Part shown: piece after piece, positions 1 through 64,000 of the stretch
How positions within the stretch are numbered: position 1 is the first letter of the stretch
Layout of the letters: every line of letters starts with the position of its first letter
Source: Flagellimonas amoyensis
GTDB lineage: Bacteria > Bacteroidota > Bacteroidia > Flavobacteriales > Flavobacteriaceae
NCBI RefSeq assembly: GCF_003058265.1
Contig: NZ_QBUK01000006.1
Coordinates: 1 to 64,000, forward strand
DNA: 64,000 nucleotides
Reading direction: 5' to 3'
Notes under the pieces: model-generated
What the model saw: only the letters and a program-made list of their open reading frames with translations
What the model was told of the DNA's origin: nothing
Database searches by the model: none
Position numbers and translations under genes: made by a program

Positions 1-698
1 TTGTCCGCATCGTCCACGTTGTCCACATTGTCCGCAAAACCTGCAGGAACTCCCGTTAGGCTGCTCCACTGTCCGTCGAAATCGTCGGTGGAATCCAAGT
101 CCAGATTGGCCGGTACGTTGGTCAGGTCTCCGAAGTCTCCACTGAAGTCATCAGTACTGTCCGTATCCAGGTTCGGGAACTCGTTGTTCACCGCAGTGGC
201 CACTTGGGCGTCTGTTAAAGTAGTATCAGTATCAATCAATGCAGCTAAATCTGCCAAGGCAACCGAAAACGTATTTCCCTCAGAATCAGTTATCACCAAA
301 TTCGTGTTCGTGCTATCAATGCCGTATGAAGTGATAATTGTGTTGGTGTCCGTGAACGTATCACTCAAACTGCTCAAATCCACATTAACCGTACCTCCGT
401 TCTCTAAGGTCAATGCCAACGTATTTGTTACCCCATCAAAAGTAAATCCTGTCAATTGCTGGTCATCGGTCGAGGTAAGTTCCCACGAGCTCCCATCCCA
501 AAAATAGATAGTCCCCGTATTGGTATTCACATAAATATCTCCTGTATCGGCACCGGATGGAGTAGTCGCTCCCGGGCTGGATACTGCGGTTCCTTTGAGA
601 ACCTCGCAATTGCATTGGTCCTGTAAGGTGACCGTGGTCTGCGAAAAGGCAATTCCAGAAAACAGAAGGAACAATAGGGCTAAAATGCTCTTTTTCAT
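1..698 (-). CDS. Secreted repeat protein, partial (3' end beyond left edge)
   Basis: An open reading frame starts at the ATG at 698 and runs without a stop to the left edge (232 codons seen). It begins MKKSILALLFLLFSGIAFSQ, a clear Sec signal peptide, so the product is exported. After a short Cys-containing stretch (QCNCEVL) comes a segment resembling small exported domains that describe a value shown in a window (GDIYVNTNTGTIYFWDGSSWE). Then come acidic repeats rich in Asp, Thr and Asn, including DFSGDFGDLTNVPANLD and DFDGQWSSLTGVPAGF. This last motif recurs in large Bacteroidota surface proteins and in tail-fibre-like repeats. It lies head-to-tail upstream... in fact downstream, on the same strand, of the type IX secretion operon but is separated from it by a strong terminator, so it is probably a separate unit. 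Function is unknown. A sorting domain, if present, would lie outside the window. Confidence 0.85.
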   Translation of the reverse strand, partial: MKKSILALLFLLFSGIAFSQTTVTLQDQCNCEVLKGTAVSSPGATTPSGADTGDIYVNTNTGTIYFWDGSSWELTSTDDQQLTGFTFDGVTNTLALTLENGGTVNVDLSSLSDTFTDTNTIITSYGIDSTNTNLVITDSEGNTFSVALADLAALIDTDTTLTDAQVATAVNNEFPNLDTDSTDDFSGDFGDLTNVPANLDLDSTDDFDGQWSSLTGVPAGFADNVDNVDDAD

Positions 699-1219
699 GA
701 GGTCAATATTAGTTGAGGGTCGGTATATGTTATTCTTTGCTTCAAAAGTGTGTTTCTGCAGGCTTTTCTCTTGTTCAGCACTCCGCATTTTACTACACCC
801 TACAAAATTACCTCTACATTCAGCAGCGGAAAATATTTGTTGTGTATGCCCCATATCCAACTGTATAGTCCTTGAATTTTGAGGTTTCATACCAAAAACT
901 GTGATTTTAAAAAACCGTTTATCGATGAAAGCAGTACAGATAGCGGTTACGAAGGGAGAGCACCTTTATGCGAAAAAGATTACATAAACCTAAAAAAAGC
1001 CCCATTTATCGAATTCATGGGTTGCATGTGTATTGTGGAGGCTTGTAGCGTTGATCAAACCAAACAGTGTTTTTGGGTGAAAATTCCCCTCATTTTGAAG
1101 ATGCGGAAATGGCTTATCCCATTTGTGTCCAATCTACTGTTGACCATAAAAAAAACATGCGAACAGGTCCTTATTTTAGACTCATTCGCATGTCCGTTGC
1201 CTGTTGATGAGGCTAAAAA
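699..1219. other. Intergenic gap between the partial repeat gene and the type IX operon
   Basis: This 520-bp stretch holds no convincing gene. Near its right end is the rho-independent terminator described separately. A minus-strand -7-like match (TAATTTTG, 803-810) lies about 100 bp upstream of the ATG at 698, but no TTG is found at the expected distance, so I do not call a promoter with confidence. The plus-strand reading frames here lack any recognisable domain. Confidence 0.5.
1148..1193 (-). terminator. Rho-independent terminator of the type IX operon
   Basis: Perfect 9-bp arms ACATGCGAA (1155-1163) and TTCGCATGT (1185-1193) with additional inner GTC/GAC pairing. On the minus strand the stem is followed at once by eight T residues. 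It lies about 25 bp after the stop codon of the OmpA-family gene and ends the three-gene operon. Confidence 0.92.
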
Positions 1220-3166
1220 TTATTCGAAGATGATGAACTCTGATCTACGGTTCAGCTGGTGCTGCTCGTTGGAGCATGGGACACCGTTAAAGCATTCGTT
1301 CACCAATCGGGTCTCCCCAAATCCTTCGCCTTGAAGTCTATCAGGAGATATTCCTTTGGATATCATATAATTGACCGTTGATTCCGCTCTTTTTTGTGAT
1401 AACCAAAGGTTATAGGCGTCGTTTCCTCGGCTATCGGTATGAGAATTCACCTTAATCTTTAAGCTAGGGTATTTTTCCATGGCCACGATCACTTTTTGTA
1501 TTTCCAGTTCGGCATCCGGACGGATGTTAAATTTGTTCAAATCGAAATAAATCGTGCTCAACTGTAGCAGTTTGGCCAAATCGTCACCAAAGCCACCCGT
1601 GATCAGATCCCGCTCCAAATAAAAATCAATAATCCTTGGTTTGCCGTAAGATTTGTTCAAATATTCCTCTGCCGGCACATAGCCATCCCTGGAAGCTCTT
1701 ACAAAATTACCCTTGGAACAGTCCAATTGAAGGACATAGTTTCCGTTGGAATCGGTTATGGTGGACGAGACTTCCCTGTTTTCCTCATCGATGACCACCA
1801 CAGTGGCACCGGCCAGCACTTCATTGGAAATACGGTCCCTCACGGTTCCCGTTACTTCTTGAAGGCAATCCAAGACCAAGGGCTCATTCTCCACAAATTG
1901 ATAGATATCATCATCCCCCATTCCGCCTTCCCTGTTGGAAGAGAAATAGCCCGACTTGCCCTCTATGTCATAAATAAAGGAGAAATCGTCGTTGGGACCG
2001 TTGATAGGCTTTCCTACGTTCACGACCGGTTGGTCGTACTCATCAAAGGCAATCTTTGTAGCAAACACGTCCAATCCACCCAAACCTTGATGACCATCCG
2101 AAGAAAAATATAGGACACCGTCCTTGGTAATGAACGGAAAGGTCTCCCGGGCCATCGTATTGATGTTCTTGCCCAAATTCACAATGGGGCCATAGGTTCC
2201 ATCACCTATGATCTGCGTCATGAATATGTCCGACGCCCCCAAGCTTCCGGGCATGTCCGAAACAAAATACAGCCGTTTTTCATCTGGGCTCAACATGGGG
2301 TGTGCCACCGAATAGGAATCACTGTTGAACGGCAGTTCTGTAATGTTGGTCCATATCCCATTGATGTTTTCCGCGCTATAGATCTTCAACCGGGTGATGC
2401 CTTCTTCATCCTTACGCTTTTTGCCATCCATAAAATTGTTACGGGTGAAGTACATCATCAAGCCATCCTTCGTGACCACAGATGTGGATTCATGGAGCCT
2501 TGTATTCACATCCCCTTCCAACTTCACAGCCCTGCCGCTCGACACACTGTCCGCATCGACCTTGTACAGGTCCAAAAAGTCCCTAGAGTTCCAGGTATGC
2601 CTATATCTGGCCAAATTCCCTGTGTCCCTATCCGAGGCAAAAATGAGCCCTTTTTCATAGTAAGAGGCAGCAAAATCGGAGTATTTGCTATTGTAGCCGA
2701 ACGGTTTTACCGTATATCTTCCCGAATTCTTCTCGATCTTGGCCATGTAGTCCTCATCAATGTCAAGGTCTACGGATGTCATCTGTTTGAATTCTGCCAT
2801 CAGACGGGAGGCTTCTTCGTAATCGCCCAATGTTTTCAAACTTTGTGCGTACCTGAAAATATCCTCCACTTCCATTTCATCGGGATAGGTCTCTTCCAAT
2901 CGTTTATAAATGGCAGCGGCCTCGGTATACTTGGCATTGAAGTAGTATGAATTCCCCAAACGCTTCAATAGGTCCGAAGAAACGTAGCCCCTATCCAGTA
3001 CTTTTTTGTAAATATCTATGGCCGGACTGAAAGAATATTCCTTGTATCGCTGGTCTGCCCTTTCCATGACCCTTTCGAGCTGCTTGCCCTGAATGGTATC
3101 CTGCCCGGACATCTTTACAACATATCCTGAAAATACAATGAGAAGTATGAGTGTTCTTTTTAACAT
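1220..3166 (-). CDS. OmpA-family protein with TPR, beta-propeller and CRD domains (PorE-like)
   Basis: The 648-residue product has an N-terminal signal peptide (MLKRTLILLIVFSGYVVKMSGQ). TPR-like helices follow at about 30-135 (Y-K-E, ALDRGYVSSDLLKRLGNSYY). A WD40/PD40-type propeller covers about 150-430, with recurring PMLSPDEKRLYFVSD and FITKDGVLYFSSDGHQG blades. A carboxypeptidase-regulatory-like domain covers about 435-520 (GATVVVIDEENREVSS). The C-terminal OmpA peptidoglycan-binding domain covers about 530-648 (TIYFDLNKFNIRPDAE, NSHTDSRGNDAYN, LNRRSEFIIFE). This TPR/propeller/CRD/OmpA order is the known architecture of PorE, a peptidoglycan-anchoring type IX secretion component. Here the gene is the third of an operon, 12 bp after a PorP/SprF-like gene and behind a type B sorted adhesin. 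I infer a dedicated periplasmic anchor for that substrate's export unit, a paralogue and not necessarily the core PorE. Confidence 0.93.
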   Translation of the reverse strand: MLKRTLILLIVFSGYVVKMSGQDTIQGKQLERVMERADQRYKEYSFSPAIDIYKKVLDRGYVSSDLLKRLGNSYYFNAKYTEAAAIYKRLEETYPDEMEVEDIFRYAQSLKTLGDYEEASRLMAEFKQMTSVDLDIDEDYMAKIEKNSGRYTVKPFGYNSKYSDFAASYYEKGLIFASDRDTGNLARYRHTWNSRDFLDLYKVDADSVSSGRAVKLEGDVNTRLHESTSVVTKDGLMMYFTRNNFMDGKKRKDEEGITRLKIYSAENINGIWTNITELPFNSDSYSVAHPMLSPDEKRLYFVSDMPGSLGASDIFMTQIIGDGTYGPIVNLGKNINTMARETFPFITKDGVLYFSSDGHQGLGGLDVFATKIAFDEYDQPVVNVGKPINGPNDDFSFIYDIEGKSGYFSSNREGGMGDDDIYQFVENEPLVLDCLQEVTGTVRDRISNEVLAGATVVVIDEENREVSSTITDSNGNYVLQLDCSKGNFVRASRDGYVPAEEYLNKSYGKPRIIDFYLERDLITGGFGDDLAKLLQLSTIYFDLNKFNIRPDAELEIQKVIVAMEKYPSLKIKVNSHTDSRGNDAYNLWLSQKRAESTVNYMISKGISPDRLQGEGFGETRLVNECFNGVPCSNEQHQLNRRSEFIIFE

Positions 3167-3178
3167 GCTTGACCCGTA

Positions 3179-4126
3179 TTAAAAGAATCTTGGTGACACG
3201 GTTCTTTGAAATCTCTTCAACAGTTCCAATCTGAGGAATATTTCAAACGAGCCATCGTTGAACTGGGTCCCTCCCAATTCTGTGGTCTCCCTATCGTATG
3301 CCAGACCTACCATAAGCTGTTCCGTCAACTGAAAACCTACCAGACCGCTCAGAGCGGCATCCCAGCGGTATGCAGCGCCAAAGCTGAACTTGTCGGCAAA
3401 CAGAAAGCTGGCGGACATATCGACCTGCAAGGGTGCTCCTCCAACTGCCTTGGTCAACAAAGCGGGCTTGAACTTCAAATCGGGGCCCATATCGAACACA
3501 TATCCGGTAATGAAGTAAAAATTCATTCGCTCCGCGGATTGAAAATTGACCGACCCATCTGAATTATCATTGTCGAAATACTCGGATTCCAGCACATTTG
3601 GTGCGGACAAGCCTGCATAAAAGCGATCGGTATGATAGTATACCCCCAGTCCAAAATTTGGATTGAACTTGTTATCGATATTGTCCTGGCTCACCACTTC
3701 TTGGTCAAAGTTCCTCAAACCATTAAAATCCAAGCTGAGCATGTTTCCGCCCAACTTCAGCCCGAAGGACAACTTGGCGTCCATGGACACTGGTATGGTA
3801 TAGGATATGGCGGCATCCAAATACGTTTCCTGCACCACACCATCACCTATGTTATCGTTTACGATGGATATACCGTATCCCAACCTGCTGTTCCTGATCG
3901 GGGAGTGAAGGTTCAAGGTAAAGGTCTCCGGTGCCCCGTCCAAACCTACCCATTGCGAGCGGTATAGTCCGGCAAAGCTCAACTGCCCCCTAGATCCGGC
4001 ATAAGCAGGGTTCACACTCATGGTGTTGTACATATATTGCGTGTACTGCGCATCTTGCTGGGCCATAAGGCCCTGAAATGTTATTCCAATGAACAAAAAC
4101 GGAATTAAAAAACTCTTTTTTATCAT
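3179..4126 (-). CDS. PorP/SprF-family type IX secretion outer-membrane protein
   Basis: The 315-residue protein begins with signal peptide MIKKSFLIPFLFIGITFQGLMAQ and continues QDAQYTQYMYNTMSVNPAYAGS, the hallmark N-terminus of the PorP/SprF family (QDPQFTQYMYNPLxINPAYAGS in relatives). The rest is a predicted outer-membrane beta-barrel with alternating hydrophobic strands and ends in aromatic FF. In gliding flavobacteria SprF is needed for secretion of the adhesin SprB, and SprF-like genes are typically paired with substrates carrying a type B C-terminal domain. The gene lies 11 bp after the adhesin gene and 12 bp before the PorE-like gene, so co-transcription and function as the cognate partner of the adhesin are strongly suggested. 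Confidence 0.95.
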   Translation of the reverse strand: MIKKSFLIPFLFIGITFQGLMAQQDAQYTQYMYNTMSVNPAYAGSRGQLSFAGLYRSQWVGLDGAPETFTLNLHSPIRNSRLGYGISIVNDNIGDGVVQETYLDAAISYTIPVSMDAKLSFGLKLGGNMLSLDFNGLRNFDQEVVSQDNIDNKFNPNFGLGVYYHTDRFYAGLSAPNVLESEYFDNDNSDGSVNFQSAERMNFYFITGYVFDMGPDLKFKPALLTKAVGGAPLQVDMSASFLFADKFSFGAAYRWDAALSGLVGFQLTEQLMVGLAYDRETTELGGTQFNDGSFEIFLRLELLKRFQRTVSPRFF

Positions 4127-4137
4127 TCTATCTATGG

Positions 4138-7100
4138 TTACCTGCTTATATATATGTATTCGGAGTCCGTAAAACTTCCTTCCGCCGTTTCATAATTAAA
4201 GATATAAAAATACACCCCGGCAGGAAGATAACTGTTCACCCCAATGGACGACCTTCCCCTGGAACGACCATCAAACACATTGTTGATATTGTCATAATTT
4301 TTTCCTTCGTAAACCGCCACACCCCATCGGTTAAAGATTTTCAGGGAACTTGACCGTATCTTGTTCACTCCCCTGATGAAAAGGAAATCATTCTTCAGAT
4401 CTCCATTGGGTGTTAGCATTTGGTTCACTTCAATTTTCTCATCATCGGTACCATCATTTTCAACCTCCACCGTCACAATTGCCGTGTCGCAGTTTTCCGG
4501 ATTGGCCGCTTCACAGATCGTATAGCTAATGGTATAGGTACCTTCGGCAGTATCAGGTTCCACACTTATGCTACCGTCCGGGTTGATGGTCAACACATCT
4601 GTTGGTGTGCTGGTCAAGATCACATCCGCAAAATCTATCGACTCCCCGTTCAAGGTATCGTTGGACAATACATTGCTGTCAGGGATTACCCCACCAGTCT
4701 CGCCATCCGCGGTATAGGAATCGTCCACCGCATCGATGATATTCCCCATGCCTGAGCTCACCTCAACGGTCACCGTGGCCGTGTCGCAATTGTCCACATT
4801 GGCCGCTTCGCAGATGGTATAGTTGATGGTATAGGTGCCATCGGCAGTACCTGGCTCCACACTCACGCTACCATCAGGGTTGATGGTCAACACATCTGTT
4901 GGTGTGCTGGTCAAGATCACATCCGAAAGGTCTATCGACTCCCCGTTCAGGGTATCGTTGGACAATACATTGCTGTCAGGGATTACCCCACCAGTCTCGC
5001 CATCCGCGGTATAGGAATCGTCCACCGCATCGATGATATTCCCCATGCCTGAGCTCACCTCAACGGTCACCGTGGCCGTGTCGCAATTGTCCACATTGGC
5101 CGCTTCGCAGATGGTATAGTTGATGGTGTATGTGCCATCAGCCGTTCCAGGCTCCACGCTCACGCTACCGTCCGGGTTGATGGTCAACACGTCCGTTGGT
5201 GTCGAGGTCAGGATCACATCGGAAGGGTCAATCGCTTCCCCATTCAAGGTATCGTTGGACAACACATTGCTGTCGGGAATCACCCCACCCGTTTCACCAT
5301 CCGCGGTATAGGAATCGTCCACTGCATCAATGGTATTTGCACCAACTTGAATATAAACTGTTGCCGAAGCACAGACGCTAGGATCTGGCAGCACATTACA
5401 TACTTCATAGACAATAGTGACCGTGGTGTTGGATTCAGATGCTACCGGGGTATAGGTCATGAAACCCGTTTCGGCATCAAAAGAAACCGTGCCCAAGGCA
5501 TTTCCCCCTATTCTGGACAAATTGGTCACCCCTAAGTTATTTCCATCATTGTTTGGAAGATAATCGTCGTTTTCCAAAATATTTAGGGCCACTTCTGTAA
5601 GGGCGGGGGTAGCACCTGAATCATCCCGTGCGGTTGCCACCAAGGGGTCTGGGTCGGTTCCATTTGGATTGCCATCATCATCACAATCCAATGCGTTCCA
5701 ATCGACAGAAGGTGTCAATGTAATGCTATCCGGGTTGTAATCACAAGGATCCAACGGATCGGTGCCATCCTCTTTTTCGTCTTCGTTGGTCACGCCATCG
5801 CCATCACAGTCCGATGTGTTCCATGTAGAAGATGGGTCCACGGTTTGGCTGCCCAACACAAAACTACAGGGGTCCTGAGGGTCCGTTCCGTCCTCTTCCT
5901 CATCTTCATTGGTAACACCGTCACCGTCACAATCGGCATCAAGGTAATCGCCACTTTGTGGCAAGGTCACGCTCTCTGGTTTATAGTCGCAAGGATCCAA
6001 CGGATCGGTGCCATCCTCTTTTTCGTCTTCGTTGGTCACGCCATCACCATCACAGTCTGATGTGTTCCATGTTGAAGATGGGTCCACGGTTTGGCTGCCC
6101 AACACAAAACTACAAGGGTCCTGGGGGTCCGTTCCGTCCTTTTCCTCATCTTCATTGGTAACACCATCACCGTCACAATCAGCATCAAGGTAATCGCCAC
6201 TTTGTGGCAAGGTGACACTCTCTGGCTTATAGTCGCAAGGATCCAACGGATCGGTGCCATCCTCTTTTTCGTCTTCGTTGGTCACGCCATCACCATCACA
6301 GTCTGATGTGTTCCATGTTGAAGATGGGTCCACGGTTTGGCTGCCCAACACAAAACTACAGGGGTCCTGAGGGTCCGTTCCGTCCTCTTCCTCATCTTCG
6401 TTGGTGACACCGTCACCGTCACAATCCGCAGTACGGTAATCGCCACTTTGTGGCAAGGTCACACTCTCCGGTTTATAGTCGCAGGGATCCAACGGATCGG
6501 TGCCATCCTCTTTTTCATCTTCGTTGGTCACGCCATCGCCATCGCAGTCTTCCTTTTTCCACTTGTCGGAAGGCTCACAGTCCTGATGCTCCAAAACAAA
6601 ATCACAGGAATCTAACGGGTCGGTGCCATCTTCCTTCTCTTGGCCATTGCTTACGCCATCGCCATCACAGTCTTCCTTCTTCCACTTGTAAGAAGGTTCA
6701 CAATCCTGGTGCTCCATCACAAAATCACAGGGATCCAACGGATCGGTGCCATCTTCCTTCTCTTGTCCATTGCTTACGCCATCGCCATCACAGTCATCCT
6801 TCTTCCATTTGTCGGAAGGAGTACAGTTTTGATGTGCCAATATAAAATCACAAGGATCCAACGGATCGGTACCGTCCTCTTTTTCTTTTCCGTTGGTCAC
6901 GCCGTCACCATCACAATCCTCTTTTTTCCACTTGTCGGATGGAGTACAGTTTTGATGTGCCAATATAAAATCACAGGAATCCAATGGGTCGGTCCCGTCT
7001 TCCTTTTCTTTTCCGTTGGTCACACCATCACCGTCACAGTCATCCTTCTTCCATTTGTCCGAAGGTTCACAGTCCTGATGTGCCAAAATGAAATCGCAAG

Positions 7101-7335
7101 GATCGTTCGGGTCGGTCCCATCCTTGGCTTCTTGATCACAGCTTACACCATCTCCATCGGCATCCTTTAATGACGTTGCGGAAAATAAGCTTGCCCCTGT
7201 TCGCGGCATATACTCCTTAGTATCAAAAGAAGCATTGCTGTATGCGGAAACAGGCACTGCACTGCAATAAAGTGTTATGAATAAAATACCACGGACCGCT
7301 CTTTTTAGAGTCCGCTCAAAAGTAATGTTCTCCAT
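4138..7335 (-). CDS. Large repeat adhesin with type IX type B (gliding-associated) sorting domain
   Basis: This is a 1065-residue exported protein. Residues 1-31 look like a signal peptide (hydrophobic stretch GILFITLYCSAVPVSA). From about residue 58 there are twelve 41-residue repeats plus a degenerate thirteenth, each opening DCDGDGV and containing DGTDPLDPCD. These are thrombospondin-type-3-like calcium-binding motifs with paired Cys. Next comes an Ig/cadherin-like domain (about 575-665), then three nearly identical 99-residue Ig-like repeats opening IDAVDDSYTADGETGG. The last ~95 residues hold the type B C-terminal domain (LTPNGDLKNDFLFIRG, IFNRWGVAVYEG, LPAGVYFYIF), which directs export by the type IX system. 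It is the first gene of the operon with the SprF-like and PorE-like genes. The likely role is a surface adhesin or mobile filament; the ligand is unknown. Confidence 0.95.
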   Translation of the reverse strand: MENITFERTLKRAVRGILFITLYCSAVPVSAYSNASFDTKEYMPRTGASLFSATSLKDADGDGVSCDQEAKDGTDPNDPCDFILAHQDCEPSDKWKKDDCDGDGVTNGKEKEDGTDPLDSCDFILAHQNCTPSDKWKKEDCDGDGVTNGKEKEDGTDPLDPCDFILAHQNCTPSDKWKKDDCDGDGVSNGQEKEDGTDPLDPCDFVMEHQDCEPSYKWKKEDCDGDGVSNGQEKEDGTDPLDSCDFVLEHQDCEPSDKWKKEDCDGDGVTNEDEKEDGTDPLDPCDYKPESVTLPQSGDYRTADCDGDGVTNEDEEEDGTDPQDPCSFVLGSQTVDPSSTWNTSDCDGDGVTNEDEKEDGTDPLDPCDYKPESVTLPQSGDYLDADCDGDGVTNEDEEKDGTDPQDPCSFVLGSQTVDPSSTWNTSDCDGDGVTNEDEKEDGTDPLDPCDYKPESVTLPQSGDYLDADCDGDGVTNEDEEEDGTDPQDPCSFVLGSQTVDPSSTWNTSDCDGDGVTNEDEKEDGTDPLDPCDYNPDSITLTPSVDWNALDCDDDGNPNGTDPDPLVATARDDSGATPALTEVALNILENDDYLPNNDGNNLGVTNLSRIGGNALGTVSFDAETGFMTYTPVASESNTTVTIVYEVCNVLPDPSVCASATVYIQVGANTIDAVDDSYTADGETGGVIPDSNVLSNDTLNGEAIDPSDVILTSTPTDVLTINPDGSVSVEPGTADGTYTINYTICEAANVDNCDTATVTVEVSSGMGNIIDAVDDSYTADGETGGVIPDSNVLSNDTLNGESIDLSDVILTSTPTDVLTINPDGSVSVEPGTADGTYTINYTICEAANVDNCDTATVTVEVSSGMGNIIDAVDDSYTADGETGGVIPDSNVLSNDTLNGESIDFADVILTSTPTDVLTINPDGSISVEPDTAEGTYTISYTICEAANPENCDTAIVTVEVENDGTDDEKIEVNQMLTPNGDLKNDFLFIRGVNKIRSSSLKIFNRWGVAVYEGKNYDNINNVFDGRSRGRSSIGVNSYLPAGVYFYIFNYETAEGSFTDSEYIYISR
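4440..5330. repeat. Three tandem 297-bp repeats encoding 99-residue Ig-like domains
   Basis: The plus-strand string attccccatgcctgagctca begins at 4741 and again at 5038, giving a period of 297 bp (99 codons). A third, more diverged copy lies at each end of the pair. The middle copies are nearly identical, which suggests recent duplication or gene conversion within the adhesin gene. Confidence 0.9.
5735..7165. repeat. Tandem 123-bp repeats (41 aa, calcium-binding) with a 246-bp higher-order unit
   Basis: The 123-bp unit (41 codons, DCDGDGV motif) occurs twelve times. In the half nearer the C-terminus two unit types alternate, one ending in PESVTLPQSGDY and one in VLGSQTVDPSSTWN. This makes a 246-bp higher-order repeat, three copies of which are almost identical at the DNA level between about 5745 and 6480. 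The N-terminal units form a separate subfamily (FILAHQNCTPSDKWKK). Confidence 0.92.
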
Positions 7336-7741
7336 AAATGATTAAGTTTTGGTCAACTAATCACCATGGCTTTGTAGTTGTTCTCGTTTGTGTAAGAAAA
7401 TTGGGGTTTTCTTATTTTTTGTACTCTAGCCCTTTCGACACATGTTCATACAAAACGGTCACATAATTAAAGTTTTTGCGGTTCACCTCCTATTTTTCTC
7501 GATAAAAGGCGCAATACTCATTATTATGTACCCATTTATGATCTATTGCAGTTTTCGTCAATAGAATGTACGACACAAGCCCAACGGACAGATGTCAAAA
7601 AACAGGCTGAAATTACTTTTCTTTTCGATCTTACCCGCCTTTGTCCCATCATTTTTTTCCAATGATATCAACAATGGGATATCTCTTACAAAATGAGTAC
7701 TGAAACATATAATTCCCCTATTTTTGCCCAAATTTTTGTTG
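7336..7741. other. Intergenic region between divergent adhesin operon and prfC
   Basis: About 400 bp between two divergent genes, so it should hold both promoters. A plausible prfC -7 box is listed separately. For the adhesin side I find no convincing TAnnTTTG box. There is an A/T hairpin, TAAGAAAA (7393-7400) with TTTTCTTA (7407-7414), followed on the plus strand by a T-run. On the minus strand it would lie in the adhesin mRNA leader, where it could be structural. No gene-like reading frame is present. Confidence 0.5.
7719..7726 (+). promoter_or_regulatory. Candidate -7 box for prfC
   Basis: TATTTTTG matches the Bacteroidota sigma-factor -7 consensus TAnnTTTG and ends 15 nt before the ATG at 7742. 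No TTG is seen at the -33 position, so confidence is limited. The box covers the alternative upstream TTG start codon (7724), which argues for the ATG as the real start. Confidence 0.45.
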
Positions 7742-9331
7742 ATGGATTTTGAAAAGGAAATAAATAGACGAAGGACATTTGGGATCATCTCCCACCCTGA
7801 TGCGGGAAAGACAACGCTTACGGAAAAATTGCTCTTGTTCGGAGGGGCCATCCAAGAGGCCGGTGCCGTAAAAAGCAACAAGATCAAAAAATCCGCCACC
7901 AGTGACTTTATGGAGATAGAGCGCCAAAGGGGAATCTCCGTGGCCACTTCCGTATTGGCCTTTATCTATAAGGACAAAAAAATCAACATTCTGGACACGC
8001 CCGGACACAAGGATTTTGCAGAGGACACCTTTAGGACACTGACCGCTGTGGACAGTGTGATTGTCGTCATCGATGTGGCAAAGGGTGTGGAGGAACAAAC
8101 GGAGAAGTTGGTAGAGGTGTGCCGTATGCGCAACATCCCCATGATCGTTTTCATCAACAAATTGGACCGTGAAGGTAAGGATGCCTTCGACCTTCTGGAT
8201 GAAGTGGAACAAAAATTGGGATTGTCCGTCACCCCATTGAGTTTTCCCATCGGCATGGGTTATGACTTCAAGGGAATCTACAATATCTACGAGAAAAACA
8301 TCAACCTCTTTAGCGGTAGTAGCAAAAAGAACATTGAGGAAACCATTGCCTTTGATGACCTGGACAGTCCTGAACTGGAAAAGATCATTGGCACAAAGGC
8401 CGCTGAAAACCTGAGGGACAACCTGGAACTGGTGAGCGGCGTGTACCCTCCCTTTGACACCGAAACTTATTTGAAAGGACAGCAACAACCTGTCTTTTTT
8501 GGTTCGGCCCTGAACAATTTTGGAGTGCGTGAGCTGTTGGACTGTTTTGTGGATATTGCCCCACCACCGCGTGCAAAAATGGCCGAGGAGCGTTTGGTCA
8601 AAGCCAATGAAAAGGATTTTTCCGGTTTTGTGTTTAAGATCCATGCCAATATGGACCCCAAGCACAGGGACCGACTTGCTTTTATCAAAGTGGTTTCCGG
8701 CACTTTTGAACGGAACACTCCGTATCTCCATGTACGTCATGACAAAAAACTGAAGTTCTCCAGCCCCAACGCCTTTTTTGCTGAAAAAAAGGAAATCGTG
8801 GACATTTCCTATCCTGGTGATATTGTCGGGTTGCACGATACGGGCAACTTCAAGATCGGGGATACCCTGACCAGTGGAGAGCAATTGCACTATAAGGGTA
8901 TTCCCAGCTTCTCCCCGGAACATTTCAGGTACATCAACAATGCCGACCCCATGAAGGCCAAGCAATTGTATAAGGGCATCGACCAGTTGATGGACGAGGG
9001 TGTGGCACAGTTGTTCACCTTGGAACTGAACGGAAGAAAAGTGATAGGAACCGTGGGCGCCCTCCAATATGAAGTGATCCAATACCGATTGGAGCATGAA
9101 TACGGGGCCAAATGCACCTACGAAAATTTCCCAGTGCACAAAGCGTGCTGGGTGGAACCCACGGACAAGAACAATGAGGAGTTTGCCGAGTTCAAACGGG
9201 TGAAGCAGAAGTTTTTGGCCACAGACAAACGCGGACAACTGGTCTTTTTGGCAGACTCCCCATTTTCCCTACAAATGACCCAACAGAAATATCCCTCGGT
9301 AAAACTACATTTCACCTCGGAGTTCGAATAG
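7742..9331 (+). CDS. prfC: Peptide chain release factor 3
   Basis: RF3 is the translational GTPase that recycles class-I release factors from the ribosome. I place the start at ATG 7742 (MDFEKEINRRRTF), giving 529 residues, the length of E. coli RF3. An in-frame TTG 18 nt earlier would add six residues but overlaps the predicted promoter. The G domain shows all motifs: G1 SHPDAGKTT, the switch region with RGISVATS, G3 DTPGHKDFAEDT and G4 NKLD. After it come the RF3-type domains II and III (FSGFVFKIHANMDPKHRDR, DTLTSGE, LGVLQ-like GALQYEVIQYRLEHEYG), which separate it from EF-G. It is a single gene on the plus strand, divergent from the adhesin operon. Confidence 0.96.
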   Translation: MDFEKEINRRRTFGIISHPDAGKTTLTEKLLLFGGAIQEAGAVKSNKIKKSATSDFMEIERQRGISVATSVLAFIYKDKKINILDTPGHKDFAEDTFRTLTAVDSVIVVIDVAKGVEEQTEKLVEVCRMRNIPMIVFINKLDREGKDAFDLLDEVEQKLGLSVTPLSFPIGMGYDFKGIYNIYEKNINLFSGSSKKNIEETIAFDDLDSPELEKIIGTKAAENLRDNLELVSGVYPPFDTETYLKGQQQPVFFGSALNNFGVRELLDCFVDIAPPPRAKMAEERLVKANEKDFSGFVFKIHANMDPKHRDRLAFIKVVSGTFERNTPYLHVRHDKKLKFSSPNAFFAEKKEIVDISYPGDIVGLHDTGNFKIGDTLTSGEQLHYKGIPSFSPEHFRYINNADPMKAKQLYKGIDQLMDEGVAQLFTLELNGRKVIGTVGALQYEVIQYRLEHEYGAKCTYENFPVHKACWVEPTDKNNEEFAEFKRVKQKFLATDKRGQLVFLADSPFSLQMTQQKYPSVKLHFTSEFE

Positions 9332-9457
9332 AAGCTGAATTCCGAAGAAGGCATTGTGGTTGCGACCATGGGATTATTCCCTTGGATATGAGCCCATTGT
9401 ACCCACCATTCATCTTTTTTTGTACATTGGCTGTAAGTAACCAATACATAAAAAGAT

Positions 9458-9892
9458 ATGACTACAACAACGGTAAAACCACCTACTTGGTTCTGGGTGG
9501 TGGGCGTTATCGCTCTTTTGTGGAACTTGATGGGTGTTTTCAACTATCTGAGCCAAGCCTTCAACAAACAGCTTATCCTGGAAGGTCTGGACGAAGCACA
9601 GCGCGGGGTTTTTGAAGGTATCCCGGCCTGGGCAACAGCTGCCTTTGCAATTGCCGTATTCTCGGGAACACTGGGCTGCATTGGTCTTTTGCTCCGAAAA
9701 AAATGGGCACGCCCCCTTTTTATCATTTCATTGCTTGCCGCGATAGCACAGTTTGGCCATTGGCTTTTCATCAACAATGCCGTGGAAGCGTTTGGCCCTT
9801 CCTCCTATGCCATGCCCATCATCGTTATCCTAATTGGGATCTATCTGATCTTCTTTTCCAAACAGGGAATCCAAAAAGGTTGGTTGAAGTAA
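9458..9892 (+). CDS. Small four-helix integral membrane protein
   Basis: The 144-residue protein has four predicted membrane segments, at about 11-34, 55-78, 85-104 and 117-135, with short loops. Tryptophans and a DEAQRGVFEGIP loop lie between segments 1 and 2. The last segment is followed by a basic cytoplasmic tail (KQGIQKGWLK). It resembles small hypothetical membrane proteins, sometimes annotated as sugar-transporter-like, that are common in Flavobacteriaceae. I do not recognise a biochemical function. It sits alone between prfC (126 bp upstream) and a shared terminator. Confidence 0.85.
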   Translation: MTTTTVKPPTWFWVVGVIALLWNLMGVFNYLSQAFNKQLILEGLDEAQRGVFEGIPAWATAAFAIAVFSGTLGCIGLLLRKKWARPLFIISLLAAIAQFGHWLFINNAVEAFGPSSYAMPIIVILIGIYLIFFSKQGIQKGWLK

Positions 9893-9898
9893 GTACAT

Positions 9899-9936
9899 AA
9901 AAAAAGCCCCAAACTTTGTTTGGGGCTTTTTTTTAT
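9899..9936. terminator. Bidirectional rho-independent terminator
   Basis: Arms AGCCCCAAA (9905-9913) and TTTGGGGCT (9919-9927) are flanked by A-run and T-run on both sides, so the hairpin works in both directions. It separates the converging membrane-protein gene (+) and DUF3467 gene (-). Confidence 0.93.
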
Positions 9937-10238
9937 GCTTCTCCCGTAGGTCCGAAGTTCAAGGGAATGGCAGGTTGCTCATAATCCTTGATGGTCCCGT
10001 GGGTCTTTTCGAACCGGGCCACATTATCGTTCAGTGCCTTTAAAAATTTTTTGGCGTGCTGGGGCGTCAGGATGATGCGGCTTTTCACCTTTGCCTTGGG
10101 CGCACCGGGCATCATACTGATAAAGTCCACCACAAACTCCGACACGGAGTGGTTGATGATCGCCAAATTGGAATAGGTTCCCTCAGCGGTCTTCTCGTCC
10201 AGTTCAATATTGATCTGTTTCTGTTTTTCTTCTGCCAT
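9933..10238 (-). CDS. DUF3467 domain protein
   Basis: The 101-residue soluble protein matches the DUF3467 family: EEKQKQINIELDEKTAEGTYSNLAIINHSVSEFVVDFISMMPG, then KSRIILTPQHAKKFLKAL. Its function is unknown. In Bacteroidota this family is commonly found directly after rpoC, as here, 50 bp beyond the rpoC stop with a terminator hairpin between them. I infer that it is expressed from read-through or from its own promoter. The C-terminus (PAIPLNFGPTGEA) is Pro/Gly-rich. Confidence 0.92.
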   Translation of the reverse strand: MAEEKQKQINIELDEKTAEGTYSNLAIINHSVSEFVVDFISMMPGAPKAKVKSRIILTPQHAKKFLKALNDNVARFEKTHGTIKDYEQPAIPLNFGPTGEA

Positions 10239-10250
10239 TGGCTTATTTTA

Positions 10251-10286
10251 TAAAAAGAAAACCCCGGCCAATGGCCAGGGTTCTTT
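10251..10286 (-). terminator. Terminator/attenuator after rpoC
   Basis: On the minus strand the stem AACCCtGGCC-att-GGCCgGGGTT (10260-10282, one mismatch) is followed by TTCTTTTT. It lies between the rpoC stop and the DUF3467 start, so it probably ends or reduces transcription of the rpoBC operon. Confidence 0.88.
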
Positions 10287-10288
10287 AT

Positions 10289-13200
10289 TTAGAATTTGAA
10301 TTCCTCTTTTCGGGCCATGATCTCATCGTACTCCTCTTTGGAACCTACGATGATGCTGTCATAATCCCTCATACCGGTACCGGCAGGAATCTTGTGTCCA
10401 ACGATCACATTCTCCTTCAATCCTTCCAAGGTGTCCACTTTACCGTTTACAGCGGCTTCGTTCAACACTTTGGTGGTTTCCTGGAACGATGCTGCAGAAA
10501 TGAATGACTTGGTCTGCAACGATGCCCTTGTGATACCCTGAAGAATCGGAGTGGCAGTGGCTGCCACAGCGTCCCTTGCAGTCACCAAGGTCTTGTCCTC
10601 TCTCCTTAGGATCGAGTTCTCATCCCTCAATTGACGGGCCGTTACAATCTGACCAGGCTTCAACCTTTCGGAATCCCCTGCATCCTCGACAACTTTCTTA
10701 CCAAAGATTTCATCGTTCTCATTGATGAAGTCATCCTTGTGCACCAATTGGTTCTCTAAGAAAGTGGTATCCCCAGAATCCTGGATCTGGACTTTACGCA
10801 TCATTTGTCGAACTACAACCTCGAAGTGTTTGTCGTTGATCTTCACACCTTGCAAACGATATACTTCCTGTACTTCGTTCACCAAGTATTGCTGTACGGC
10901 AGATGGTCCTTTGATAGCCAAGATATCCTCTGGGGTAATAGATCCATCGGACAATGCCATACCGGCGCGTACGTAGTCGTTTTCCTGTACCAAGATCTGG
11001 TTGGAAAGTTTCACCAAGTACTTCTTCACCTCTCCGGCCTTGGACTCGATGACGATCTCACGGTTACCACGCTTGATCTTACCGAAGGACACTACACCGT
11101 CAATTTCCGTTACCACTGCTGGGTTGGATGGGTTACGTGCCTCGAAAAGCTCGGTCACCCTTGGAAGACCTCCGGTAATATCCCCTGCCTTGGCAGATTT
11201 ACGTGGGATCTTCACCAAGATCTTACCTTCCTTGATCTTCTCACCGTCGTCCACCATCAAGTGGGAACCAACCGGCAAGTTGTATGAACGTATGGTCTCT
11301 CCCTTACCATCCTTGATCAAAAGGGTTGGAATCAATCTCTTGTTCCTGGATTCGGAAATTACTTTTTCCTGGAAACCGGTCTGTTCATCGATTTCCACCT
11401 GATAGGTCATACCTTGCTCAATATTCTCATAGGCGATCTGTCCTGTGAATTCGGACACGATGACACCATTATAGGGATCCCATTGACAGATAACGGTTCC
11501 TTTGGCTATCTTCTCACCGTTCTTGACGAACAATTGGGAACCATAAGGAATGTTATTGGTACTCAACGTAATGCCTGTCTTGGCATCCATGATCTTGATC
11601 TCAGATGTTCTGGAAATCACGATATCGGATTTGCTTCCGCCATTGTCAACTCCTTCAACAACCCTGAGGTCTTCGATCTCGGCAACACCATCAAATTTGG
11701 CTTCCAACTTGCTGTCCTCGGAAATGTTCCCTGCAATACCCCCAACGTGGAAGGTACGCAGTGTCAACTGTGTTCCAGGTTCTCCAATGGACTGCGCCGC
11801 AACTACACCAACGGCTTCACCGCGCTGTACCATTTTGTTGGTGGCCAAGTTTCTTCCGTAACATTTTGCACAGATTCCTTGGGCCGCCTCACAGGTCAAT
11901 GGTGACCTTACCTCGACCTTCTCTATTGGAGCTACTTCCACCTTTTTTACATCGGCTTCAGAAATTTCCTGGCCTGCTTTAAGGATAAGCTCCTCGGTCA
12001 ATGGATTATATACATCGTGCAGCGATACCCTACCCAAGATTCGTTCACCAAGGGTCTCCACTACTTCTTCGTTCTTCTTCAAGGCTTCCACCTCGATGCC
12101 CCTCAATGTTCCACAATCCTCGGTATTGATGATCACGTCTTGGGAAACATCCACCAAACGACGGGTCAAGTATCCAGCATCCGCAGTTTTCAAAGCGGTA
12201 TCCGCAAGACCTTTACGCGCACCGTGGGTAGAGATAAAGTATTCCAAGATGGACAATCCTTCCTTAAAGTTGGAAAGAATCGGGTTTTCAATGATCTCTC
12301 CACCACCTGCAGTCGATTTTTTAGGCTTGGCCATCAAACCACGCATACCGGTCAACTGGCGGATCTGCTCCTTGGAGCCCCTCGCACCAGAATCCAACAT
12401 CATATACACGGAGTTGAACCCTTGCTTGTCCTCACGGATACGCTTCATGGCCAATTCGGTCAACATGGCGTTGGTAGAGGTCCAAACATCAATGACCTGG
12501 TTGTATCGCTCATTGAAGGTGATCAGACCCATGTTATAGTTCATCATGATGCCATCCACCTGTTCGTTGGCCTCGGCGATCATTTCGTGTTTTTCCTTTG
12601 GAATGATGATATCTCCCAAACTGAAGGACAGACCTCCTTTGAAAGCGAAATCATATCCCATGGATTTGATCTTGTCCAAGAAATCGGCCGTGGTAGGCAC
12701 ATCGGTCACCGCAAGGATGTCCCCGATGATGTTCCTCAAGGATTTCTTGTTCAGAACCGTGTTGATGTATCCTGCTTGTTCAGGCACCACGGTGTTGAAC
12801 AATACACGTCCCACAGTGGTCTCGATGATCTTGTTCACCAACTCCCCAGCTTCATTGAAATCCTTGGTCCTTACCTTGATAATGGCATTAAGGGCAACCT
12901 TTCTTTCATTGAAGGCAATTTCCACTTCCTCGGAAGAATAGAAGGTAAGCCCTTCTCCCATTACTGGCTCTTCTGGAGTAGATCTTTTCTCTTTGGTCAT
13001 GTAGTACAGACCCAAAACCATGTCCTGGGAAGGTACGGTGATTGGAGAACCGTTCGCTGGGTTAAGGATGTTCTGCGAAGCCAACATCAATAGCTGTGCT
13101 TCCAAAATGGCCTCTGGCCCCAATGGCAAGTGAACTGCCATCTGGTCCCCATCAAAATCCGCGTTGAATGCGGTACAGGCCAATGGATGCAGACGAATCG

Positions 13201-14587
13201 CCTTTCCTTCGATCAGTTTAGGCTGGAACGCTTGGATACCCAATCGGTGCAATGTGGGGGCCCGGTTCAACAATACGGGGTGTCCTTTAAGGACGTTTTC
13301 AAGGATATCCCAAACTACGGGCTCCTTTTTATCAATGATCTTCTTGGCAGATTTTACGGTCTTTACGATACCTCTTTCGATCAACTTACGGATGATGAAC
13401 GGTTTGTAAAGCTCAGCCGCCATGTCTTTTGGCAGACCACATTCGTACAGTTTCATTTCCGGTCCAACGACGATCACGGAACGAGCGGAATAATCCACAC
13501 GTTTACCCAAAAGGTTTTGACGGAAACGACCCTGCTTACCTTTCAAGGAATCTGAAAGGGATTTCAATGGCCTGTTCGATTCTGTTTTTACCGCAGAGGC
13601 TTTTCTGGTGTTATCGAAAAGGGAATCCACAGCTTCCTGAAGCATACGTTTTTCGTTCCTCAAGATCACCTCTGGTGCCTTGATCTCCATCAAACGCTTC
13701 AAACGGTTGTTACGGATGATCACTCGTCTGTACAAATCGTTCAAATCGGAAGTGGCGAAACGACCACCATCCAACGGCACCAATGGACGCAATTCCGGTG
13801 GGATCACAGGGATCACCTTCATGATCATCCACTCTGGGTTGTTCTCACGGTTGTCCTGCGACTCACGCAATGCCTCAACCACTTGAAGACGTTTCAATGC
13901 CTCGGTCTTACGCTGCTTTGAGGTCTCGGTGTTGGCCTTGTGACGAAGTTCGTACGACAATTGTTCCAAATCGATCCGAGCCAATAGGTCGATCAAACAC
14001 TCGGCACCCATTTTGGCGATGAACTTGTTGGGGTCGGTCTCTTCCAAGTACTGGTTCTCGGTTGGAAGCGACTCCAAAATGTTCAAATATTCCTCTTCGG
14101 TCAAGAAATCCAACTTTTGAATCTCCTCTCCTTCAGGACCTTTGGCAATACCGGGCTGGATAACCACATACCTTTCGTAGTAGATGATCATGTCCAACTT
14201 TTTGGAAGGCAATCCCAAAAGGTATCCTATTTTGTTCGGCAACGAACGGAAGTACCAGATGTGTGCTACGGGTACAACAAGATTGATGTGACCCACACGA
14301 TCTCTACGTACTTTCTTTTCTGTTACCTCTACACCACAACGATCACAAACGATTCCACGGTAACGGATACGCTTATACTTTCCACAGGCACATTCATAAT
14401 CCTTTACGGGACCGAAAATACGCTCACAGAACAATCCATCACGCTCGGGCTTGTGCGTTCTATAGTTAATGGTTTCAGGCTTCAACACTTCGCCACGGGA
14501 CTCGGCCAAGATGGACTCTGGTGAGGCCAATCCGATGGAGATCTTGTTAAACCTTTTTGGTGCGTTATTGTCTTTTATTCTAGCCAT
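10289..14587 (-). CDS. rpoC: DNA-directed RNA polymerase subunit beta'
   Basis: The 1432-residue beta' subunit of RNA polymerase. The N-terminal zinc ribbon is visible ([20 protein letters not shown]), and the catalytic Mg-binding loop [12 protein letters not shown] is intact. The rudder and bridge-helix region ([25 protein letters not shown]) and the trigger-loop region ([24 protein letters not shown]) are also visible. A second zinc site ([15 protein letters not shown]) precedes the [22 protein letters not shown] segment. Length and lineage-specific insertions fit Bacteroidota. It follows rpoB by 36 bp in the rplKAJL-rpoBC operon. Confidence 0.99.
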
Positions 14588-14623
14588 AACAATATGGTGA
14601 TGATATAATTAATGTATAGTGTT

Positions 14624-17600
14624 CTATTCTTCCAATCTGATATCCAAGCCCAAACCTTTAAGTTCGTGCATCAATACGTTGAAAGATTCCGGCAAGCCGG
14701 GTTCTGGCATAGTCTCACCTTTTACGATGGATTCATAGGTCTTGGCCCTACCGATAACGTCATCCGACTTCACGGTCAGGATTTCCCTAAGGGTAGATGA
14801 AGCTCCATAGGCTTCCAATGCCCATACCTCCATCTCTCCAAAACGCTGACCACCAAACTGGGCCTTACCACCCAATGGTTGTTGTGTGATCAATGAGTAT
14901 GGCCCGATGGAACGTGCGTGCATCTTATCGTCCACCATGTGGCCCAATTTCAGCATGTAGATCACACCAACCGTGGCCGCTTGGTCAAAACGTTGACCAG
15001 TTCCACCATCATATAGGTAGGTATGCCCAAATCTTGGAACACCAGCCTTATCGGTAAGCTCGTTGATATCGTCCAAGGTGGCTCCGTCAAAAATTGGGGT
15101 ACCATATTTCTGGCCCAATTTCAAACCTGCCCAACCCAAAACGGTCTCATAGATCTGACCAATGTTCATCCTTGAAGGTACACCCAATGGGTTCAACACA
15201 ATGTCCACAGGGGTTCCGTCTTCCAAGAAAGGCATGTCCTCTTGACGGACGATACGGGCAACGATACCTTTGTTACCGTGACGTCCTGCCATTTTATCAC
15301 CTACTTTCAACTTACGTTTCTTGGCGATATACACTTTGGCCAACTTCATGATGCCTGCAGGAAGCTCATCCCCTACGGAGATAGTGAACTTGTCCCTTCT
15401 CAGGTTTCCTTGGATGTCGTTCAACTTGATCTTGTAGTTGTGCAACAGATCGGCCACCAAAGCATTGGTATCCTCATCGGTTGTCCAGCTACCTCCTACC
15501 AAGTGGGCGAAATCGTCAACGGCGTTCAACATCTTGATGGTGTATTTCTTTCCTTTTGGAAGTACCTCTTCACCCAAATCGTTGATGACACCTTGCGATG
15601 TCTTTCCATTGACCAGACCGAACAATTTTTCGATTAGCACATCTTTCAGTTGTTGGAACTTCACTTCGTAGTCCATTTCCAACCTAGAGATCGCTTCTTT
15701 ATCCTCGGAACGTTTTCTCTTGTCCTTGATGGAACGTGAGAACAATTTCTTGTCGATGACCACACCCCTCAAAGATGGTGATGCCTTCAAGGAAGCATCC
15801 TTCACATCTCCTGCCTTGTCACCAAAAATGGCACGCAACAGTTTTTCCTCAGGTGTAGGGTCGGATTCTCCTTTTGGAGTGATCTTACCGATCAAGATAT
15901 CACCAGGTTTTACTTCGGCACCGATACGGATCATACCGTACTCGTCCAAATCCCTAGTGGCCTCTTCGGATACGTTGGGAATGTCATTGGTCAATTCCTC
16001 TGCTCCCAATTTGGTATCCCTTACTTCCAAGGCATACTCATCGATATGCACCGAAGTAAAGATATCCTCGCGGACCACTTTTTCAGAGATCACGATCGCA
16101 TCCTCGAAGTTGTACCCTTTCCAAGGCATGAAGGCAACCTTCATGTTCCTACCCAAGGCCAATTCTCCCTTTTCGGTAGCATATCCTTCACAAAGTACCT
16201 GTCCTTTTTTCACCTTGTCTCCTTTTCTTACGATGGGTTTCAAGTTGATGCTGGTACCTTGGTTGGTCTTTCTGAATTTCACCAATTCGTAGGTCTTGGA
16301 GTCTTCTTCGAAGCTTACCAAGCGCTCTTCCTCGGTTCTGTCATATTTGATGGTGATCTTCTGTGCATCCACATATTCCACAACTCCATCTCCCTCAGCA
16401 TTGATCAATACCCTGGAATCGGTAGCCACCTGTCTTTCCAAACCGGTACCCACGATTGGGGATTCTGGACGCAACAATGGTACGGCCTGGCGCATCATGT
16501 TGGATCCCATCAAGGCACGGTTCGCATCATCATGCTCCAAGAATGGGATCAAGGATGCGGAAATGGATGCAATCTGGTTCGGGGCAACGTCGGTGTAGTT
16601 GATCTCCACTGGGTCTACCACTGGGAAATCCCCTTCATCACGGGCGATGACCTTCTCCCTGTCAATGGTTCCATCGTCTTTCAATGGAATATTGGCCTGG
16701 GCGATCTTCATACCTTCTTCTTCCTCTGCACTCAGGTAGATGTGTTCTTTCACATCGACCTTACCATCAACAACTTTACGGTATGGAGTTTCCAAGAAGC
16801 CCATGCTGTTCACCTTCGCAAATACGGAAAGTGAGGAGATCAAACCAATGTTCGGTCCTTCAGGTGTCTCGATCGGACACAACCTTCCGTAGTGGGTATA
16901 GTGAACGTCACGCACCTCGAATCCGGCTCTTTCGCGGGAAAGACCACCTGGTCCTAGGGCGGACAATCTTCTCTTGTGTGTAATCTCTGCCAACGGGTTG
17001 GTCTGGTCCATGAACTGGGACAACTGGTTGGTCCCGAAGAAAGAGTTGATCACGGATGACAAGGTCTTCGCGTTGATCAAATCGATCGGGGTGAACACTT
17101 CGTTGTCACGAACGTTCATACGCTCACGGATGGTACGGGCCATACGGGCCAAACCTACACCAAACTGTTGGGACAATTGCTCTCCAACGGTACGTACACG
17201 ACGGTTGGACAAGTGGTCGATATCATCGATCTCTGCCTTGGAGTTGATCAACTCGATCAAATACTTGATGATCGTGATGATGTCTTCTTTGGTAAGGACC
17301 TCTTTGTCCATACCGATGTCCAAGCCCAATTTCTTGTTCATTCTGTAACGACCGACCTCTCCCAAGGAGTAACGTTGATCGGAGAAGAACAATTTCTCGA
17401 TAATACCACGAGCGGTCTCCTCATCGGGCGGCTCGGCATTACGCAATTGTCTATAGATGTGCTCTACCGCTTCTTTTTCAGAGTTGGTAGGGTCTTTTTG
17501 TAATGTATTGTGGATGATGGCATAATCCGACTGCGCATTGTTCTCCTTGTGAAGAAGGATGGCCTTCACATCGGCATCAATGATCTCATCGATATGCTCT

Positions 17601-18433
17601 TTTTCCAAAATGGTATCACGATCTAGGATGATCTCGTTACGCTCGATGGACACTACTTCTCCAGTATCTTCGTCCACGAAATCCTCATGCCATGTGTTCA
17701 GCACCCTAGCGGCCAGTTTACGGCCCAATACCTTTTTCAATCCGGCCTTGGACACCTTGATCTCTTCGGAAAGGTCGAAGATCTCGAGGATATCCTTGTC
17801 CCTTTCAAAGCCAATGGCACGGAAAAGGGTGGTCACCGGTAATTTTTTCTTTCTATCGATATAGGCGTACATGACACCATTGATATCGGTAGCGAACTCG
17901 ATCCAAGATCCTTTGAAAGGGATTACCCTGGCCGAATATAGTTTTGTCCCGTTCGCGTGGAACGACTGTCCGAAGAAGACCCCTGGAGATCGGTGCAACT
18001 GGGAAACCACCACACGTTCCGCTCCGTTGATCACAAACGTTCCGCTGGGAGTCATGTATGGGATGGTGCCCAAGTACACGTCCTGCACTATGGTCTCAAA
18101 GTCCTCGTGCTCGGGATCGGTACAGTACAGTTTAAGGCGCGCCTTTAGGGGAACGCTATAGGTAAGTCCACGCTCGATACACTCTTGGATGGAATATCTG
18201 GGTGGATCTATAAAGTAATCCAAAAATTCCAGGACGAACTGGTTTCTGGTATCGGTGATTGGAAAATTCTCCATGAAGGTGTTGTAGAGACCTTCGTTCC
18301 CTCTTTCGTCAGATTTAGTTTCTAATTGGAAGAAATCCTGAAACGATTTTATCTGAATGTCCAAGAAATCCGGGTATTCCGGTATGTTCTTAGCGGATGC
18401 GAAATTAACTCTTTCAATAGTGTTTGTGAACAT
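14624..18433 (-). CDS. rpoB: DNA-directed RNA polymerase subunit beta
   Basis: The 1269-residue beta subunit. The rifampicin-pocket region reads [32 protein letters not shown], with the usual wild-type residues at the classical resistance positions (Asp in FMDQ, His in THKRR, Ser in RLSALG). The conserved [12 protein letters not shown] segment and the C-terminal [18 protein letters not shown] are intact. The start ATG at 18433 begins [27 protein letters not shown], typical of Flavobacteriia. Downstream of rplL by 128 bp with an intervening hairpin, upstream of rpoC. Confidence 0.99.
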
Positions 18434-18507
18434 CTATGGACAAATTTTGAACGTGAATACTATGTGGGTCGGTGTACGGCTTTATACACTCCTTATTAAA
18501 ATAGGCT

Positions 18508-18536
18508 AAGGTCTAACCAAAAAATGGAAAGACCTT
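18508..18536 (-). promoter_or_regulatory. rplL-rpoB intercistronic hairpin (attenuator or processing site)
   Basis: Perfect arms AAGGTCT (18508-18514) and AGACCTT (18530-18536), 8 bp when one more A/T pair is counted, lie between rplL and rpoB. On the minus strand no clear T-run follows, so it is a weak terminator at best. In many bacteria a partial attenuator or RNase site at this junction sets the ratio of L7/L12 to RNA polymerase; the same role here is inference. Confidence 0.6.
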
Positions 18537-18561
18537 AACCAAACTTATATGGGAAAAGCTA

Positions 18562-18942
18562 TTATTTAAGCTCAACTTCTGCTCCTGCTTCTTCCAATGA
18601 TTTTTTGATGCCTTCGGCTTCGTCTTTAGAAATACCTTCCTTAACAGCTTTAGGTGCGCTGTCAACGATGTCCTTAGCTTCTTTCAATCCAAGACCAGTC
18701 AATTCTTTGACCAATTTAACCACTGCCAATTTAGAGGCACCGGCTGCCTTAAGGATCACATCAAATTCGGTTTTTTCCTCAGCGGCTTCAGCATCACCAC
18801 CAGCAGCACCGCCAGCAGCAACAGCTACTGCAGCAGCAGCAGGCTCGATACCGTATTCGTTCTTAAGGATGTCGGCCAATTCATTTACCTCTTTTACTGT
18901 AAGGTTTACCAACTGTTCTGCAAAATCTTTTAAATCTGCCAT
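18562..18942 (-). CDS. rplL: 50S ribosomal protein L7/L12
   Basis: The 126-residue bL12 protein. The N-terminal dimerisation helices ([31 protein letters not shown]) are followed by the Ala/Gly-rich hinge ([19 protein letters not shown]). The C-terminal factor-binding domain follows ([45 protein letters not shown]). It forms the ribosomal stalk with L10 and recruits the translational GTPases (EF-Tu, EF-G, RF3), two of which are also encoded in this window. It is 53 bp after rplJ. Confidence 0.99.
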
Positions 18943-18995
18943 TTTTCTATCGTTTAATAAAATTTTAAAAATATACTTAGTTTATTGTGCGCGAA

Positions 18996-19511
18996 TTATT
19001 TCTCAGATAATGTCTTGAGGATTCCAGCCAGTTTGCCACCACCGGACTTAAGTCCAGAGATAACGTTCTTGGCAGGAGACTGCAACAATCCGATGATATC
19101 CCCGATGACCTCTTCTTTGGACTTGATGTTCACAAGTGCCTCAAGGTTTTCGTCTCCAACGTAGATCGCCTCAGCTATAAAAGCTCCTTTCAACAAAGGT
19201 TTATCTGATTTTTTTCTAAAGTCCTTGATAAGTTTCGCAGGTGCGTTCCCTGTTTCGGACAACATCAAAGATGTATTACCTTTCAACACGTTGGGAAGTT
19301 CACCAAATTCCTTATCAGAGGCTTCCATTGCTTTTGCAAGCAAGGTGTTCTTGACCACCGCAAGTTTAATGTTCGCCTTGAAACATGCCCTTCTTAGGTT
19401 GGAAGTGGCAACAGCGTCCAATCCGGAGATATCCGCCAAATAGATATTAGCGCTCTCGGCCAACTGTGCAGTCAAATCTTCTATTACGATTGCTTTTTCT
19501 TCTCTTGTCAT
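18996..19511 (-). CDS. rplJ: 50S ribosomal protein L10
   Basis: The 171-residue uL10 stalk base protein (MTREEKAIVIEDLTAQLAESANIYLADISGLDAVATSNLRR). It binds 23S rRNA with its N-terminal domain and carries L7/L12 dimers on its C-terminal helix. The standard neighbour order rplA-rplJ-rplL is kept. The gap to rplA is only 26 bp, leaving little room for the long L10-binding leader known from enterobacteria, so any autoregulatory site would have to lie within rplA. Confidence 0.98.
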   Translation of the reverse strand: MTREEKAIVIEDLTAQLAESANIYLADISGLDAVATSNLRRACFKANIKLAVVKNTLLAKAMEASDKEFGELPNVLKGNTSLMLSETGNAPAKLIKDFRKKSDKPLLKGAFIAEAIYVGDENLEALVNIKSKEEVIGDIIGLLQSPAKNVISGLKSGGGKLAGILKTLSEK

Positions 19512-19537
19512 AGTTAAAATATTGAACTACCAGCTAA

Positions 19538-20230
19538 TTAAACTACTGCTTTTGGATCCAATTGAACACTGGGACTCATGGTGCTGGACAAGTAGATGCT
19601 CTTCATGTACACTCCTTTTGCTGCGGAAGGCTTCAGTTTCACCAAAGTATCGATCAATTCTTTGGCGTTGCCAGCGATCTTATCCGCTGAGAAAGATGCC
19701 TTACCAATTGCAGCATGTACAATTCCGGTCTTATCTACTTTGAAGTCGATTTTACCAGCCTTCACTTCGGAAACAGCCTTACCAACCTCCATGGTCACAG
19801 TTCCTGTTTTTGGATTGGGCATCAATCCCCTTGGTCCCAAAACGCGACCCAATGGACCCAATTTACCCATAACGCTTGGCATGGTGATGATCACATCCAC
19901 ATCGGTCCAACCGCCTTTGATCTTATCCAAATAATCGTCCAACCCTACAAAGTCAGCGCCAGCTTCTTTAGCTTCCGCTTCTTTGTCCGGGGTCACCAAT
20001 GCCAAAACCTTAACGTCCTTACCAGTTCCATGTGGAAGGGTAACCACGCCACGCACCATTTGGTTCGCTTTTCGTGGATCTACACCCAAACGAACTGCAA
20101 TATCAATGGAAGCGTCAAATTTTACATTGGTTATTTCTTTTACCAAAGCTGATGCCTCTTGCAAAGAATAGAGTTTGTTCTTCTCTATCTTAGCCTGGGC
20201 CTCTTTCTGCTTTTTCGTCAATCTTGCCAT
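19538..20230 (-). CDS. rplA: 50S ribosomal protein L1
   Basis: The 230-residue uL1 protein of the L1 stalk, which helps release E-site tRNA. Recognisable segments are [60 protein letters not shown] and [18 protein letters not shown]. It follows rplK by 19 bp. In other bacteria L1 represses the rplK-rplA mRNA; whether this happens here cannot be judged from the sequence alone. Confidence 0.99.
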
Positions 20231-20249
20231 TTATAAATGCTTTACGATT

Positions 20250-20687
20250 TTAAAAAGGTTTGGTACCCGATACTTTTAGGCCCATTGATCTGGCAGTACC
20301 TGCTACCATGCTCATTGCAGATTCAATGGTGAATGCGTTCAAATCCGCCATTTTGTCCTCTGCGATGGTTTTCACTTGGTCCCATGATACGGTACCGTTC
20401 TTGACCCTGTTAGGTTCGCCCGATCCTTTTTTAATCTTAGCTGCTTCCATCAATTGAACTGCCGCAGGTGGTGTTTTTACGACAAACTCGAAAGATTTGT
20501 CCATGTAGACGGTGATAACAACAGGCAATACCTTGCCCTGTTTGTCCTGCGTACGAGCATTGAACTGCTTGCAGAACTCCATGATGTTAACACCAGCAGC
20601 ACCTAAGGCGGGTCCAACCGGTGGCGATGGGTTCGCAGCACCTCCCCTAACTTGTAATTTAACTACCTTACTTACTTCTTTTGCCAT
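20250..20687 (-). CDS. rplK: 50S ribosomal protein L11
   Basis: The 145-residue uL11 protein of the GTPase-associated centre. The proline-rich factor-binding stretch [27 protein letters not shown] is intact, as is the C-terminal RNA-binding domain ([16 protein letters not shown]). It lies downstream of nusG by 68 bp and is the first of the rplKAJL group. Confidence 0.99.
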
Positions 20688-20755
20688 TGTTTCTAATTAA
20701 ATTTAAAGTTGTGTCAATTGGAAGCAACACAGCTTTATCTATGTAACAGCTCTTG

Positions 20756-21307
20756 TTATACTTTTTCTACTTGCATATAGCTGAGCTCCAATGGTGTCTT
20801 TCTTCCGAAAATCTTCACCATCACTTCCAGCTTACGCTTTTCTTCATTGATTTTTTCAACGGTTCCATTGAATCCATTGAAAGGCCCATCAATAACCTTC
20901 ACCGTTTCTCCCAACACAAATGGAATGGATACGTTGTCCGTATTGACAGCCAACTCGTCCACTTTCCCCAACATACGGTTCACCTCTGATTTTCGCAAAG
21001 GCACGGGATCACCTCCTTTGGTTTCTCCCAAAAAGCCGATCACATTGGTAATGGAACGGATAATGTGCACCATTTCACCACCCAAATTGGCCTTTATCAT
21101 GATATAACCCGGAAAGTAAACCCTTTCCTTGTTGATCTTCTTTCCGTTTCTGATCTGTACGACTTTTTCGGTAGGCACAAGAACTTCTTCAAGGTAATCG
21201 CCAAAACCATTTCGCTCCACCTCTGTTTCAATATAGCCCTTGATCTTGTTTTCCTGACCACTGACCGCTCTTACCACATACCATTTTTTCTCCAGAACCT
21301 CAGACAT
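20756..21307 (-). CDS. nusG: Transcription termination/antitermination factor NusG
   Basis: The 183-residue NusG has an N-terminal NGN domain that binds the RNA polymerase clamp (KKWYVVRAVSGQENKIKGYIE, VYFPGYIMIKANLGGEMVH) and a C-terminal KOW domain (FVLGETVKVIDGPFNGFNGTVEKINEEKRKLEVMV). It follows secE by 8 bp. NusG couples transcription to translation and to Rho. It precedes the ribosomal and polymerase genes in the conserved order secE-nusG-rplK. Confidence 0.99.
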   Translation of the reverse strand: MSEVLEKKWYVVRAVSGQENKIKGYIETEVERNGFGDYLEEVLVPTEKVVQIRNGKKINKERVYFPGYIMIKANLGGEMVHIIRSITNVIGFLGETKGGDPVPLRKSEVNRMLGKVDELAVNTDNVSIPFVLGETVKVIDGPFNGFNGTVEKINEEKRKLEVMVKIFGRKTPLELSYMQVEKV

Positions 21308-21315
21308 ACCGATCG

Positions 21316-21504
21316 TTATCCTATTAATTTATCAAAATACAATCTGATCAACTTACTGAACAGGGAATCCACTCCCCAAGTGGCCAATGCGAACAGGATT
21401 GAAAAAACCGCCACGATGACCATTAGGTTGGAGGCTTTGCCTTTTTCCAACCAAGTAACATTGTTCTTTAGCTCTTCGAAAGATTCTTTTATGTAAGTGA
21501 TCAT
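21316..21504 (-). CDS. secE: Preprotein translocase subunit SecE
   Basis: I place the start at ATG 21504 (MITYIKESFEELKNNVTW), giving 62 residues. A longer frame from 21528 would add MQVNSKKI, but SecE homologues begin with the short amphipathic helix seen here. That helix (KESFEELKNNVTWLEKGKASN) carries the conserved E-L..V.WP-type motif, and a single transmembrane segment follows (LMVIVAVFSILFALATWGVDSLF). The minimal one-span form is typical of Bacteroidota. SecE clamps SecY in the Sec translocon. Confidence 0.95.
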   Translation of the reverse strand: MITYIKESFEELKNNVTWLEKGKASNLMVIVAVFSILFALATWGVDSLFSKLIRLYFDKLIG

Positions 21505-21535
21505 AATCTTCTTTGAATTAACTTGCATGCTTCGG

Positions 21536-21550
21536 CTGTGCTCAGCACAG
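21536..21550. repeat. Short hairpin between tRNA-Trp and secE
   Basis: CTGTGC (21536-21541) and GCACAG (21545-21550) with a 3-nt loop, lying within a string (ttcggctgtgctcagcacag) that looks like a fragment of a flavobacterial intergenic palindromic repeat. A processing role for releasing tRNA-Trp from the mRNA is possible. Confidence 0.5.
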
Positions 21551-21593
21551 GCTTCAGAGAGATTTTAATCCCGTCATCATGCTTTTACCTTTG

Positions 21594-21666
21594 CACGGGA
21601 GGAGAGACTCGAACTCCCGACACCTGGTTTTGGAGACCAGTGCTCTACCAACTGAGCTACACCCGT
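21594..21666 (-). tRNA. tRNA-Trp (CCA)
   Basis: A 73-nt cloverleaf. The anticodon stem is CTGGT/ACCAG with loop CTCCAAA, giving anticodon CCA (Trp). The D arm is GCTC/GAGC and the T loop TTCGAGT. The acceptor stem ACGGGTG/CTCCCGT has one T-T mismatch at the sixth pair. The 3' CCA is not encoded. It is embedded between tuf and secE, the same place as in many bacteria, so it is presumably co-transcribed with them. Confidence 0.96.
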
Positions 21667-21733
21667 TTATATTTACACTGAAAGGTATCCCGATAGCTCA
21701 GGACACCCTTTAGTGCAATACTTTTATATATGA

Positions 21734-22921
21734 TTAATCTAGAATCTCAGTAACCTGACCAGCACCTACTGTTCTACCACCCTCACGGATAGCGAAACGT
21801 AGACCTACGTTCAAGGCGATAGGCTGGATCAAATCAACGGTGATTGTCAAGTTGTCACCAGGCATAACCATTTCAACTCCATCAGGAAGGTTGATGTTTC
21901 CTGTTACGTCAGTTGTACGAACGTAGAACTGAGGACGGTAGTTGTTGTGGAATGGAGTGTGACGTCCACCTTCTTCTTTCTTAAGGATATAGACCTCAGC
22001 TTTGAATTTGGCATGTGGCTTAACGGAACCTGGCTTACAGATTACCATACCTCTTTTGATATCGGATTTCTCGATACCCCTCAAAAGAAGACCAACGTTG
22101 TCACCAGCTTCACCCCTATCCAAAATCTTACGGAACATCTCAACACCAGTGATAGTGGAAGTCAATTTCTCAGCACCCATACCGATAATCTCTACAGGGT
22201 CACCTGTGTTGGCAACACCAGTTTCGATACGACCTGTTGCAACAGTACCACGACCTGTGATAGTGAACACGTCTTCGATAGGCATCAAGAAAGGCTTATC
22301 AACATCCCTTTCAGGAAGTTCGATCCAGCTGTCAACAGCATCCATCAACTGCATTACAGTGTCAACCCATTTTTGCTCACCGTTCAAAGCACCAAGTGCA
22401 GAACCAGCGATAACAGGACCGTTGTCACCATCGTACTCGTAGAAAGAAAGCAATTCCCTTACTTCCATTTCAACAAGCTCCAAAAGCTCCTCATCATCCA
22501 CCATGTCAACTTTGTTCAAGAAAACAACGATACGTGGAATACCTACCTGACGACCCAAAAGGATGTGCTCGCGGGTTTGTGGCATAGGACCATCAGTTGC
22601 AGCAACAACCAAGATGGCACCGTCCATCTGAGCAGCACCTGTAACCATGTTCTTTACGTAATCCGCGTGACCAGGACAGTCAACGTGAGCGTAGTGACGG
22701 TTAGCAGTTTGATACTCAACGTGTGAAGTATTGATAGTAATACCTCTTTCTTTCTCCTCCGGCGCATTGTCGATGGAGTCAAAGCTCCTCATCTCAGAAA
22801 GACCTGCGTTCGCCAATACAGTTGTAATAGCGGCAGTCAATGTAGTTTTACCGTGATCCACGTGTCCAATGGTACCAATATTTAAGTGGGGTTTGGAACG
22901 ATCGAAAGTTTCCTTTGCCAT
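21734..22921 (-). CDS. tuf: Elongation factor Tu
   Basis: The 395-residue EF-Tu delivers aminoacyl-tRNA to the ribosome. The GTPase motifs are [15 protein letters not shown] (G1), [12 protein letters not shown] (switch I), [12 protein letters not shown] (G3, with the catalytic His) and NKVDM (G4). Domains II and III follow ([32 protein letters not shown]). It is the only tuf gene in the window and is flanked by tRNA genes on both sides, matching the tufB-type locus of enterobacteria. Confidence 0.99.
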
Positions 22922-22969
22922 TTTAAAATAATTTAATTCTTAGTTTATATTAGTGTACAAATCGTTTTG

Positions 22970-23041
22970 AGCCAATGAGGGGAATTGAACCCCTGACCTC
23001 TTCCTTACCAAGGAAACGCTCTACCCCTGAGCTACACCGGC
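22970..23041 (-). tRNA. tRNA-Thr (GGT)
   Basis: A 72-nt cloverleaf. Acceptor GCCGGTG/CATTGGC (two G-T pairs), D stem GCTC/GAGC, anticodon stem TTTCC/GGAAG with loop TTGGTAA giving anticodon GGT (Thr), T arm AGGGG-TTCAATT-CCCCT. It is the last tRNA before tuf in the operon. Confidence 0.96.
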
Positions 23042-23072
23042 CTATGGGTTAATCAGGTTTAGAGTTTAAAGT

Positions 23073-23088
23073 CGCGAGCGCGCTCGCG
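23073..23088. repeat. 16-bp GC palindrome in a tRNA spacer
   Basis: CGCGAGCGCGCTCGCG is a perfect 16-bp palindrome, extended by outer arms TAAAGT and ACTTTA. It lies in the 90-bp spacer between tRNA-Gly and tRNA-Thr(GGT). It would fold into a stable hairpin in the precursor RNA, possibly guiding tRNA processing, or be a degenerate repeat element. Confidence 0.7.
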
Positions 23089-23131
23089 AAAACTTTAACC
23101 TTATTAAATGAAACCACAGTTTCAAATCTAG

Positions 23132-23204
23132 AGCGGGAGACCGGGTTCGAACCGGCGACATTCAGCTTGGAAGGCTGACGCTCTACCAACTGAGCTACTC
23201 CCGC
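23132..23204 (-). tRNA. tRNA-Gly (TCC)
   Basis: A 73-nt cloverleaf with a fully paired acceptor stem (GCGGGAG/CTCCCGC). The anticodon stem TCAGC/GCTGA carries loop CTTCCAA, so the anticodon is TCC (Gly). The T loop is TTCGAAC. It is the third tRNA of the cluster. Confidence 0.97.
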
Positions 23205-23262
23205 ATTTTTTTCGGGGCCTGAACCCCAAGTAATCATAATTTCAAAAAACTTCCACTCTTCA

Positions 23263-23280
23263 AATTGCCCGACGGCAATT
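23263..23280. repeat. Hairpin in the tRNA-Tyr/tRNA-Gly spacer
   Basis: AATTGCC (23263-23269) and GGCAATT (23274-23280) with a 4-nt loop. It lies just downstream of tRNA-Tyr on the minus strand, without a following T-run, so it is more likely a processing structure than a terminator. Confidence 0.5.
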
Positions 23281-23284
23281 TTCG

Positions 23285-23367
23285 TGGGGAGAGCAGGATT
23301 CGAACCTGCGAAGGTGAAAACCAACAGATTTACAGTCTGTCCTCGTTGGCCGCTTGAGTATCTCCCC
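23285..23367 (-). tRNA. tRNA-Tyr (GTA)
   Basis: An 83-nt class II tRNA with a long variable arm. Acceptor GGGGAGA/TCTCCCC, anticodon stem ACAGA/TCTGT with loop CTGTAAA giving anticodon GTA (Tyr), T arm GCAGG-TTCGAAT-CCTGC. Confidence 0.97.
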
Positions 23368-23389
23368 GCCTTATTTTCAGTACCTTACG

Positions 23390-23463
23390 AGCCGATAGAG
23401 GGACTCGAACCCACGACCCCGAGATTACAAATCACGTGCTCTAGCCAACTGAGCTATATCGGC
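23390..23463 (-). tRNA. tRNA-Thr (TGT)
   Basis: A 74-nt cloverleaf, the first of the operon. Acceptor GCCGATA/TATCGGC is fully paired. The anticodon loop TTTGTAA gives anticodon TGT (Thr). There are single T-T mismatches in the anticodon stem (CGTGA/TCTCG) and the T stem (GTGGG/CCCTC). The order Thr-Tyr-Gly-Thr-tuf equals the enterobacterial thrU-tyrU-glyT-thrT-tufB order. Confidence 0.95.
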
Positions 23464-23484
23464 ATTTTGAACCCCTTTCGGTCA

Positions 23485-23513
23485 CAAAAAAAGTCCGCTA
23501 TTTCTAACGGACT
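23485..23513 (-). terminator. Terminator after hpf, at the 5' end of the tRNA-tuf operon
   Basis: On the minus strand a 9-bp stem (AGTCCGTTA with TAGCGGACT, one G-T pair) with a GAAA tetraloop is followed by seven T residues. It lies 53 bp after the hpf stop codon. It also lies directly downstream of the candidate promoter of the tRNA-tuf operon, so it could act as a leader attenuator as well as the hpf terminator. Confidence 0.88.
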
Positions 23514-23514
23514 G

Positions 23515-23544
23515 CAAATGTAGAGATATTTTCTTTTAATCAAA
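23515..23544 (-). promoter_or_regulatory. Candidate promoter of the tRNA-tuf operon
   Basis: On the minus strand TTTG (23544-23541), an 18-nt spacer and TACATTTG (23522-23515) match the Bacteroidota -33/-7 consensus. It sits between the hpf stop codon and the terminator hairpin, so the predicted start of transcription falls at the hairpin itself. Confidence 0.6.
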
Positions 23545-23565
23545 ATAAAATTTCAAAAATTTTGA

Positions 23566-23868
23566 TCAGGCCTTGGCCCTTAATTTTTCCTTTCGTTTGA
23601 CCAACCGTCTTTCCAATGAACTACAGGCCGAATCCACTGCTTCCTCAAAGGACTTGCACTGCTTTTTTACCATAAATTTATCCCTGGGCACGGAAACCAT
23701 GATTTCCACTATTTTGTTCTCCTTAGTACTCGTGTTGTCCACTTTCAAAAAAACTTCCGAATCAATGACCCTGTCATAGAACAATTCCATCTTATCCATT
23801 CTTTTCTGGATAAAGTCGATGAGCTTACCATCAGCTACAAAATTTACCGATTGTGCGTTTACCTTCAT
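23566..23868 (-). CDS. hpf: Ribosome hibernation-promoting factor, short form
   Basis: The 100-residue protein of the HPF/RaiA family (MKVNAQSVNFVADGKLIDFIQKRMDKMELFYDRVIDSEVFLKVDN, then MVSVPRDKFMVKKQCKSFEEAVDSACSSLERRLVKRKEKLR). It binds the 30S decoding and mRNA channel and inactivates ribosomes in starvation. It lacks the C-terminal dimerisation domain of long HPF. It follows xerC by 56 bp on the same strand and precedes the tRNA-tuf operon. Confidence 0.94.
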   Translation of the reverse strand: MKVNAQSVNFVADGKLIDFIQKRMDKMELFYDRVIDSEVFLKVDNTSTKENKIVEIMVSVPRDKFMVKKQCKSFEEAVDSACSSLERRLVKRKEKLRAKA

Positions 23869-23924
23869 AGGACTTAGTTTTTAGTACTGCCAGCGGCAGC
23901 GGTGTTAAACAATACAAGAAAGGT

Positions 23925-24815
23925 CTATTTCTTGTTTCTGGGATGGGCCTTTTGATGAACTTTCTTCAGTTCGGCAATGCTATTGTGTGTGTACACCTGC
24001 GTGGATGCCAAACTTGAATGGCCCAATAATTCCTTGACCGAATTCAAATCAGCCCCCCTGTTCAGCAAGTGTGTTGCGAAGGTATGCCGCAGTATGTGCG
24101 GGCTCTTTTTTACCTTGGGGGACACTAAACTAAAATACTTATTTATAACGCGATAAACAAGTGTTTCGTAAATTTTAAGACCGTTTTCTGTTAAAAAAAA
24201 GTAAAGCGACCCTGCGCTGTTTTCCACCCCGGAACGCAGCTCCAAATAGCCCTTTATGAGTTCTATGGTTGAAGGCAAAAGTGGCAAGATGCGCTCCTTG
24301 TTTCTCTTGCCCAGCACTTTTAGGGTGCCCCTGCCCAAGTCCACATCGCCCACCTTAAGATTGACCATTTCCGCCCTTCGCATTCCAGAGGCATATAGGA
24401 GCTCTATGATGAGTTTGTCCCGAGTGCCCTCAAAATTGTCCGGGAAAGGTATTTCGGAAAGAATAACGGCCATTTCACGCTCCGAAAAGGGCACTTCCAC
24501 CTTCTTCTCGGTCTTGAGCGCCCTGTGCTTCCCCAAAGGCGAAACAGTGATTTGCCCCACCTTCATCAAAAATTTGTAATAAGCCTGCAGGGAAGATACT
24601 TTTCTATTGATGCTCCTATTGGACATTCCTCCATTGGACAGGGAAACGATCCAGTTTCGGATCAGCGGGTATCCTATATCGGTTATGGAAGATGTGTCGT
24701 GGTGTTCTTCGCAAAAGCTGGAAAACTCCGCGATATCCCGCTCATAGGCCTTTATGGTATGGGGCGAGTAGTTCTTCTCCAGTTTGAGATACGATATGAA
24801 AGCCGGTACGGACAT
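23925..24815 (-). CDS. xerC: Tyrosine recombinase XerC
   Basis: This 296-residue site-specific recombinase probably resolves chromosome dimers. The N-terminal SAM-like core-binding domain (FISYLKLEKNYSPHTIKAYERDIAEF) is followed by the catalytic domain with every active-site residue: Arg in YASGMRRAEM, Lys in VLGKRNKERILPL, HILRHTFATHLLNRGAD (H-x-x-R), GHSS and the nucleophile Tyr in STQVYTHNS. Length and gene context (next to rpsU and hpf) are those of the housekeeping XerC of Bacteroidota and not of a mobile-element integrase. A TAnnTTTG box ends 4 nt before the ATG. Confidence 0.94.
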   Translation of the reverse strand: MSVPAFISYLKLEKNYSPHTIKAYERDIAEFSSFCEEHHDTSSITDIGYPLIRNWIVSLSNGGMSNRSINRKVSSLQAYYKFLMKVGQITVSPLGKHRALKTEKKVEVPFSEREMAVILSEIPFPDNFEGTRDKLIIELLYASGMRRAEMVNLKVGDVDLGRGTLKVLGKRNKERILPLLPSTIELIKGYLELRSGVENSAGSLYFFLTENGLKIYETLVYRVINKYFSLVSPKVKKSPHILRHTFATHLLNRGADLNSVKELLGHSSLASTQVYTHNSIAELKKVHQKAHPRNKK

Positions 24816-24819
24816 ATCT

Positions 24820-24827
24820 CAAAAATA
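24820..24827 (-). promoter_or_regulatory. Candidate -7 box for xerC (near-leaderless)
   Basis: TATTTTTG on the minus strand, followed by only AGAT before the xerC ATG (24815). If used, the mRNA would begin at or within a base or two of the start codon. No TTG is found at -33. Confidence 0.45.
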
Positions 24828-24857
24828 GCGAAATCCCAATCGGCCCAGTATATAAAA

Positions 24858-24890
24858 CAAAAAAATCCCGTTCCAATGATGGAACGGGAT
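24858..24890 (-). terminator. Rho-independent terminator after rpsU
   Basis: Perfect 11-bp arms ATCCCGTTCCA (24865-24875) and TGGAACGGGAT (24880-24890), loop of 4 nt, followed on the minus strand by TTTTTTTG. It ends rpsU transcription 24 bp after the stop. Confidence 0.95.
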
Positions 24891-24913
24891 GGTATATATT
24901 GTTCAGTTGAACC

Positions 24914-25108
24914 CTATACTTCTTCTTGGTCCCTAAGACCTTGAATATACTGCGCTTTCTGAATTTGAGCTCTACGCTCTACAGAAGGCTTGGTGAACTG
25001 CTGCCTGCTTCTCAACTGACGCATGGTTCCCGTTTTGTCAAACTTTCGCTTGAAACGCTTCAGGGCTCTATCGATGTTCTCTCCTTCTTTAACTGGTATT
25101 ATTAACAT
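24914..25108 (-). CDS. rpsU: 30S ribosomal protein S21
   Basis: The 64-residue bS21 (MLIIPVKEGENIDRALKRFKRKFDKTGTMRQLRSRQQFTKPSVERR). In Bacteroidota ribosomes bS21, with bS6 and bS18, holds the anti-Shine-Dalgarno tail of 16S rRNA and prevents SD pairing. Fittingly, this gene carries a strong SD, AAAGGAGGT (25125-25117), 8 nt before the ATG, while its neighbours have none. It has its own promoter and terminator and so is a monocistronic unit. Confidence 0.98.
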   Translation of the reverse strand: MLIIPVKEGENIDRALKRFKRKFDKTGTMRQLRSRQQFTKPSVERRAQIQKAQYIQGLRDQEEV

Positions 25109-25116
25109 GGGCTACA

Positions 25117-25125
25117 ACCTCCTTT
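25117..25125 (-). promoter_or_regulatory. Strong Shine-Dalgarno sequence of rpsU
   Basis: AAAGGAGGT on the minus strand, complementary to the 16S rRNA 3' tail over its whole core, 8 nt from the ATG. It is exceptional here: the leaders of tuf, rplL, rplK, trpE, ftsH and others show no such motif. Published work on Flavobacterium johnsoniae links this site to autoregulation by bS21. Confidence 0.85.
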
Positions 25126-25144
25126 CTTTTAGAATTTTGGAGTG

Positions 25145-25177
25145 CAAATATAGGGTTATTAATTTTTAACGCGCAAA
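25145..25177 (-). promoter_or_regulatory. Promoter of rpsU
   Basis: On the minus strand TTTG (25177-25174), a 21-nt spacer and TATATTTG (25152-25145), a full match to the Bacteroidota consensus. The predicted leader is about 30 nt and contains the Shine-Dalgarno sequence. Confidence 0.75.
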
Positions 25178-25178
25178 A

Positions 25179-26342
25179 TTACTTGAGAATATTTCTTGAA
25201 ATCACTAATTTTTGGATTTCGGTGGTTCCCTCTCCTATCGTACAGAGTTTTGAATCGCGGTAAAACTTTTCCACGGGAAAGTCTTTGGTGTAGCCATACC
25301 CTCCATGGATCTGGACGGCCTCATTGGCCACTTTTACACAGACTTCCGAAGCGTACATCTTGGACATGGCACTCCATTTGGTCATGGGCCTTCCCTCGTT
25401 CTTGAGGAAGGCAGCTTTGTGCAACAGCAGTTCCGACGCCTCTATTTCCGTGGCCATATCTGCCAATTTGAAGGAAATGCCCTGGAACTCACATATCGGT
25501 TTTCCGAACTGCACCCGTTCCTTGGAATATTTCAGAGCAGCTTCGTAGGCCCCTTTGGCAATACCCAACGACAGGGCCCCTATGGAAATACGGCCGCCGT
25601 CCAATACTTTCATGGACTGTACAAAGCCATCGCCCACTTCCCCCAAACGGTTGGTATCGGGAATCCTACAATCGGTAAAGATGAGCTCGGCCGTTTCGCT
25701 GGCCCTCATGCCCAGTTTGTCTTCTTTTTTACCACTCGTAAAACCCGGAGTGCCTTTTTCTATCACAAAGGCCGTCATCCCGTGACTATCCCCCTTCTCC
25801 CCTGTTCTGGCGATCACTACAGCAATATCACCACTCTTTCCGTGGGTAATAAAGTTCTTGGCACCATTCAGCACCCAATGATCCCCATCCTTCACCGCAG
25901 TGGTGTTCATTCCACCTGCATCCGACCCTGTGTTGTGTTCCGTGAGCCCCCACGCCCCTATCCATTCCGCACTGGCCAATTTTGGGATCCAACGGTGCTT
26001 TTGCTCCGCATTCCCAAACGACAGGATATGGTTGGTGCATAGCGAATTGTGTGCCGCCACGGAAAGTCCAATGGAGGGGTCCACTTTGGAGATTTCCTCC
26101 AAAATGGCGATATATTCATGATAGCCCAATCCAGAACCTCCCAGCTCCTCTGGCACCAAAATTCCCATAAAACCAAACTCCCCTGCCTTCTTGAAGACTT
26201 CAACGGGAAAGGTCTGGGCCTCGTCCCATTCCATCACATGGGGAAGAATATATTGCTGGGCAAAATCCCGCGCAGATTCAGCTACCATTTTTTGGGTCTC
26301 TGAATAATCAAAGTTCATCATGGACATAGTTTCCGTAACCAT
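25179..26342 (-). CDS. Acyl-CoA dehydrogenase (short-chain/butyryl-CoA type)
   Basis: The 387-residue FAD enzyme oxidises acyl-CoA to enoyl-CoA in fatty-acid or branched-chain degradation. Visible motifs are WGLTEHNTGSDAGGMNTTA (FAD/substrate region), GMRASETAELIFTDCRIP, RVQFGKPICEFQGISFKLADM and the C-terminal YRDSKLCTIGEGTTEIQKLVISR, in which the Glu of GEGT is the expected catalytic base. The start at 26342 (MVTETMSMMNFDYSETQ) is one option; ATG at 26327, 26321 or 26318 would shorten the N-terminus by a few residues and cannot be excluded. A -7 box (TATATTTG, 26369-26362) supports an independent promoter. The exact acyl chain preference cannot be read from sequence. Confidence 0.93.
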   Translation of the reverse strand: MVTETMSMMNFDYSETQKMVAESARDFAQQYILPHVMEWDEAQTFPVEVFKKAGEFGFMGILVPEELGGSGLGYHEYIAILEEISKVDPSIGLSVAAHNSLCTNHILSFGNAEQKHRWIPKLASAEWIGAWGLTEHNTGSDAGGMNTTAVKDGDHWVLNGAKNFITHGKSGDIAVVIARTGEKGDSHGMTAFVIEKGTPGFTSGKKEDKLGMRASETAELIFTDCRIPDTNRLGEVGDGFVQSMKVLDGGRISIGALSLGIAKGAYEAALKYSKERVQFGKPICEFQGISFKLADMATEIEASELLLHKAAFLKNEGRPMTKWSAMSKMYASEVCVKVANEAVQIHGGYGYTKDFPVEKFYRDSKLCTIGEGTTEIQKLVISRNILK

Positions 26343-26352
26343 TCGTGCAATT

Positions 26353-27213
26353 TTATAGGGTCAAATATAGCTTAATTCTATCAATCCTTTCCTTTGGAAA
26401 GGTCTTAACGTTCGCTAATTCGTCCCATGTTGAAAAGACCCCATTGCCCTCCCTATAGGATACAATTTCCCTAGCCAAGTCACGGTTGATGTACACCAAG
26501 GCTGAAAGTTGCTGCACCGAAGCGGTGTTGATGTTGAGCTTGTCCACCGTTGGCGGCTTTAACACCTGAAAGTTGACCAACGCCCTTTTTACAACTTCCG
26601 GGTCCAGGCCATACACATCGTAGAGCTGCTCGTTCACCAAAAATCCACCGAGCCGCTCCCTAAAATTGATGATTCGGTCCGATAGCTTATCCCCAATGCC
26701 GTTCACGCGCATCAATTCCTCTTTGGTGGCAAGGTTCAGGTCCTTTGGGGCAACTACCTTCTTTTCTTTTTGGGCAAATGGTTTCGATGGCCGTACAGTT
26801 TCCCTCTGTCGCCATACAGGAAATTTGAAATAGGGAGAGATAGTTTCCAAAAGAGAATCTGATATCTGGGTCACTTCCTGAAAATCTTCTGCGGAATTCA
26901 CATACCTTCCCTGTTTCCTGAAAGCGACCAATCTGTCCAGCTCGTCCGTGGAGAGCCCGAGCACATACCCCCTATAATCGCTCATGTAGTTGGGGTTGAA
27001 CTGGGCCAGTTGCAACGTGTCTTTTGGAACGCTATGCTTCAAACTGTCCAATTGGGGCAAGGCCAGGGCATCCTCGGTAAAATTCGTGCCATCGCCAAAA
27101 GGTTTTGACTGCACCACATAATAAACCCCTTGCACCAAAACCACAAGGAGCAATAAAAAGAAAATCCCACTCCGTTCTTGTTTGTTGAACCTAAAGTGGG
27201 ATGATCTCATCAT
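26353..27213 (-). CDS. ComEA-like helix-hairpin-helix protein
   Basis: The 286-residue protein has an N-terminal hydrophobic segment (SGIFFLLLLVVLVQGVYYVV, about 16-35), which is a membrane anchor or uncleaved signal. It then has several helix-hairpin-helix units: LNLATKEELMRVNGIGDKLSDRIINFRERLGGF, YGLDPEVVKRALVNF and LNINTASVQQLSALVYINRDLAREIVSYREGNG. This matches the T2SS-K/ComEA-like HhH family of Bacteroidota. Homologues of ComEA bind DNA during natural transformation, but this multi-HhH anchored version is uncharacterised, so DNA binding at the envelope is inference. It starts 16 bp after the symporter stop, so the two may share a transcript. Confidence 0.85.
   Translation of the reverse strand: MMRSSHFRFNKQERSGIFFLLLLVVLVQGVYYVVQSKPFGDGTNFTEDALALPQLDSLKHSVPKDTLQLAQFNPNYMSDYRGYVLGLSTDELDRLVAFRKQGRYVNSAEDFQEVTQISDSLLETISPYFKFPVWRQRETVRPSKPFAQKEKKVVAPKDLNLATKEELMRVNGIGDKLSDRIINFRERLGGFLVNEQLYDVYGLDPEVVKRALVNFQVLKPPTVDKLNINTASVQQLSALVYINRDLAREIVSYREGNGVFSTWDELANVKTFPKERIDRIKLYLTL
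26362..26369 (-). promoter_or_regulatory. Candidate -7 box of the acyl-CoA dehydrogenase gene
   Basis: TATATTTG on the minus strand, overlapping the last codons of the upstream HhH-protein gene and about 20 nt before the ATG at 26342. No -33 TTG at normal spacing. Confidence 0.45.
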
Positions 27214-27229
27214 TATTTTAAACCAATGC

Positions 27230-29293
27230 TTAGCTCTTCGCTTTTTTGAAAAGCTGGTTGGATTTCAATTTTTGCAAATAGCCGTCCAAATCTTTTCTCA
27301 CCTCACCGGACATAATGTACAATCCTATGATGTTAGGGAAGGACATTGCCAAGATCATCATATCGGAAAAATCCAACACGGCTCCCAAACTTACAGAAGC
27401 ACCAACGACCACAAACACCAAGAACAGCATTTTGTAGAACATTTCGGAACGCTTGCTCTTCCCAAAAAGGTAGGTCCAGGCCCTCATTCCGTAATAAGAC
27501 CATGAAATCATGGTGGAGAAGGCAAAAAGGAACACTGCCAAGGCCAATATGTAAGGGAACCAAGAAATCTGGCTTCCGAAGGCGTCAGATGTCAACTGGG
27601 CACCTGCCATACCCTCTACTTCGTGCATTCCTGTAAAGATCAATACCAATGCGGTCAGCGTACACACGACCACTGTATCTATAAAAGGCTCCAACAAGGC
27701 CACGAATCCTTCAGAAGGCGGATTGTTGGTCTTGGCCGTACTGTGGGCAATGGCAGCGGAACCGACCCCTGCTTCATTGGAAAAGGCCGCCCTTTGGAAA
27801 CCGATGACCAATACACCCAAAATACCCCCTTTTAGCGCAGAAGGACTGAACGCCCCATCAAAAATGGCTGAAAAGGCAGGGCCTATGTTCTGAATGTTCA
27901 TGATGATAACGGCAAGGGCCGCTACAATATAAATAGATGCCATGATGGGCACTATCTTACCTGTTACTTTGGCAATGCTGCTGATCCCACCGATGATGAC
28001 CACCCCGACCAAAATTGCGGTGACCACACCGAACCAGAATCCGTTGCCCGCCAAAACGGGGAACTGTCCTGCCAATTGCTCAAAGGATTGGTTGGCCTGG
28101 AACATGTTTCCTCCTCCAAAGGAGGCACCGATGGCCAACACGGCAAAAACACCTGCCAACACCTTTCCAAAACCTTTCATGTTTCTTTTCTCGAGACCGT
28201 AACGCAAATAGTTCATCGGGCCACCGAACACACGCCCGTCAGGCAATATGTCTCGATACTTGACCCCAAGCGTACACTCCACAAACTTGGAGGACATCCC
28301 AAGCAATCCACAAACGATCATCCAGAAAGTGGCCCCTGCACCTCCCAACGAGACTGCCACAGCAACTCCTGCGATGTTTCCAAGACCCACGGTACCTGAA
28401 ACGGCAGTGGCCAAAGCTTGGAAGTGGGTCACTTGCCCAGGTGCATCCGGGTCATCATATTTTCCTTTGGCCAGATCAATGGAGTGCCTAAACCCACGAA
28501 TGTTGATAAAGCCCATACGGATGGTGAAGAACAAGGCTCCCAAAACCAACCAGATCACGATAAAGGGGATACCTTTTATAATGGGATCTCCATTGGGGTG
28601 GACCATGGCGATTGGCTCATCATACTCCACTTCCGCAAAATAGTGCGCGCCCTGCTCGATGACGTGCTCTTGGTTCTCGGAATTGTATATCACCTTTCCT
28701 TCCTTCACTTTGTGATGGAGCTTTCCTTTTGCGGTGGCCTTGATGGTGATGTCACCGTTCTTGTCACTGGTGATGATGGCAATATCGTCCCCGACCGCAA
28801 CATTTTGTCCATCGGTCTTCAGCCATTGCTTCATCACAAACTTGTCCTGGGTCTCATTGCTCCAATCGGGCACCCCGATCAGCTTGACATCTGCATAGGC
28901 CACGGGATCGTAGACTCCGATGGCTGCAAAAGGGTCCCAAAAAAGAACAGACCCCAAAGCGCTTACTGCCGGGGTCATGGTTCCATTGAAAATTTCGGTG
29001 ATGGATTCTGTCTTGATCTCAAATTCCTTTGTCACGGAATTTCCGGCCGCGTCGGTCACCACAACACTGTAGGGTATCCCTTCCACAAGGCCCTGTGCCC
29101 TTTTTGAGGTCAGGGGCGTACTTTGGTTGCTCCATTTATAGGTATAAGGCTCAACCCCTCCGCTCACTTCAAGTTCTATGGCCCCGTCATTGATGTTCTT
29201 GGAGACATTGTAGGTCTTGCCCTCAACGGTCAATTCCTGTGAAAAGCCCACGGACAGGGCAAAAAAAGACATTAGAGTAAGAAAATACTTCAT
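27230..29293 (-). CDS. Alanine/glycine:cation symporter with SprB-like and lipoyl-like N-terminal domains
   Basis: The 687-residue protein belongs to the AGCS (sodium:alanine/glycine) symporter family: [46 protein letters not shown] and [21 protein letters not shown] are diagnostic. The usual 450-550 residue carrier starts about residue 240. In front lies unusual sequence. It comprises a signal peptide (1-19) and an Ig/SprB-repeat-like domain (about 20-95, [15 protein letters not shown]). After these come a hydrophobic segment similar to the first helix of relatives (about 98-130, [15 protein letters not shown]) and a lipoyl/biotinyl-like hammerhead (about 137-205). This hammerhead contains [22 protein letters not shown], with D177-K178 at the place of the lipoylated Asp-Lys. 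It lies between the HhH gene and PspC. The transport function is well supported; the N-terminal role is unknown. Confidence 0.9.
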
Positions 29294-29499
29294 ATGTTGG
29301 TATTAGTTAGTTTTTGGTATGGTAAAGGCAGCAATATCCAAAAAAAAATCAACGCTATCAAATTTTATGTTTTTTTAACTATGCGATCTGGAAAATTTTG
29401 TATTGGCATCAAAAATGACATCCCATTTTCTTTTAACAGATGTCCAAATGATTCAAAAAACTTGATTTCAGCAAGAGGTTGTACTGGTTTCCGATAACG

Positions 29500-29727
29500 T
29501 TACAGGTCAAAAACAGAAGTGCGCTTTGTATAGACCAAATCCTTGATGCGGAGCCAAAAGGCAATGAAAAGATAGAGTGCAAAACCAAATCCCAAGGTCA
29601 CAAAGGTCAGATAGATGAAACTGGTGCGTACCACCCTTGCACGGATTCCCAATCGCTCGGCAATACGCCTACAGACCTCGAAGCCTCGTTTTTGGAAATA
29701 ATAAAGGGTGTTATAGAACAAAGACAT
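29500..29727 (-). CDS. PspC-domain membrane protein
   Basis: A short 75-residue protein from ATG 29727 (MSLFYNTLYYFQKRGFEVCRRIAERLGIRARVVRTSFIYLTFVTLGFGFALYLFIAFWLRIKD). It fits the PspC family in its small Bacteroidota form: a winged-helix-like motif with the VCRRIAERLGI pattern followed by one transmembrane segment. A longer frame from 29784 would overlap the end of the DUF2851 gene and is less likely. The stop of the DUF2851 gene lies 8 bp upstream, so they are probably co-transcribed. PspC is linked to envelope stress in proteobacteria; here the role is unknown. Confidence 0.87.
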   Translation of the reverse strand: MSLFYNTLYYFQKRGFEVCRRIAERLGIRARVVRTSFIYLTFVTLGFGFALYLFIAFWLRIKDLVYTKRTSVFDL

Positions 29728-29735
29728 GCTCAAAA

Positions 29736-31016
29736 TTAGGTATTTCTGTTCAATAATTGGGTGCCCAAACTGCACTGCAGGCATTTATTCTTGGCGCAAT
29801 AATTTGTGTACAGTTCCAATTGGGCCTGGCTTTCCAAAGCATTCTTGGCTTTTGCCCCGAGTCTTTCAAAATTTCCAATGATGGAATTGTTCTCTTTTTC
29901 CACTTCCGCCACCAGAGCGAGCAGTTCTTCGTTCCAATCTTTCCCCAATTGTTTGCCATAGCAGAACTTGAGCGGCACAAGGGTATTGATGACCAACAGG
30001 TCGATGAATTTTTTCGAAAGCTTCTTTGCACTTTTCCGGGATGTCTTCCCAAAGGTGAAATGGTCATGCCAGTACGGGCTGGCCCCCACATCAAAAATGC
30101 GATGGACATCCTTCAAGGAAAGGCTGGCCATCAGTTCTGAGAATAGGCCCTGCCTGCCATGGTACAGGTTGGCCAATTGCGAAACCCGAAGGGTGGGAAA
30201 ATTGGGCGGGCGGAGACCAAAAAATTCCGGTTTCCCCGTGCGCATGGGCAGGTCGTATTTTCTGGAGAGGTAATCGTATTCCTTTTGGAGTTGCAGGTAA
30301 TATCCATCCGTACAATCCTTCTCATCCAGAAGCCCAAAATGTCCGAACAGCAGACTTTCCAATTGATAAGGTTCGTTACTGGTTTTTCTCACGATGGAAA
30401 AATCCAATTGCTGTGCCCGTTCCAAAAAGAAGGGTCCGTTCACTTTGGACCCAAAATTCTTGGCCAACATCATAAAGAGAACCGCTTCCCAATCGTTGTT
30501 CGACTTTTTCAACAGGTCGAGTATGAGTTCGGATTTATGCTCTAACCGTTCAATATACAATCGGTGCAACCAACTCTCGACCAAAAAAGAATCGATTGTC
30601 CCAAAATCCTTTTCACAATTGATGAAGCCAGGCTTGGAATTTTCCATAAGCCCCCTGTATGCCACCAAAAGCTGCCCTGTCACATAACGGCTCAGCTCCA
30701 AGGCGGGAATCTGGGAACCGTCCTTCCTAAAAACGGCAACGTCATCTTCCCAAACTACATGGAGGATGACGCTGTCGTAATTTTCATCTGTCTCGTGGTG
30801 GTGTGCATACCAATCGGATGATTTGATGTGCATTTCTACATTGCCTGCCCAAAGCTGGCCATTGATCTCCACTTGGGCATTGAAAAAGTCGGGGCCTGCA
30901 TAGGGATTCTGGGTTCCTGCGGCCTTGATGGCCACACTCCCGTTTTCCCCAGCGCATAGTCCATTCTTTGGAAGCTTGTTGTGCCTCCAAATAAAATGTA
31001 GTAGGTCTTCTCGCAT
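29736..31016 (-). CDS. DUF2851 family protein
   Basis: The 426-residue soluble protein opens MREDLLHFIWRHNKLP and contains YAGPDFFNAQVEINGQLWAGNVEMHIKSSDWYAHHH and SVILHVVWEDD, the signature of DUF2851, a Bacteroidota-restricted family. The fold around GPDF-A-V-I-G--W-G-VE-H suggests a nuclease-like (PD-(D/E)XK-type) core with conserved D, E and H residues, but I am not sure of this. The C-terminus has four spaced Cys (CAKNKCLQCSLG). Followed closely by PspC; preceded by the rhodanese gene with a 21-bp gap. Confidence 0.9.
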   Translation of the reverse strand: MREDLLHFIWRHNKLPKNGLCAGENGSVAIKAAGTQNPYAGPDFFNAQVEINGQLWAGNVEMHIKSSDWYAHHHETDENYDSVILHVVWEDDVAVFRKDGSQIPALELSRYVTGQLLVAYRGLMENSKPGFINCEKDFGTIDSFLVESWLHRLYIERLEHKSELILDLLKKSNNDWEAVLFMMLAKNFGSKVNGPFFLERAQQLDFSIVRKTSNEPYQLESLLFGHFGLLDEKDCTDGYYLQLQKEYDYLSRKYDLPMRTGKPEFFGLRPPNFPTLRVSQLANLYHGRQGLFSELMASLSLKDVHRIFDVGASPYWHDHFTFGKTSRKSAKKLSKKFIDLLVINTLVPLKFCYGKQLGKDWNEELLALVAEVEKENNSIIGNFERLGAKAKNALESQAQLELYTNYCAKNKCLQCSLGTQLLNRNT

Positions 31017-31037
31017 CGATTTGGGATGAATGGAGGT

Positions 31038-31349
31038 CTACTCTGCCACTTCGCCTTCCCAGTTCATAAAGCCGCCTTCCAGGTTATATGCATTTTCTAT
31101 TCCTATACTGTTCATGATGGCACAGGCCTGCCCACTTCGGTTGCCCGATCTGCAATACACATAATAGTTTTTGGACTTGTCCAGTTTTTCCAGTTCGTCC
31201 AGAAACTCTTGCCCCAAATAGATATCGATGTTGGTGGCTCCGGGGATATACCCATCTTCCACTTCCTCGGGGGTACGCACATCCAATATGAAGGCGTTAT
31301 CATCATTTTCGAGCTGCTCAGCCCATTCCTCTTGTGATAGATCTGACAT
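31038..31349 (-). CDS. Single-domain rhodanese
   Basis: The 103-residue cytoplasmic rhodanese has the CH2A-type motif FILDVRTPEEVEDGYIPGATNIDI and the active-site loop CRSGNRSGQA with the persulfide-forming Cys. Such proteins move sulfane sulfur or reduce phosphate analogues; the substrate is unknown. It starts 21 bp before DUF2851 and is separated from the redoxin gene by a terminator, so it starts a new transcription unit with DUF2851 and PspC. Confidence 0.95.
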   Translation of the reverse strand: MSDLSQEEWAEQLENDDNAFILDVRTPEEVEDGYIPGATNIDIYLGQEFLDELEKLDKSKNYYVYCRSGNRSGQACAIMNSIGIENAYNLEGGFMNWEGEVAE

Positions 31350-31369
31350 AGTATGCTGTTTTTATCCCT

Positions 31370-31403
31370 ACAAAAATAAAAATCCGGAGCGTTACTCCGG
31401 ATT
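31370..31403 (-). terminator. Rho-independent terminator after the redoxin gene
   Basis: Arms AATCCGGAG (31381-31389) and CTCCGGATT (31395-31403) followed on the minus strand by TTTATTTTTG. It ends the TlpA/redoxin pair. Confidence 0.93.
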
Positions 31404-31433
31404 TCCTTGTGTTTTATTTTAGAACAGCCCCCT

Positions 31434-32057
31434 TTACTTGATGCCACATCCAATGGCCTTGGTAGTGCTGGGATCTATTTCTTTTCCGGCCAACATGGCG
31501 TCCACTGCGTTTTCCACAAACTTTTCATCCACCTGTGATGCGTCTTGGTAATTGTCATCGATGGCACCAATGTAGCGCACCACATTTCCTGTTTGAGTCT
31601 TTTCCAGCAAGAACACGTGAGGAGTTTTGGTAGCCCCATACTGCGGGTATACTTTTTGTCCCTCATCATGAAGATAGGGATAAGTGAATCCTTTTTCCTT
31701 GGCCCTTTGTTTCATTTCCGCAAATCCATCCCCAGATTTCGTATTTGGGTTGATGGCAATCACGGGCACCCCCTGGGACTTGTATTTCTTGTCCAGTGCC
31801 ATGATACGATCTTCATAAGCCTTCGCATATGGGCAGGTGTTGCAGGTGAAAATGACCAAAAATCCCTTGGCATTGGCATAGTCGGACAAAGAAACCATCT
31901 TGCCATCCACATTTTTCAATGAAAAATCCGCGGCAACATCACCGATTTCATAACCATCGTCTGCAATGTGGTCTTTGGCCGCACTTATTCCCATGGCAAA
32001 CGATGCCCCAAAAATGAGTATCAATGCCAAAAATCCGAGCATCCTACTTAATTTCAT
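31434..32057 (-). CDS. Exported thioredoxin-like/redoxin protein
   Basis: The 207-residue protein has an N-terminal signal or anchor (MLGFLALILIFGASFAMGISAA), then an AhpC/TSA-like redoxin domain: AADFSLKNVDGKMVSLSDYANAKGFLVIFTCNTCPYAKAYEDR. The C-N-T-C pair is at the position of the thioredoxin CxxC. PQYGATKTPHVFLLEK contains the cis-Pro before the TPHVF strand. A thiol-disulfide role outside the cytoplasm is likely. The gene starts 8 bp after the TlpA gene stop, so the two form an operon. Confidence 0.9.
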   Translation of the reverse strand: MKLSRMLGFLALILIFGASFAMGISAAKDHIADDGYEIGDVAADFSLKNVDGKMVSLSDYANAKGFLVIFTCNTCPYAKAYEDRIMALDKKYKSQGVPVIAINPNTKSGDGFAEMKQRAKEKGFTYPYLHDEGQKVYPQYGATKTPHVFLLEKTQTGNVVRYIGAIDDNYQDASQVDEKFVENAVDAMLAGKEIDPSTTKAIGCGIK

Positions 32058-32065
32058 AGTCGTCT

Positions 32066-32608
32066 TTATTTGGTGAATTTGTTCAATGCTTCGTTGAGTT
32101 CCTCGTAGGTAAATCCTTTTTCAAAAAATTGCCGCTTGTCCTTATTATATATTAAGGTAGCGGGAATGCCACCGCCCCATGCTTCGTCCACTTTGGGAAT
32201 CCACTCATTTTGTTTGGGGTCGTCCAAGATCACCACTTCCGATTGGATCTTTTTATTTTTCACGTAAGGCTCCAATCGGGGTTTCCACATATGGGGCATG
32301 TCCAGACTTACCAAGATCACCTTTACATTATTGTTCTTTTGCTCCTCCCTGATTCGTTCAAAATGGGGAAGTTCCTCCAAACAGGGTTTGCACCACGTGG
32401 CCCAAAAGTTAATGATATAGGTCTGGTCATCCTCTTTATGGAGCAATGGTTCCAACCCTTTAAAATCATAAATGGGAAAAGCCACCTTTTCGTCATTTTG
32501 GGATCCCACAGCAACTTCTTGGTTGTCAGCCACATCTTTTGGCTTTTTACCATCGCCACAACCCACCACCAAGGAAAATGTCAAAAACAAAATCAATAAC
32601 CTATTCAT
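32066..32608 (-). CDS. TlpA-family thiol-disulfide oxidoreductase, lipoprotein
   Basis: The 180-residue protein carries a lipoprotein signal (MNRLLILFLTFSLVVGCGDGKK, lipobox LVVGC). Its thioredoxin fold has the active site FWATWCKPCLEELPHF, and the cis-Pro segment is GGGIPATLIY. Such proteins keep periplasmic or surface cysteines reduced, often for cytochrome c maturation. It is the first gene of the pair with the redoxin protein; upstream lies the divergent MarR module. Confidence 0.93.
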   Translation of the reverse strand: MNRLLILFLTFSLVVGCGDGKKPKDVADNQEVAVGSQNDEKVAFPIYDFKGLEPLLHKEDDQTYIINFWATWCKPCLEELPHFERIREEQKNNNVKVILVSLDMPHMWKPRLEPYVKNKKIQSEVVILDDPKQNEWIPKVDEAWGGGIPATLIYNKDKRQFFEKGFTYEELNEALNKFTK

Positions 32609-32712
32609 TCACTGCTATTTACAACCTTAAAATTAATTAATGAACCATCCCCATGATTCCTTTTAACAAAATTTTATCTGTTAAATGTAAGGTGGGAATC
32701 AAATAATCGACA

Positions 32713-32720
32713 TACATTTG
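32713..32720 (+). promoter_or_regulatory. -7 box of the marR-type operon
   Basis: TACATTTG fits TAnnTTTG. Its last four bases lie inside the 16-bp palindrome, so a dimeric repressor bound there would block the start of transcription (predicted about 32725). Confidence 0.6.
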
Positions 32721-32741
32721 TATATACAAATATTGTTTGTA
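32716..32741. promoter_or_regulatory. Predicted MarR operator (two overlapping dyads)
   Basis: ATTTGTATATACAAAT (32716-32731) is a perfect 16-bp palindrome. It overlaps a second dyad, TACAAA-5 nt-TTTGTA (32725-32741). Both sit between the -7 box and the ATG at 32743 of a MarR-family gene. The size and symmetry fit a MarR dimer site, and autorepression is the usual arrangement in the family. Confidence 0.72.
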
Positions 32742-32742
32742 C

Positions 32743-33189
32743 ATGAATGTGGAGGAAATCATAAAAACGTCAAAGAAAATGCCCTTGGAAAGTAGGACAT
32801 TGATTCATATGACCTTGGTGAACAACAAGCTCAATGAATTGACAAACAATGCGCTAAAACCATTTGATGTTTCCCTTCAACAGTTCAATGTGTTGCGCAT
32901 TCTGAGGGGACAACACGGCAAACCTGCCAATCTTTCCACCTTGAACGATCGGATGGTCACCAAAATGAGCAACACCACACGACTGGTGGACAAACTATTG
33001 GCCAAAGATTATGTGGTCAGGAATGTGTGCCCATCCAACCGGCGCAAAGTTGAAATCTTGATCACGGAAAAAGGCTCCAATGCCCTATCTGAAATGGACA
33101 AAGCCTTGGCTGAGGCCGAAAATGATATTGTAAAAAATTTCAACAAAGAGGAACTGGAACAATTGAATACCCTATTGGATAAATTTTAG
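32743..33189 (+). CDS. MarR-family transcriptional regulator
   Basis: A 148-residue winged-helix regulator from ATG 32743 (MNVEEIIKTSKKM). The TTG two codons earlier is unlikely because it is within the operator. The DNA-binding domain reads LQQFNVLRILRGQHGKPANLSTLNDRMVTKMSNTTRLVDKLLAKDYVVRNVCPSNRRKVEILITEKG, with the typical D-R-R-like wing (SNRRKVEI). Helices at both ends make the dimer interface. It is 5 bp upstream of a nitroreductase gene. I infer that it senses a small compound, perhaps an electrophile or quinone, and represses the operon through the palindrome in its leader. Confidence 0.94.
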   Translation: MNVEEIIKTSKKMPLESRTLIHMTLVNNKLNELTNNALKPFDVSLQQFNVLRILRGQHGKPANLSTLNDRMVTKMSNTTRLVDKLLAKDYVVRNVCPSNRRKVEILITEKGSNALSEMDKALAEAENDIVKNFNKEELEQLNTLLDKF

Positions 33190-33194
33190 AGATA

Positions 33195-33827
33195 ATGAAC
33201 AGCGTAATTGAACATAGAACTTGGCGCTACGCCACCAAAAAATTCGATCCCACTAAAAAAGTGTCGGATCAGGACTTGGAAACCCTTTTGGAAGCAACCC
33301 GTTTGAGTGCTTCTTCCTACGGATTGCAACCTTATCACATTTTTGTGATTTCGGACCAAGAGACCAAAGAAAAGTTGAAGCCTGCCTCATGGAACCAATC
33401 CCAGATCACGGATGCATCGCACCTGATCGTTTTTGCCAATGCATCGGATTTTGGAGAGGAACTGGTGGATGATTATTTGACCAATGTTGTGGAAACCAGA
33501 AACATCCCTGCCGAAAACCTTAAGGGATACTCTGATTTCATGAAGTCAAAATTGATTTCGCTTCCCATTGAGGCCAAGGACACCTGGACCGCCAAGCAGG
33601 CCTATATTGCCTTTGGCAACTTGATGCAGGCGGCTGCCGAGCTTAAAATAGACACCTGCCCCATGGAAGGTTTTGAAGCGGATAAGTACAATGAGATTTT
33701 GGGACTGGTCGAAAAGAACCTTAATGCCGCCGTGGTCCTTCCCATTGGTTACAGATCGGAAGAGGACCAGACCCAACACCTTCCCAAAGTAAGAAAATCG
33801 ACAGAAGAATTATTTACCCTTATATAA
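33195..33827 (+). CDS. NAD(P)H-dependent nitroreductase-family oxidoreductase
   Basis: The 210-residue flavoprotein belongs to the nitroreductase family (NfsB-like): IEHRTWRYATKKFDPTKKVSDQDLETLLEATRLSASSYGLQPYHIFVI has the FMN-binding R-x-x-x---F motif and the S-S-x-G-L-Q-P substrate loop. Further on are CPMEGFEADKYNEILGL and AAVVLPIGYRSEEDQTQHLPKVRK. It probably reduces quinones or nitro compounds with NAD(P)H. It is directly downstream of the MarR gene and upstream of YceI, an arrangement common in Flavobacteriaceae. Confidence 0.93.
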   Translation: MNSVIEHRTWRYATKKFDPTKKVSDQDLETLLEATRLSASSYGLQPYHIFVISDQETKEKLKPASWNQSQITDASHLIVFANASDFGEELVDDYLTNVVETRNIPAENLKGYSDFMKSKLISLPIEAKDTWTAKQAYIAFGNLMQAAAELKIDTCPMEGFEADKYNEILGLVEKNLNAAVVLPIGYRSEEDQTQHLPKVRKSTEELFTLI

Positions 33828-33863
33828 ATCAATAACAATTAAAAACAGACATTTAAAACAATC

Positions 33864-34436
33864 ATGAAAAAGACAATCTTAAGTTTAGCCTTGATCACCC
33901 TTTTTGGAGCTTCTGCTATTGCAAATCCAATTGAAAAAGAAACCAAAGAAGTGAAAGCCTCTGAAAGCACCGTAACCTGGAAAGGGTACAAAGTGGGCGG
34001 TTCACACACCGGCACCATCTCCCTTCAATCAGGAGCCCTCGAGTTTGACGGTGAAAAATTGGTAGGAGGACAGTTTGTGGTAGACATGACCAGCATCAAC
34101 ACCACCGACCTGGAAGGTGATTACAAAGGAAAATTGGATGGCCACTTGGGTTCTGACGACTTTTTTGGCATCGAAAAACACCCAACTGCCAAATTGGTGT
34201 TCACCAAAGTGAAAGCTACTGGCAAAAACTCGTATGCTGTTACCGGCGACCTTACCATCAAAGGCACTACAAAACCCGTGACTTTCGATGTATCTGTTTA
34301 CGGTGACAAGGCCACTGCCTCTTTGAAAGTGGACCGAACCAACTACGATGTAAAATACGGTTCTGGCATCATTGGTACCGCCAAGGACAAGTTGATCTAT
34401 GACGAATTTGATTTGGTAGTTGATCTACAGATGTAA
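33864..34436 (+). CDS. YceI-family periplasmic lipid/isoprenoid-binding protein
   Basis: The 190-residue protein has a signal peptide (MKKTILSLALITLFGASAIA) and a YceI lipocalin-like barrel: STVTWKGYKVGGSHTGTISLQSGALEF, then GHLGSDDFFGIEKHPTAKLVF, TGDLTIKGTTKPVTFDV and KVDRTNYDVKYGSG. YceI proteins bind long isoprenoids such as quinones in a hydrophobic cavity. With a MarR regulator and a nitro/quinone reductase upstream, a quinone-stress module is plausible. A strong terminator follows. Confidence 0.94.
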   Translation: MKKTILSLALITLFGASAIANPIEKETKEVKASESTVTWKGYKVGGSHTGTISLQSGALEFDGEKLVGGQFVVDMTSINTTDLEGDYKGKLDGHLGSDDFFGIEKHPTAKLVFTKVKATGKNSYAVTGDLTIKGTTKPVTFDVSVYGDKATASLKVDRTNYDVKYGSGIIGTAKDKLIYDEFDLVVDLQM

Positions 34437-34457
34437 TCAGCTCCAGTTTAGTGTGTG

Positions 34458-34499
34458 AAAATCCCGTCCAGGAAAATCTTGGACGGGATTTTGATTTTA
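34458..34499 (+). terminator. Rho-independent terminator after the YceI gene
   Basis: Perfect 13-bp arms AAAATCCCGTCCA (34458-34470) and TGGACGGGATTTT (34480-34492), followed by GATTTT. It separates the MarR module from the trp promoter that starts at 34512. Confidence 0.94.
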
Positions 34500-34511
34500 C
34501 ACAAAACAATG

Positions 34512-34542
34512 TTTGCCCGTTAAAAATTCCTCCCTATATTTG
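34512..34542 (+). promoter_or_regulatory. trp operon promoter
   Basis: TTTG (34512-34515), a 19-nt spacer and TATATTTG (34535-34542): an exact match to the Bacteroidota -33/-7 consensus and the best promoter in the window. Transcription should begin at about 34546-34548, which is at the ATG of the leader peptide. Confidence 0.85.
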
Positions 34543-34547
34543 AGGCA

Positions 34548-34604
34548 ATGAAATTATTTATAGCAAATAACTGGTGGTGGAACAACTTACGTCAAACGTC
34601 GTGA
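34548..34604 (+). CDS. trpL: trp operon leader peptide with three consecutive Trp codons
   Basis: A short reading frame, ATG to TGA, encodes MKLFIANNWWWNNLRQTS (18 residues). Codons 9-11 are TGG TGG TGG (34572-34580). The frame starts 5 nt after the -7 box, so it is nearly leaderless. Its stop codon overlaps the 5' strand of the antiterminator (34598-34604). When charged tRNA-Trp is scarce, a ribosome stalled on the Trp codons leaves that strand free. When Trp is plentiful, the ribosome reaches the stop codon and covers the strand. This is the classical trpL design; the sequence match is strong, the mechanism is inferred. Confidence 0.9.
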   Translation: MKLFIANNWWWNNLRQTS

Positions 34605-34665
34605 GCTAAGTCCCCGTTATAACCATACAAGAGGCTTGTCATCACGACAGGCCTTTTTCTTTTTT
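34598..34665 (+). promoter_or_regulatory. trp attenuator: antiterminator and terminator
   Basis: The terminator hairpin is AGGCTTGTC (34632-34640), loop, GACAGGCCT (34646-34654), 9 bp with one G-T pair, followed by TTTTTCTTTTTT. The rival structure pairs GTCGTGA (34598-34604, end of the leader frame) perfectly with TCACGAC (34642-34648). This would take up the loop and the 3' arm of the terminator, so the two are mutually exclusive. The trpE ATG follows 9 nt after the T-run. Confidence 0.9.
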
Positions 34666-34673
34666 AGGACCTT

Positions 34674-36071
34674 ATGAAATACAATTTAGAAACACATTAC
34701 AAAAAAATCTTGGCCGACACCATCACCCCGGTGAGTGTCTATCTCAAGATCAGGGACAAGTTCCCGAACAGTATTCTGCTGGAAAGTAGCGACTACCATG
34801 CCAACGACAACAGCTTCTCGTACATCTGCTGCAATCCCATTGCCTACATCAAAGTGGAGCAAGAGACCATCACGCAACAATTCCCTGATGGTAAAAAATT
34901 GGAAACTGCCATTGATTCTTCTACCGATGTGACCGAGGTCATCCACAACTTTGCCAATCAATTCTCGGTGGCCCAAAATGGTTTTAAATTCATCAACAAT
35001 GGCCTTTTTGGCTATATGGCCTATGATGCGGTCCGGTATTTTGAGGATGTGGACATTTCTAAAAAAGAAGATTCGGTAAGCATTCCGGACATCTATTACG
35101 CGGTGTACAAGAACATCATTGCCATCAACCATTTTAAGAATGAGGCTTATCTGTTCGCCCATTGTTATGATTCGGAAAGTAATGTGGAGGAGATTGCGCA
35201 ACTTTTCAATGTACGAACCTTTTCTTCCTACAATTTCAACAAGGAAGGTGAGCCCAAATCCAATTTGAAGGACGAGGAATACAAAGAACATGTGGAACTC
35301 GCCAAAAAGCACTGTCAGCGTGGCGATGTGTTCCAATTGGTACTTTCTAGAAGGTTCACCCAAAAATTCAAGGGGGATGAATTCAATGTGTACCGTGCTT
35401 TGCGTTCCATCAACCCCTCCCCTTACCTATTCTATTTTGATTACGGCAACTTCAAGATTTTTGGAAGTTCGCCCGAAGCACAATTAATCGTGAAAGAAGG
35501 CAAGGCAGAGATCCATCCCATCGCCGGCACCTACAAGCGTACCGGAAATGATGAAAAGGATGCCGAACTGGCCAAAAAATTGGCCCAAGACGATAAGGAA
35601 AATAGCGAGCATGTGATGCTGGTAGATCTGGCCCGAAACGACCTCAGCCGAAATGGCAACACGGTGAACGTGGAAACGTATCGAGAGGTACAATACTTCT
35701 CGCACGTGATCCATTTGGTTTCCAAAGTAACCGGACAAAAAAAGAAGGACATCAGCACCATGAAAGTGGTGGCCGATACGTTCCCAGCGGGAACCTTGAG
35801 TGGCGCGCCCAAACATATGGCCATGCAACTCATTGAAAAATACGAGAAAACCAGCCGTTCCTATTATGGTGGAGCCATTGGGTTCATGGATTTTGAAGGC
35901 AATTTTAACCACGCCATCATGATCCGCACCTTTTTGAGCAAAAACCACGAACTACACTATCAGGCTGGAGCTGGATTGGTGGCTGCATCCAACGCCGAAG
36001 ACGAACTACAGGAAACCTATAACAAACTGGGCGCCTTAACCAAGGCCCTTGAAATTGCCGAAACGATCTGA
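34674..36071 (+). CDS. trpE: Anthranilate synthase component I
   Basis: The 465-residue enzyme makes anthranilate from chorismate with ammonia supplied by TrpG. The N-terminal LLESSDYH segment corresponds to the Trp-binding feedback site (LLES). The catalytic C-terminal half has the chorismate-binding signatures: IFGSSPEAQLIVKEGKAEIHPIAGTYKRTGN, HVMLVDLARNDLSRNGN, DTFPAGTLSGAPKHMAMQLI and YYGGAIGFMD. It is the first structural gene after the attenuator; trpG follows after 2 bp, so translational coupling is likely. Confidence 0.98.
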   Translation: MKYNLETHYKKILADTITPVSVYLKIRDKFPNSILLESSDYHANDNSFSYICCNPIAYIKVEQETITQQFPDGKKLETAIDSSTDVTEVIHNFANQFSVAQNGFKFINNGLFGYMAYDAVRYFEDVDISKKEDSVSIPDIYYAVYKNIIAINHFKNEAYLFAHCYDSESNVEEIAQLFNVRTFSSYNFNKEGEPKSNLKDEEYKEHVELAKKHCQRGDVFQLVLSRRFTQKFKGDEFNVYRALRSINPSPYLFYFDYGNFKIFGSSPEAQLIVKEGKAEIHPIAGTYKRTGNDEKDAELAKKLAQDDKENSEHVMLVDLARNDLSRNGNTVNVETYREVQYFSHVIHLVSKVTGQKKKDISTMKVVADTFPAGTLSGAPKHMAMQLIEKYEKTSRSYYGGAIGFMDFEGNFNHAIMIRTFLSKNHELHYQAGAGLVAASNAEDELQETYNKLGALTKALEIAETI

Positions 36072-36073
36072 CC

Positions 36074-36643
36074 ATGGGAAGAAAGATTTTAATGATAGAC
36101 AATTACGATAGTTTCACCTACAATTTGGTGCACTATCTGGAAGATTTGGATTGTGAGGTCACTGTAAAACGGAACGACCAACTCACTTTGGACGAAGTGG
36201 AACCGTTCCAATACATTGTGTTGTCCCCCGGACCGGGCATTCCTGATGAAGCCGGATTGTTGAAGGAAATCATCAAAACATACGCCCCTACCAAAAGCAT
36301 TTTTGGCGTCTGCTTGGGATTGCAGGCCATTGGCGAAGTTTTTGGCGGCACATTGGTGAACCTGGACAAGGTGTACCATGGGGTGGCTACCACCATCACT
36401 GTGACCAAGGACGACCCTATTTTCAAAGGAATGGCTAAAAACCTTCAAGTGGGAAGGTATCACTCCTGGGTGGTAGACACAAAAGTGCCGGAAGTCCTTG
36501 AAATTACCTCTGTGGATGAAAACGGACAGATCATGTCACTTCGACATACGAAATATGATGTGACCGCAGTACAGTTTCACCCGGAATCCGTCTTGACCCC
36601 CGAAGGAAAACAAATGCTTAAAAATTGGCTCAATAGAGATTAG
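36074..36643 (+). CDS. trpG: Anthranilate synthase component II (glutamine amidotransferase)
   Basis: The 189-residue class I glutamine amidotransferase releases ammonia for TrpE. The catalytic triad is visible: Cys80 in GVCLGLQAIGEVFGG, and His and Glu in QFHPESVLTPEG. The oxyanion loop is SPGPGIPDEAG. In Flavobacteriaceae it may also be shared with folate synthesis (pabA role). It lies 2 bp after trpE; a palindromic repeat lies between it and trpD. Confidence 0.98.
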   Translation: MGRKILMIDNYDSFTYNLVHYLEDLDCEVTVKRNDQLTLDEVEPFQYIVLSPGPGIPDEAGLLKEIIKTYAPTKSIFGVCLGLQAIGEVFGGTLVNLDKVYHGVATTITVTKDDPIFKGMAKNLQVGRYHSWVVDTKVPEVLEITSVDENGQIMSLRHTKYDVTAVQFHPESVLTPEGKQMLKNWLNRD

Positions 36644-36653
36644 ACATGAGAAT

Positions 36654-36691
36654 TTAGAAGTGAGAAATGTAATCTCAATACTCACTTCTAA
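36654..36691. repeat. Palindromic element between trpG and trpD
   Basis: Perfect 11-bp arms TTAGAAGTGAG (36654-36664) and CTCACTTCTAA (36681-36691) with a 16-nt loop fill most of the 66-bp gap. No T-run follows, so this is not a terminator; it looks like an inserted palindromic repeat. Confidence 0.85.
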
Positions 36692-36709
36692 TATCCAAAT
36701 ACTATCAGA

Positions 36710-37702
36710 ATGAAAGAGACTTTAAACAAACTGATCAATCACGAAATACTGCCCAAGGAAGAAGCCAAACAGGTGCTGGTGAACATTGCCAAGGGTGATT
36801 ACAACACCTCCCAGATTGCCGCATTCCTTACCGTGTATATGATGCGGAGTGTCACCATTGAGGAGCTCGAAGGTTTCCGTGATGCACTTTTGGACCTTTG
36901 CTTGGCAGTGGACCTATCCGACTATGACCCTATCGACCTTTGCGGCACCGGGGGTGATGGTAAGGACACTTTCAACATTTCCACTTTGGCCTCCTTTGTA
37001 ACGGCAGGAGCAGGAATTCCCGTGACCAAACATGGCAATTATGGGGTTTCTTCCAAATGTGGCAGTAGCAATGTGATAGAATTTTTGGGCATCAAGTTCA
37101 GTAATGACCATGATTTTTTAAAGCGGTCCATTGAAGAAGCAGGGATTTGTGTGCTACACGCTCCTCTCTTCCACCCTGCCATGAAAAATGTGGGACCCAT
37201 CCGAAGGGAACTGGCCGTGAAGACCTTTTTCAATATGTTGGGACCCATGGTCAATCCTGCTTTTCCGAAGAACCAGATGGTAGGAGTTTATAATTTGGAG
37301 CTGGCACGGATGTACGGGTATCTCTATCAGAACACCGATAAAAAATTCACCATTTTGAACGCCTTGGATGGCTATGATGAAATTTCGTTGACAGGTGACA
37401 CCAAGACCATTTCCAACAACTCCGAAGCCATGTTGACCCCTGCCGACTTTGGAGTGGAAAAAGTAACCCAAGAAGAGATTACCGGTGGAGAGGACATTTC
37501 CGAATCGGCCCAAATCTTTATGAATGTGTTGCAAGGAAAGGGAACCGAGGCCCAGAACAATGTGGTCTGCGCCAATGCCGGGGTGGCCATTGCCACGGTA
37601 AAGGGCATCACCCCAAAGCAAGGATTTGAAAACGCCAAGGAATCACTATTGGGCGGAAAAGGATTGGAGGCGTTGAAGAAGTTGCAATCTTTGTCCCAAT
37701 AG
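36710..37702 (+). CDS. trpD: Anthranilate phosphoribosyltransferase
   Basis: The 330-residue enzyme transfers phosphoribosyl from PRPP to anthranilate. Key motifs are LCGTGGDGKDTFNISTLASFVTAGAG (PRPP/diphosphate loop), KHGNYGVSSKCGSSNVIEFLGI and the anthranilate-binding HPAMKNVGPIRRELAVKTFFNMLGP. The stop is followed at once by direct repeats and an inserted small gene before trpC, which is unusual within a biosynthetic operon. Confidence 0.98.
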   Translation: MKETLNKLINHEILPKEEAKQVLVNIAKGDYNTSQIAAFLTVYMMRSVTIEELEGFRDALLDLCLAVDLSDYDPIDLCGTGGDGKDTFNISTLASFVTAGAGIPVTKHGNYGVSSKCGSSNVIEFLGIKFSNDHDFLKRSIEEAGICVLHAPLFHPAMKNVGPIRRELAVKTFFNMLGPMVNPAFPKNQMVGVYNLELARMYGYLYQNTDKKFTILNALDGYDEISLTGDTKTISNNSEAMLTPADFGVEKVTQEEITGGEDISESAQIFMNVLQGKGTEAQNNVVCANAGVAIATVKGITPKQGFENAKESLLGGKGLEALKKLQSLSQ

Positions 37703-37732
37703 GTCGGGAGTCAGAAGTCGGGAGTCAGGAGT
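37703..37732. repeat. Direct repeats flanking the inserted four-helix-bundle gene (left)
   Basis: GTCGGGAGTCAG occurs at 37703-37714 and again at 37717-37728, starting right after the trpD stop. A related inverted motif lies at the right side of the inserted gene (38158-38184). Confidence 0.85.
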
Positions 37733-37783
37733 TTGAACTCAAATCAGAACTTGATCGAAAAAATAAAAATCATTCAACTGTCA

Positions 37784-38146
37784 ATGTTAGAATCAAAATT
37801 TAAGTTCGAAAAAATCATTGTTTGGCAAAAAGCTATGGATTATGGCGAAGCCATCAATGAAATAACCCAACTTTTCCCAAAAGAGGAAATATATAATCTC
37901 AGTTCTCAACTAAGAAGGGCAGTTGATTCCATTGCATTAAATATTTCCGAGGGTTCAACAGGACAGACCAATCCAGAATTTAAAAAATTCATGGCCTATG
38001 CCATTCGCTCCTTGGCCGAAGTTGTCACTTGTTTACATAAAGCCAAAAGAAGAAAATATATCCCAACCGAAAGCTTTGATACCCTATATGAAGAAGCATT
38101 CAATTTAATGAATATGATGGTCGCCTTTCGAAAAAACATCAAATGA
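37784..38146 (+). CDS. Four helix bundle protein (23S rRNA intervening-sequence family) inserted in the trp operon
   Basis: From ATG 37784 the product has 120 residues (MLESKFKFEKIIVWQKAMDYGEAINEITQLFPKEE). A TTG-started longer frame from 37733 reads into the flanking repeats and is less likely. The motif FEKIIVWQKAMDY...SSQLRRAVDSIALNISEGS marks the four-helix-bundle/S23 family, first known from intervening sequences of 23S rRNA genes. Its function is unknown. The gene has no link to Trp synthesis and lies between trpD and trpC, flanked by short repeats in inverted orientation (37703-37732, 38158-38184). Base use here is more A/T-rich than in the neighbours. I infer insertion as a small mobile cassette. 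Confidence 0.92.
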   Translation: MLESKFKFEKIIVWQKAMDYGEAINEITQLFPKEEIYNLSSQLRRAVDSIALNISEGSTGQTNPEFKKFMAYAIRSLAEVVTCLHKAKRRKYIPTESFDTLYEEAFNLMNMMVAFRKNIK

Positions 38147-38157
38147 CAATAATGAAC

Positions 38158-38184
38158 TTCCGACTTCGGACTTCCGGCTTCGGA
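38158..38184. repeat. Direct repeats flanking the inserted four-helix-bundle gene (right)
   Basis: CTTCCGACTTCGG (38158-38170) and CTTCCGGCTTCGG (38172-38184) differ by one base. Read on the other strand they resemble the left-hand repeats (GAAGTC/GGAGTC core), so the gene is bracketed by imperfect inverted repeats. Confidence 0.8.
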
Positions 38185-38197
38185 CAATGATTAAAAA

Positions 38198-38983
38198 ATG
38201 AACATACTAGACAAAATAGTAGCCGACAAACGCAAAGAAGTCGATTTGAAAAAATCCTTGATCACCATTTCCAAACTGGAAGCCTCGGTGATGGTGGAAA
38301 GCACTTCAATGTCCTTGGCAGCACTTTTGCGAAAAAGCAATACGGGAATCATTGCCGAACACAAGAGGCGATCTCCGTCCAAATCGGTCATCAACCAAAA
38401 TTTGAACGTGCAGGATGTGGCCAAAGGCTATGCAGATGCAGGCGTTTGTGGCATGTCCGTTTTAACGGATGGAAAATATTTTGGAGGTTCTTTGGACGAC
38501 TTGGTTTTAGCGAGGGCAGCCGTGAACATTCCGCTCTTACGTAAGGAATTCATCATAGATGAATATCAAATTGTGGAGGCCAAGGCCTATGGTGCCGATG
38601 TGATTTTGTTGATCGCGGCCATTTTGTCACGCGATGAAATCAAGACACTTTCCGAATTGGCCAAAAGTTTGGGCTTGGATGTATTGTTGGAAATCCACAA
38701 CGAAGAGGAACTCCATAAATCCATCATGCCCAGTCTGGATATGTTAGGCGTGAACAACAGAAATTTGAAAACCTTCGAGGTGAGCCTGGATACCAGCAAA
38801 ACCCTATCGGAACAGATTCCGGATGACTTTGTAAAAGTGTCCGAAAGCGGCATCAGTTCCATTGAAGCAATCAGAGATTTAAAAGAATACGGCTACCAAG
38901 GATTTTTGATTGGAGAGAATTTCATGAAGACGGATGATCCTGGCGCCAGTGCGAAAACATTTATTGATGAATTAGAAAAATAA
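38198..38983 (+). CDS. trpC: Indole-3-glycerol phosphate synthase
   Basis: The 261-residue TIM-barrel enzyme closes the indole ring. Motifs are IIAEHKRRSPSKSVI (catalytic Lys), GGSLDDL, LLRKEFIIDEYQIVEAKAYGADVILLIAA (Lys/Glu), GVNNRNLKTFEV and KVSESGISS. It follows the inserted four-helix-bundle gene. It is unfused to trpF, in contrast to enterobacterial TrpCF. Confidence 0.98.
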   Translation: MNILDKIVADKRKEVDLKKSLITISKLEASVMVESTSMSLAALLRKSNTGIIAEHKRRSPSKSVINQNLNVQDVAKGYADAGVCGMSVLTDGKYFGGSLDDLVLARAAVNIPLLRKEFIIDEYQIVEAKAYGADVILLIAAILSRDEIKTLSELAKSLGLDVLLEIHNEEELHKSIMPSLDMLGVNNRNLKTFEVSLDTSKTLSEQIPDDFVKVSESGISSIEAIRDLKEYGYQGFLIGENFMKTDDPGASAKTFIDELEK

Positions 38984-38985
38984 AG

Positions 38986-39074
38986 TCACTTCGAGTGATT
39001 TACCAAAGGTAAATTGTATCGAGAAGTGAAATGGTCTCGATACATTTTGAAACAAGCTTCAAAACACTCGACCT
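38986..39074. repeat. Compound palindromic element between trpC and trpF
   Basis: Two adjoining hairpins fill the 106-bp gap. First: outer arms TCACTTC (38986-38992)/GAAGTGA (39023-39029) and inner arms ATTTACC (38998-39004)/GGTAAAT (39008-39014). Second: outer GGTC (39033-39036)/GACC (39070-39073) and inner TTTTGAA/TTCAAAA. The motif CACTTCGAGTG...GTATCGAGAAGTG is one I recognise from intergenic regions of flavobacteria. Confidence 0.85.
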
Positions 39075-39089
39075 GACAAAATAGAAACT

Positions 39090-39782
39090 ATGAAACTAAA
39101 AGTTTGCGGCATGAATCAAAACCCAACTGAGGTGGCACAATTGCAACCCGATTACTTGGGTTTTATTTTCTGGGAACCTTCCTCACGCTATTTTAAGGGA
39201 GCAATGCCGCAATTGCCAAAATCCATCAAAAAAGTAGGGGTTTTTGTGGATGCCCCTGTGGAAGAAGTTTTGGAAAAAGTGAATCACTACGGATTGGATG
39301 CCGTGCAACTGCATGGGAAGGAAAGTGTGGAGTATTGCCGCACCTTGCGTCACCCCGAACTTGTTTCGGGGTCTCACCCGAGTGAGATGCTGAATCAAGT
39401 TCAGCATGACGAACTTAAAATCATCAAGGTCTTTTCCATTAAAGATAATTTTGATTTTTCGGTCTTGAAAGATTATGAATCCGTTTGCGATTATTTCCTT
39501 TTCGACACCAAAGGAAAATTACCTGGAGGCAATGGGTATACTTTTGACTGGTCCGTTTTGGAACACTATCCGTCCACCAAACCCTTCTTTTTAAGTGGGG
39601 GAATCGGATTGGATTCCGTGGAGAACTTAAAGGAATTTTTGAACAGTCCAGCTTCGAAATATTGCTTTGCCCTAGATGTGAACAGCAAATTCGAAATCGA
39701 ACCCGGACTAAAAGACATTACGTCATTGAAAACATTCATCAATGAACTCAGTGACGACTTACAACTTAAAACTGACAACTGA
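39090..39782 (+). CDS. trpF: Phosphoribosylanthranilate isomerase with an in-frame palindromic-element insertion
   Basis: The 230-residue TIM-barrel isomerase is about 20 residues longer than usual. The catalytic Cys (KLKVCGMNQ) and Asp ([12 protein letters not shown]) are present, as are [29 protein letters not shown] and [13 protein letters not shown]. Residues 87-107 ([10 protein letters not shown]...QVQHD) are encoded by a 63-bp palindromic repeat (39348-39410) inserted without a frameshift. The insertion falls between helix 4 and strand 5, on the barrel face opposite the active site, so activity is probably kept. The last base of its stop codon is the first base of the trpB ATG. Confidence 0.97.
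39348..39411. repeat. Cloverleaf-like palindromic element inside trpF
   Basis: Three hairpins lie within outer arms CGTCA/TGACG: CCCCGAA/TTCGGGG, TCTCAC/GTGAGA and GCTGAA/TTCAGC. The 63-bp insert (21 codons) is translated as RHPELVSGS...QVQHD. I recognise this peptide as a recurrent one in proteins and intergenic DNA of Bacteroidota and some other bacteria. It is analogous to the palindromic elements found in Rickettsia genes. Confidence 0.9.
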
Positions 39783-40966
39783 TGATGAGTTATCACGCTG
39801 ATGAACGAGGCTATTATGGGGAATATGGAGGGGCTTTTATCCCCGAAATGCTGTACCCCAATTGTGAGGAGCTACGGCAGAATTACCTAAAGATTATGGC
39901 GGAACCTTCCTTTCAAGAAGAATTCCATCAATTGCTAAAGGATTATGTGGGCCGACCCACACCCCTATATTTTGCGGAACGCCTATCCAAAAAGTACAAC
40001 ACCAAGATCTACCTCAAACGGGAAGATTTGTGCCACACCGGTGCGCACAAGGTCAACAACACCATCGGGCAGATTTTGATGGCGAAACGATTGGGCAAAC
40101 ACCGCATCATTGCAGAGACCGGTGCCGGTCAGCATGGTGTTGCCACGGCAACGGTTTGTGCCCTTATGGGAATCGAGTGTGTGGTGTATATGGGCGAGAT
40201 TGATATTGCCCGACAAGCACCCAATGTGGCCCGTATGAAAATGTTGGGCGCAGAGGTACGACCTGCCACTTCAGGCAGTAAAACCCTGAAGGATGCCACC
40301 AATGAAGCTATCCGTGATTGGATCAATAACCCTGTGGACACGCATTACATTATCGGTTCGGTGGTTGGGCCGCACCCTTACCCTGATATGGTAGCTCGAT
40401 TTCAATCGGTCATTTCTGAAGAAGTAAAATCCCAATTATTGGAAAAAGAAGGTCGTGAAGATCCAGATTTTGTTGTCGCCTGTGTAGGTGGTGGTAGTAA
40501 CGCTGCTGGAGCTTTCTACCATTTTCTGGATACTCCCGAAGTGGGGATTATTGCTGTGGAAGCGGCAGGAAAAGGCATCCATTCAGGTGAAAGTGCCGCA
40601 ACTTCTGCCTTGGGAAAGGTAGGCATCATCCACGGAAGCAAAACCTTGTTGATGCAGACTCCCGACGGACAGATTACCGAACCCTACTCCATTTCCGCTG
40701 GATTGGATTACCCTGGTGTGGGACCCTTGCATGCACATTTGTACACTTCGGGTCGTGGGGAATTCATTTCCATCACCGATGACGAGGCCATGAAAGCCGG
40801 ATTGGACCTTTGCAAATTGGAAGGCATCATTCCAGCCATCGAATCCTCCCATGCCTTGGCCATTTTTAAGGACCGGAAGTTTAAAGAAGATGACGTGGTG
40901 GTAGTGAACCTTTCAGGCCGCGGAGACAAAGATTTACAGAACTATATCGATTATTTTAATTTGTAA
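39782..40966 (+). CDS. trpB: Tryptophan synthase beta subunit
   Basis: The 394-residue PLP enzyme joins indole and serine. The PLP lysine lies in [13 protein letters not shown], the phosphate-binding loop is [11 protein letters not shown], and [29 protein letters not shown] and [14 protein letters not shown] are typical of TrpB1. The ATG overlaps the trpF stop by one base. A second ATG follows directly ([10 protein letters not shown]), so either may be used. trpA follows after a repeat-filled gap. Confidence 0.98.
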
Positions 40967-40968
40967 CT

Positions 40969-41027
40969 GTCCCCTTGAGGGGACTTTAGGGGTGTTTCCA
41001 CATCCCCTGTACCCCCTTCAAAGGGGG
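40969..41027. repeat. Triple-hairpin element between trpB and trpA
   Basis: Three G/C-rich hairpins: GTCCCC-TTGA-GGGGAC (40969-40984), AGGGG/CCCCT (40988-41008) and CCCCCTT-CA-AAGGGGG (41012-41027). There is no T-run after them. The overall layout (three consecutive stem-loops) is similar to that of the trpF insert, though the sequence differs. Confidence 0.85.
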
Positions 41028-41044
41028 ATTAGACACAACATAAC

Positions 41045-41809
41045 ATGATGAACAGAATCAAACTAAAACTTCAGGAGAATAAAAAAATCCTCTCCATATA
41101 TTTCACTGCCGGTTACCCTTCATTGAACGACACGGTAAAAATCATCCAAGATTTGGAAGAAAGTGGGGTGGACCTCATCGAGATAGGATTACCCTTTAGT
41201 GACCCTTTGGCGGATGGCCCTACCATTCAAGCAAGTTCCACGGCCGCTCTTAAAAATGGAATGACCACCACCCTGCTCTTCGAGCAACTGAAGGATATTC
41301 GTAAATCAGTTTCCATTCCCTTGATTTTGATGGGGTATTTCAATCCTGTTTTGCAATATGGCGTAGAGGAGTTTTGCCAAAAATGCGAAGAAATTGGCAT
41401 TGACGGACTCATTCTTCCGGATCTACCCCTTGATGTGTATCAGGAGGAATATGAAACCATCTTCAAAAAGCACGGTTTGATCAATGTGTTTTTGATTACT
41501 CCCCAGACCAGTGATGCCCGTATCAGGGCCATTGATGATGCTTCGGAAGGGTTTATCTACATGGTAAGCTCCGCCAGTACCACAGGGACCAAGGAAGGTT
41601 TCGGAACGGAACAAGCCACTTATTTTGAACGCATTGCAGGGATGAAATTGAAGAACCCACAGATTGTTGGGTTTGGGATCAGCAATGCACAGACCTTTCA
41701 GCAAGCTACGGAACAGGCCAAAGGAGCCATCATCGGCTCGGCCTTCATCAAACATTTAACACAAAATGGGGTGAACGGAATCGGTGGTTTTGTGGGTCAA
41801 ATTCGTTAA
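41045..41809 (+). CDS. trpA: Tryptophan synthase alpha subunit
   Basis: The 254-residue TIM-barrel subunit cleaves indole-3-glycerol phosphate. The catalytic Glu and Asp are in LIEIGLPFSDPLADGP; DGLILPDLPLD and GFIYMVSSASTTGTKEGF follow the family pattern. It is the last gene of the operon. ATG 41045 gives MMNRIKLKLQ; the second ATG at 41048 is equally possible. Confidence 0.98.
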   Translation: MMNRIKLKLQENKKILSIYFTAGYPSLNDTVKIIQDLEESGVDLIEIGLPFSDPLADGPTIQASSTAALKNGMTTTLLFEQLKDIRKSVSIPLILMGYFNPVLQYGVEEFCQKCEEIGIDGLILPDLPLDVYQEEYETIFKKHGLINVFLITPQTSDARIRAIDDASEGFIYMVSSASTTGTKEGFGTEQATYFERIAGMKLKNPQIVGFGISNAQTFQQATEQAKGAIIGSAFIKHLTQNGVNGIGGFVGQIR

Positions 41810-41843
41810 ATTTCAGGTTTTAAAATGAATCCTGATCTGTCTC

Positions 41844-43340
41844 ATGAAAAAGACCCTTTCATTCCTCTCAATCCTACTTTCATTCTCCCTTTTTGCCCAA
41901 GATGACGTGTCCGTCAAATCCCAAGTGGCGGATGTCATAAAGGAACTCCAAGAATTCATCGCCATTCCGAACGATGCCCTTAAGCCGGACGATATTGACA
42001 AGAACATCATGTGGCTGAAACGAAAGTTCGGGGAGCGCAATTTCAATACGGCGGTCCTAGAAACGGAAAATCTGCCCCTGTTCTTTGCAGCTACCCCTGT
42101 GGACAATGAAAAACCCACGGTCTTGATCTACATGCACTTGGATGGACAGTCGGTGGACCCTAGCAAATGGGACCAACCGGACCCTTATAAAATGGTGCTG
42201 AAGGCTCCCGAGGGCGACAGTTTCAAAACCGTTTCCTTTGATGAACTCGGCGACGACATCAATTACGATTGGCGTTTGTTCGGCCGCTCCACATCGGATG
42301 ACAAATCTCCCATCGTGACCTTGTTGAACACCTTCGACCTGTTAAAGAATGACGGAAAGGAAATCCCGTTCAACGTAAAGGTGATTTTGGACAGTGAGGA
42401 GGAAAAGAGCAGCAAACCTTTGCCCAAGGCGGTGAAACAGTACCGCGAATTGTTGGAAGCCGATTTTCTGATGATCGTGGATGGCCCAGTGCATGCCACT
42501 GGCGCACCGACCATCGTTTATGGTTGTAGGGGCATCACCACACTTTCCCTGACCACCTATGGCCCCATTAGACCACAGCACAGTGGACATTATGGAAACT
42601 ACGCCCCAAACCCTGGCTTCCAATTGGCCCAATTACTGGCCAGCATGAAGGATGCCGATGGCAAAGTCACCATTGCTGGTTACTATGATGGGATTACCCT
42701 TGACGAGGCCACTAAGGAAATCTTGAAAAGTGTTCCGGACAGCGATGAAGAGATTGCCGAAAGATTGCAATTCAAGTCAGCGGAAAAAGTGGGCGGGTTT
42801 TACCAAGAAGCATTGCAATACCCCTCTTTGAACATCCGTGGACTTGGCTCTGGATGGATCGGGGAAAAGGCAAGGACCATTGTTCCCGAGAGCGCAACCG
42901 CCGAACTGGACCTTCGTTTGGTAGTGGAAACCGATGGAAACCGCTTGAAAAAATTGGTGAAGGACCATATGGCACAACAAGGTTTCAAAGTGTTGGACCA
43001 CGAACCCTCCAAAGAAGAACGCATGCAGTACGACAAAATAGTCACTGTAAAAGAAGGGAGCGTCACCGATGCGTTCCGCACCGAACTGGATAACCCTTAT
43101 GGCCTATTCTTGACCGAGACCTTAAAAAACACCTTTGGTTCCAATGTGGTACAAATACGCACCATGGGTGGAACGGTCCCTATAGCCCCTTTCATCAATG
43201 AACTGAAGATTCCCGCCTTCATCGTTCCGATGGTCAACCCCGACAACAACCAACACAGCCCGAACGAAAATGTAAAGATTGGCCAGTTGGCCTATGGGAT
43301 AAAAATGTTCTATGGCATTCTGTCGACCCCAAAAAGCTAA
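41844..43340 (+). CDS. Secreted M20-family metallopeptidase
   Basis: The 498-residue protein starts with a signal peptide (MKKTLSFLSILLSFSLFAQ). It belongs to the M20 dinuclear zinc family, and a full metal set can be traced: His in YMHLDGQS, bridging Asp in STSDDKSP, Glu-Glu in LDSEEEKSS, Asp in LMIVDGP and the late His in NNQHSPNEN. The central lid/dimerisation domain covers about 215-390. The first His motif departs from the usual GHxDVVP. It probably cleaves peptides or dipeptides outside the cytoplasm. It starts 34 bp after trpA and could be read from the trp transcript, though nothing links it to Trp. Confidence 0.92.
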   Translation: MKKTLSFLSILLSFSLFAQDDVSVKSQVADVIKELQEFIAIPNDALKPDDIDKNIMWLKRKFGERNFNTAVLETENLPLFFAATPVDNEKPTVLIYMHLDGQSVDPSKWDQPDPYKMVLKAPEGDSFKTVSFDELGDDINYDWRLFGRSTSDDKSPIVTLLNTFDLLKNDGKEIPFNVKVILDSEEEKSSKPLPKAVKQYRELLEADFLMIVDGPVHATGAPTIVYGCRGITTLSLTTYGPIRPQHSGHYGNYAPNPGFQLAQLLASMKDADGKVTIAGYYDGITLDEATKEILKSVPDSDEEIAERLQFKSAEKVGGFYQEALQYPSLNIRGLGSGWIGEKARTIVPESATAELDLRLVVETDGNRLKKLVKDHMAQQGFKVLDHEPSKEERMQYDKIVTVKEGSVTDAFRTELDNPYGLFLTETLKNTFGSNVVQIRTMGGTVPIAPFINELKIPAFIVPMVNPDNNQHSPNENVKIGQLAYGIKMFYGILSTPKS

Positions 43341-43361
43341 AGCCGAATACCTGAAAAAAAC

Positions 43362-43392
43362 AAAAAGGCCCCTATAAATAGGGGCCTTTTTT
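43362..43392. terminator. Bidirectional terminator
   Basis: Arms GGCCCCTA (43367-43374) and TAGGGGCC (43379-43386), extended by A/T pairs, with T-runs on both strands. It lies between the converging M20 peptidase gene (+) and small lipoprotein gene (-). Confidence 0.94.
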
Positions 43393-43411
43393 ATTTGAAT
43401 CTGTCCAATGA

Positions 43412-43582
43412 CTAATTTTTCTTTTGCTGACCGGGAGCGTATGCCTTTGCACTCTTTGCCCCGGTTATTTTTTTCGCCTGTCCTGGCGGGATACCATTTT
43501 TATTGGCATGGTAATGTGCAGAACATGAAGCCATAAGTGTAACAACGAAAATGATTCCGATAAATTTATGGATTGCTTTCAT
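43412..43582 (-). CDS. Small lipoprotein with PPGQAKKITG motif
   Basis: A 56-residue protein from ATG 43582 to TAG 43412. It opens MKAIHKFIGIIFVVTLMASCSAHYH, a lipoprotein signal with lipobox MASC, and the mature part contains GIPPGQAKKITGAKSAKAYAPGQ. The two short PGQ motifs around KKITG-SAK recur in small Bacteroidota lipoproteins, some of which are labelled as quinol oxidase subunits without clear reason. The function is unknown. It lies 93 bp after the UDG-like gene on the same strand and shares the terminator with the M20 gene. Confidence 0.85.
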   Translation of the reverse strand: MKAIHKFIGIIFVVTLMASCSAHYHANKNGIPPGQAKKITGAKSAKAYAPGQQKKN

Positions 43583-43675
43583 TTTTTCGAATTTTAGGTT
43601 TTGTGATTGAAGTATATACGTAGAAAGAGACTTAAAATTGTCTTAACTAAATCGTAAAAGTTCTAAAAATCGAGT

Positions 43676-44377
43676 TTACTGCTCATCTTCAAAAAAAGAA
43701 CGATATTGCATCACCCTGAAATCCAACGTATTGAATTCCGGATGTTTAGCCTTGAGGTCTTTGTAGGCCTGTAAACTCCCCACAGCACGGTTGGCGGCAC
43801 CCGAAGGGGCGGTCAGGGATATGGTTTTGATGGTTCGATGCTTCTCGACTCCCCTCGAAGTGACAGGCAATTCGAATTGATGGATCCGTGGTACTTCATC
43901 ATTCACCACATCCAATTTTAGGTTATGTTCCTTCAAGAGTTTCCGGAAGAAATATTCCGGGCCGTTCTTGCTGTTGCCCCCCATAAAAAGAACGGTATGG
44001 ATGTTCCCATACTTTTTAAGATATCCGACCAAATCCCGAAGTTCCACATTTTGCATCCCCAGATCGGATGCATCAATTTTGGTACGCTCGGCACTGGCAA
44101 CAATATCGCAAACCCCGATCTTATGCTTCCGGAGGAATGTTTCCCGCTGTGAGATGGCCTCAAACGTGGTCTCGTACTTCAATCCCAGATCAAAGATGCG
44201 GTCCAGAATGGGCCAGAGCATGCCATTGCAACTCCCATAGCAAAAATCGACATCTTCCTTCCTGAGATCGCCCGTAGTGAAACGGGGTGGCGGCAAGGTT
44301 CCCACAATCAATTTGGTGGCCTCTGGAAACAAAAAAGGTTCGTAGGGGTGTGTATGTTTGAATGGTTCTGGGTTCAA
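43676..44377 (-). CDS. Uracil-DNA glycosylase superfamily protein
   Basis: The 233-residue protein shows the UDG-superfamily pattern: KLIVGTLPPPRF (motif A region), YGSCNGMLWPILDRIF, GVCDIVASAERTKIDASDLG and HTVLFMGGNS, followed by SLTAPSGAANRA as a possible motif B with the L-PS signature. The motif A and B loops differ from family 1 UDG, and it fits better with the mismatch-type or uncharacterised UDG-like proteins of Bacteroidota. DNA base-excision activity is inferred and not certain. Confidence 0.8.
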   Translation of the reverse strand: MNPEPFKHTHPYEPFLFPEATKLIVGTLPPPRFTTGDLRKEDVDFCYGSCNGMLWPILDRIFDLGLKYETTFEAISQRETFLRKHKIGVCDIVASAERTKIDASDLGMQNVELRDLVGYLKKYGNIHTVLFMGGNSKNGPEYFFRKLLKEHNLKLDVVNDEVPRIHQFELPVTSRGVEKHRTIKTISLTAPSGAANRAVGSLQAYKDLKAKHPEFNTLDFRVMQYRSFFEDEQ

Positions 44378-44461
44378 GGTCTAAAGTTGAAAATTTTAAA
44401 CAAAACTCGTTTAAACTTGTTGGACTTTCTGGACAATGAGTGAAAAAAGTCAAGAGTCAGA

Positions 44462-44508
44462 CAAAAAAAAACCACCACACTAATAATCTAAAAAATTAGC
44501 GTGATGGT
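44462..44508 (-). terminator. Rho-independent terminator after ppc
   Basis: Arms ACCACCACACTAAT (44471-44484) and ATTAGCGTGATGGT (44495-44508), 14 bp with two mismatches, followed on the minus strand by nine T residues. Confidence 0.88.
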
Positions 44509-44558
44509 GTTTTCCTCTTTAACTTTTTAACTCTTTGGCAAAACCCAAACATTTTGGT

Positions 44559-47105
44559 TTACGCCGAATTCCTACTGGCGTTGATGTTCCCGTACAGAGA
44601 ACGTGTCACTATCTTTTCGTACAGTTCCTTGAATTCCGAATCCTGTGTAATATGATACAGGGCATTCTGCTGGATCACCAACAGTGGCAACACTATTTTT
44701 TCCCTGATCTTTACGGATTCCCGGGATACCTCCTCATCTTCCATCAAGATCTTGAGCCCTGAAATCTGGAGGAGCATTTTCTTGGAAAGTTGGAATTCTT
44801 GATGGAGAATGTGCCAAAACTCCCCAAATTCAGGATCGTCCTTCATGTAACTGGTCAGGTTGAAGTTGGTCTTGGCCAAGGACATCATACTGTTGTGCAT
44901 CAGTGCCCTGAAAAAGGGAACTTCCTTGTACAGCTTCTTGACCTCATTGAGCCTTCCTTCGTCCTTGAGTTGCTGAATGGCAGTCCCTAGACCGAAATAT
45001 CCGGGCACGTTCTGTTTCAACTGGCTCCAGGACCCCACAAAGGAGATGGCCCTAAGGTCCGACAGGGTCAGCTTTGCCTTGTTGCCCCTCTTGCCCGGCC
45101 TACTGCCAATGTTCGCTTTGGTGTAATATTTCAAGGTACTGCGGTGCTCCAAGTAAGGAATGAACTTTTCATGCTGCTTCAGGGCATCGTATTTATCAAA
45201 GCTCAGATCCGAAAGTTCCTCGATCAATTTTCGCTGCGCAGTGGTTATGACAAGCTCCTTTCCAAAGATATTGTTGCTGAGCCCAGCGGTGAGCAACTGT
45301 TCGGAGTTATGCTTGAACTGTTCCTTGGTGCCATAGGTACTGGTTATGGTCTGCCCTTGGATGGTCAGTTGGATCTCATGGTTGGCCACATCCTTGGTCT
45401 GGGCGGCATAGAACCTGTGGGTCTTGCCCCCTCCCCTTGCCGGTGGTCCTCCCCTTCCGTCAAAGAAAATGGCCTTGATCCCGTTCTTCTTGCAGACCTT
45501 GCTCAGTGTTTCCTTGGTCTTCAATATGGACCAGTTGGCCTTCAAGTAGCCCCCATCCTTGGTCCCATCGGAAAATCCGAGCATGATGGTGTGCATTTCG
45601 TTTCGTTTCTCCAGATGCTTTCGATACTGTGGAATGTCAAAAAGGGTCTGCATGACTTCTTCGGACACTTCCATCCCTTTCATGGTCTCAAAAAGGGGAA
45701 CAATATCGAAGGTGATGTCCTTCTCGTCCCAACCACACCATCTGAACAGCCCGAAGACGAACAATACGGCAAAAATATCCTCGGAGTTACTGATGATGTA
45801 CCTATTGCAACCATCTTCCCCGTTCGTGTTCTGTATTTCCCGTAGCTGTTGGATATTGGCAATGGTATCCTTCACGATTTCATCATCAAAATCCGCAGCA
45901 TCCAACTTCAGGTTCTTTTGGAGCAACCATTTCACCAAATCCTTTTCCTTGAGTTCTTCCAAGTTCTCCTTGATGGCCCCTTCCTTCTTCAATACCGTTT
46001 CCACCACCAATTTGTGCTTGCTATGGTCCTGACGGATATCCAAAGTGGCAAAATGGGTCTTGAAGATGTGTACCTTGTCCGTGAAACTATCCAAAAGGTC
46101 CAAGTACAGTCCGTGATAGTCCGCTATCAGTTTTTCCCTGATGACCCCCAAAAGTCCAATGATCTCCGCGTAGGTAATCGGAACCGTCGGGTCAAACATG
46201 GCCTTGTACAGTTTGTCGCTCAGCGCAACCAGGTCGCCCTGCATACTTTTGAAGGTGAGCTTTTTACGAAGTTCCTTCAACTCATTGTAATAACACTTCA
46301 TCAAGGTGAGCCTCAGTTCATCGGCCACTTGTCGAGTAATATCCGCCGTAACATACGGGTTTCCATCCCGGTCACCACCTGGCCAAAAGCCCAGTTTGAT
46401 GATGTTGTAATTCTCAAAATCCTCATCCTTGATATTGCTCTTCACATACTGGTACAACTCCCCAACGGCATTGTAATAGGTATTTCGGAGGATATAGATG
46501 ATGTTCTTGGCCTCGTCCAAAGGAGTCGGCTTTTTCGCATTGATCAATGAGGTGAGGCCCAACTGTTGAAGGGTCACATCAATGTCGTAGATCCTGTCCT
46601 CGTCTATGAGCGAACGCAACTCGGCGATGATGTCCAGAACAGCGGGGGTATAAAACTGTGTGGGGTGTGCCGTCAAAACGATCCGCGCACTGAAGGTGGA
46701 CAGTTTTTTGGAAACCTTGTCCCAATTCTTGGTACGGTTCACCAATTCAAAGTAATCCTTGATGGTGAGCGAGTTGCTGTATTTTTGGAGCTGGGGAAAG
46801 GCAGAATCCTCCACACTATCATAAAGTACCACCTGGCGTTCCACGTATTGGATGATGCGGAACATAAAATCCAAACGTTCCCTTTCGTCCTTGATATTGG
46901 CGAAGTTGGTGAAAAAGACCTCCAAAATCTCTTTGGGGTCCTTGCCCTCCCTTAGCCCCCTTTCGCACTGATCGAGCAAAACGGGAATGAGGATCCCCAC
47001 ATTTTCAATATTCTTATACGGCAAGCTCAAGAAAAGGCTATTGTATATATTGAACTTGTTGGTGACCGACTTTTTGAACTCTTCTAACCGTCTGGACTGC
47101 TGCAT
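44559..47105 (-). CDS. ppc: Phosphoenolpyruvate carboxylase
   Basis: The 848-residue enzyme forms oxaloacetate from PEP and bicarbonate, feeding the TCA cycle. Catalytic signatures are VLTAHPTQ (active His), FWPGGDRDGNPYVT, LGFSDGTKDGGYLKANW and FFDGRGGPPARGGGKTH. The C-terminus reads SRNSA and not the allosteric QNTG found in classical PEPC. FSDGTKDGG likewise departs from the usual YSDSGKDAG, so this is the Bacteroidota subtype, and its aspartate inhibition may differ. It is a monocistronic gene with its own terminator. Confidence 0.95.
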   Translation of the reverse strand: MQQSRRLEEFKKSVTNKFNIYNSLFLSLPYKNIENVGILIPVLLDQCERGLREGKDPKEILEVFFTNFANIKDERERLDFMFRIIQYVERQVVLYDSVEDSAFPQLQKYSNSLTIKDYFELVNRTKNWDKVSKKLSTFSARIVLTAHPTQFYTPAVLDIIAELRSLIDEDRIYDIDVTLQQLGLTSLINAKKPTPLDEAKNIIYILRNTYYNAVGELYQYVKSNIKDEDFENYNIIKLGFWPGGDRDGNPYVTADITRQVADELRLTLMKCYYNELKELRKKLTFKSMQGDLVALSDKLYKAMFDPTVPITYAEIIGLLGVIREKLIADYHGLYLDLLDSFTDKVHIFKTHFATLDIRQDHSKHKLVVETVLKKEGAIKENLEELKEKDLVKWLLQKNLKLDAADFDDEIVKDTIANIQQLREIQNTNGEDGCNRYIISNSEDIFAVLFVFGLFRWCGWDEKDITFDIVPLFETMKGMEVSEEVMQTLFDIPQYRKHLEKRNEMHTIMLGFSDGTKDGGYLKANWSILKTKETLSKVCKKNGIKAIFFDGRGGPPARGGGKTHRFYAAQTKDVANHEIQLTIQGQTITSTYGTKEQFKHNSEQLLTAGLSNNIFGKELVITTAQRKLIEELSDLSFDKYDALKQHEKFIPYLEHRSTLKYYTKANIGSRPGKRGNKAKLTLSDLRAISFVGSWSQLKQNVPGYFGLGTAIQQLKDEGRLNEVKKLYKEVPFFRALMHNSMMSLAKTNFNLTSYMKDDPEFGEFWHILHQEFQLSKKMLLQISGLKILMEDEEVSRESVKIREKIVLPLLVIQQNALYHITQDSEFKELYEKIVTRSLYGNINASRNSA

Positions 47106-47279
47106 GGATGTTTCGGTGTTTGTGTTTGTATATTGAATGATGTCCTCAAAGATCGTGATTATAGCGCAACCTTTGGGGCAAATTTGAATGTATCACAATT
47201 TAGGGCAGGTGTCCCATAAACGTAACAGCTCGCCCCATTTTTCCAGAACATAGGAAATCTGGCAGTTTTCCCCAAAAAA

Positions 47280-48041
47280 TCAGCGCACAAAAACCGGCTC
47301 GTTGGGTTTTTGGGTGTGTTCTTGGCTGAACGTATAGCCATCACGATCAAAACCTTTGATGTCCTCCAAGGTCATGGCATCGGTGTCCAGGATATAGCGC
47401 ACCATGGACCCCCTTGCTTTCTTGGCGAAGAAACTGATGACCTTTAGCTTGTCGTCCTTCCAATCCTTAAAAATGGGTGTGATCACGGGCACCTTCAGTT
47501 TTTTCCCATCAACGGCCCCGAAATATTCGTTGCTGGCCAGGTTCACAAACAGTTCACCATCTTCCAACTCGGCATTCAAGTGGTCGGTGAGCTGCTTTTT
47601 CCAAAACTCGTGCAGGTTTTTTTTGCGTCCCACTTTCAATTGGGTCCCCATTTCCAACCGATAGGGCTGCATCAGGTCCAAAGGCTTTAATATTCCATAA
47701 AGACCGGACAAAATCCGGAGCGTGTCCTGTAATTGATCCAATTTTTTCTCCGGGATGGTGTAGGCATCAAGGCCTTGGTACACATCGCCATTAAAAGCAT
47801 ACACGGCCGGTCTTGCATTTTCCGGGGTAAAAGGGGGCTCGAACTCTTGGTTGCGCTCCCAGTTCAGTTGGGCCAGATTGTCAGAAATGGACATCAACTG
47901 GGAGAGTGCCTTTGGCTTTTTCTTTTTCAGGACCCCGTTCAACTTTTGGGCTTCTTCCAAAAACTGTGGCTGGCTATATTGTGATGTGGGCAACGCCGTT
48001 TCAAAATCGAGCGACTTGGCCGGGGATACAACAATTTTCAT
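47280..48041 (-). CDS. yaaA: Peroxide stress protein YaaA
   Basis: The 253-residue protein of the YaaA/DUF328 family ([84 protein letters not shown]). In E. coli YaaA lowers intracellular free iron in peroxide stress and binds DNA. All signature stretches are intact here. It is 174 bp from ppc and 164 bp from the pseudouridine synthase gene, so it is likely a single-gene unit. Confidence 0.95.
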
Positions 48042-48205
48042 GTGTTCTAATTTTACTGTTTTTAAAACTTGCCTAAGCTATCTTGATGGCACCAAGAATG
48101 GTCATGGCTCATTCCATTTACCTCAATATTTGGTAAAAATAACGAAGGATTTGGTTTCATGGAAAGATACGCAAAAGGTGTTTTCAATCTAAAGATTGAA
48201 AGAAA

Positions 48206-49234
48206 CTATGATTCGTGGTGCTTGGCATATCCACGCCATTTTTCGATACAGTTCACCATATCTTCGGGCAACTCGGTATTGAACCGCATGAACTCTCCTG
48301 TCACAGGATGCTCAAAGCCCAAGGTCTTGGCGTGCAATGCCTGTCTGGGCAATACCTTGAAGGCGTTTTCCACAAACTGTTTGTACTTGGTGAAAGTGGT
48401 CCCCTTCAATATTTTTTCGCCACCATAGCGTTCATCATTGAAAAGCGTGTGCCCAATATATTTCATGTGCACCCGTATCTGGTGGGTCCTGCCCGTTTCC
48501 AGTCGGCATGAGATCAGGGTAACATAGCCAAACCGCTCCAGCACCTTGTAATGGGTCACGGCTTCCTTGCCATCATCCCCATTGGGATAGACCATCATCT
48601 GCAAACGGTTCTTGGGGTTTCGCCCAATGTGCCCCTCAACGGTGCCTTCATTTTCTTCCACATTGCCCCAGACCAGTGCCACGTATTCCCGTTCACTGCT
48701 CTTGTCAAAAAATTGTTGGGCCAAATGGGTCATGGCCCCTTCGGTCTTGGCGATGACCAACAATCCAGAGGTGTCCTTATCGATTCGGTGTACCAATCCC
48801 GGTCTTTCCGAGCTGTTATTGGGCAAGTTTTCAAAATGGTACACCAATGCATTGATGAGGGTCCCGGAGTAATTGCCATGCCCCGGATGGACCACCATAC
48901 CGGCAGGCTTGTTCACCACCAAAAGGGAATCGTCCTCATAGACAATATCCAATGGAATGTTCTCAGGGGTCAACAGAAATTCATAGGGAGGATGCTCGAA
49001 CATGACCTTGACCTCATCCCCGGCCTTCACTTTATAGTTCTGTTTTACCGTGGTGCCATTGACCCAGATATGTCCTTGCTTGGCCGCCTGTTGTATCTTG
49101 TTCCGGGTGGCATACTCGATAAAGTTCATCAAGAATTTGTCCACGCGTAGCGGTTCCTGCCCTTTGGAGGCCACGAACCTGTAATGCTCAAAGAGTTCGT
49201 CCTGAGAGAGTTCTTGGTTATCCTCGAAATCCAT
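48206..49234 (-). CDS. RluA-family 23S rRNA pseudouridine synthase (RluD-like)
   Basis: The 342-residue protein has an N-terminal S4 RNA-binding domain (RVDKFLMNFIEYATRNKIQQAAKQGHIWVNGT) and the RluA catalytic core with VVNKPAGMVVHPGHGNYSGTLINAL and HRIDKDTSGLLVIAKT, containing the catalytic Asp. The C-terminal part (LETGRTHQIRVHMKYIGHTLFNDERYGG) is also typical. The architecture is that of RluD, which modifies helix 69 of 23S rRNA, but the target is inferred. It starts 2 bp after the stop of the PASTA gene, so the two are co-transcribed. Confidence 0.94.
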   Translation of the reverse strand: MDFEDNQELSQDELFEHYRFVASKGQEPLRVDKFLMNFIEYATRNKIQQAAKQGHIWVNGTTVKQNYKVKAGDEVKVMFEHPPYEFLLTPENIPLDIVYEDDSLLVVNKPAGMVVHPGHGNYSGTLINALVYHFENLPNNSSERPGLVHRIDKDTSGLLVIAKTEGAMTHLAQQFFDKSSEREYVALVWGNVEENEGTVEGHIGRNPKNRLQMMVYPNGDDGKEAVTHYKVLERFGYVTLISCRLETGRTHQIRVHMKYIGHTLFNDERYGGEKILKGTTFTKYKQFVENAFKVLPRQALHAKTLGFEHPVTGEFMRFNTELPEDMVNCIEKWRGYAKHHES

Positions 49235-49236
49235 GG

Positions 49237-49824
49237 CTATTGGGAATCTGCCTGTACACGTGCACTTTCGGGTATGGTCCCATTGCCACAGATCAGTTCA
49301 ATCTTGGAGGTCTTGGGCAACTTGTCGCCAGGCTTTACATATTTTCCCCTGAACTTCATGTTATAGACCATGTCCTTGCCCAGTTGGTCGATATAGGTGA
49401 CCCGTTCCACTTCCAATCCCACGGCCCTGAGCATGGCCGTTGCGTTGCGCTGGGTAACTTGGATGATATCGGGAACGCTCACTTTTTTATAGCCTGAGGG
49501 ATTTACGGTAAAATAGATCTTACGATTGTCCTTTACCTTGTTGCCCGCTGGTGGGTTCTGGGCCAAAATGGAAAATCTTGGATAATCGGGGTTGTATTCG
49601 GACGAGTCGAGCACCTGATAGCGCAATCCCACTTCCTCGACCGCTTTTCGCATTTCGGCCACCGACATTTTTGAAAAGTCCGGGACTTCCACGAACTCAC
49701 CGTGGTTGGTCGTGCCCTTGAGCCATTGCAAGGTGGCAAAAACAATCACCACCATGGCCACAACGGCCAGTCCCAACTGTATGAGGAACGTTTTACTTTT
49801 TAAGAACTCCAAAAAATTTTTCAT
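49237..49824 (-). CDS. Membrane-anchored PASTA-domain protein
   Basis: The 195-residue protein has one transmembrane segment (about 13-37, FLIQLGLAVVAMVVIVFATLQWL) and two PASTA repeats in the extracytoplasmic part (about 45-110, VPDFSKMSVAEMRKAVEEVGLRYQV; about 112-185, VPDIIQVTQRNATAMLRAVGLEVERV). PASTA domains bind peptidoglycan stem peptides. There is no kinase domain, unlike the PknB-type proteins of Gram-positives. Its neighbour ddl (divergent, 80 bp away) makes D-Ala-D-Ala, which agrees with a cell-wall link. A TATATTTG box lies 20 nt upstream. Confidence 0.92.
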   Translation of the reverse strand: MKNFLEFLKSKTFLIQLGLAVVAMVVIVFATLQWLKGTTNHGEFVEVPDFSKMSVAEMRKAVEEVGLRYQVLDSSEYNPDYPRFSILAQNPPAGNKVKDNRKIYFTVNPSGYKKVSVPDIIQVTQRNATAMLRAVGLEVERVTYIDQLGKDMVYNMKFRGKYVKPGDKLPKTSKIELICGNGTIPESARVQADSQ

Positions 49825-49843
49825 GCGGAAAACCTTATCGGAA

Positions 49844-49851
49844 CAAATATA
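49844..49851 (-). promoter_or_regulatory. Candidate -7 box of the PASTA-rluD operon
   Basis: TATATTTG on the minus strand, about 20 nt before the ATG at 49824. No TTG at the usual -33 distance. Confidence 0.5.
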
Positions 49852-49904
49852 GGAAAGCCTTCCCTTTTTTCTTTACTTTGGCAAAGCGATATTTTGAAAA
49901 GCAG

Positions 49905-50879
49905 ATGAAAAAGAACATTGCCATTATCATGGGCGGCCACTCCAGTGAATACAATATTTCCATCAAGAGCGGCAACGTGGTGCACAAATTTTTGGATACC
50001 CAAAAATACAATACCTACCGAATCGTCATCAACAGGGAAAAATGGATCTATCTCGATGCATCCAACCAAGAATTCCCAGTGGACAAGGCAGATTTCAGCA
50101 TCCAACCCAATGGCACCAAGATCCATTTCGATTGTGTTTTCAATGCCATCCATGGCACACCCGGCGAAGATGGGCTATTGCAGGCCTATTTTGAACTGCT
50201 GGGCATTCCCCACACTTCTTGCAACCATTACGAATCTGCCCTTACCTTCAACAAAAGGGATTTGCTGAGCACGCTGAAGCCCTATGGCGTACCCTGTGCC
50301 ACTTCCTACTATCTGAACAAGGGTCAGGCCGTGGATGAGGCGGGCATCGTGGAAAAAGTGGGACTCCCCTGTTTTGTAAAGGCCAATCGGTCCGGTAGTA
50401 GCTATGGGATTTCAAAAGTGTACCAAAAGGAAGAACTGGCCGGTGCCATAGACACAGCTTTCAAAGAGGACAGCCAAGTGATCATCGAATCTTTTCTGGA
50501 CGGCACCGAAGTATCTGTCGGCGTGATCACCTACAAGGGCGAAGTGACCGTACTGCCCATTACCGAAATAGTCTCCGAGAACGATTTTTTTGATTTTGAG
50601 GCCAAGTACATGGGCAAATCACAGGAAATCACACCTGCCCGGATATCGGCCGCGCAGGAGACCAATGTGAGGAAAATGGCTGAATTCATTTATAGGACAC
50701 TGGGACTGAAAGGCTTCACGCGAAGTGAATTCATCTTTATCGGGGATGTGCCCCATCTTTTGGAGGTCAACACAACGCCCGGACTGACAGAGGAAAGCCT
50801 ACTGCCCCAACAGGCCGGCGTAGCTGGAATTTCCTTAAAAACCTTGTTCGACAGCGCCATTGAGGAGGCCTTACGATAG
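49905..50879 (+). CDS. ddl: D-alanine--D-alanine ligase
   Basis: From ATG 49905 (MKKNIAIIMGGHSSEYNISIKSG) the ATP-grasp enzyme has 324 residues; a TTG 27 nt earlier is possible but adds unrelated residues. It makes the D-Ala-D-Ala dipeptide of peptidoglycan. Recognisable are NAIHGTPGEDGLLQAYFELLGIPHTSCN, KANRSGSSYGISKVY, SFLDGTEVSVGVIT, the metal-binding EVNTTPGLTEESLLPQQA and the serine loop. coaD follows after 31 bp with a candidate promoter of its own. Confidence 0.97.
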   Translation: MKKNIAIIMGGHSSEYNISIKSGNVVHKFLDTQKYNTYRIVINREKWIYLDASNQEFPVDKADFSIQPNGTKIHFDCVFNAIHGTPGEDGLLQAYFELLGIPHTSCNHYESALTFNKRDLLSTLKPYGVPCATSYYLNKGQAVDEAGIVEKVGLPCFVKANRSGSSYGISKVYQKEELAGAIDTAFKEDSQVIIESFLDGTEVSVGVITYKGEVTVLPITEIVSENDFFDFEAKYMGKSQEITPARISAAQETNVRKMAEFIYRTLGLKGFTRSEFIFIGDVPHLLEVNTTPGLTEESLLPQQAGVAGISLKTLFDSAIEEALR

Positions 50880-50886
50880 AAAACCG

Positions 50887-50894
50887 TATTTTTG
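50887..50894 (+). promoter_or_regulatory. Candidate -7 box of coaD
   Basis: TATTTTTG lies between the ddl stop and the coaD ATG, 16 nt upstream of it. No matching -33 TTG is seen. Confidence 0.4.
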
Positions 50895-50910
50895 ATAAAA
50901 ACCTTCAACC

Positions 50911-51369
50911 ATGAGACGTGCAGTGTTCCCCGGTTCTTTTGACCCCCTTACCCTTGGGCATTTCGACATCATAAACAGGGGCGTCACCCTCTTTGATGAA
51001 CTGGTGATTGCCATCGGGATCAATGCCGACAAAAAATACATGTTCTCCCTGGAGGAACGTACAAAGTTCATTGAGGAGGCCTTCAAGGACCAGCCCAAGA
51101 TAAAGGTGATGACCTATGAGGGCATGACCGTGGACTTCTGTAAAAAAATCGGGGCAAGTTTTATTTTGAGGGGGCTCCGGAACCCTGCTGACTTTGAGTT
51201 TGAAAAGGCCATAGCCCACACCAACCGCAAACTTTCCGAAATAGAGACCGTGTTTTTATTGACCTCATCAGGCAAATCCTACATCAGCTCTTCCATCGTT
51301 AGGGACGTTATTCGCAACGGTGGTGACTATACGGGGCTGGTTCCCGAAACAGTCGTAGTCAACTTCTGA
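50911..51369 (+). CDS. coaD: Phosphopantetheine adenylyltransferase
   Basis: The 152-residue nucleotidyltransferase carries out the penultimate step of coenzyme A synthesis. The (T/H)xGH motif appears in FPGSFDPLTLGHFDIINRG, and the C-terminal ISSSIVRDVIRNGGDYTGLVPE matches the ATP-binding ISSTxVR motif. The phosphopantetheine pocket residues are in FILRGLRNPADFEFE. It sits between ddl and a histidine kinase gene. Confidence 0.98.
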   Translation: MRRAVFPGSFDPLTLGHFDIINRGVTLFDELVIAIGINADKKYMFSLEERTKFIEEAFKDQPKIKVMTYEGMTVDFCKKIGASFILRGLRNPADFEFEKAIAHTNRKLSEIETVFLLTSSGKSYISSSIVRDVIRNGGDYTGLVPETVVVNF

Positions 51370-51429
51370 TTCTTTTACTACATATTTTTCTGTCATTTTC
51401 AATATTTCCATTGAAATACCACCACAATA

Positions 51430-51443
51430 TTGACATATGTCAA
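51430..51443. promoter_or_regulatory. 14-bp palindrome upstream of the histidine kinase gene
   Basis: TTGACATATGTCAA is a perfect palindrome in the 187-bp gap between coaD and the kinase gene, about 115 bp before the proposed TTG start. A 7-bp inverted repeat (TTTCAAT/ATTGAAA, 51397-51416) precedes it. It could be an operator, but no regulator can be assigned. Confidence 0.35.
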
Positions 51444-51556
51444 GAAAACAACATTTTTCGGGCCTTTCACAACAATAAATAAGTAGGCTGACACATTACC
51501 CTTACATTGGTCAGAAATTTCTTTAGAGCATAAAGTTTCCCTAATACCCCCGAGTT

Positions 51557-53386
51557 TTGAAAGCAGTCGAGAGAATTGCACAACACTACTTACTGAAACA
51601 ATTGCCCAAAGCAACTGCCCTGGTCGCTATGGACGGAATGGTTTCGGACGCCTCAGATTCATGGCTGAATATTTTTGGGATAGCCCCAAAGGACAGTATT
51701 GGGGTCAATATTTTTGCCCTCTACGGAGAAAGTGATGCCCTAAGGGAAAAGCTAATGGAGAGTCGAACATTTTCCTTAAGACATTGTATTGGGAAAGAGA
51801 TGGACAAGCGTTGGCTTGAAAGCACCTTTGCTCCTTGGTACGATGAAAAGGAAAATATAATAGGCACCATTATCCAGACCGATGACATTTCCCGAGAAGT
51901 GGAGAAAGAACGGGAGTTGGAGAAGGTAAACCACATCCTGAAGACCAAATCCGAGGTATCACAAGTGGGTTGCTGGGAATATACGATCGAGACAGAAGAA
52001 CTTTTTTGGTGCGATGAAACCAAGAAGATTCACCATGTAGACCCATCCTACACTCCCAATGTGACCGATGCCATAGCCTTTTACAAACAGGGATATAGCC
52101 GCAACAAAATAGCAATGCTCGTCCACAGTGCCATCAACGAGGGAACCCCTTTCAATAAAAAATTGACCATTGTGACCCAAGATGGTGAAGAAAAATGGGT
52201 AAGTGCCGCAGGAAAACCGGTACTTGAAAATGGCAAGATCGTAAAATTGTTCGGGACCATTCAGGACATCAATGTGCAGGTCACTACCGAAACCAGGATC
52301 AAGCACCACCAGCAATTGCTCACCGCCCTTATTGACAACCTTCCACTGAACGTGTTCGTGAAGGACTTGGATTCCAGAAAAATCTTGGTCAACAAGGCCG
52401 AATGTCAATATTTGGAAAAAAGTGCCAAGGACCTTATTGGCAAAACCGATTTTGACCTTTATGAAACGGAGGTCGCCAAAATATCGAGGGAAGAGGACCT
52501 TGAAGTGATCAGGACCCTAAAGCCCATGCTCGGGAAGGAGACCATCAGCATCAAGAAAAATGGAAAGGCCACCAATTTCCTGACCTCCAAGATACCCCTC
52601 TTCGACCTCGAAGGAAAGATAAGTGGCCTCATCGGCATAGGCATGGACATCACGGCCATGAAGAAAAAGGAGGATCAGTTGAGGAACTTGATCAACATTA
52701 CCTCCGTACAGAACAAAAAGCTCATCAATTTTGCCCACATCGTATCGCACAACCTGCGTTCGCACTCGGCAAACTTCTCCATGCTGCTGAAGTTTTTGTC
52801 CGAAGAGGAAAATGAAACGGAAAAGGCACATATCATGGAAATGCTCAACCAAGCATCCGACAGTTTGCTGGAGACCTTGGAGAACCTCAACCAGGTCGTG
52901 GACATCAACACCAATGTGACCTTGAGCAAACAACCGCTCAACCTGAACTTAAGTATATCCAAAGTACGTCAGAACCTTTCCGCTTTCCTGGAAAAGAACA
53001 AGGTAAACATCATCAACAACATCCCAGCGGACATGATGGTATGGAGCGTTCCCGCCTATTTGGACAGCATTATACTGAACTTGGTCACCAATGCCGTAAA
53101 ATACAGCAGTCCGGACAGGAACCCTATCATTACCATGGATGCAAAAAAGGGAGAGAAAACATTAATTTTCAGCGTATCGGACAACGGTATGGGAATAGAC
53201 CTTGAAAGATATGGCGATAAAATATTTGGCATGTATAAAACGTTCCATAATAGGAAGGATGCCAAAGGTATAGGCCTATATATCATCAAAAATCAGATAG
53301 AGGCCATGGGCGGAAGTATAACAGTTAATAGTGAAGTGGACAAAGGTGCTACCTTCAATGTATATTTTAATGAAGAAAGTAAGTAG
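51557..53386 (+). CDS. Cytoplasmic multi-PAS sensor histidine kinase
   Basis: The 609-residue kinase lacks membrane segments. Three PAS domains can be outlined at about 15-120, 135-245 and 258-375 (the last with NVFVKDLDSRKILVNKAECQYLEKSAKDLIGKTDFDLY). Next is a dimerisation domain with the phospho-acceptor His398 (FAHIVSHNLRSHSANF) and an HATPase domain with N box LNLVTNAVKYS, G1 SDNGMGID and G2 KGIGLYIIKNQIEAMGG. The start is a TTG at 51557; the next in-frame ATGs (51629, 51638) would cut into the first PAS domain. The response regulator gene overlaps its end by 17 bp, so they are a cognate pair. The signal is unknown. Confidence 0.92.
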   Translation: MKAVERIAQHYLLKQLPKATALVAMDGMVSDASDSWLNIFGIAPKDSIGVNIFALYGESDALREKLMESRTFSLRHCIGKEMDKRWLESTFAPWYDEKENIIGTIIQTDDISREVEKERELEKVNHILKTKSEVSQVGCWEYTIETEELFWCDETKKIHHVDPSYTPNVTDAIAFYKQGYSRNKIAMLVHSAINEGTPFNKKLTIVTQDGEEKWVSAAGKPVLENGKIVKLFGTIQDINVQVTTETRIKHHQQLLTALIDNLPLNVFVKDLDSRKILVNKAECQYLEKSAKDLIGKTDFDLYETEVAKISREEDLEVIRTLKPMLGKETISIKKNGKATNFLTSKIPLFDLEGKISGLIGIGMDITAMKKKEDQLRNLINITSVQNKKLINFAHIVSHNLRSHSANFSMLLKFLSEEENETEKAHIMEMLNQASDSLLETLENLNQVVDINTNVTLSKQPLNLNLSISKVRQNLSAFLEKNKVNIINNIPADMMVWSVPAYLDSIILNLVTNAVKYSSPDRNPIITMDAKKGEKTLIFSVSDNGMGIDLERYGDKIFGMYKTFHNRKDAKGIGLYIIKNQIEAMGGSITVNSEVDKGATFNVYFNEESK

Positions 53387-53783
53387 TATTTTTATTGTGG
53401 ACGATGATCCCATAACCGTATTTGGCATTAAAAAAGTACTGAAACCAGTGGCCATGTGCGATGATGTGCAAATTTTCCAAAACGGAAAGGAAGCCTTTGA
53501 CGCCCTGAAGGAACGGACCGAGAAAGACCAATGCATTCCCGAAGTGATCTTTTTGGACATCAACATGCCCATCATGGACGGTTGGGATTTTCTGGAAGAA
53601 CTCATCCGCTTGGACATCAAGGAACACATCATCATCAACATGATCACGTCTTCCATAGACCCATTGGACTATCAAAAGTGGAACGAATTCAAGGACAAGT
53701 GCCCACACACGCTCAATTTTAAGAACAAGCCCATCTTCAAAATTGAGACCAGCGATTTGGACAGCATCAACATGGCCTCGTAA
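53370..53783 (+). CDS. Single-domain response regulator
   Basis: From ATG 53370 the product has 137 residues (MKKVSSIFIVDDDPITVFGIKK). A longer frame from 53331 lies inside the kinase gene and is unlikely. The receiver domain is complete: acidic cluster DDD at 11-13, phospho-acceptor Asp63 in VIFLDINMPIMDGW, a Thr/Ser switch in MITSSID and the conserved Lys in NKPIF. There is no output domain. It overlaps the kinase gene by 17 bp, so translation is probably coupled. Without an effector domain it would act by protein contact or as a phosphorelay intermediate, as in many flavobacterial PAS kinase/receiver pairs. Confidence 0.94.
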   Translation: MKKVSSIFIVDDDPITVFGIKKVLKPVAMCDDVQIFQNGKEAFDALKERTEKDQCIPEVIFLDINMPIMDGWDFLEELIRLDIKEHIIINMITSSIDPLDYQKWNEFKDKCPHTLNFKNKPIFKIETSDLDSINMAS

Positions 53784-53796
53784 GCAGATAATTCGT

Positions 53797-53804
53797 TATT
53801 TTTG
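53797..53804 (+). promoter_or_regulatory. Candidate -7 box of the M14 carboxypeptidase gene
   Basis: TATTTTTG, 14 bp after the response regulator stop and 57 nt before the proposed TTG start. No -33 TTG seen. Confidence 0.4.
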
Positions 53805-53860
53805 GGATTGCCAAAAGGTCAATTCCTTTTTGGTCCAACTGATAACAAATACGTGCCACC

Positions 53861-55636
53861 TTGAAACATATCCTCTTTTTTGCAGTCCTGCTCCTGTTCA
53901 TTTCCTGTGAAACCGAAACACAGAACAAGGAAACCTCTTACCAGACCGTTTACGAAGCATCTGGGGAGAAAGAGACCGCTACCTACGCCGAGACCATTGA
54001 TTTCTATATAAAGTTGGCCCGTGACTTTCCCCAGATAAACATACACACCATTGGAAAGACAGATAGTGGACAACCCCTTCACATGGTGACCTTCAACCCG
54101 GATGGCGACTTCAACTTTGAGAACATCCGAAAAGAAAAATCGATCATCCTCATCAACAATGGCATACACCCAGGAGAAAGTGATGGCATAGACGCCACGA
54201 TGATGCTCTATAGGGACCTTGCCACCAAGAATGTGCCGGCACCCGAAAAAACGGTATTGGTCACCATACCTATCTACAATATTGGAGGTGCCCTCAACAG
54301 GAACTCCACCACCAGGGCCAACCAAAATGGTCCGCTGGAATATGGTTTTCGGGGAAATGCCCTGAACTATGACCTGAACAGGGACTTCATCAAAATGGAC
54401 TCCAAGAACGCCAAGACCTTCGCGGACATCTTCCATTTGGTAAAGCCCGATGTGTTCATAGACAATCACGTCAGCAACGGCGCCGACTATCAATACACAT
54501 TGACCCATTTGTTCACCCAACACAACAAGTTGGGCGGAGATCTCGGAAAATACCTCTACAGTTCCTTCATGCCCGACATTGAAAAGTCGTTGGCCGAAAA
54601 AGATTGGGACATCACGCCTTATGTGAACGTTTTCAATATGCCCCCGGAGTTGGGTTTCAGTCAATTTATAGACCATCCCAGGTATTCCACAGGCTATACC
54701 ACACTTTGGAGCACTTTGGGACTGATGGTGGAAACCCATATGCTAAAACCCTACAAACAAAGGGTAGATGGCACCTACGAGATCATGGAAAGCTTGATTG
54801 CCGTAGTGGAAAAAGAGCATGAAAACATAAAGAACCTACGCAAAGAGACCTTGGAAAAAAACCTCGATCTCACCGAATATTACCTGAACTGGCAAGTGGA
54901 CACCACACAAAGTTCCACACTCCAGTTTAAAGGATTTGAAGCGGAGCAGCTTACGAGCGAGGTGACCGGACTTCCGCGTTTAAAATATGACCGGACAAAA
55001 CCCTTTACCAAAGAAGTGGTCTATCAGGACCAATATTACCCCACCGATACTGTTTCCGTTCCCGATGCCTACATCATCAGACAGAGCCAACAGAAGGTCA
55101 TAGAAAGATTGGAGGCCAACAAGATCCAATACTTCAAACTGGACAAGGATACTTCCCTGAACGTGGAGACCTATACCATCTTGGACTACAAGACCCGGAA
55201 CGCACCCTACGAAGGACATTACCTCCATTATGGCACCAAGGTGGAGAAAAACACCAAAAAGGTCAGTTTTAAACCAGGGGATTATGTGATACCTACCCGT
55301 CAACCGGGCATAAGGTACCTTCTGGAAACCTTGGAGCCACATGCCGTGGACTCCTTTTTCAACTGGAACTTCTTTGACACCTTCCTTCAGCAGAAAGAGG
55401 GCTTTTCGCCCTATGTTTTTGAAGATGTCGCCTTGGATATGCTACAGAAAGATACCATACTTCGCCAAAATTTTGAGACCAAAAAGAAGCTGGACCTCAA
55501 TTTTGCGAACAACTGGTACGCACAACTGGATTGGATTTTTGAACGCTCCGTACATCTGGAGGAAGCCTATCTCTCCTACCCTGTATATCGGGTGGCAAAG
55601 GGTAGCGAAGCCTCTGGCATATTGGCTAGGAAATAA
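53861..55636 (+). CDS. M14-family zinc carboxypeptidase, lipoprotein
   Basis: The 591-residue protein starts at a TTG (no suitable ATG precedes the signal). It has a lipoprotein signal, KHILFFAVLLLFISCETE, with lipobox LFISC. The M14 zinc site is complete: NNGIHPGESDGIDATMML (HxxE), the second His in FIDNHVSNGADY, and the catalytic Glu probably in MVETHMLKPY. The substrate-binding NYDLNRD loop (ALNYDLNRDFIKMDS) is also present. The C-terminal ~230 residues form an accessory region without a familiar motif. It probably trims peptides at the cell surface or periplasm. Its 3' end overlaps the convergent Nudix gene by 11 bp. Confidence 0.93.
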   Translation: MKHILFFAVLLLFISCETETQNKETSYQTVYEASGEKETATYAETIDFYIKLARDFPQINIHTIGKTDSGQPLHMVTFNPDGDFNFENIRKEKSIILINNGIHPGESDGIDATMMLYRDLATKNVPAPEKTVLVTIPIYNIGGALNRNSTTRANQNGPLEYGFRGNALNYDLNRDFIKMDSKNAKTFADIFHLVKPDVFIDNHVSNGADYQYTLTHLFTQHNKLGGDLGKYLYSSFMPDIEKSLAEKDWDITPYVNVFNMPPELGFSQFIDHPRYSTGYTTLWSTLGLMVETHMLKPYKQRVDGTYEIMESLIAVVEKEHENIKNLRKETLEKNLDLTEYYLNWQVDTTQSSTLQFKGFEAEQLTSEVTGLPRLKYDRTKPFTKEVVYQDQYYPTDTVSVPDAYIIRQSQQKVIERLEANKIQYFKLDKDTSLNVETYTILDYKTRNAPYEGHYLHYGTKVEKNTKKVSFKPGDYVIPTRQPGIRYLLETLEPHAVDSFFNWNFFDTFLQQKEGFSPYVFEDVALDMLQKDTILRQNFETKKKLDLNFANNWYAQLDWIFERSVHLEEAYLSYPVYRVAKGSEASGILARK

Positions 55637-56225
55637 AGGGGTCGGCAAACAATATCCTGATATTGTTGTACGAATTTTTTAGGGCCTTTGCAGCCTTTTC
55701 AGGGCCTTTCCATTTCACCTTTTTGATACCTTCGGCCTTCTCGGCAACCAATTTTCCGGTATAGTCCGTGGACATGAGGAACCAATGGGTCTGCTTTAAC
55801 CGATATTCCCCATTCCGTTTGAAAACATGGTAGGTGGTACGCAGAAATTTTTCAATCACGAGGTCTTTCACCCCGGTCTCCTCCTCCACTTCGCGGATAG
55901 CGGCTCTTTCAATGGATTCCCCTTTGTCCACCTTTCCCTTCGGCAGGTCCCATTTTCCATTTCTGTGGATGAACAGTACCTTGCCCTTTGCGTTCACCAC
56001 AAAGCCTCCACCTGCGACCACCACGGGAATCTTGTGCATGAAAAGCTTGAGTATCTTGTCCCTGTCCGGATGGTACAGGTAGGCCTTTTTCAATTTCTTT
56101 TTGGACAACAGCTCAATGGCCTCCATAATGGAATCACCGTCCAATGAAAACAGGTTTCCGTTGGATTTTTCAGGGCGCTCGTTTGTTAAGATCAGTGGGG
56201 ACTCATTAACAAAAACTTCATACAT
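55626..56225 (-). CDS. Nudix hydrolase
   Basis: The 199-residue protein has an N-terminal ~65-residue extension followed by a Nudix domain. The Nudix box reads GKVDKGESIERAAIREVEEETG (GX5EX7REUXEEXGU; the full box fits at about residues 97-119), with VVAGGGFVVNAKGKVLFIHRNGKWDLPKG before it. It hydrolyses a nucleoside diphosphate linked to another group; the substrate is unknown. The ATG (56225) lies only 7 bp from the divergent pyrE ATG (56233), and its 3' end overlaps the M14 gene. Confidence 0.93.
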   Translation of the reverse strand: MYEVFVNESPLILTNERPEKSNGNLFSLDGDSIMEAIELLSKKKLKKAYLYHPDRDKILKLFMHKIPVVVAGGGFVVNAKGKVLFIHRNGKWDLPKGKVDKGESIERAAIREVEEETGVKDLVIEKFLRTTYHVFKRNGEYRLKQTHWFLMSTDYTGKLVAEKAEGIKKVKWKGPEKAAKALKNSYNNIRILFADPFIS

Positions 56226-56228
56226 TTG
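56221..56228 (+). promoter_or_regulatory. Candidate -7 box of pyrE, overlapping the Nudix start codon
   Basis: TACATTTG (TAnnTTTG) ends 4 nt before the pyrE ATG and covers the start codon of the divergent Nudix gene. If used, the pyrE mRNA would be almost leaderless. No -33 TTG is seen at the right distance. Confidence 0.5.
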
Positions 56229-56232
56229 CGCA

Positions 56233-56871
56233 ATGGTTTTAGATAAGGGAATTGCTAAAAAGACAGCGGAGCTGCTTTTACAAATTAATGCAATAAAGTT
56301 GGAACCCGAAAATCCGTTTACATGGGCATCCGGGTGGAAATCCCCAATTTATTGCGACAATAGGATTATGCTCTCCTATCCGGAAATCCGGAATTTTGTG
56401 AGAGAGGAAATGGCCAAACAAGTGGAAAACCTCTACGGAAAGCCCGATGTGATCGCCGGGGTGGCCACAGGTGCCATAGGCATAGGCATTTTGGTGGCAG
56501 AAGCACTGGGATTGCCCTTCATCTATGTGAGGCCCGAACCCAAATCCCATGGACGGCAGAACCAGATAGAAGGCCAATTTGAATCCGGCCAATCCGTTGT
56601 GGTCATCGAAGACCTTATCAGTACCGGGAAAAGCAGTCTCAATGCCGTTAAGGCCCTAAAGGACCAAAATGCAAAAGTAAAGGGCATGCTGGCCATCTTT
56701 ACCTACGGTTTCCCCGTGGCGACCACCAATTTTGAGCAGGAAGGTGTGGAACTGCACACACTCTCCGACTACGAACATTTGGTGGAGCAGGCCTCCGAGA
56801 CCCATTACATCAAAGAATCACAATTGAAGACCCTGCTGGAGTGGAGATCCAATCCGCAGGAATGGAAATAA
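56233..56871 (+). CDS. pyrE: Orotate phosphoribosyltransferase
   Basis: From ATG 56233 (MVLDKGIAKKTAELLLQINAIKLEPENPFTWASGWKSPIYCDNR) the enzyme has 212 residues. A frame from 56101 would run antisense through the Nudix gene and is rejected. It makes orotidine monophosphate from orotate and PRPP in pyrimidine synthesis. The PRPP-binding motif is VVVIEDLISTGKSS, and VRPEPKSHGRQNQIEG is the flexible catalytic loop with its Lys. The SRPBCC gene follows after 9 bp, probably in the same operon. Confidence 0.97.
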   Translation: MVLDKGIAKKTAELLLQINAIKLEPENPFTWASGWKSPIYCDNRIMLSYPEIRNFVREEMAKQVENLYGKPDVIAGVATGAIGIGILVAEALGLPFIYVRPEPKSHGRQNQIEGQFESGQSVVVIEDLISTGKSSLNAVKALKDQNAKVKGMLAIFTYGFPVATTNFEQEGVELHTLSDYEHLVEQASETHYIKESQLKTLLEWRSNPQEWK

Positions 56872-56880
56872 ACGAACATC

Positions 56881-57273
56881 ATGCACATAGAGACCTCCAA
56901 AAAGAAAGTATCCAAGAACGATAAGGACGTTTTTGATTTCCTCACGGACATCAAAAACTTTGAGACCCTGATGCCAGACAATATCGACAAGTTTGAGGTT
57001 CTGGATGAAAACACCTTCAAGTTTGCCCTAAAGGGCATGCCGGAAATCGTGCTTAGGTTGAAGGAACAATACCCCAATGACAAAGTGGTCCTTGGTGCCG
57101 CCAGTGACAAACTTCCCTTTACGTTGACGGCGGACATTACACCCTTGGGAGAAAATGAAAGCGAAGTGGGCCTAAGTTTTGAAGGTCAGTTCAACGCCAT
57201 GATGGCCATGATGATCAAATCGCCCATCACGAATTTCATGGAGACCCTTTCCAAAAACTTGGACAAAATATAA
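56881..57273 (+). CDS. SRPBCC-fold protein
   Basis: The 130-residue protein opens MHIETSKKKVSKNDKDVFDFLTDIKNFETLMPDNIDKFEVLDENTFKFALKGMPEIVLRLKE and ends with the long helix NAMMAMMIKSPITNFMETLSKNLDKI. This fits the START/SRPBCC (polyketide-cyclase-like or CoxG-like) fold, which binds hydrophobic ligands. Its ligand is unknown. It is regularly found next to pyrE in flavobacteria as I recall, and the 9-bp gap indicates one operon. Confidence 0.85.
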   Translation: MHIETSKKKVSKNDKDVFDFLTDIKNFETLMPDNIDKFEVLDENTFKFALKGMPEIVLRLKEQYPNDKVVLGAASDKLPFTLTADITPLGENESEVGLSFEGQFNAMMAMMIKSPITNFMETLSKNLDKI

Positions 57274-57468
57274 TCAAAAACGGCGGTGGGTTTGAGGCGG
57301 TAGTTTGCTGTATCCCCGTTCAAGTTCAAGCTGAAGTTTCAAGTTCAAGAACAAATCCCAAGTTCCAGGCTTCGGAAGGCAGGCAGGAAACTTCAAACCA
57401 TTCCGACTTCAAACATCGTCTAGCGAGCACCAACCTCCTGACTCTAAATTCCCATAACGAACAACAGT
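57274..57468. repeat. Intergenic low-complexity repeat region
   Basis: No gene is evident. CAAGTTCAAG occurs at 57321-57330 and 57340-57349 with related CTGAAGTTTC and AACTTCAAAC strings. The region resembles the short GAAGTC/TTCAAG-type repeats next to the inserted gene in the trp operon, and is probably decayed intergenic repeat sequence. Confidence 0.6.
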
Positions 57469-58215
57469 TCAATAGAGCAGGGTTACCTCTTTCAGGTCAA
57501 ATTCCCTAAAAATGTGGTCCTCAAGCTCCAAAACCAGCTTACCCATGGACGACACTCCACGGATGAACCCCATGAACAGCTCGCCATCGGCATGGGTAAA
57601 AGTGGAAGGCTTGTCCTTTCGGAACAGTCGATTTTCATAGGCAGGCAAGAGCTGTTCCATCGTTTGGCCCTCCATCCCATCCAAATGCGTTTGTAATTTT
57701 TCCAGAATCCGGTCCAAAAGTCCGTCAAGATCATAAAAATGGCCCGTGATGGATTTTAAGGAGGATGCTTTGTCCAGATTCCCAAAATCTTCTTGGTTCA
57801 CGTTCAGTCCTATCCCAATGATCGAATGCTGCACCCACTGCCCTTTTAGGACATTCTCGATCAAAATGCCACCGATTTTAAAAGAACCTGACATAATGTC
57901 GTTGGGCCATTTCACCTTCAAATCAGGTATGGCATGCTCCTCCAAGGCATCACAGACCGCCAATGACACCCCAATGTTCAACAAAAATTGCTGTTCTGCC
58001 AGCAACGAATCAAAGTGCTTCAAAACACTGAAAGTTAGGTTTTTACCCTCTTCAGATTCCCAAACGGAACCCATCTGTCCCCTACCCTTGAGCTGTTTCT
58101 TGGCCTCAATGGTGGTATAGTCTGCCAAGGGGCCGGATGACTGTAGGAGCCCCTTCAAAAATACATTCGTGGAATCCGTGGCATCAAGTTTGATTATCCG
58201 AGTATGTTCTCCCAA
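57469..58215 (-). CDS. birA: Biotin--[acetyl-CoA-carboxylase] ligase
   Basis: The 248-residue ligase biotinylates carboxyl carrier proteins. The catalytic core motifs are LDATDSTNVFL, KKQLKGRGQMGSVWESEEGKNLTFSVL (the GRGRxG-type biotinoyl-AMP loop, here GRGQMG) and KWPNDIMSGSFKIGGILIEN, with the SH3-like C-terminal domain at about 200-248. There is no N-terminal DNA-binding domain, so it is a monofunctional enzyme. It begins at a TTG (58215); the next ATG is deep in the core, so the TTG is likely real. It is divergent from rsfS, with 82 bp between them. Confidence 0.94.
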   Translation of the reverse strand: MGEHTRIIKLDATDSTNVFLKGLLQSSGPLADYTTIEAKKQLKGRGQMGSVWESEEGKNLTFSVLKHFDSLLAEQQFLLNIGVSLAVCDALEEHAIPDLKVKWPNDIMSGSFKIGGILIENVLKGQWVQHSIIGIGLNVNQEDFGNLDKASSLKSITGHFYDLDGLLDRILEKLQTHLDGMEGQTMEQLLPAYENRLFRKDKPSTFTHADGELFMGFIRGVSSMGKLVLELEDHIFREFDLKEVTLLY

Positions 58216-58270
58216 TGTGGTACGCCTTATCGATTTGTTAAAAACTAAGGCTAAGAAAACAAAAAAAATA

Positions 58271-58278
58271 TAACTTTG
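58271..58278 (+). promoter_or_regulatory. -7 box of the rsfS-ftsH operon
   Basis: TAACTTTG (TAnnTTTG) lies 19 nt before the rsfS ATG. No TTG at -33. It is in the 82-bp gap between the divergent birA and rsfS genes. Confidence 0.5.
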
Positions 58279-58297
58279 TAAAAACTAAAATTTTTGA

Positions 58298-58675
58298 ATG
58301 CAGAAAACGAAAGCCAGCGCAGATGAACTGATTGCCTTGATTTTGCACGGGATAGAAGACGTAAAGGGGGTTGATATAAATCTACTGGACCTAAGGGAAA
58401 TCGAAAACACAGTTTGTGACTACTTCATAATCTGCAACGGTACTTCCAACACGCATGTCAATGCAATCGTTTCCTCTATACAAAAAACCGTAAGCAAAGC
58501 CATCCAAGACAAGCCTTGGCACGTTGAAGGTTCAGACAATGCCGAATGGATATTGATGGACTACGTAAACGTGGTGGTACATGTATTTCAAAAACATATT
58601 AGGGAATTCTACGACATTGAAGGACTTTGGGGAGATGCCAAGGTAACGATGGTGGAGAGCAGCTACAATTCTTAA
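58298..58675 (+). CDS. rsfS: Ribosomal silencing factor RsfS
   Basis: The 125-residue protein of the RsfS/YbeB/Iojap family (GVDINLLDLREIENTVCDYFIICNGTSNTHVNAIVSSIQKTV, then KPWHVEGSDNAEWILMDYVNVVVHVFQKHIREFYDIEGLWGDA). It binds uL14 on the large subunit and blocks subunit joining when nutrients are scarce. ftsH starts 5 bp after its stop. With hpf elsewhere in the window this makes two ribosome-silencing factors. Confidence 0.97.
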   Translation: MQKTKASADELIALILHGIEDVKGVDINLLDLREIENTVCDYFIICNGTSNTHVNAIVSSIQKTVSKAIQDKPWHVEGSDNAEWILMDYVNVVVHVFQKHIREFYDIEGLWGDAKVTMVESSYNS

Positions 58676-58680
58676 AAAAA

Positions 58681-60627
58681 ATGGCAAAAGAAAACAATCC
58701 AAATACCCCTAAGAAACCTCGTTTTAGTTCGTGGTGGATATACGGCGTGGTGATCGCTTTGATCATCGGCTTCCAGTTCTTTGGAGGAAGCAGCTTCTCC
58801 AGTACCGAGAAGACCACAACTTCAGAACTACAGGAATTTTTACGCAATGGTGACATCTCCAAGATCGTCATCATCACCAATACACGCCAGGCCAAGGTAT
58901 ATTTGACCGAAGAGGCCCTCAACAAGGATGTGCACAAAGGAGTGGCCAAAAAGCCCCTTTTCCCTTCCTCCAGTTTGATGCCCCAGTATATCCTGGATTA
59001 TGGTGACCTACAGATTTTCCAGAACGAGATCACAGAGATCAAGAAAGAGAACAACCTGGATACCATTGTGGAGTTCGATACCGAATCCAATGTTCTGGGC
59101 GATTTATTATTGTCATTGCTGCCCTTTGCGTTGATCATTGCCATCTGGATCTATTTGATGCGCAGAATGTCCGGTGGTGCCGGAGGTGGTGCCGGAGGAC
59201 AGATTTTCAACATCGGAAAATCCAAGGCCAAACTATTTGATGAAAAGACCGATACCCGCACATCGTTCAAGGATGTCGCCGGTCTGGAAGGTGCCAAGGA
59301 AGAAGTACAAGAGATTGTGGAATTCCTTAAGAACCCTGATAAATATACCTCGCTCGGTGGAAAAATACCCAAAGGGGCCCTTTTGGTTGGACCTCCGGGA
59401 ACAGGTAAGACCCTTTTGGCCAAGGCCGTGGCCGGAGAGGCAAAAGTGCCTTTCTTCTCCCTGTCCGGTTCCGATTTTGTGGAAATGTTCGTAGGTGTGG
59501 GAGCTTCCCGCGTGCGTGATCTTTTCAAACAGGCCAAGGACAAGTCCCCTGCCATCATCTTTATTGATGAGATAGATGCCATTGGACGCGCAAGGGGCAA
59601 GAACAATTTTACAGGTTCCAACGATGAGCGCGAGAACACCTTGAACCAGCTGCTCACCGAAATGGACGGGTTTGGCACCAACACCAACGTCATTGTACTG
59701 GCCGCCACAAACCGTGCCGATGTACTGGACAAAGCCTTGATGCGTGCCGGACGATTTGACCGTCAGATCTATGTGGACCTTCCCGACCTGAACGAAAGAA
59801 AAGAAATCTTTGAGGTGCACTTGCGCCCCATCAAGACCGCGGAGACATTGGACCTCGACTTTTTGGCCAAACAGACCCCAGGTTTCTCAGGTGCTGACAT
59901 CGCCAACGTATGTAACGAGGCCGCCCTTATTGCTGCCCGTAAAGAGAAAAAGGCGGTGACCAAGCAGGATTTCCTCGACGCCGTGGACAGGATTGTCGGT
60001 GGTTTGGAGAAAAAGAACAAGATCATTACCCCCGAAGAGAAAAAGACCATTGCATACCACGAAGCCGGTCACGCCACCGTGAGCTGGATGTTGGAGCATG
60101 CCGCACCTTTGGTGAAGGTCACCATAGTTCCACGCGGACAATCGTTGGGAGCAGCTTGGTACCTACCCGAAGAGCGCTTGATCGTTCGTCCGGAACAGAT
60201 GTTGGACGAAATGTGTGCCACCATGGGAGGAAGGGCCGCTGAGAAGGTCATCTTCAACAAGATTTCCACAGGAGCTTTGAGCGATTTGGAAAAAGTGACC
60301 AAACAGGCCAGGGCCATGGTCACAATATATGGTCTGAACGATAAATTGGGGAACATCACCTATTACGATTCATCTGGCCAGAACGAATATGGGTTCACCA
60401 AGCCCTATAGCGAGGAGACCGCACAGCGAATCGATCAGGAAATATCCAAAATGATAGAGGAGCAGTACCAACGCGCCATCAAGCTCCTGGATGACAATAA
60501 GGACAAATTGACCGAGCTTGCTGACAGGCTTTTGGAAAAAGAAGTTATCTTTAAGGACGATCTGGAAAAGATTTTTGGCAGAAGACCTTTTGAAAAAGAA
60601 GAGGAAAAACTGGAGCCTGCCAAATAG
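58681..60627 (+). CDS. ftsH: ATP-dependent zinc metalloprotease FtsH
   Basis: From ATG 58681 ([34 protein letters not shown]) the protein has 648 residues; a frame from 58627 overlaps rsfS and is rejected. It is a membrane-bound AAA protease with two transmembrane segments (about 17-35 and 140-162). The ATPase has Walker A GPPGTGKT, Walker [13 protein letters not shown] and the second region of homology [20 protein letters not shown]. The protease zinc site is HEAGH. The acidic, charged C-terminus ([12 protein letters not shown]) is variable. It degrades misfolded membrane proteins and regulators. Confidence 0.98.
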
Positions 60628-60685
60628 ATTGGGTTCCAAAAGATGGAGTCTAAACTGAAATAGAAAAATGCACTCGATACGGTAA

Positions 60686-61294
60686 ATGGGAGTTTTTAAA
60701 AAGATTTTCGGAGGAGGAAAAAAGGTTTCCAAGGAAACTTTGGAAACCCGTGGAGACCACATGCCCGATCTGAAAATTCCCATTGACGAAAAGTTCACCA
60801 TCTATTTCAAGAAAAACGGGGGAAAGTTCATCTACTGCGAGGACTTTTCAGAAATATCCGATGCGTTGAAAAACATCATCTCGGAGAACAACTGGCAGAA
60901 CCACATGCTCTATTCCCTCGACCCCAGACTGGAAAACCGCTTTGCTTCAGAAAAACTTGAATTTACGGGCAATCGGCAGGAAAGTGACATTTTCTTCACC
61001 ACCTGCGAACACCTTGTTGCCCACAACGGCTCCATTTTGGTATGTTCCAACCAGATCAAGGAAAAGAAATTGGACGAACTCCCCTCCAACCTGATCGTGT
61101 TTGCCACCACAAGCCAATTGGTGGACTCCATCAGTGGGGCACTCAAGATCATCAAGGAAAAATACCGTAAGGACATTCCCAACAATATCACCACGCTAAA
61201 GCATTTTCAACCTACACCGGAGAACAAAGACGATTTCCTTTCCTATGGAAGTGCCTCAAAAAATGTCTATCTTTTACTCCTGGAAGACTACTAG
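60686..61294 (+). CDS. LUD-domain protein
   Basis: The 202-residue protein starts MGVFKKIFGGGKKVSKETLETRGDH and has the LUD fold pattern (SDIFFTTCEHLVAHNGSILVCSNQIKEKKLDELPSNLIVFATTSQLVDSI). This corresponds to the LutC-like lactate-utilisation domain. The gene context (ftsH, cdsA, psd) gives no lactate link, and LutA/LutB partners are absent here. It lies 3 bp before cdsA, so it is in the phospholipid operon. Function unknown. Confidence 0.88.
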   Translation: MGVFKKIFGGGKKVSKETLETRGDHMPDLKIPIDEKFTIYFKKNGGKFIYCEDFSEISDALKNIISENNWQNHMLYSLDPRLENRFASEKLEFTGNRQESDIFFTTCEHLVAHNGSILVCSNQIKEKKLDELPSNLIVFATTSQLVDSISGALKIIKEKYRKDIPNNITTLKHFQPTPENKDDFLSYGSASKNVYLLLLEDY

Positions 61295-61297
61295 TAC

Positions 61298-62101
61298 ATG
61301 AAAGAAATTTTAAGGCGCTCCATAACGGGGGTCATCTACGTGGTGCTTCTCTTGGGAGCGGTTTTTTTAAGTTCGGATGCCTTCGATTTCCTTTTTATGG
61401 CCTTTGGACTTGCCTGCCTGTATGAATTCAAACGCATCGTAAAGCTCAAGGGATACGCCATCTTTGTCGCTTATCTGGCACTCTGGTGGGTATTCATCTA
61501 TCTTGTTCAGGACGGCGCTCTGGTGACCCTTCTCATGCTACTGACCATAACGGTGGACCTAGTGCTCCTTGCTTTTCTATTTTCCAAAAGACCAAAAGAG
61601 TTTACGGAGCTCCAAAAATTCATCATTGCCGTTTTCTACATTGGTGGCGGATGTATCTTCCTGACCATGATCCCCTATAAGGATGATGCCTTTGCCCAAT
61701 TTTTGATCATGGGCATCTTTATCCTGATCTGGGTCAACGATACGTTTGCCTATTTGGTGGGAAGGGCCATGGGCAGAACAAAATTGTTTCCTGCAGTTTC
61801 TCCAAAAAAAACCATTGAAGGTTCTGTAGGAGGTCTTATTTTTGCACTGGTGGCCGCCTATATCCTTTCTTGGTACGAAACCAAGCTCAGCTTGATGGAA
61901 TGGATGGCAATGGCCACCCTGATCGTGGTTGCGGGAAGCCTTGGCGATCTTTTGGAATCCAAATTCAAACGTATGGCGGGAGTGAAGGACAGTGGTGCCA
62001 TCCTTCCCGGTCATGGCGGGGTTTGGGACCGATTGGACAGCTTGGTGTTTGCTTCGCCATTTGCATATTTGATACTTAATATTTTCTCCTATGTTTCATA
62101 A
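61298..62101 (+). CDS. cdsA: Phosphatidate cytidylyltransferase
   Basis: The 267-residue membrane enzyme makes CDP-diacylglycerol from phosphatidate and CTP. There are about seven to eight hydrophobic segments. The signature is at the C-terminus: GDLLESKFKRMAGVKDSGAILPGHGGVWDRLDSL. The substrate-binding SPKKTIEGSVGG is also clear. The psd gene begins 11 bp before its stop, and the two catalyse the first and last steps of phosphatidylethanolamine synthesis; pssA is not in the window. Confidence 0.97.
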   Translation: MKEILRRSITGVIYVVLLLGAVFLSSDAFDFLFMAFGLACLYEFKRIVKLKGYAIFVAYLALWWVFIYLVQDGALVTLLMLLTITVDLVLLAFLFSKRPKEFTELQKFIIAVFYIGGGCIFLTMIPYKDDAFAQFLIMGIFILIWVNDTFAYLVGRAMGRTKLFPAVSPKKTIEGSVGGLIFALVAAYILSWYETKLSLMEWMAMATLIVVAGSLGDLLESKFKRMAGVKDSGAILPGHGGVWDRLDSLVFASPFAYLILNIFSYVS

Positions 62102-62756
62102 AGAGGGTCAAAAAATAGTCATTTTCACTTTTTTTCTTGTGGTTGCCGCCCTATTTGCCGCACAGTATTTGATTGATGTGGAATGGGCACGGTTCACCAT
62201 ACAGATTTCCGCCCTTGTTGTCCTGATTGCCATTCTCCAGTTTTTCAGGAACCCCAAAAGACCGGTGACCCCCAATTTTGATGAGATCTTGGCTCCCGTG
62301 GATGGGAAGGTCGTGGTCATAGAAGAAGTGGATGAACCTGAATATTTTAAGGAACGTAGAAGACAAGTCTCTATTTTCATGTCACCCGTGAACGTGCATG
62401 TCACCCGATACCCTGCCAGCGGAACTGTAACCTATTCCAAATACCATCCCGGGAAATATTTGGTGGCCTGGCACCCCAAATCCAGTACGGAGAACGAACG
62501 TACCACCGTGGTGCTCCATACTCCTAAATTTGGTGAGATTGGGTACCGACAAATTGCCGGGGCCATGGCCAGGCGTATTGTCAATTATGCGGAAGAAGGC
62601 GAACAAGTGACACAGGGTGAAGATGCGGGCTTTATCAAGTTTGGGTCCAGGGTAGACCTTTTGTTGCCCTTGAATTGCAACATCACCGTGAAACTGAACC
62701 AAAAAGTGACCGGGGCCAAAACCTGCATTGCATCTGTAAGAAGAGAAGATGATTGA
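62091..62756 (+). CDS. psd: Phosphatidylserine decarboxylase family protein
   Basis: The 221-residue enzyme decarboxylates phosphatidylserine to phosphatidylethanolamine. It is the short PSD-A form with two N-terminal transmembrane segments (about 9-25 and 34-50). The pyruvoyl precursor cleavage site is in FIKFGSRVDLLLP (Gly-Ser), and FMSPVNVHVTRYPASG is typical. It overlaps cdsA by 11 bp and the ACBP gene by 8 bp, so the operon is tight and translationally coupled. Confidence 0.96.
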   Translation: MFHKEGQKIVIFTFFLVVAALFAAQYLIDVEWARFTIQISALVVLIAILQFFRNPKRPVTPNFDEILAPVDGKVVVIEEVDEPEYFKERRRQVSIFMSPVNVHVTRYPASGTVTYSKYHPGKYLVAWHPKSSTENERTTVVLHTPKFGEIGYRQIAGAMARRIVNYAEEGEQVTQGEDAGFIKFGSRVDLLLPLNCNITVKLNQKVTGAKTCIASVRREDD

Positions 62757-63012
62757 CGAAGCCTTGCATAAAAAATTTGAGGAGGCGGTAGCTTTTGTGA
62801 ACAGCTATACGGAACCATTGCCCGCCGATTTGCTACTAAAACTGTATGCCTACTTCAAAATTGCCAACCGAAATTTTGACAATCCGGGCAGCAGGACCCC
62901 ATTGATCAATGCCTTCAAGGCCAATGCCCTGTTCCAAGCGAAGAACATGGGCCGAAAAGAGGCCATGGAAAAATACATCGAACTGGTGGATTTGGAAATT
63001 AGGACACTCTAG
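62749..63012 (+). CDS. Acyl-CoA-binding protein
   Basis: The 87-residue four-helix protein belongs to the ACBP family. Motifs are LHKKFEEAVAFVNSYTEPLPADLLLKLYAYFKIANRNFD, then FKANALFQAKNMGRKEAMEKYIELV, where the K-A-x-x-x-A-W stretch is changed to ALFQAK. It carries acyl-CoA esters, probably supplying phospholipid synthesis given its overlap with psd. ACBP is mainly eukaryotic and found in only some bacterial groups, including flavobacteria. Its 3' end overlaps the convergent desaturase gene by 4 bp. Confidence 0.93.
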   Translation: MIDEALHKKFEEAVAFVNSYTEPLPADLLLKLYAYFKIANRNFDNPGSRTPLINAFKANALFQAKNMGRKEAMEKYIELVDLEIRTL

Positions 63013-64000
63013 GACGCCAAGTTGGTTGCCGCATATGGCTTTTCAAAATAGGTGAAATATACGCCGCCAAAAATGGTGATCAAAAAATAGATGGCCACGG
63101 AATAACTGGCCATCGGCAAAAAAGAATCGATTCCGAACCAATCCTTGGTGAAGAAAATCAAGGCCAACCCCGCCACTCCCCGGAACACTTCAATCCAGAC
63201 AGCATACTTTTTTCGGTCCATCAAGGTCGTGTACCCATAGACGCCTATAAAGACAAAGCCCCCGAACAGCAAAAGGCCATCAAACCCAATGTTGGAATAA
63301 TTGTAGAACATAAAGAGCATCAGGGCCGTGGTCATGATGAGTTGGAACAAGGCATATACCTTCAGCGAATTGGAAGCTTCCGGCCGGTATTTCTCAAAAT
63401 TATAGACATCTTCAATGATCTCTACCGGATGGGCTGACTTGACATCCGCAGGCCGCCAGCCAGTAGGCATGAACCAAATCCGTAGTTTGTCCCAGTAGCT
63501 CCTGGTCCGCCATGCATCCTTCACTAGTCGCCACAAATGCTGAAAATTGATGATGATGGGATTCCACGTGTTGGCAGGTTTCAAGACACCATATTGGGGC
63601 GGTACCTTATCCAGTTCCTCCTGAAATGTTCCGAACATCCTGTCCCAAATACAGAATATCTGCCCTAAGTTCTTGTCGATGTATTCCTTGTTGATGGCAT
63701 GATGAACCCGATGCTGCGAAGGGGTAACGATCACATACTCCAACCATCCCATTTTTCCGATATGTTGGGTATGGTACCAAAACTGGGCAAAAAGATGGAT
63801 AGGCGCCAAAACAGCGATGACCTCATGCGGGACCCCAAGCAGGGCAGCAGGGATCAAGAGCAGCGCATAATAACCCAAAAGATTGGAAATGGGCTGGCGA
63901 AGGGCACAGGCCAGATTGAATTCTTCACTGCTGTGGTGAATGACATGCTGGTTCCAGAAAAAATTGATGTGGTGGCTGAGGCGATGGTTCCAATATCCCG
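63009..64000 (-). CDS. Sterol desaturase/fatty acid hydroxylase family protein, partial (5' end beyond right edge)
   Basis: On the minus strand the frame is open to the right edge (330 codons seen). It begins within GYWNHRLSHHINFFWNQHVIHHSSEEFNLACALRQPISN, so the first His-box motifs (HRLSHH, HVIHHSS) are present, and the third is QHRVHHAINKEYIDKNLGQ. A TTG at 63878 is an internal Leu codon and not the start. These di-iron membrane enzymes hydroxylate or desaturate lipids. The bacterial members that carry the GQIFCIWDRMFGTFQEE stretch are close to alkylglycerol monooxygenase-like proteins. Four to five hydrophobic segments follow in the C-terminal half. The substrate is unknown. Confidence 0.93.
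   Translation of the reverse strand, partial: GYWNHRLSHHINFFWNQHVIHHSSEEFNLACALRQPISNLLGYYALLLIPAALLGVPHEVIAVLAPIHLFAQFWYHTQHIGKMGWLEYVIVTPSQHRVHHAINKEYIDKNLGQIFCIWDRMFGTFQEELDKVPPQYGVLKPANTWNPIIINFQHLWRLVKDAWRTRSYWDKLRIWFMPTGWRPADVKSAHPVEIIEDVYNFEKYRPEASNSLKVYALFQLIMTTALMLFMFYNYSNIGFDGLLLFGGFVFIGVYGYTTLMDRKKYAVWIEVFRGVAGLALIFFTKDWFGIDSFLPMASYSVAIYFLITIFGGVYFTYFEKPYAATNLAS

Follow-up and report, generated by a model that had tools for sequence, protein, structure and literature searches.

The trp operon of Flagellimonas amoyensis is preceded, in the 64,000-nucleotide stretch of DNA that we analysed (the window), by a compact element that we read, with a probability of roughly 0.87, as a ribosome-mediated transcription attenuator. 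This was also the reading put forward in the original prediction, and it is still the best one, as the Trp codons are conserved in relatives and both the terminator and the antiterminator show covariation. The promoter, the leader frame, the three TGG codons, the terminator with its T-run and a 7-bp pairing were all found on reading the sequence, letter for letter and in place. On the forward strand, a TTTG at 34512–34515, which we take to be the −33 motif of a Bacteroidota sigma-A promoter, lies 19 bases before the −7 box TATATTTG (34535–34542), and the leader peptide frame MKLFIANNWWWNNLRQTS with its stop follows at 34548–34604 (ATG at 34548, TGA at 34602–34604). The three Trp codons that form the putative sensor, recognized from the sequence and from relatives, occupy 34572–34580. 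Downstream of them, the predicted fold contains segment 1, CUUACG (34586–34591), as a candidate partner of CGUGAG (34600–34605) in a putative 1:2 hairpin. Segment 2, GUCGUGA (34598–34604), is the 5′ strand of the antiterminator and overlaps the stop codon, and it is the exact complement, in DNA letters GTCGTGA and TCACGAC, of segment 3 (UCACGAC, 34642–34648), the antiterminator 3′ strand, which consists of the terminator loop and the start of the descending arm; both segments are evident in the sequence and in relatives. The bases at 34607–34613 make up a predicted second antiterminator strand. The terminator hairpin itself (34632–34654; arms 34632–34640 and 34646–34654, loop ATCAC) was identified by reading the sequence, by a terminator scan and by covariation, and it runs into a U-rich tail with one C within it (34654–34665). 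The trpE start lies 19 bases past the end of the terminator stem.

The operon downstream of the attenuator is complete and lies on the forward strand: trpE (34674–36071; Pfam Anth_synt_I_N and Chorismate_bind), trpG (36074–36643; GATase), trpD (36710–37702; Glycos_transf_3), trpC (38198–38983; IGPS), trpF (39090–39782; PRAI), trpB (39782–40966; PALP and position) and trpA (41045–41809; Trp_syntA). Among the matches listed, the nearest named relatives of trpE belong to Flagellimonas/Allomuricauda (Muricauda) and are up to 97% identical. A 23S_rRNA_IVP gene (four-helix bundle) is situated inside the operon, between trpD and trpC (37733–38146), and trpF carries an in-frame, partly palindromic insert of 22 residues (39348–39413) that resembles a coding repeat element. 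Upstream of the leader is yceI (33864–34436; Pfam YceI), and a strong hairpin at 34458–34492, between yceI and the trp promoter, is probably the yceI terminator. Sub-threshold Rfam matches to trpB and rnk_pseudo at 34390–34500 were rejected, the sequence placing them on this hairpin.

Taken alone, the sequence of the element is modest evidence for an attenuator. Counting both strands, the window contains 4 triple TGG runs (TGGTGGTGG), a terminator scan of 34000–35500 found 1 site against a mean of 1.6 in shuffled sequences, and a Watson–Crick complement of at least 7 bases between the post-Trp segment and the terminator was obtained in 36 of 2000 dinucleotide shuffles. What places the attenuator beyond chance is its match to an Rfam family (E = 1.1e-5 for the whole window), together with its conservation. 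The core pattern was present exactly once per genome in 38 of 60 sampled Flavobacteriaceae genomes, and in none of the 60 when it was read backwards as a control.

The Rfam match is to RF01692, Bacteroid-trp ('Bacteroidete tryptophan peptide leader RNA'), which aligns to 34528–34640 over model positions 1–131 of 131 with 64.6 bits (gathering cut-off 49 bits). The element is a new instance of this catalogued family, which it matches above the cut-off, and its arrangement is not a new one. Bacteroid-trp dates from 2010 (Weinberg et al., 2010, PMC2864571, Table 1), and the discussion of PMC6414381 already interprets the F. psychrophilum RNA as a trp leader of the E. coli kind, acting by attenuation. 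As in RF01692, the element lies upstream of trp genes, with the Trp codons, the −7 box region and the start of the terminator inside the match, and membership shows no difference between the two; the Rfam model ends within the ascending arm. Being without the 3′ arm of the terminator, the model is therefore also without the antiterminator pairing.

RF01692 is present in one copy in the genome studied, in 68 of the 71 genomes of its genus and in 141 of 199 Flavobacteriaceae genomes, the other 58 giving no match. The search misses some members, since four genomes (G020, G022, G050 and G054) carry the exact attenuator core and gave no RF01692 match at E 0.001. In a phylum-wide sample 18 of 198 genomes matched, all 18 of them Flavobacteriaceae; among 14 control genomes Bacteroides ihuae exceeds the cut-off, and Bacteroid-trp is for that reason wider than this family. 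At class level a relaxed version of the exact-core pattern retrieved 4 of 295 genomes, all four Flavobacteriaceae, and is imperfectly specific, as its backwards control matched 2 genomes. Candidates for further attenuator copies in the genome studied, retrieved with our own model R1 (see below) at E up to 10, were rejected: the trp site stood at E = 2.9e-17 and the next of the 9 rows at E = 0.19, and the 3 of the 8 other rows that were inspected (L324, L326 and L327) showed no such leader.

Conservation of the leader was followed in a genus set (59 of 69 matches, leaving out the 9 weakest and the second copy in one genome), in a Flavobacteriaceae set of 141 Rfam-chosen loci, one per genus, and in a trpE-anchored set that was chosen by protein, blind to the leader, as the best 80 of 583 trpE relatives and so consists of close ones. 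All 59 genus loci have a leader of 18 codons with WWW and a stop inside the core. An in-frame ATG was found in 135 of the 141 Flavobacteriaceae loci, with WWW in 131 and WW in 4 of these leaders. Every one of the trpE-anchored loci (80 of 80, the best 80 of 583) has an ATG frame holding WWW and an upstream terminator of at least 10 bp, and 69 of these 80 have the exact TCGTGA/TCACGA core. The check proposed at the outset, whether relatives conserve the Trp codons, thus favours the attenuator. The stop codon does lie on the antiterminator strand, as had been pointed out (TGA 34602–34604 within GTCGTGA 34598–34604), and in relatives it stays near the core, starting −11 to +8 bases from TCGTGA in all 128 Flavobacteriaceae loci that have this sequence (13 of the 141 are without it). 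With the stop so placed, a terminating ribosome of the assumed footprint would shield the core wholly or for the most part. TCGTGA is in frame with the Trp codons in 93 of the 128 loci, and the two remaining frames account for 32 and 3 loci; because it occurs in all three frames, coding alone does not account for its sequence.

The −7 box is of the TAnnTTTG type, which an excerpt of PMC9723704 places at −12 to −5, and the predicted start of transcription is therefore 34547, one base before the leader ATG. In the genus the ATG lies 5 bases past the box in 59 of 59 loci, and in the trpE-anchored set (best 80 of 583) the spacing is 4–8 in 73 of 80. Among the 132 Flavobacteriaceae leaders with a box, it is 5 in 24, 4–8 in 44 and 14–21 in 65, the large values of which may stem from chance TAnnTTTG words. 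Judging by these spacings, almost leaderless leaders seem to be fixed in the genus and common, not universal, in Flavobacteriaceae, and translation of the leader peptide probably begins on an RNA with hardly any 5′ leader. We know of no Shine–Dalgarno sequences in flavobacteria. Among the F. psychrophilum mRNAs with mapped starts, the leaderless share is only 5.5%, as given in the same excerpt (PMC9723704).

A terminator stem of at least 9 bp was scored in 139 of the 141 Flavobacteriaceae loci, and the exact core is present in 119; of the 22 without it, two are without a usable terminator. Covariation was analyzed in an alignment of 60 of the 141 loci (A1), which comprises the locus studied, the 20 terminator-bearing variant cores and 39 loci chosen by script for divergence, and which is enriched for variant cores. 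In the terminator, 540 of 540 cells over 9 pairs are standard (slid controls at most 55.4%), and both-side changes occur in 7 of the 9 pairs, in 28 cells against 4.9 in shuffles; one of five measures, that of further pair types, did not exceed the shuffles, 454 of 500 of which scored as high. In the antiterminator, 85.6% of the cells over 8 pairs are standard against 82.9% in shuffles (slid controls at most 55.3%), with both-side changes in 15 cells against 4.5, and 0 of 500 shuffles were as high on either paired cells or both-side changes. When the six core pairs were scored in 140 of the 141 loci (L065, which ends at a contig edge, was left out), 817 of 840 cells were standard, compared with a mean of 812 and a maximum of 816 in shuffles. 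Covariation is thin within Flavobacteriaceae because the core is so conserved; the antiterminator signal is real but comes from few sequences, with compensated cores TCGCAA/TTGCGA in L131, TCGTAA/TTACGA in L168 and CCGT/ACGG in L166. One core pair is lost and the helix extended at the opposite end in L108, L126, L135, L165 and L170, and the pairing of segment 2 with segment 3 is poor in L164. Of the covariation that had been suggested as a check, that in the terminator stem is clearly there. In the antiterminator it is present too, thin within Flavobacteriaceae (817 against 812) and clearer across the other families described below.

Folds were predicted with assumed ribosome footprints. A ribosome with the third Trp codon in its A site would leave the RNA unoccupied from 34591 on; when such an RNA ends at 34648, the lowest predicted fold is the antiterminator (−13.8 kcal/mol), and extending it through the whole terminator brings the two folds level (−15.0 and −15.2 kcal/mol). 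If instead the first Trp codon occupies the A site and the RNA is free from 34585 onward, the antiterminator is again predicted in the cut RNA (−13.8 kcal/mol), and in the completed RNA the terminator is 5.5 kcal/mol ahead (−20.5 versus −15.0). A ribosome at the stop, leaving the RNA free from 34615, is predicted to make segment 2 unavailable so that the terminator forms; in the prediction with no ribosome the terminator is favoured (−28.0 versus −17.0 kcal/mol), with segment 2 held in a hairpin. Among relatives (131 of the 141 Flavobacteriaceae loci and the 59 genus loci), RNAs cut just past the loop were predicted to pair segment 2 with the terminator apex in 129 of 131 and 59 of 59 cases, as is expected from complementarity, and in the completed RNA the terminator had a median advantage of 5.5 kcal/mol in Flavobacteriaceae (120 loci) and 2.2 kcal/mol in the genus (58 loci). 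As the terminator is as stable or more so in the finished RNA, antitermination would have to act during transcription.

The 7-bp pairing had been described as excluding the terminator. The pairing is exact, but it takes up most of the loop and reaches no more than 3 bases into the descending arm, and it is for this reason only part of the antiterminator. The antiterminator is predicted to have two parts, GUCGUGA/UCACGAC and a second, weaker helix in which 34607–34613 holds the ascending arm, as seen in the predicted stalled-state fold of the window and in the mean over relatives. To speak of a single antiterminator stem, as was done originally, is too simple, given this second helix and a possible 1:2 hairpin, both of them predicted. 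The latter has 6 predicted bp in the window; in relatives 61.0% and 68.1% of its cells are paired in two registers, and the slid control gave 66.0% in the first.

For the working of the element, we infer the following course. Transcription would start about one base before the leader ATG, and a ribosome would start translating the 18 leader codons with hardly any RNA in front of them. With enough Trp-tRNA, the ribosome would reach the stop inside GUCGUGA and cover this strand, the terminator would form and RNA polymerase would stop near 34660. With little Trp-tRNA, it would stall at the three Trp codons and leave GUCGUGA free to pair with UCACGAC as the terminator loop emerges, while the second helix would hold the ascending arm, and the polymerase would enter trpE.

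The fold drawn by Rfam suggests a different switch, in which the long RF01692 hairpin, pairing the Trp codons with post-stop bases, is the regulatory structure and GUCGUGA/UCACGAC is incidental. This hairpin is part of the model with which the window scores 64.6 bits, 14 of the 19 Rfam pairs that have letters on both sides in the window (of 24 in the model) are standard, and some inner pairs show both-side changes (among 140 sequences, 48 for 34586:34605 and 43 for 34590:34598). These inner pairs may, however, instead represent the 1:2 hairpin hiding segment 2, and when the Rfam pairs were mapped on the Flavobacteriaceae alignment (140 relatives), only 1363 of 2514 cells were standard. RNAalifold gave no consensus fold for the leader before the terminator and, with the RNA cut at the loop, recovered 4 pairs of the 2:3 helix, weakly (−1.2); the Rfam model also stops short of the complete terminator. 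We therefore consider it very unlikely that the long hairpin does the switching.

A pairing that spans the loop and only 3 descending-arm bases could let most of the stem still close, and it could on that ground be a pseudoknot formed alongside the lower stem, tuning termination without preventing it. This we regard as highly improbable, and a pure pseudoknot was dropped: according to the folds predicted for the stalled state, upstream bases pair with the ascending arm (82% in the genus against 65% with a shuffled spacer, and 63% against 55% in Flavobacteriaceae), and in some relatives (L297, L379, L382 and L385) the segment pairs with the ascending arm directly, over 8–9 bp and in the classical geometry. 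It is scarcely credible, finally, that a constitutive partial terminator merely adjoins an unrelated short frame with no tryptophan sensing. Triple TGG runs are not rare, with their 4 places in the window, but WWW recurs in 80 of 80 trpE-anchored loci (best 80 of 583) and in 131 of 135 Flavobacteriaceae leaders, and the stop codon is near the antiterminator strand in 128 of 128 loci. We thus retain the ribosome-mediated attenuator with a two-part predicted antiterminator.

Other Trp leaders were found beyond Flavobacteriaceae. The model R1, built from A1, found matches in 27 of 60 genomes from a sample of the order (Flavobacteriaceae included) and in 43 of 80 in another of its families, f5, several of the weaker matches being ordinary terminators by eye. 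The pairing was scored in 36 distant loci with a Trp run, leaving out five lysine loci (see below) and others that have no Trp leader (L299–L301, L303–L306, L309 and L383). Despite other letters, the post-Trp segment pairs with the terminator, and in 32 of the 36 loci it lies 9–20 bases after the Trp run. The mean score was 16.5 with the own terminator and 12.6 with a permuted partner (maximum 14.2 in 2000 permutations), in a set whose members include close relatives of one another and are not independent events; 21 of the 36 loci reached the 95th percentile of shuffled segments and 15 did not. Examples are GAGAAGC/GCUUCUC in L289, L290, L293 and L295 and, within one genus (L364–L367), GUUGGUUC/GAACCGAC, GUUGGUUC/GAAUCGAC and GUUGAUUC/GAAUCGAC (GGUUC/GAACC, GGUUC/GAAUC and GAUUC/GAAUC). 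In L287, L288 and L298 the hairpin picked by the script is doubtful; UGCGG/CCGCA (L287) and UGUGGG/CCCACA (L288) were seen by eye and stand outside any count. In two genomes a trpE-like gene is preceded by tandem attenuator units (L287/L307 and L288/L308), each of which has its own WWW leader and hairpin. At five further loci (L292, L368, L372, L377 and L380) the Trp leader is directly upstream of a trpB-like gene, named by eye from its N-terminal sequence, and not of trpE; the attenuator may therefore move with split operons.

In family f5 we also found a leader before an aspartokinase gene, at L291 and L294 (genus g203) and at L373, L375 and L376 (g343). It has 18 codons, MILSNLKK(G/A)KKQ(Y/N)LR.., with the core ACTTACGTC.AA.GTCGTGAG or a close variant and the GCTTGTCATCACGACAAGC terminator. 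For the protein at L291, the best score was that of the lysine-sensitive aspartokinase 3 model (390.7 bits, below its cut-off of 455), and the general aspartate kinase model gave 298.5 bits, above its cut-off of 208.7. The pattern was present in 14 of 88 g203 genomes (backwards control 1 of 88), and all 14 loci (L393–L406) have a KK(G/A)KK leader before the same lysC-like gene. When 30 genomes were searched by protein, a close homologue (85–95%) was found in 5, exactly the 5 pattern-positive ones. Because the same leader layout, post-sensor core and terminator here carry KK(G/A)KK before an accessory aspartokinase of the lysine-sensitive type, the Flavobacteriaceae trp attenuator could be a re-codable, almost leaderless chassis that was converted from Trp to Lys sensing by an exchange of sensor codons, a proposal for and against which we see the case as evenly balanced.

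We compared the element with the trp attenuator of E. coli, in which we take the main antiterminator pairing to be mainly to the ascending arm. Both have a leader with Trp codons, a terminator and an antiterminator that exclude each other (as predicted for the element here) and a possible 1:2 hairpin. Unlike the E. coli attenuator, the element described here is predicted to have next to no 5′ UTR; its three Trp codons are adjacent, its stop codon lies within the antiterminator strand, and its main pairing involves the loop and the descending arm of the terminator. A precedent for a leaderless start is the ilvBNC leader peptide of Corynebacterium, which Morbach and colleagues are said to have found, in 2000, to be formed without a ribosome binding site. 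The trp leader of Corynebacterium glutamicum has three consecutive Trp, as here, in an actinobacterial host; attenuator leader peptides for trpE, ilvB, leuA and aroF of that species, and RF00513 as the Rfam entry of the E. coli trp attenuator, are given in an excerpt of PMC4046766. For F. psychrophilum, section 19 of PMC9723704 speaks of 'strong clues' that amino-acid operons are preceded by leader-peptide attenuators, and it names pheA and hisG, not trp. Our literature search, covering sources available in part, found no experimental test of the Bacteroid-trp mechanism.

Bacteroid-trp has been a computed family since 2010, and its Rfam fold omits the pairing that would do the switching. Added here are the antiterminator missing from Rfam, comparative support, a predicted leaderless start and the lysine version, and the comparison yields a three-state working model with named bases to mutate. 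Together, our analyses point to leader peptides in flavobacteria that are started from RNA with almost no 5′ leader, and the lysine version would, if it is confirmed, amount to a natural experiment in switching an attenuator to a different signal.
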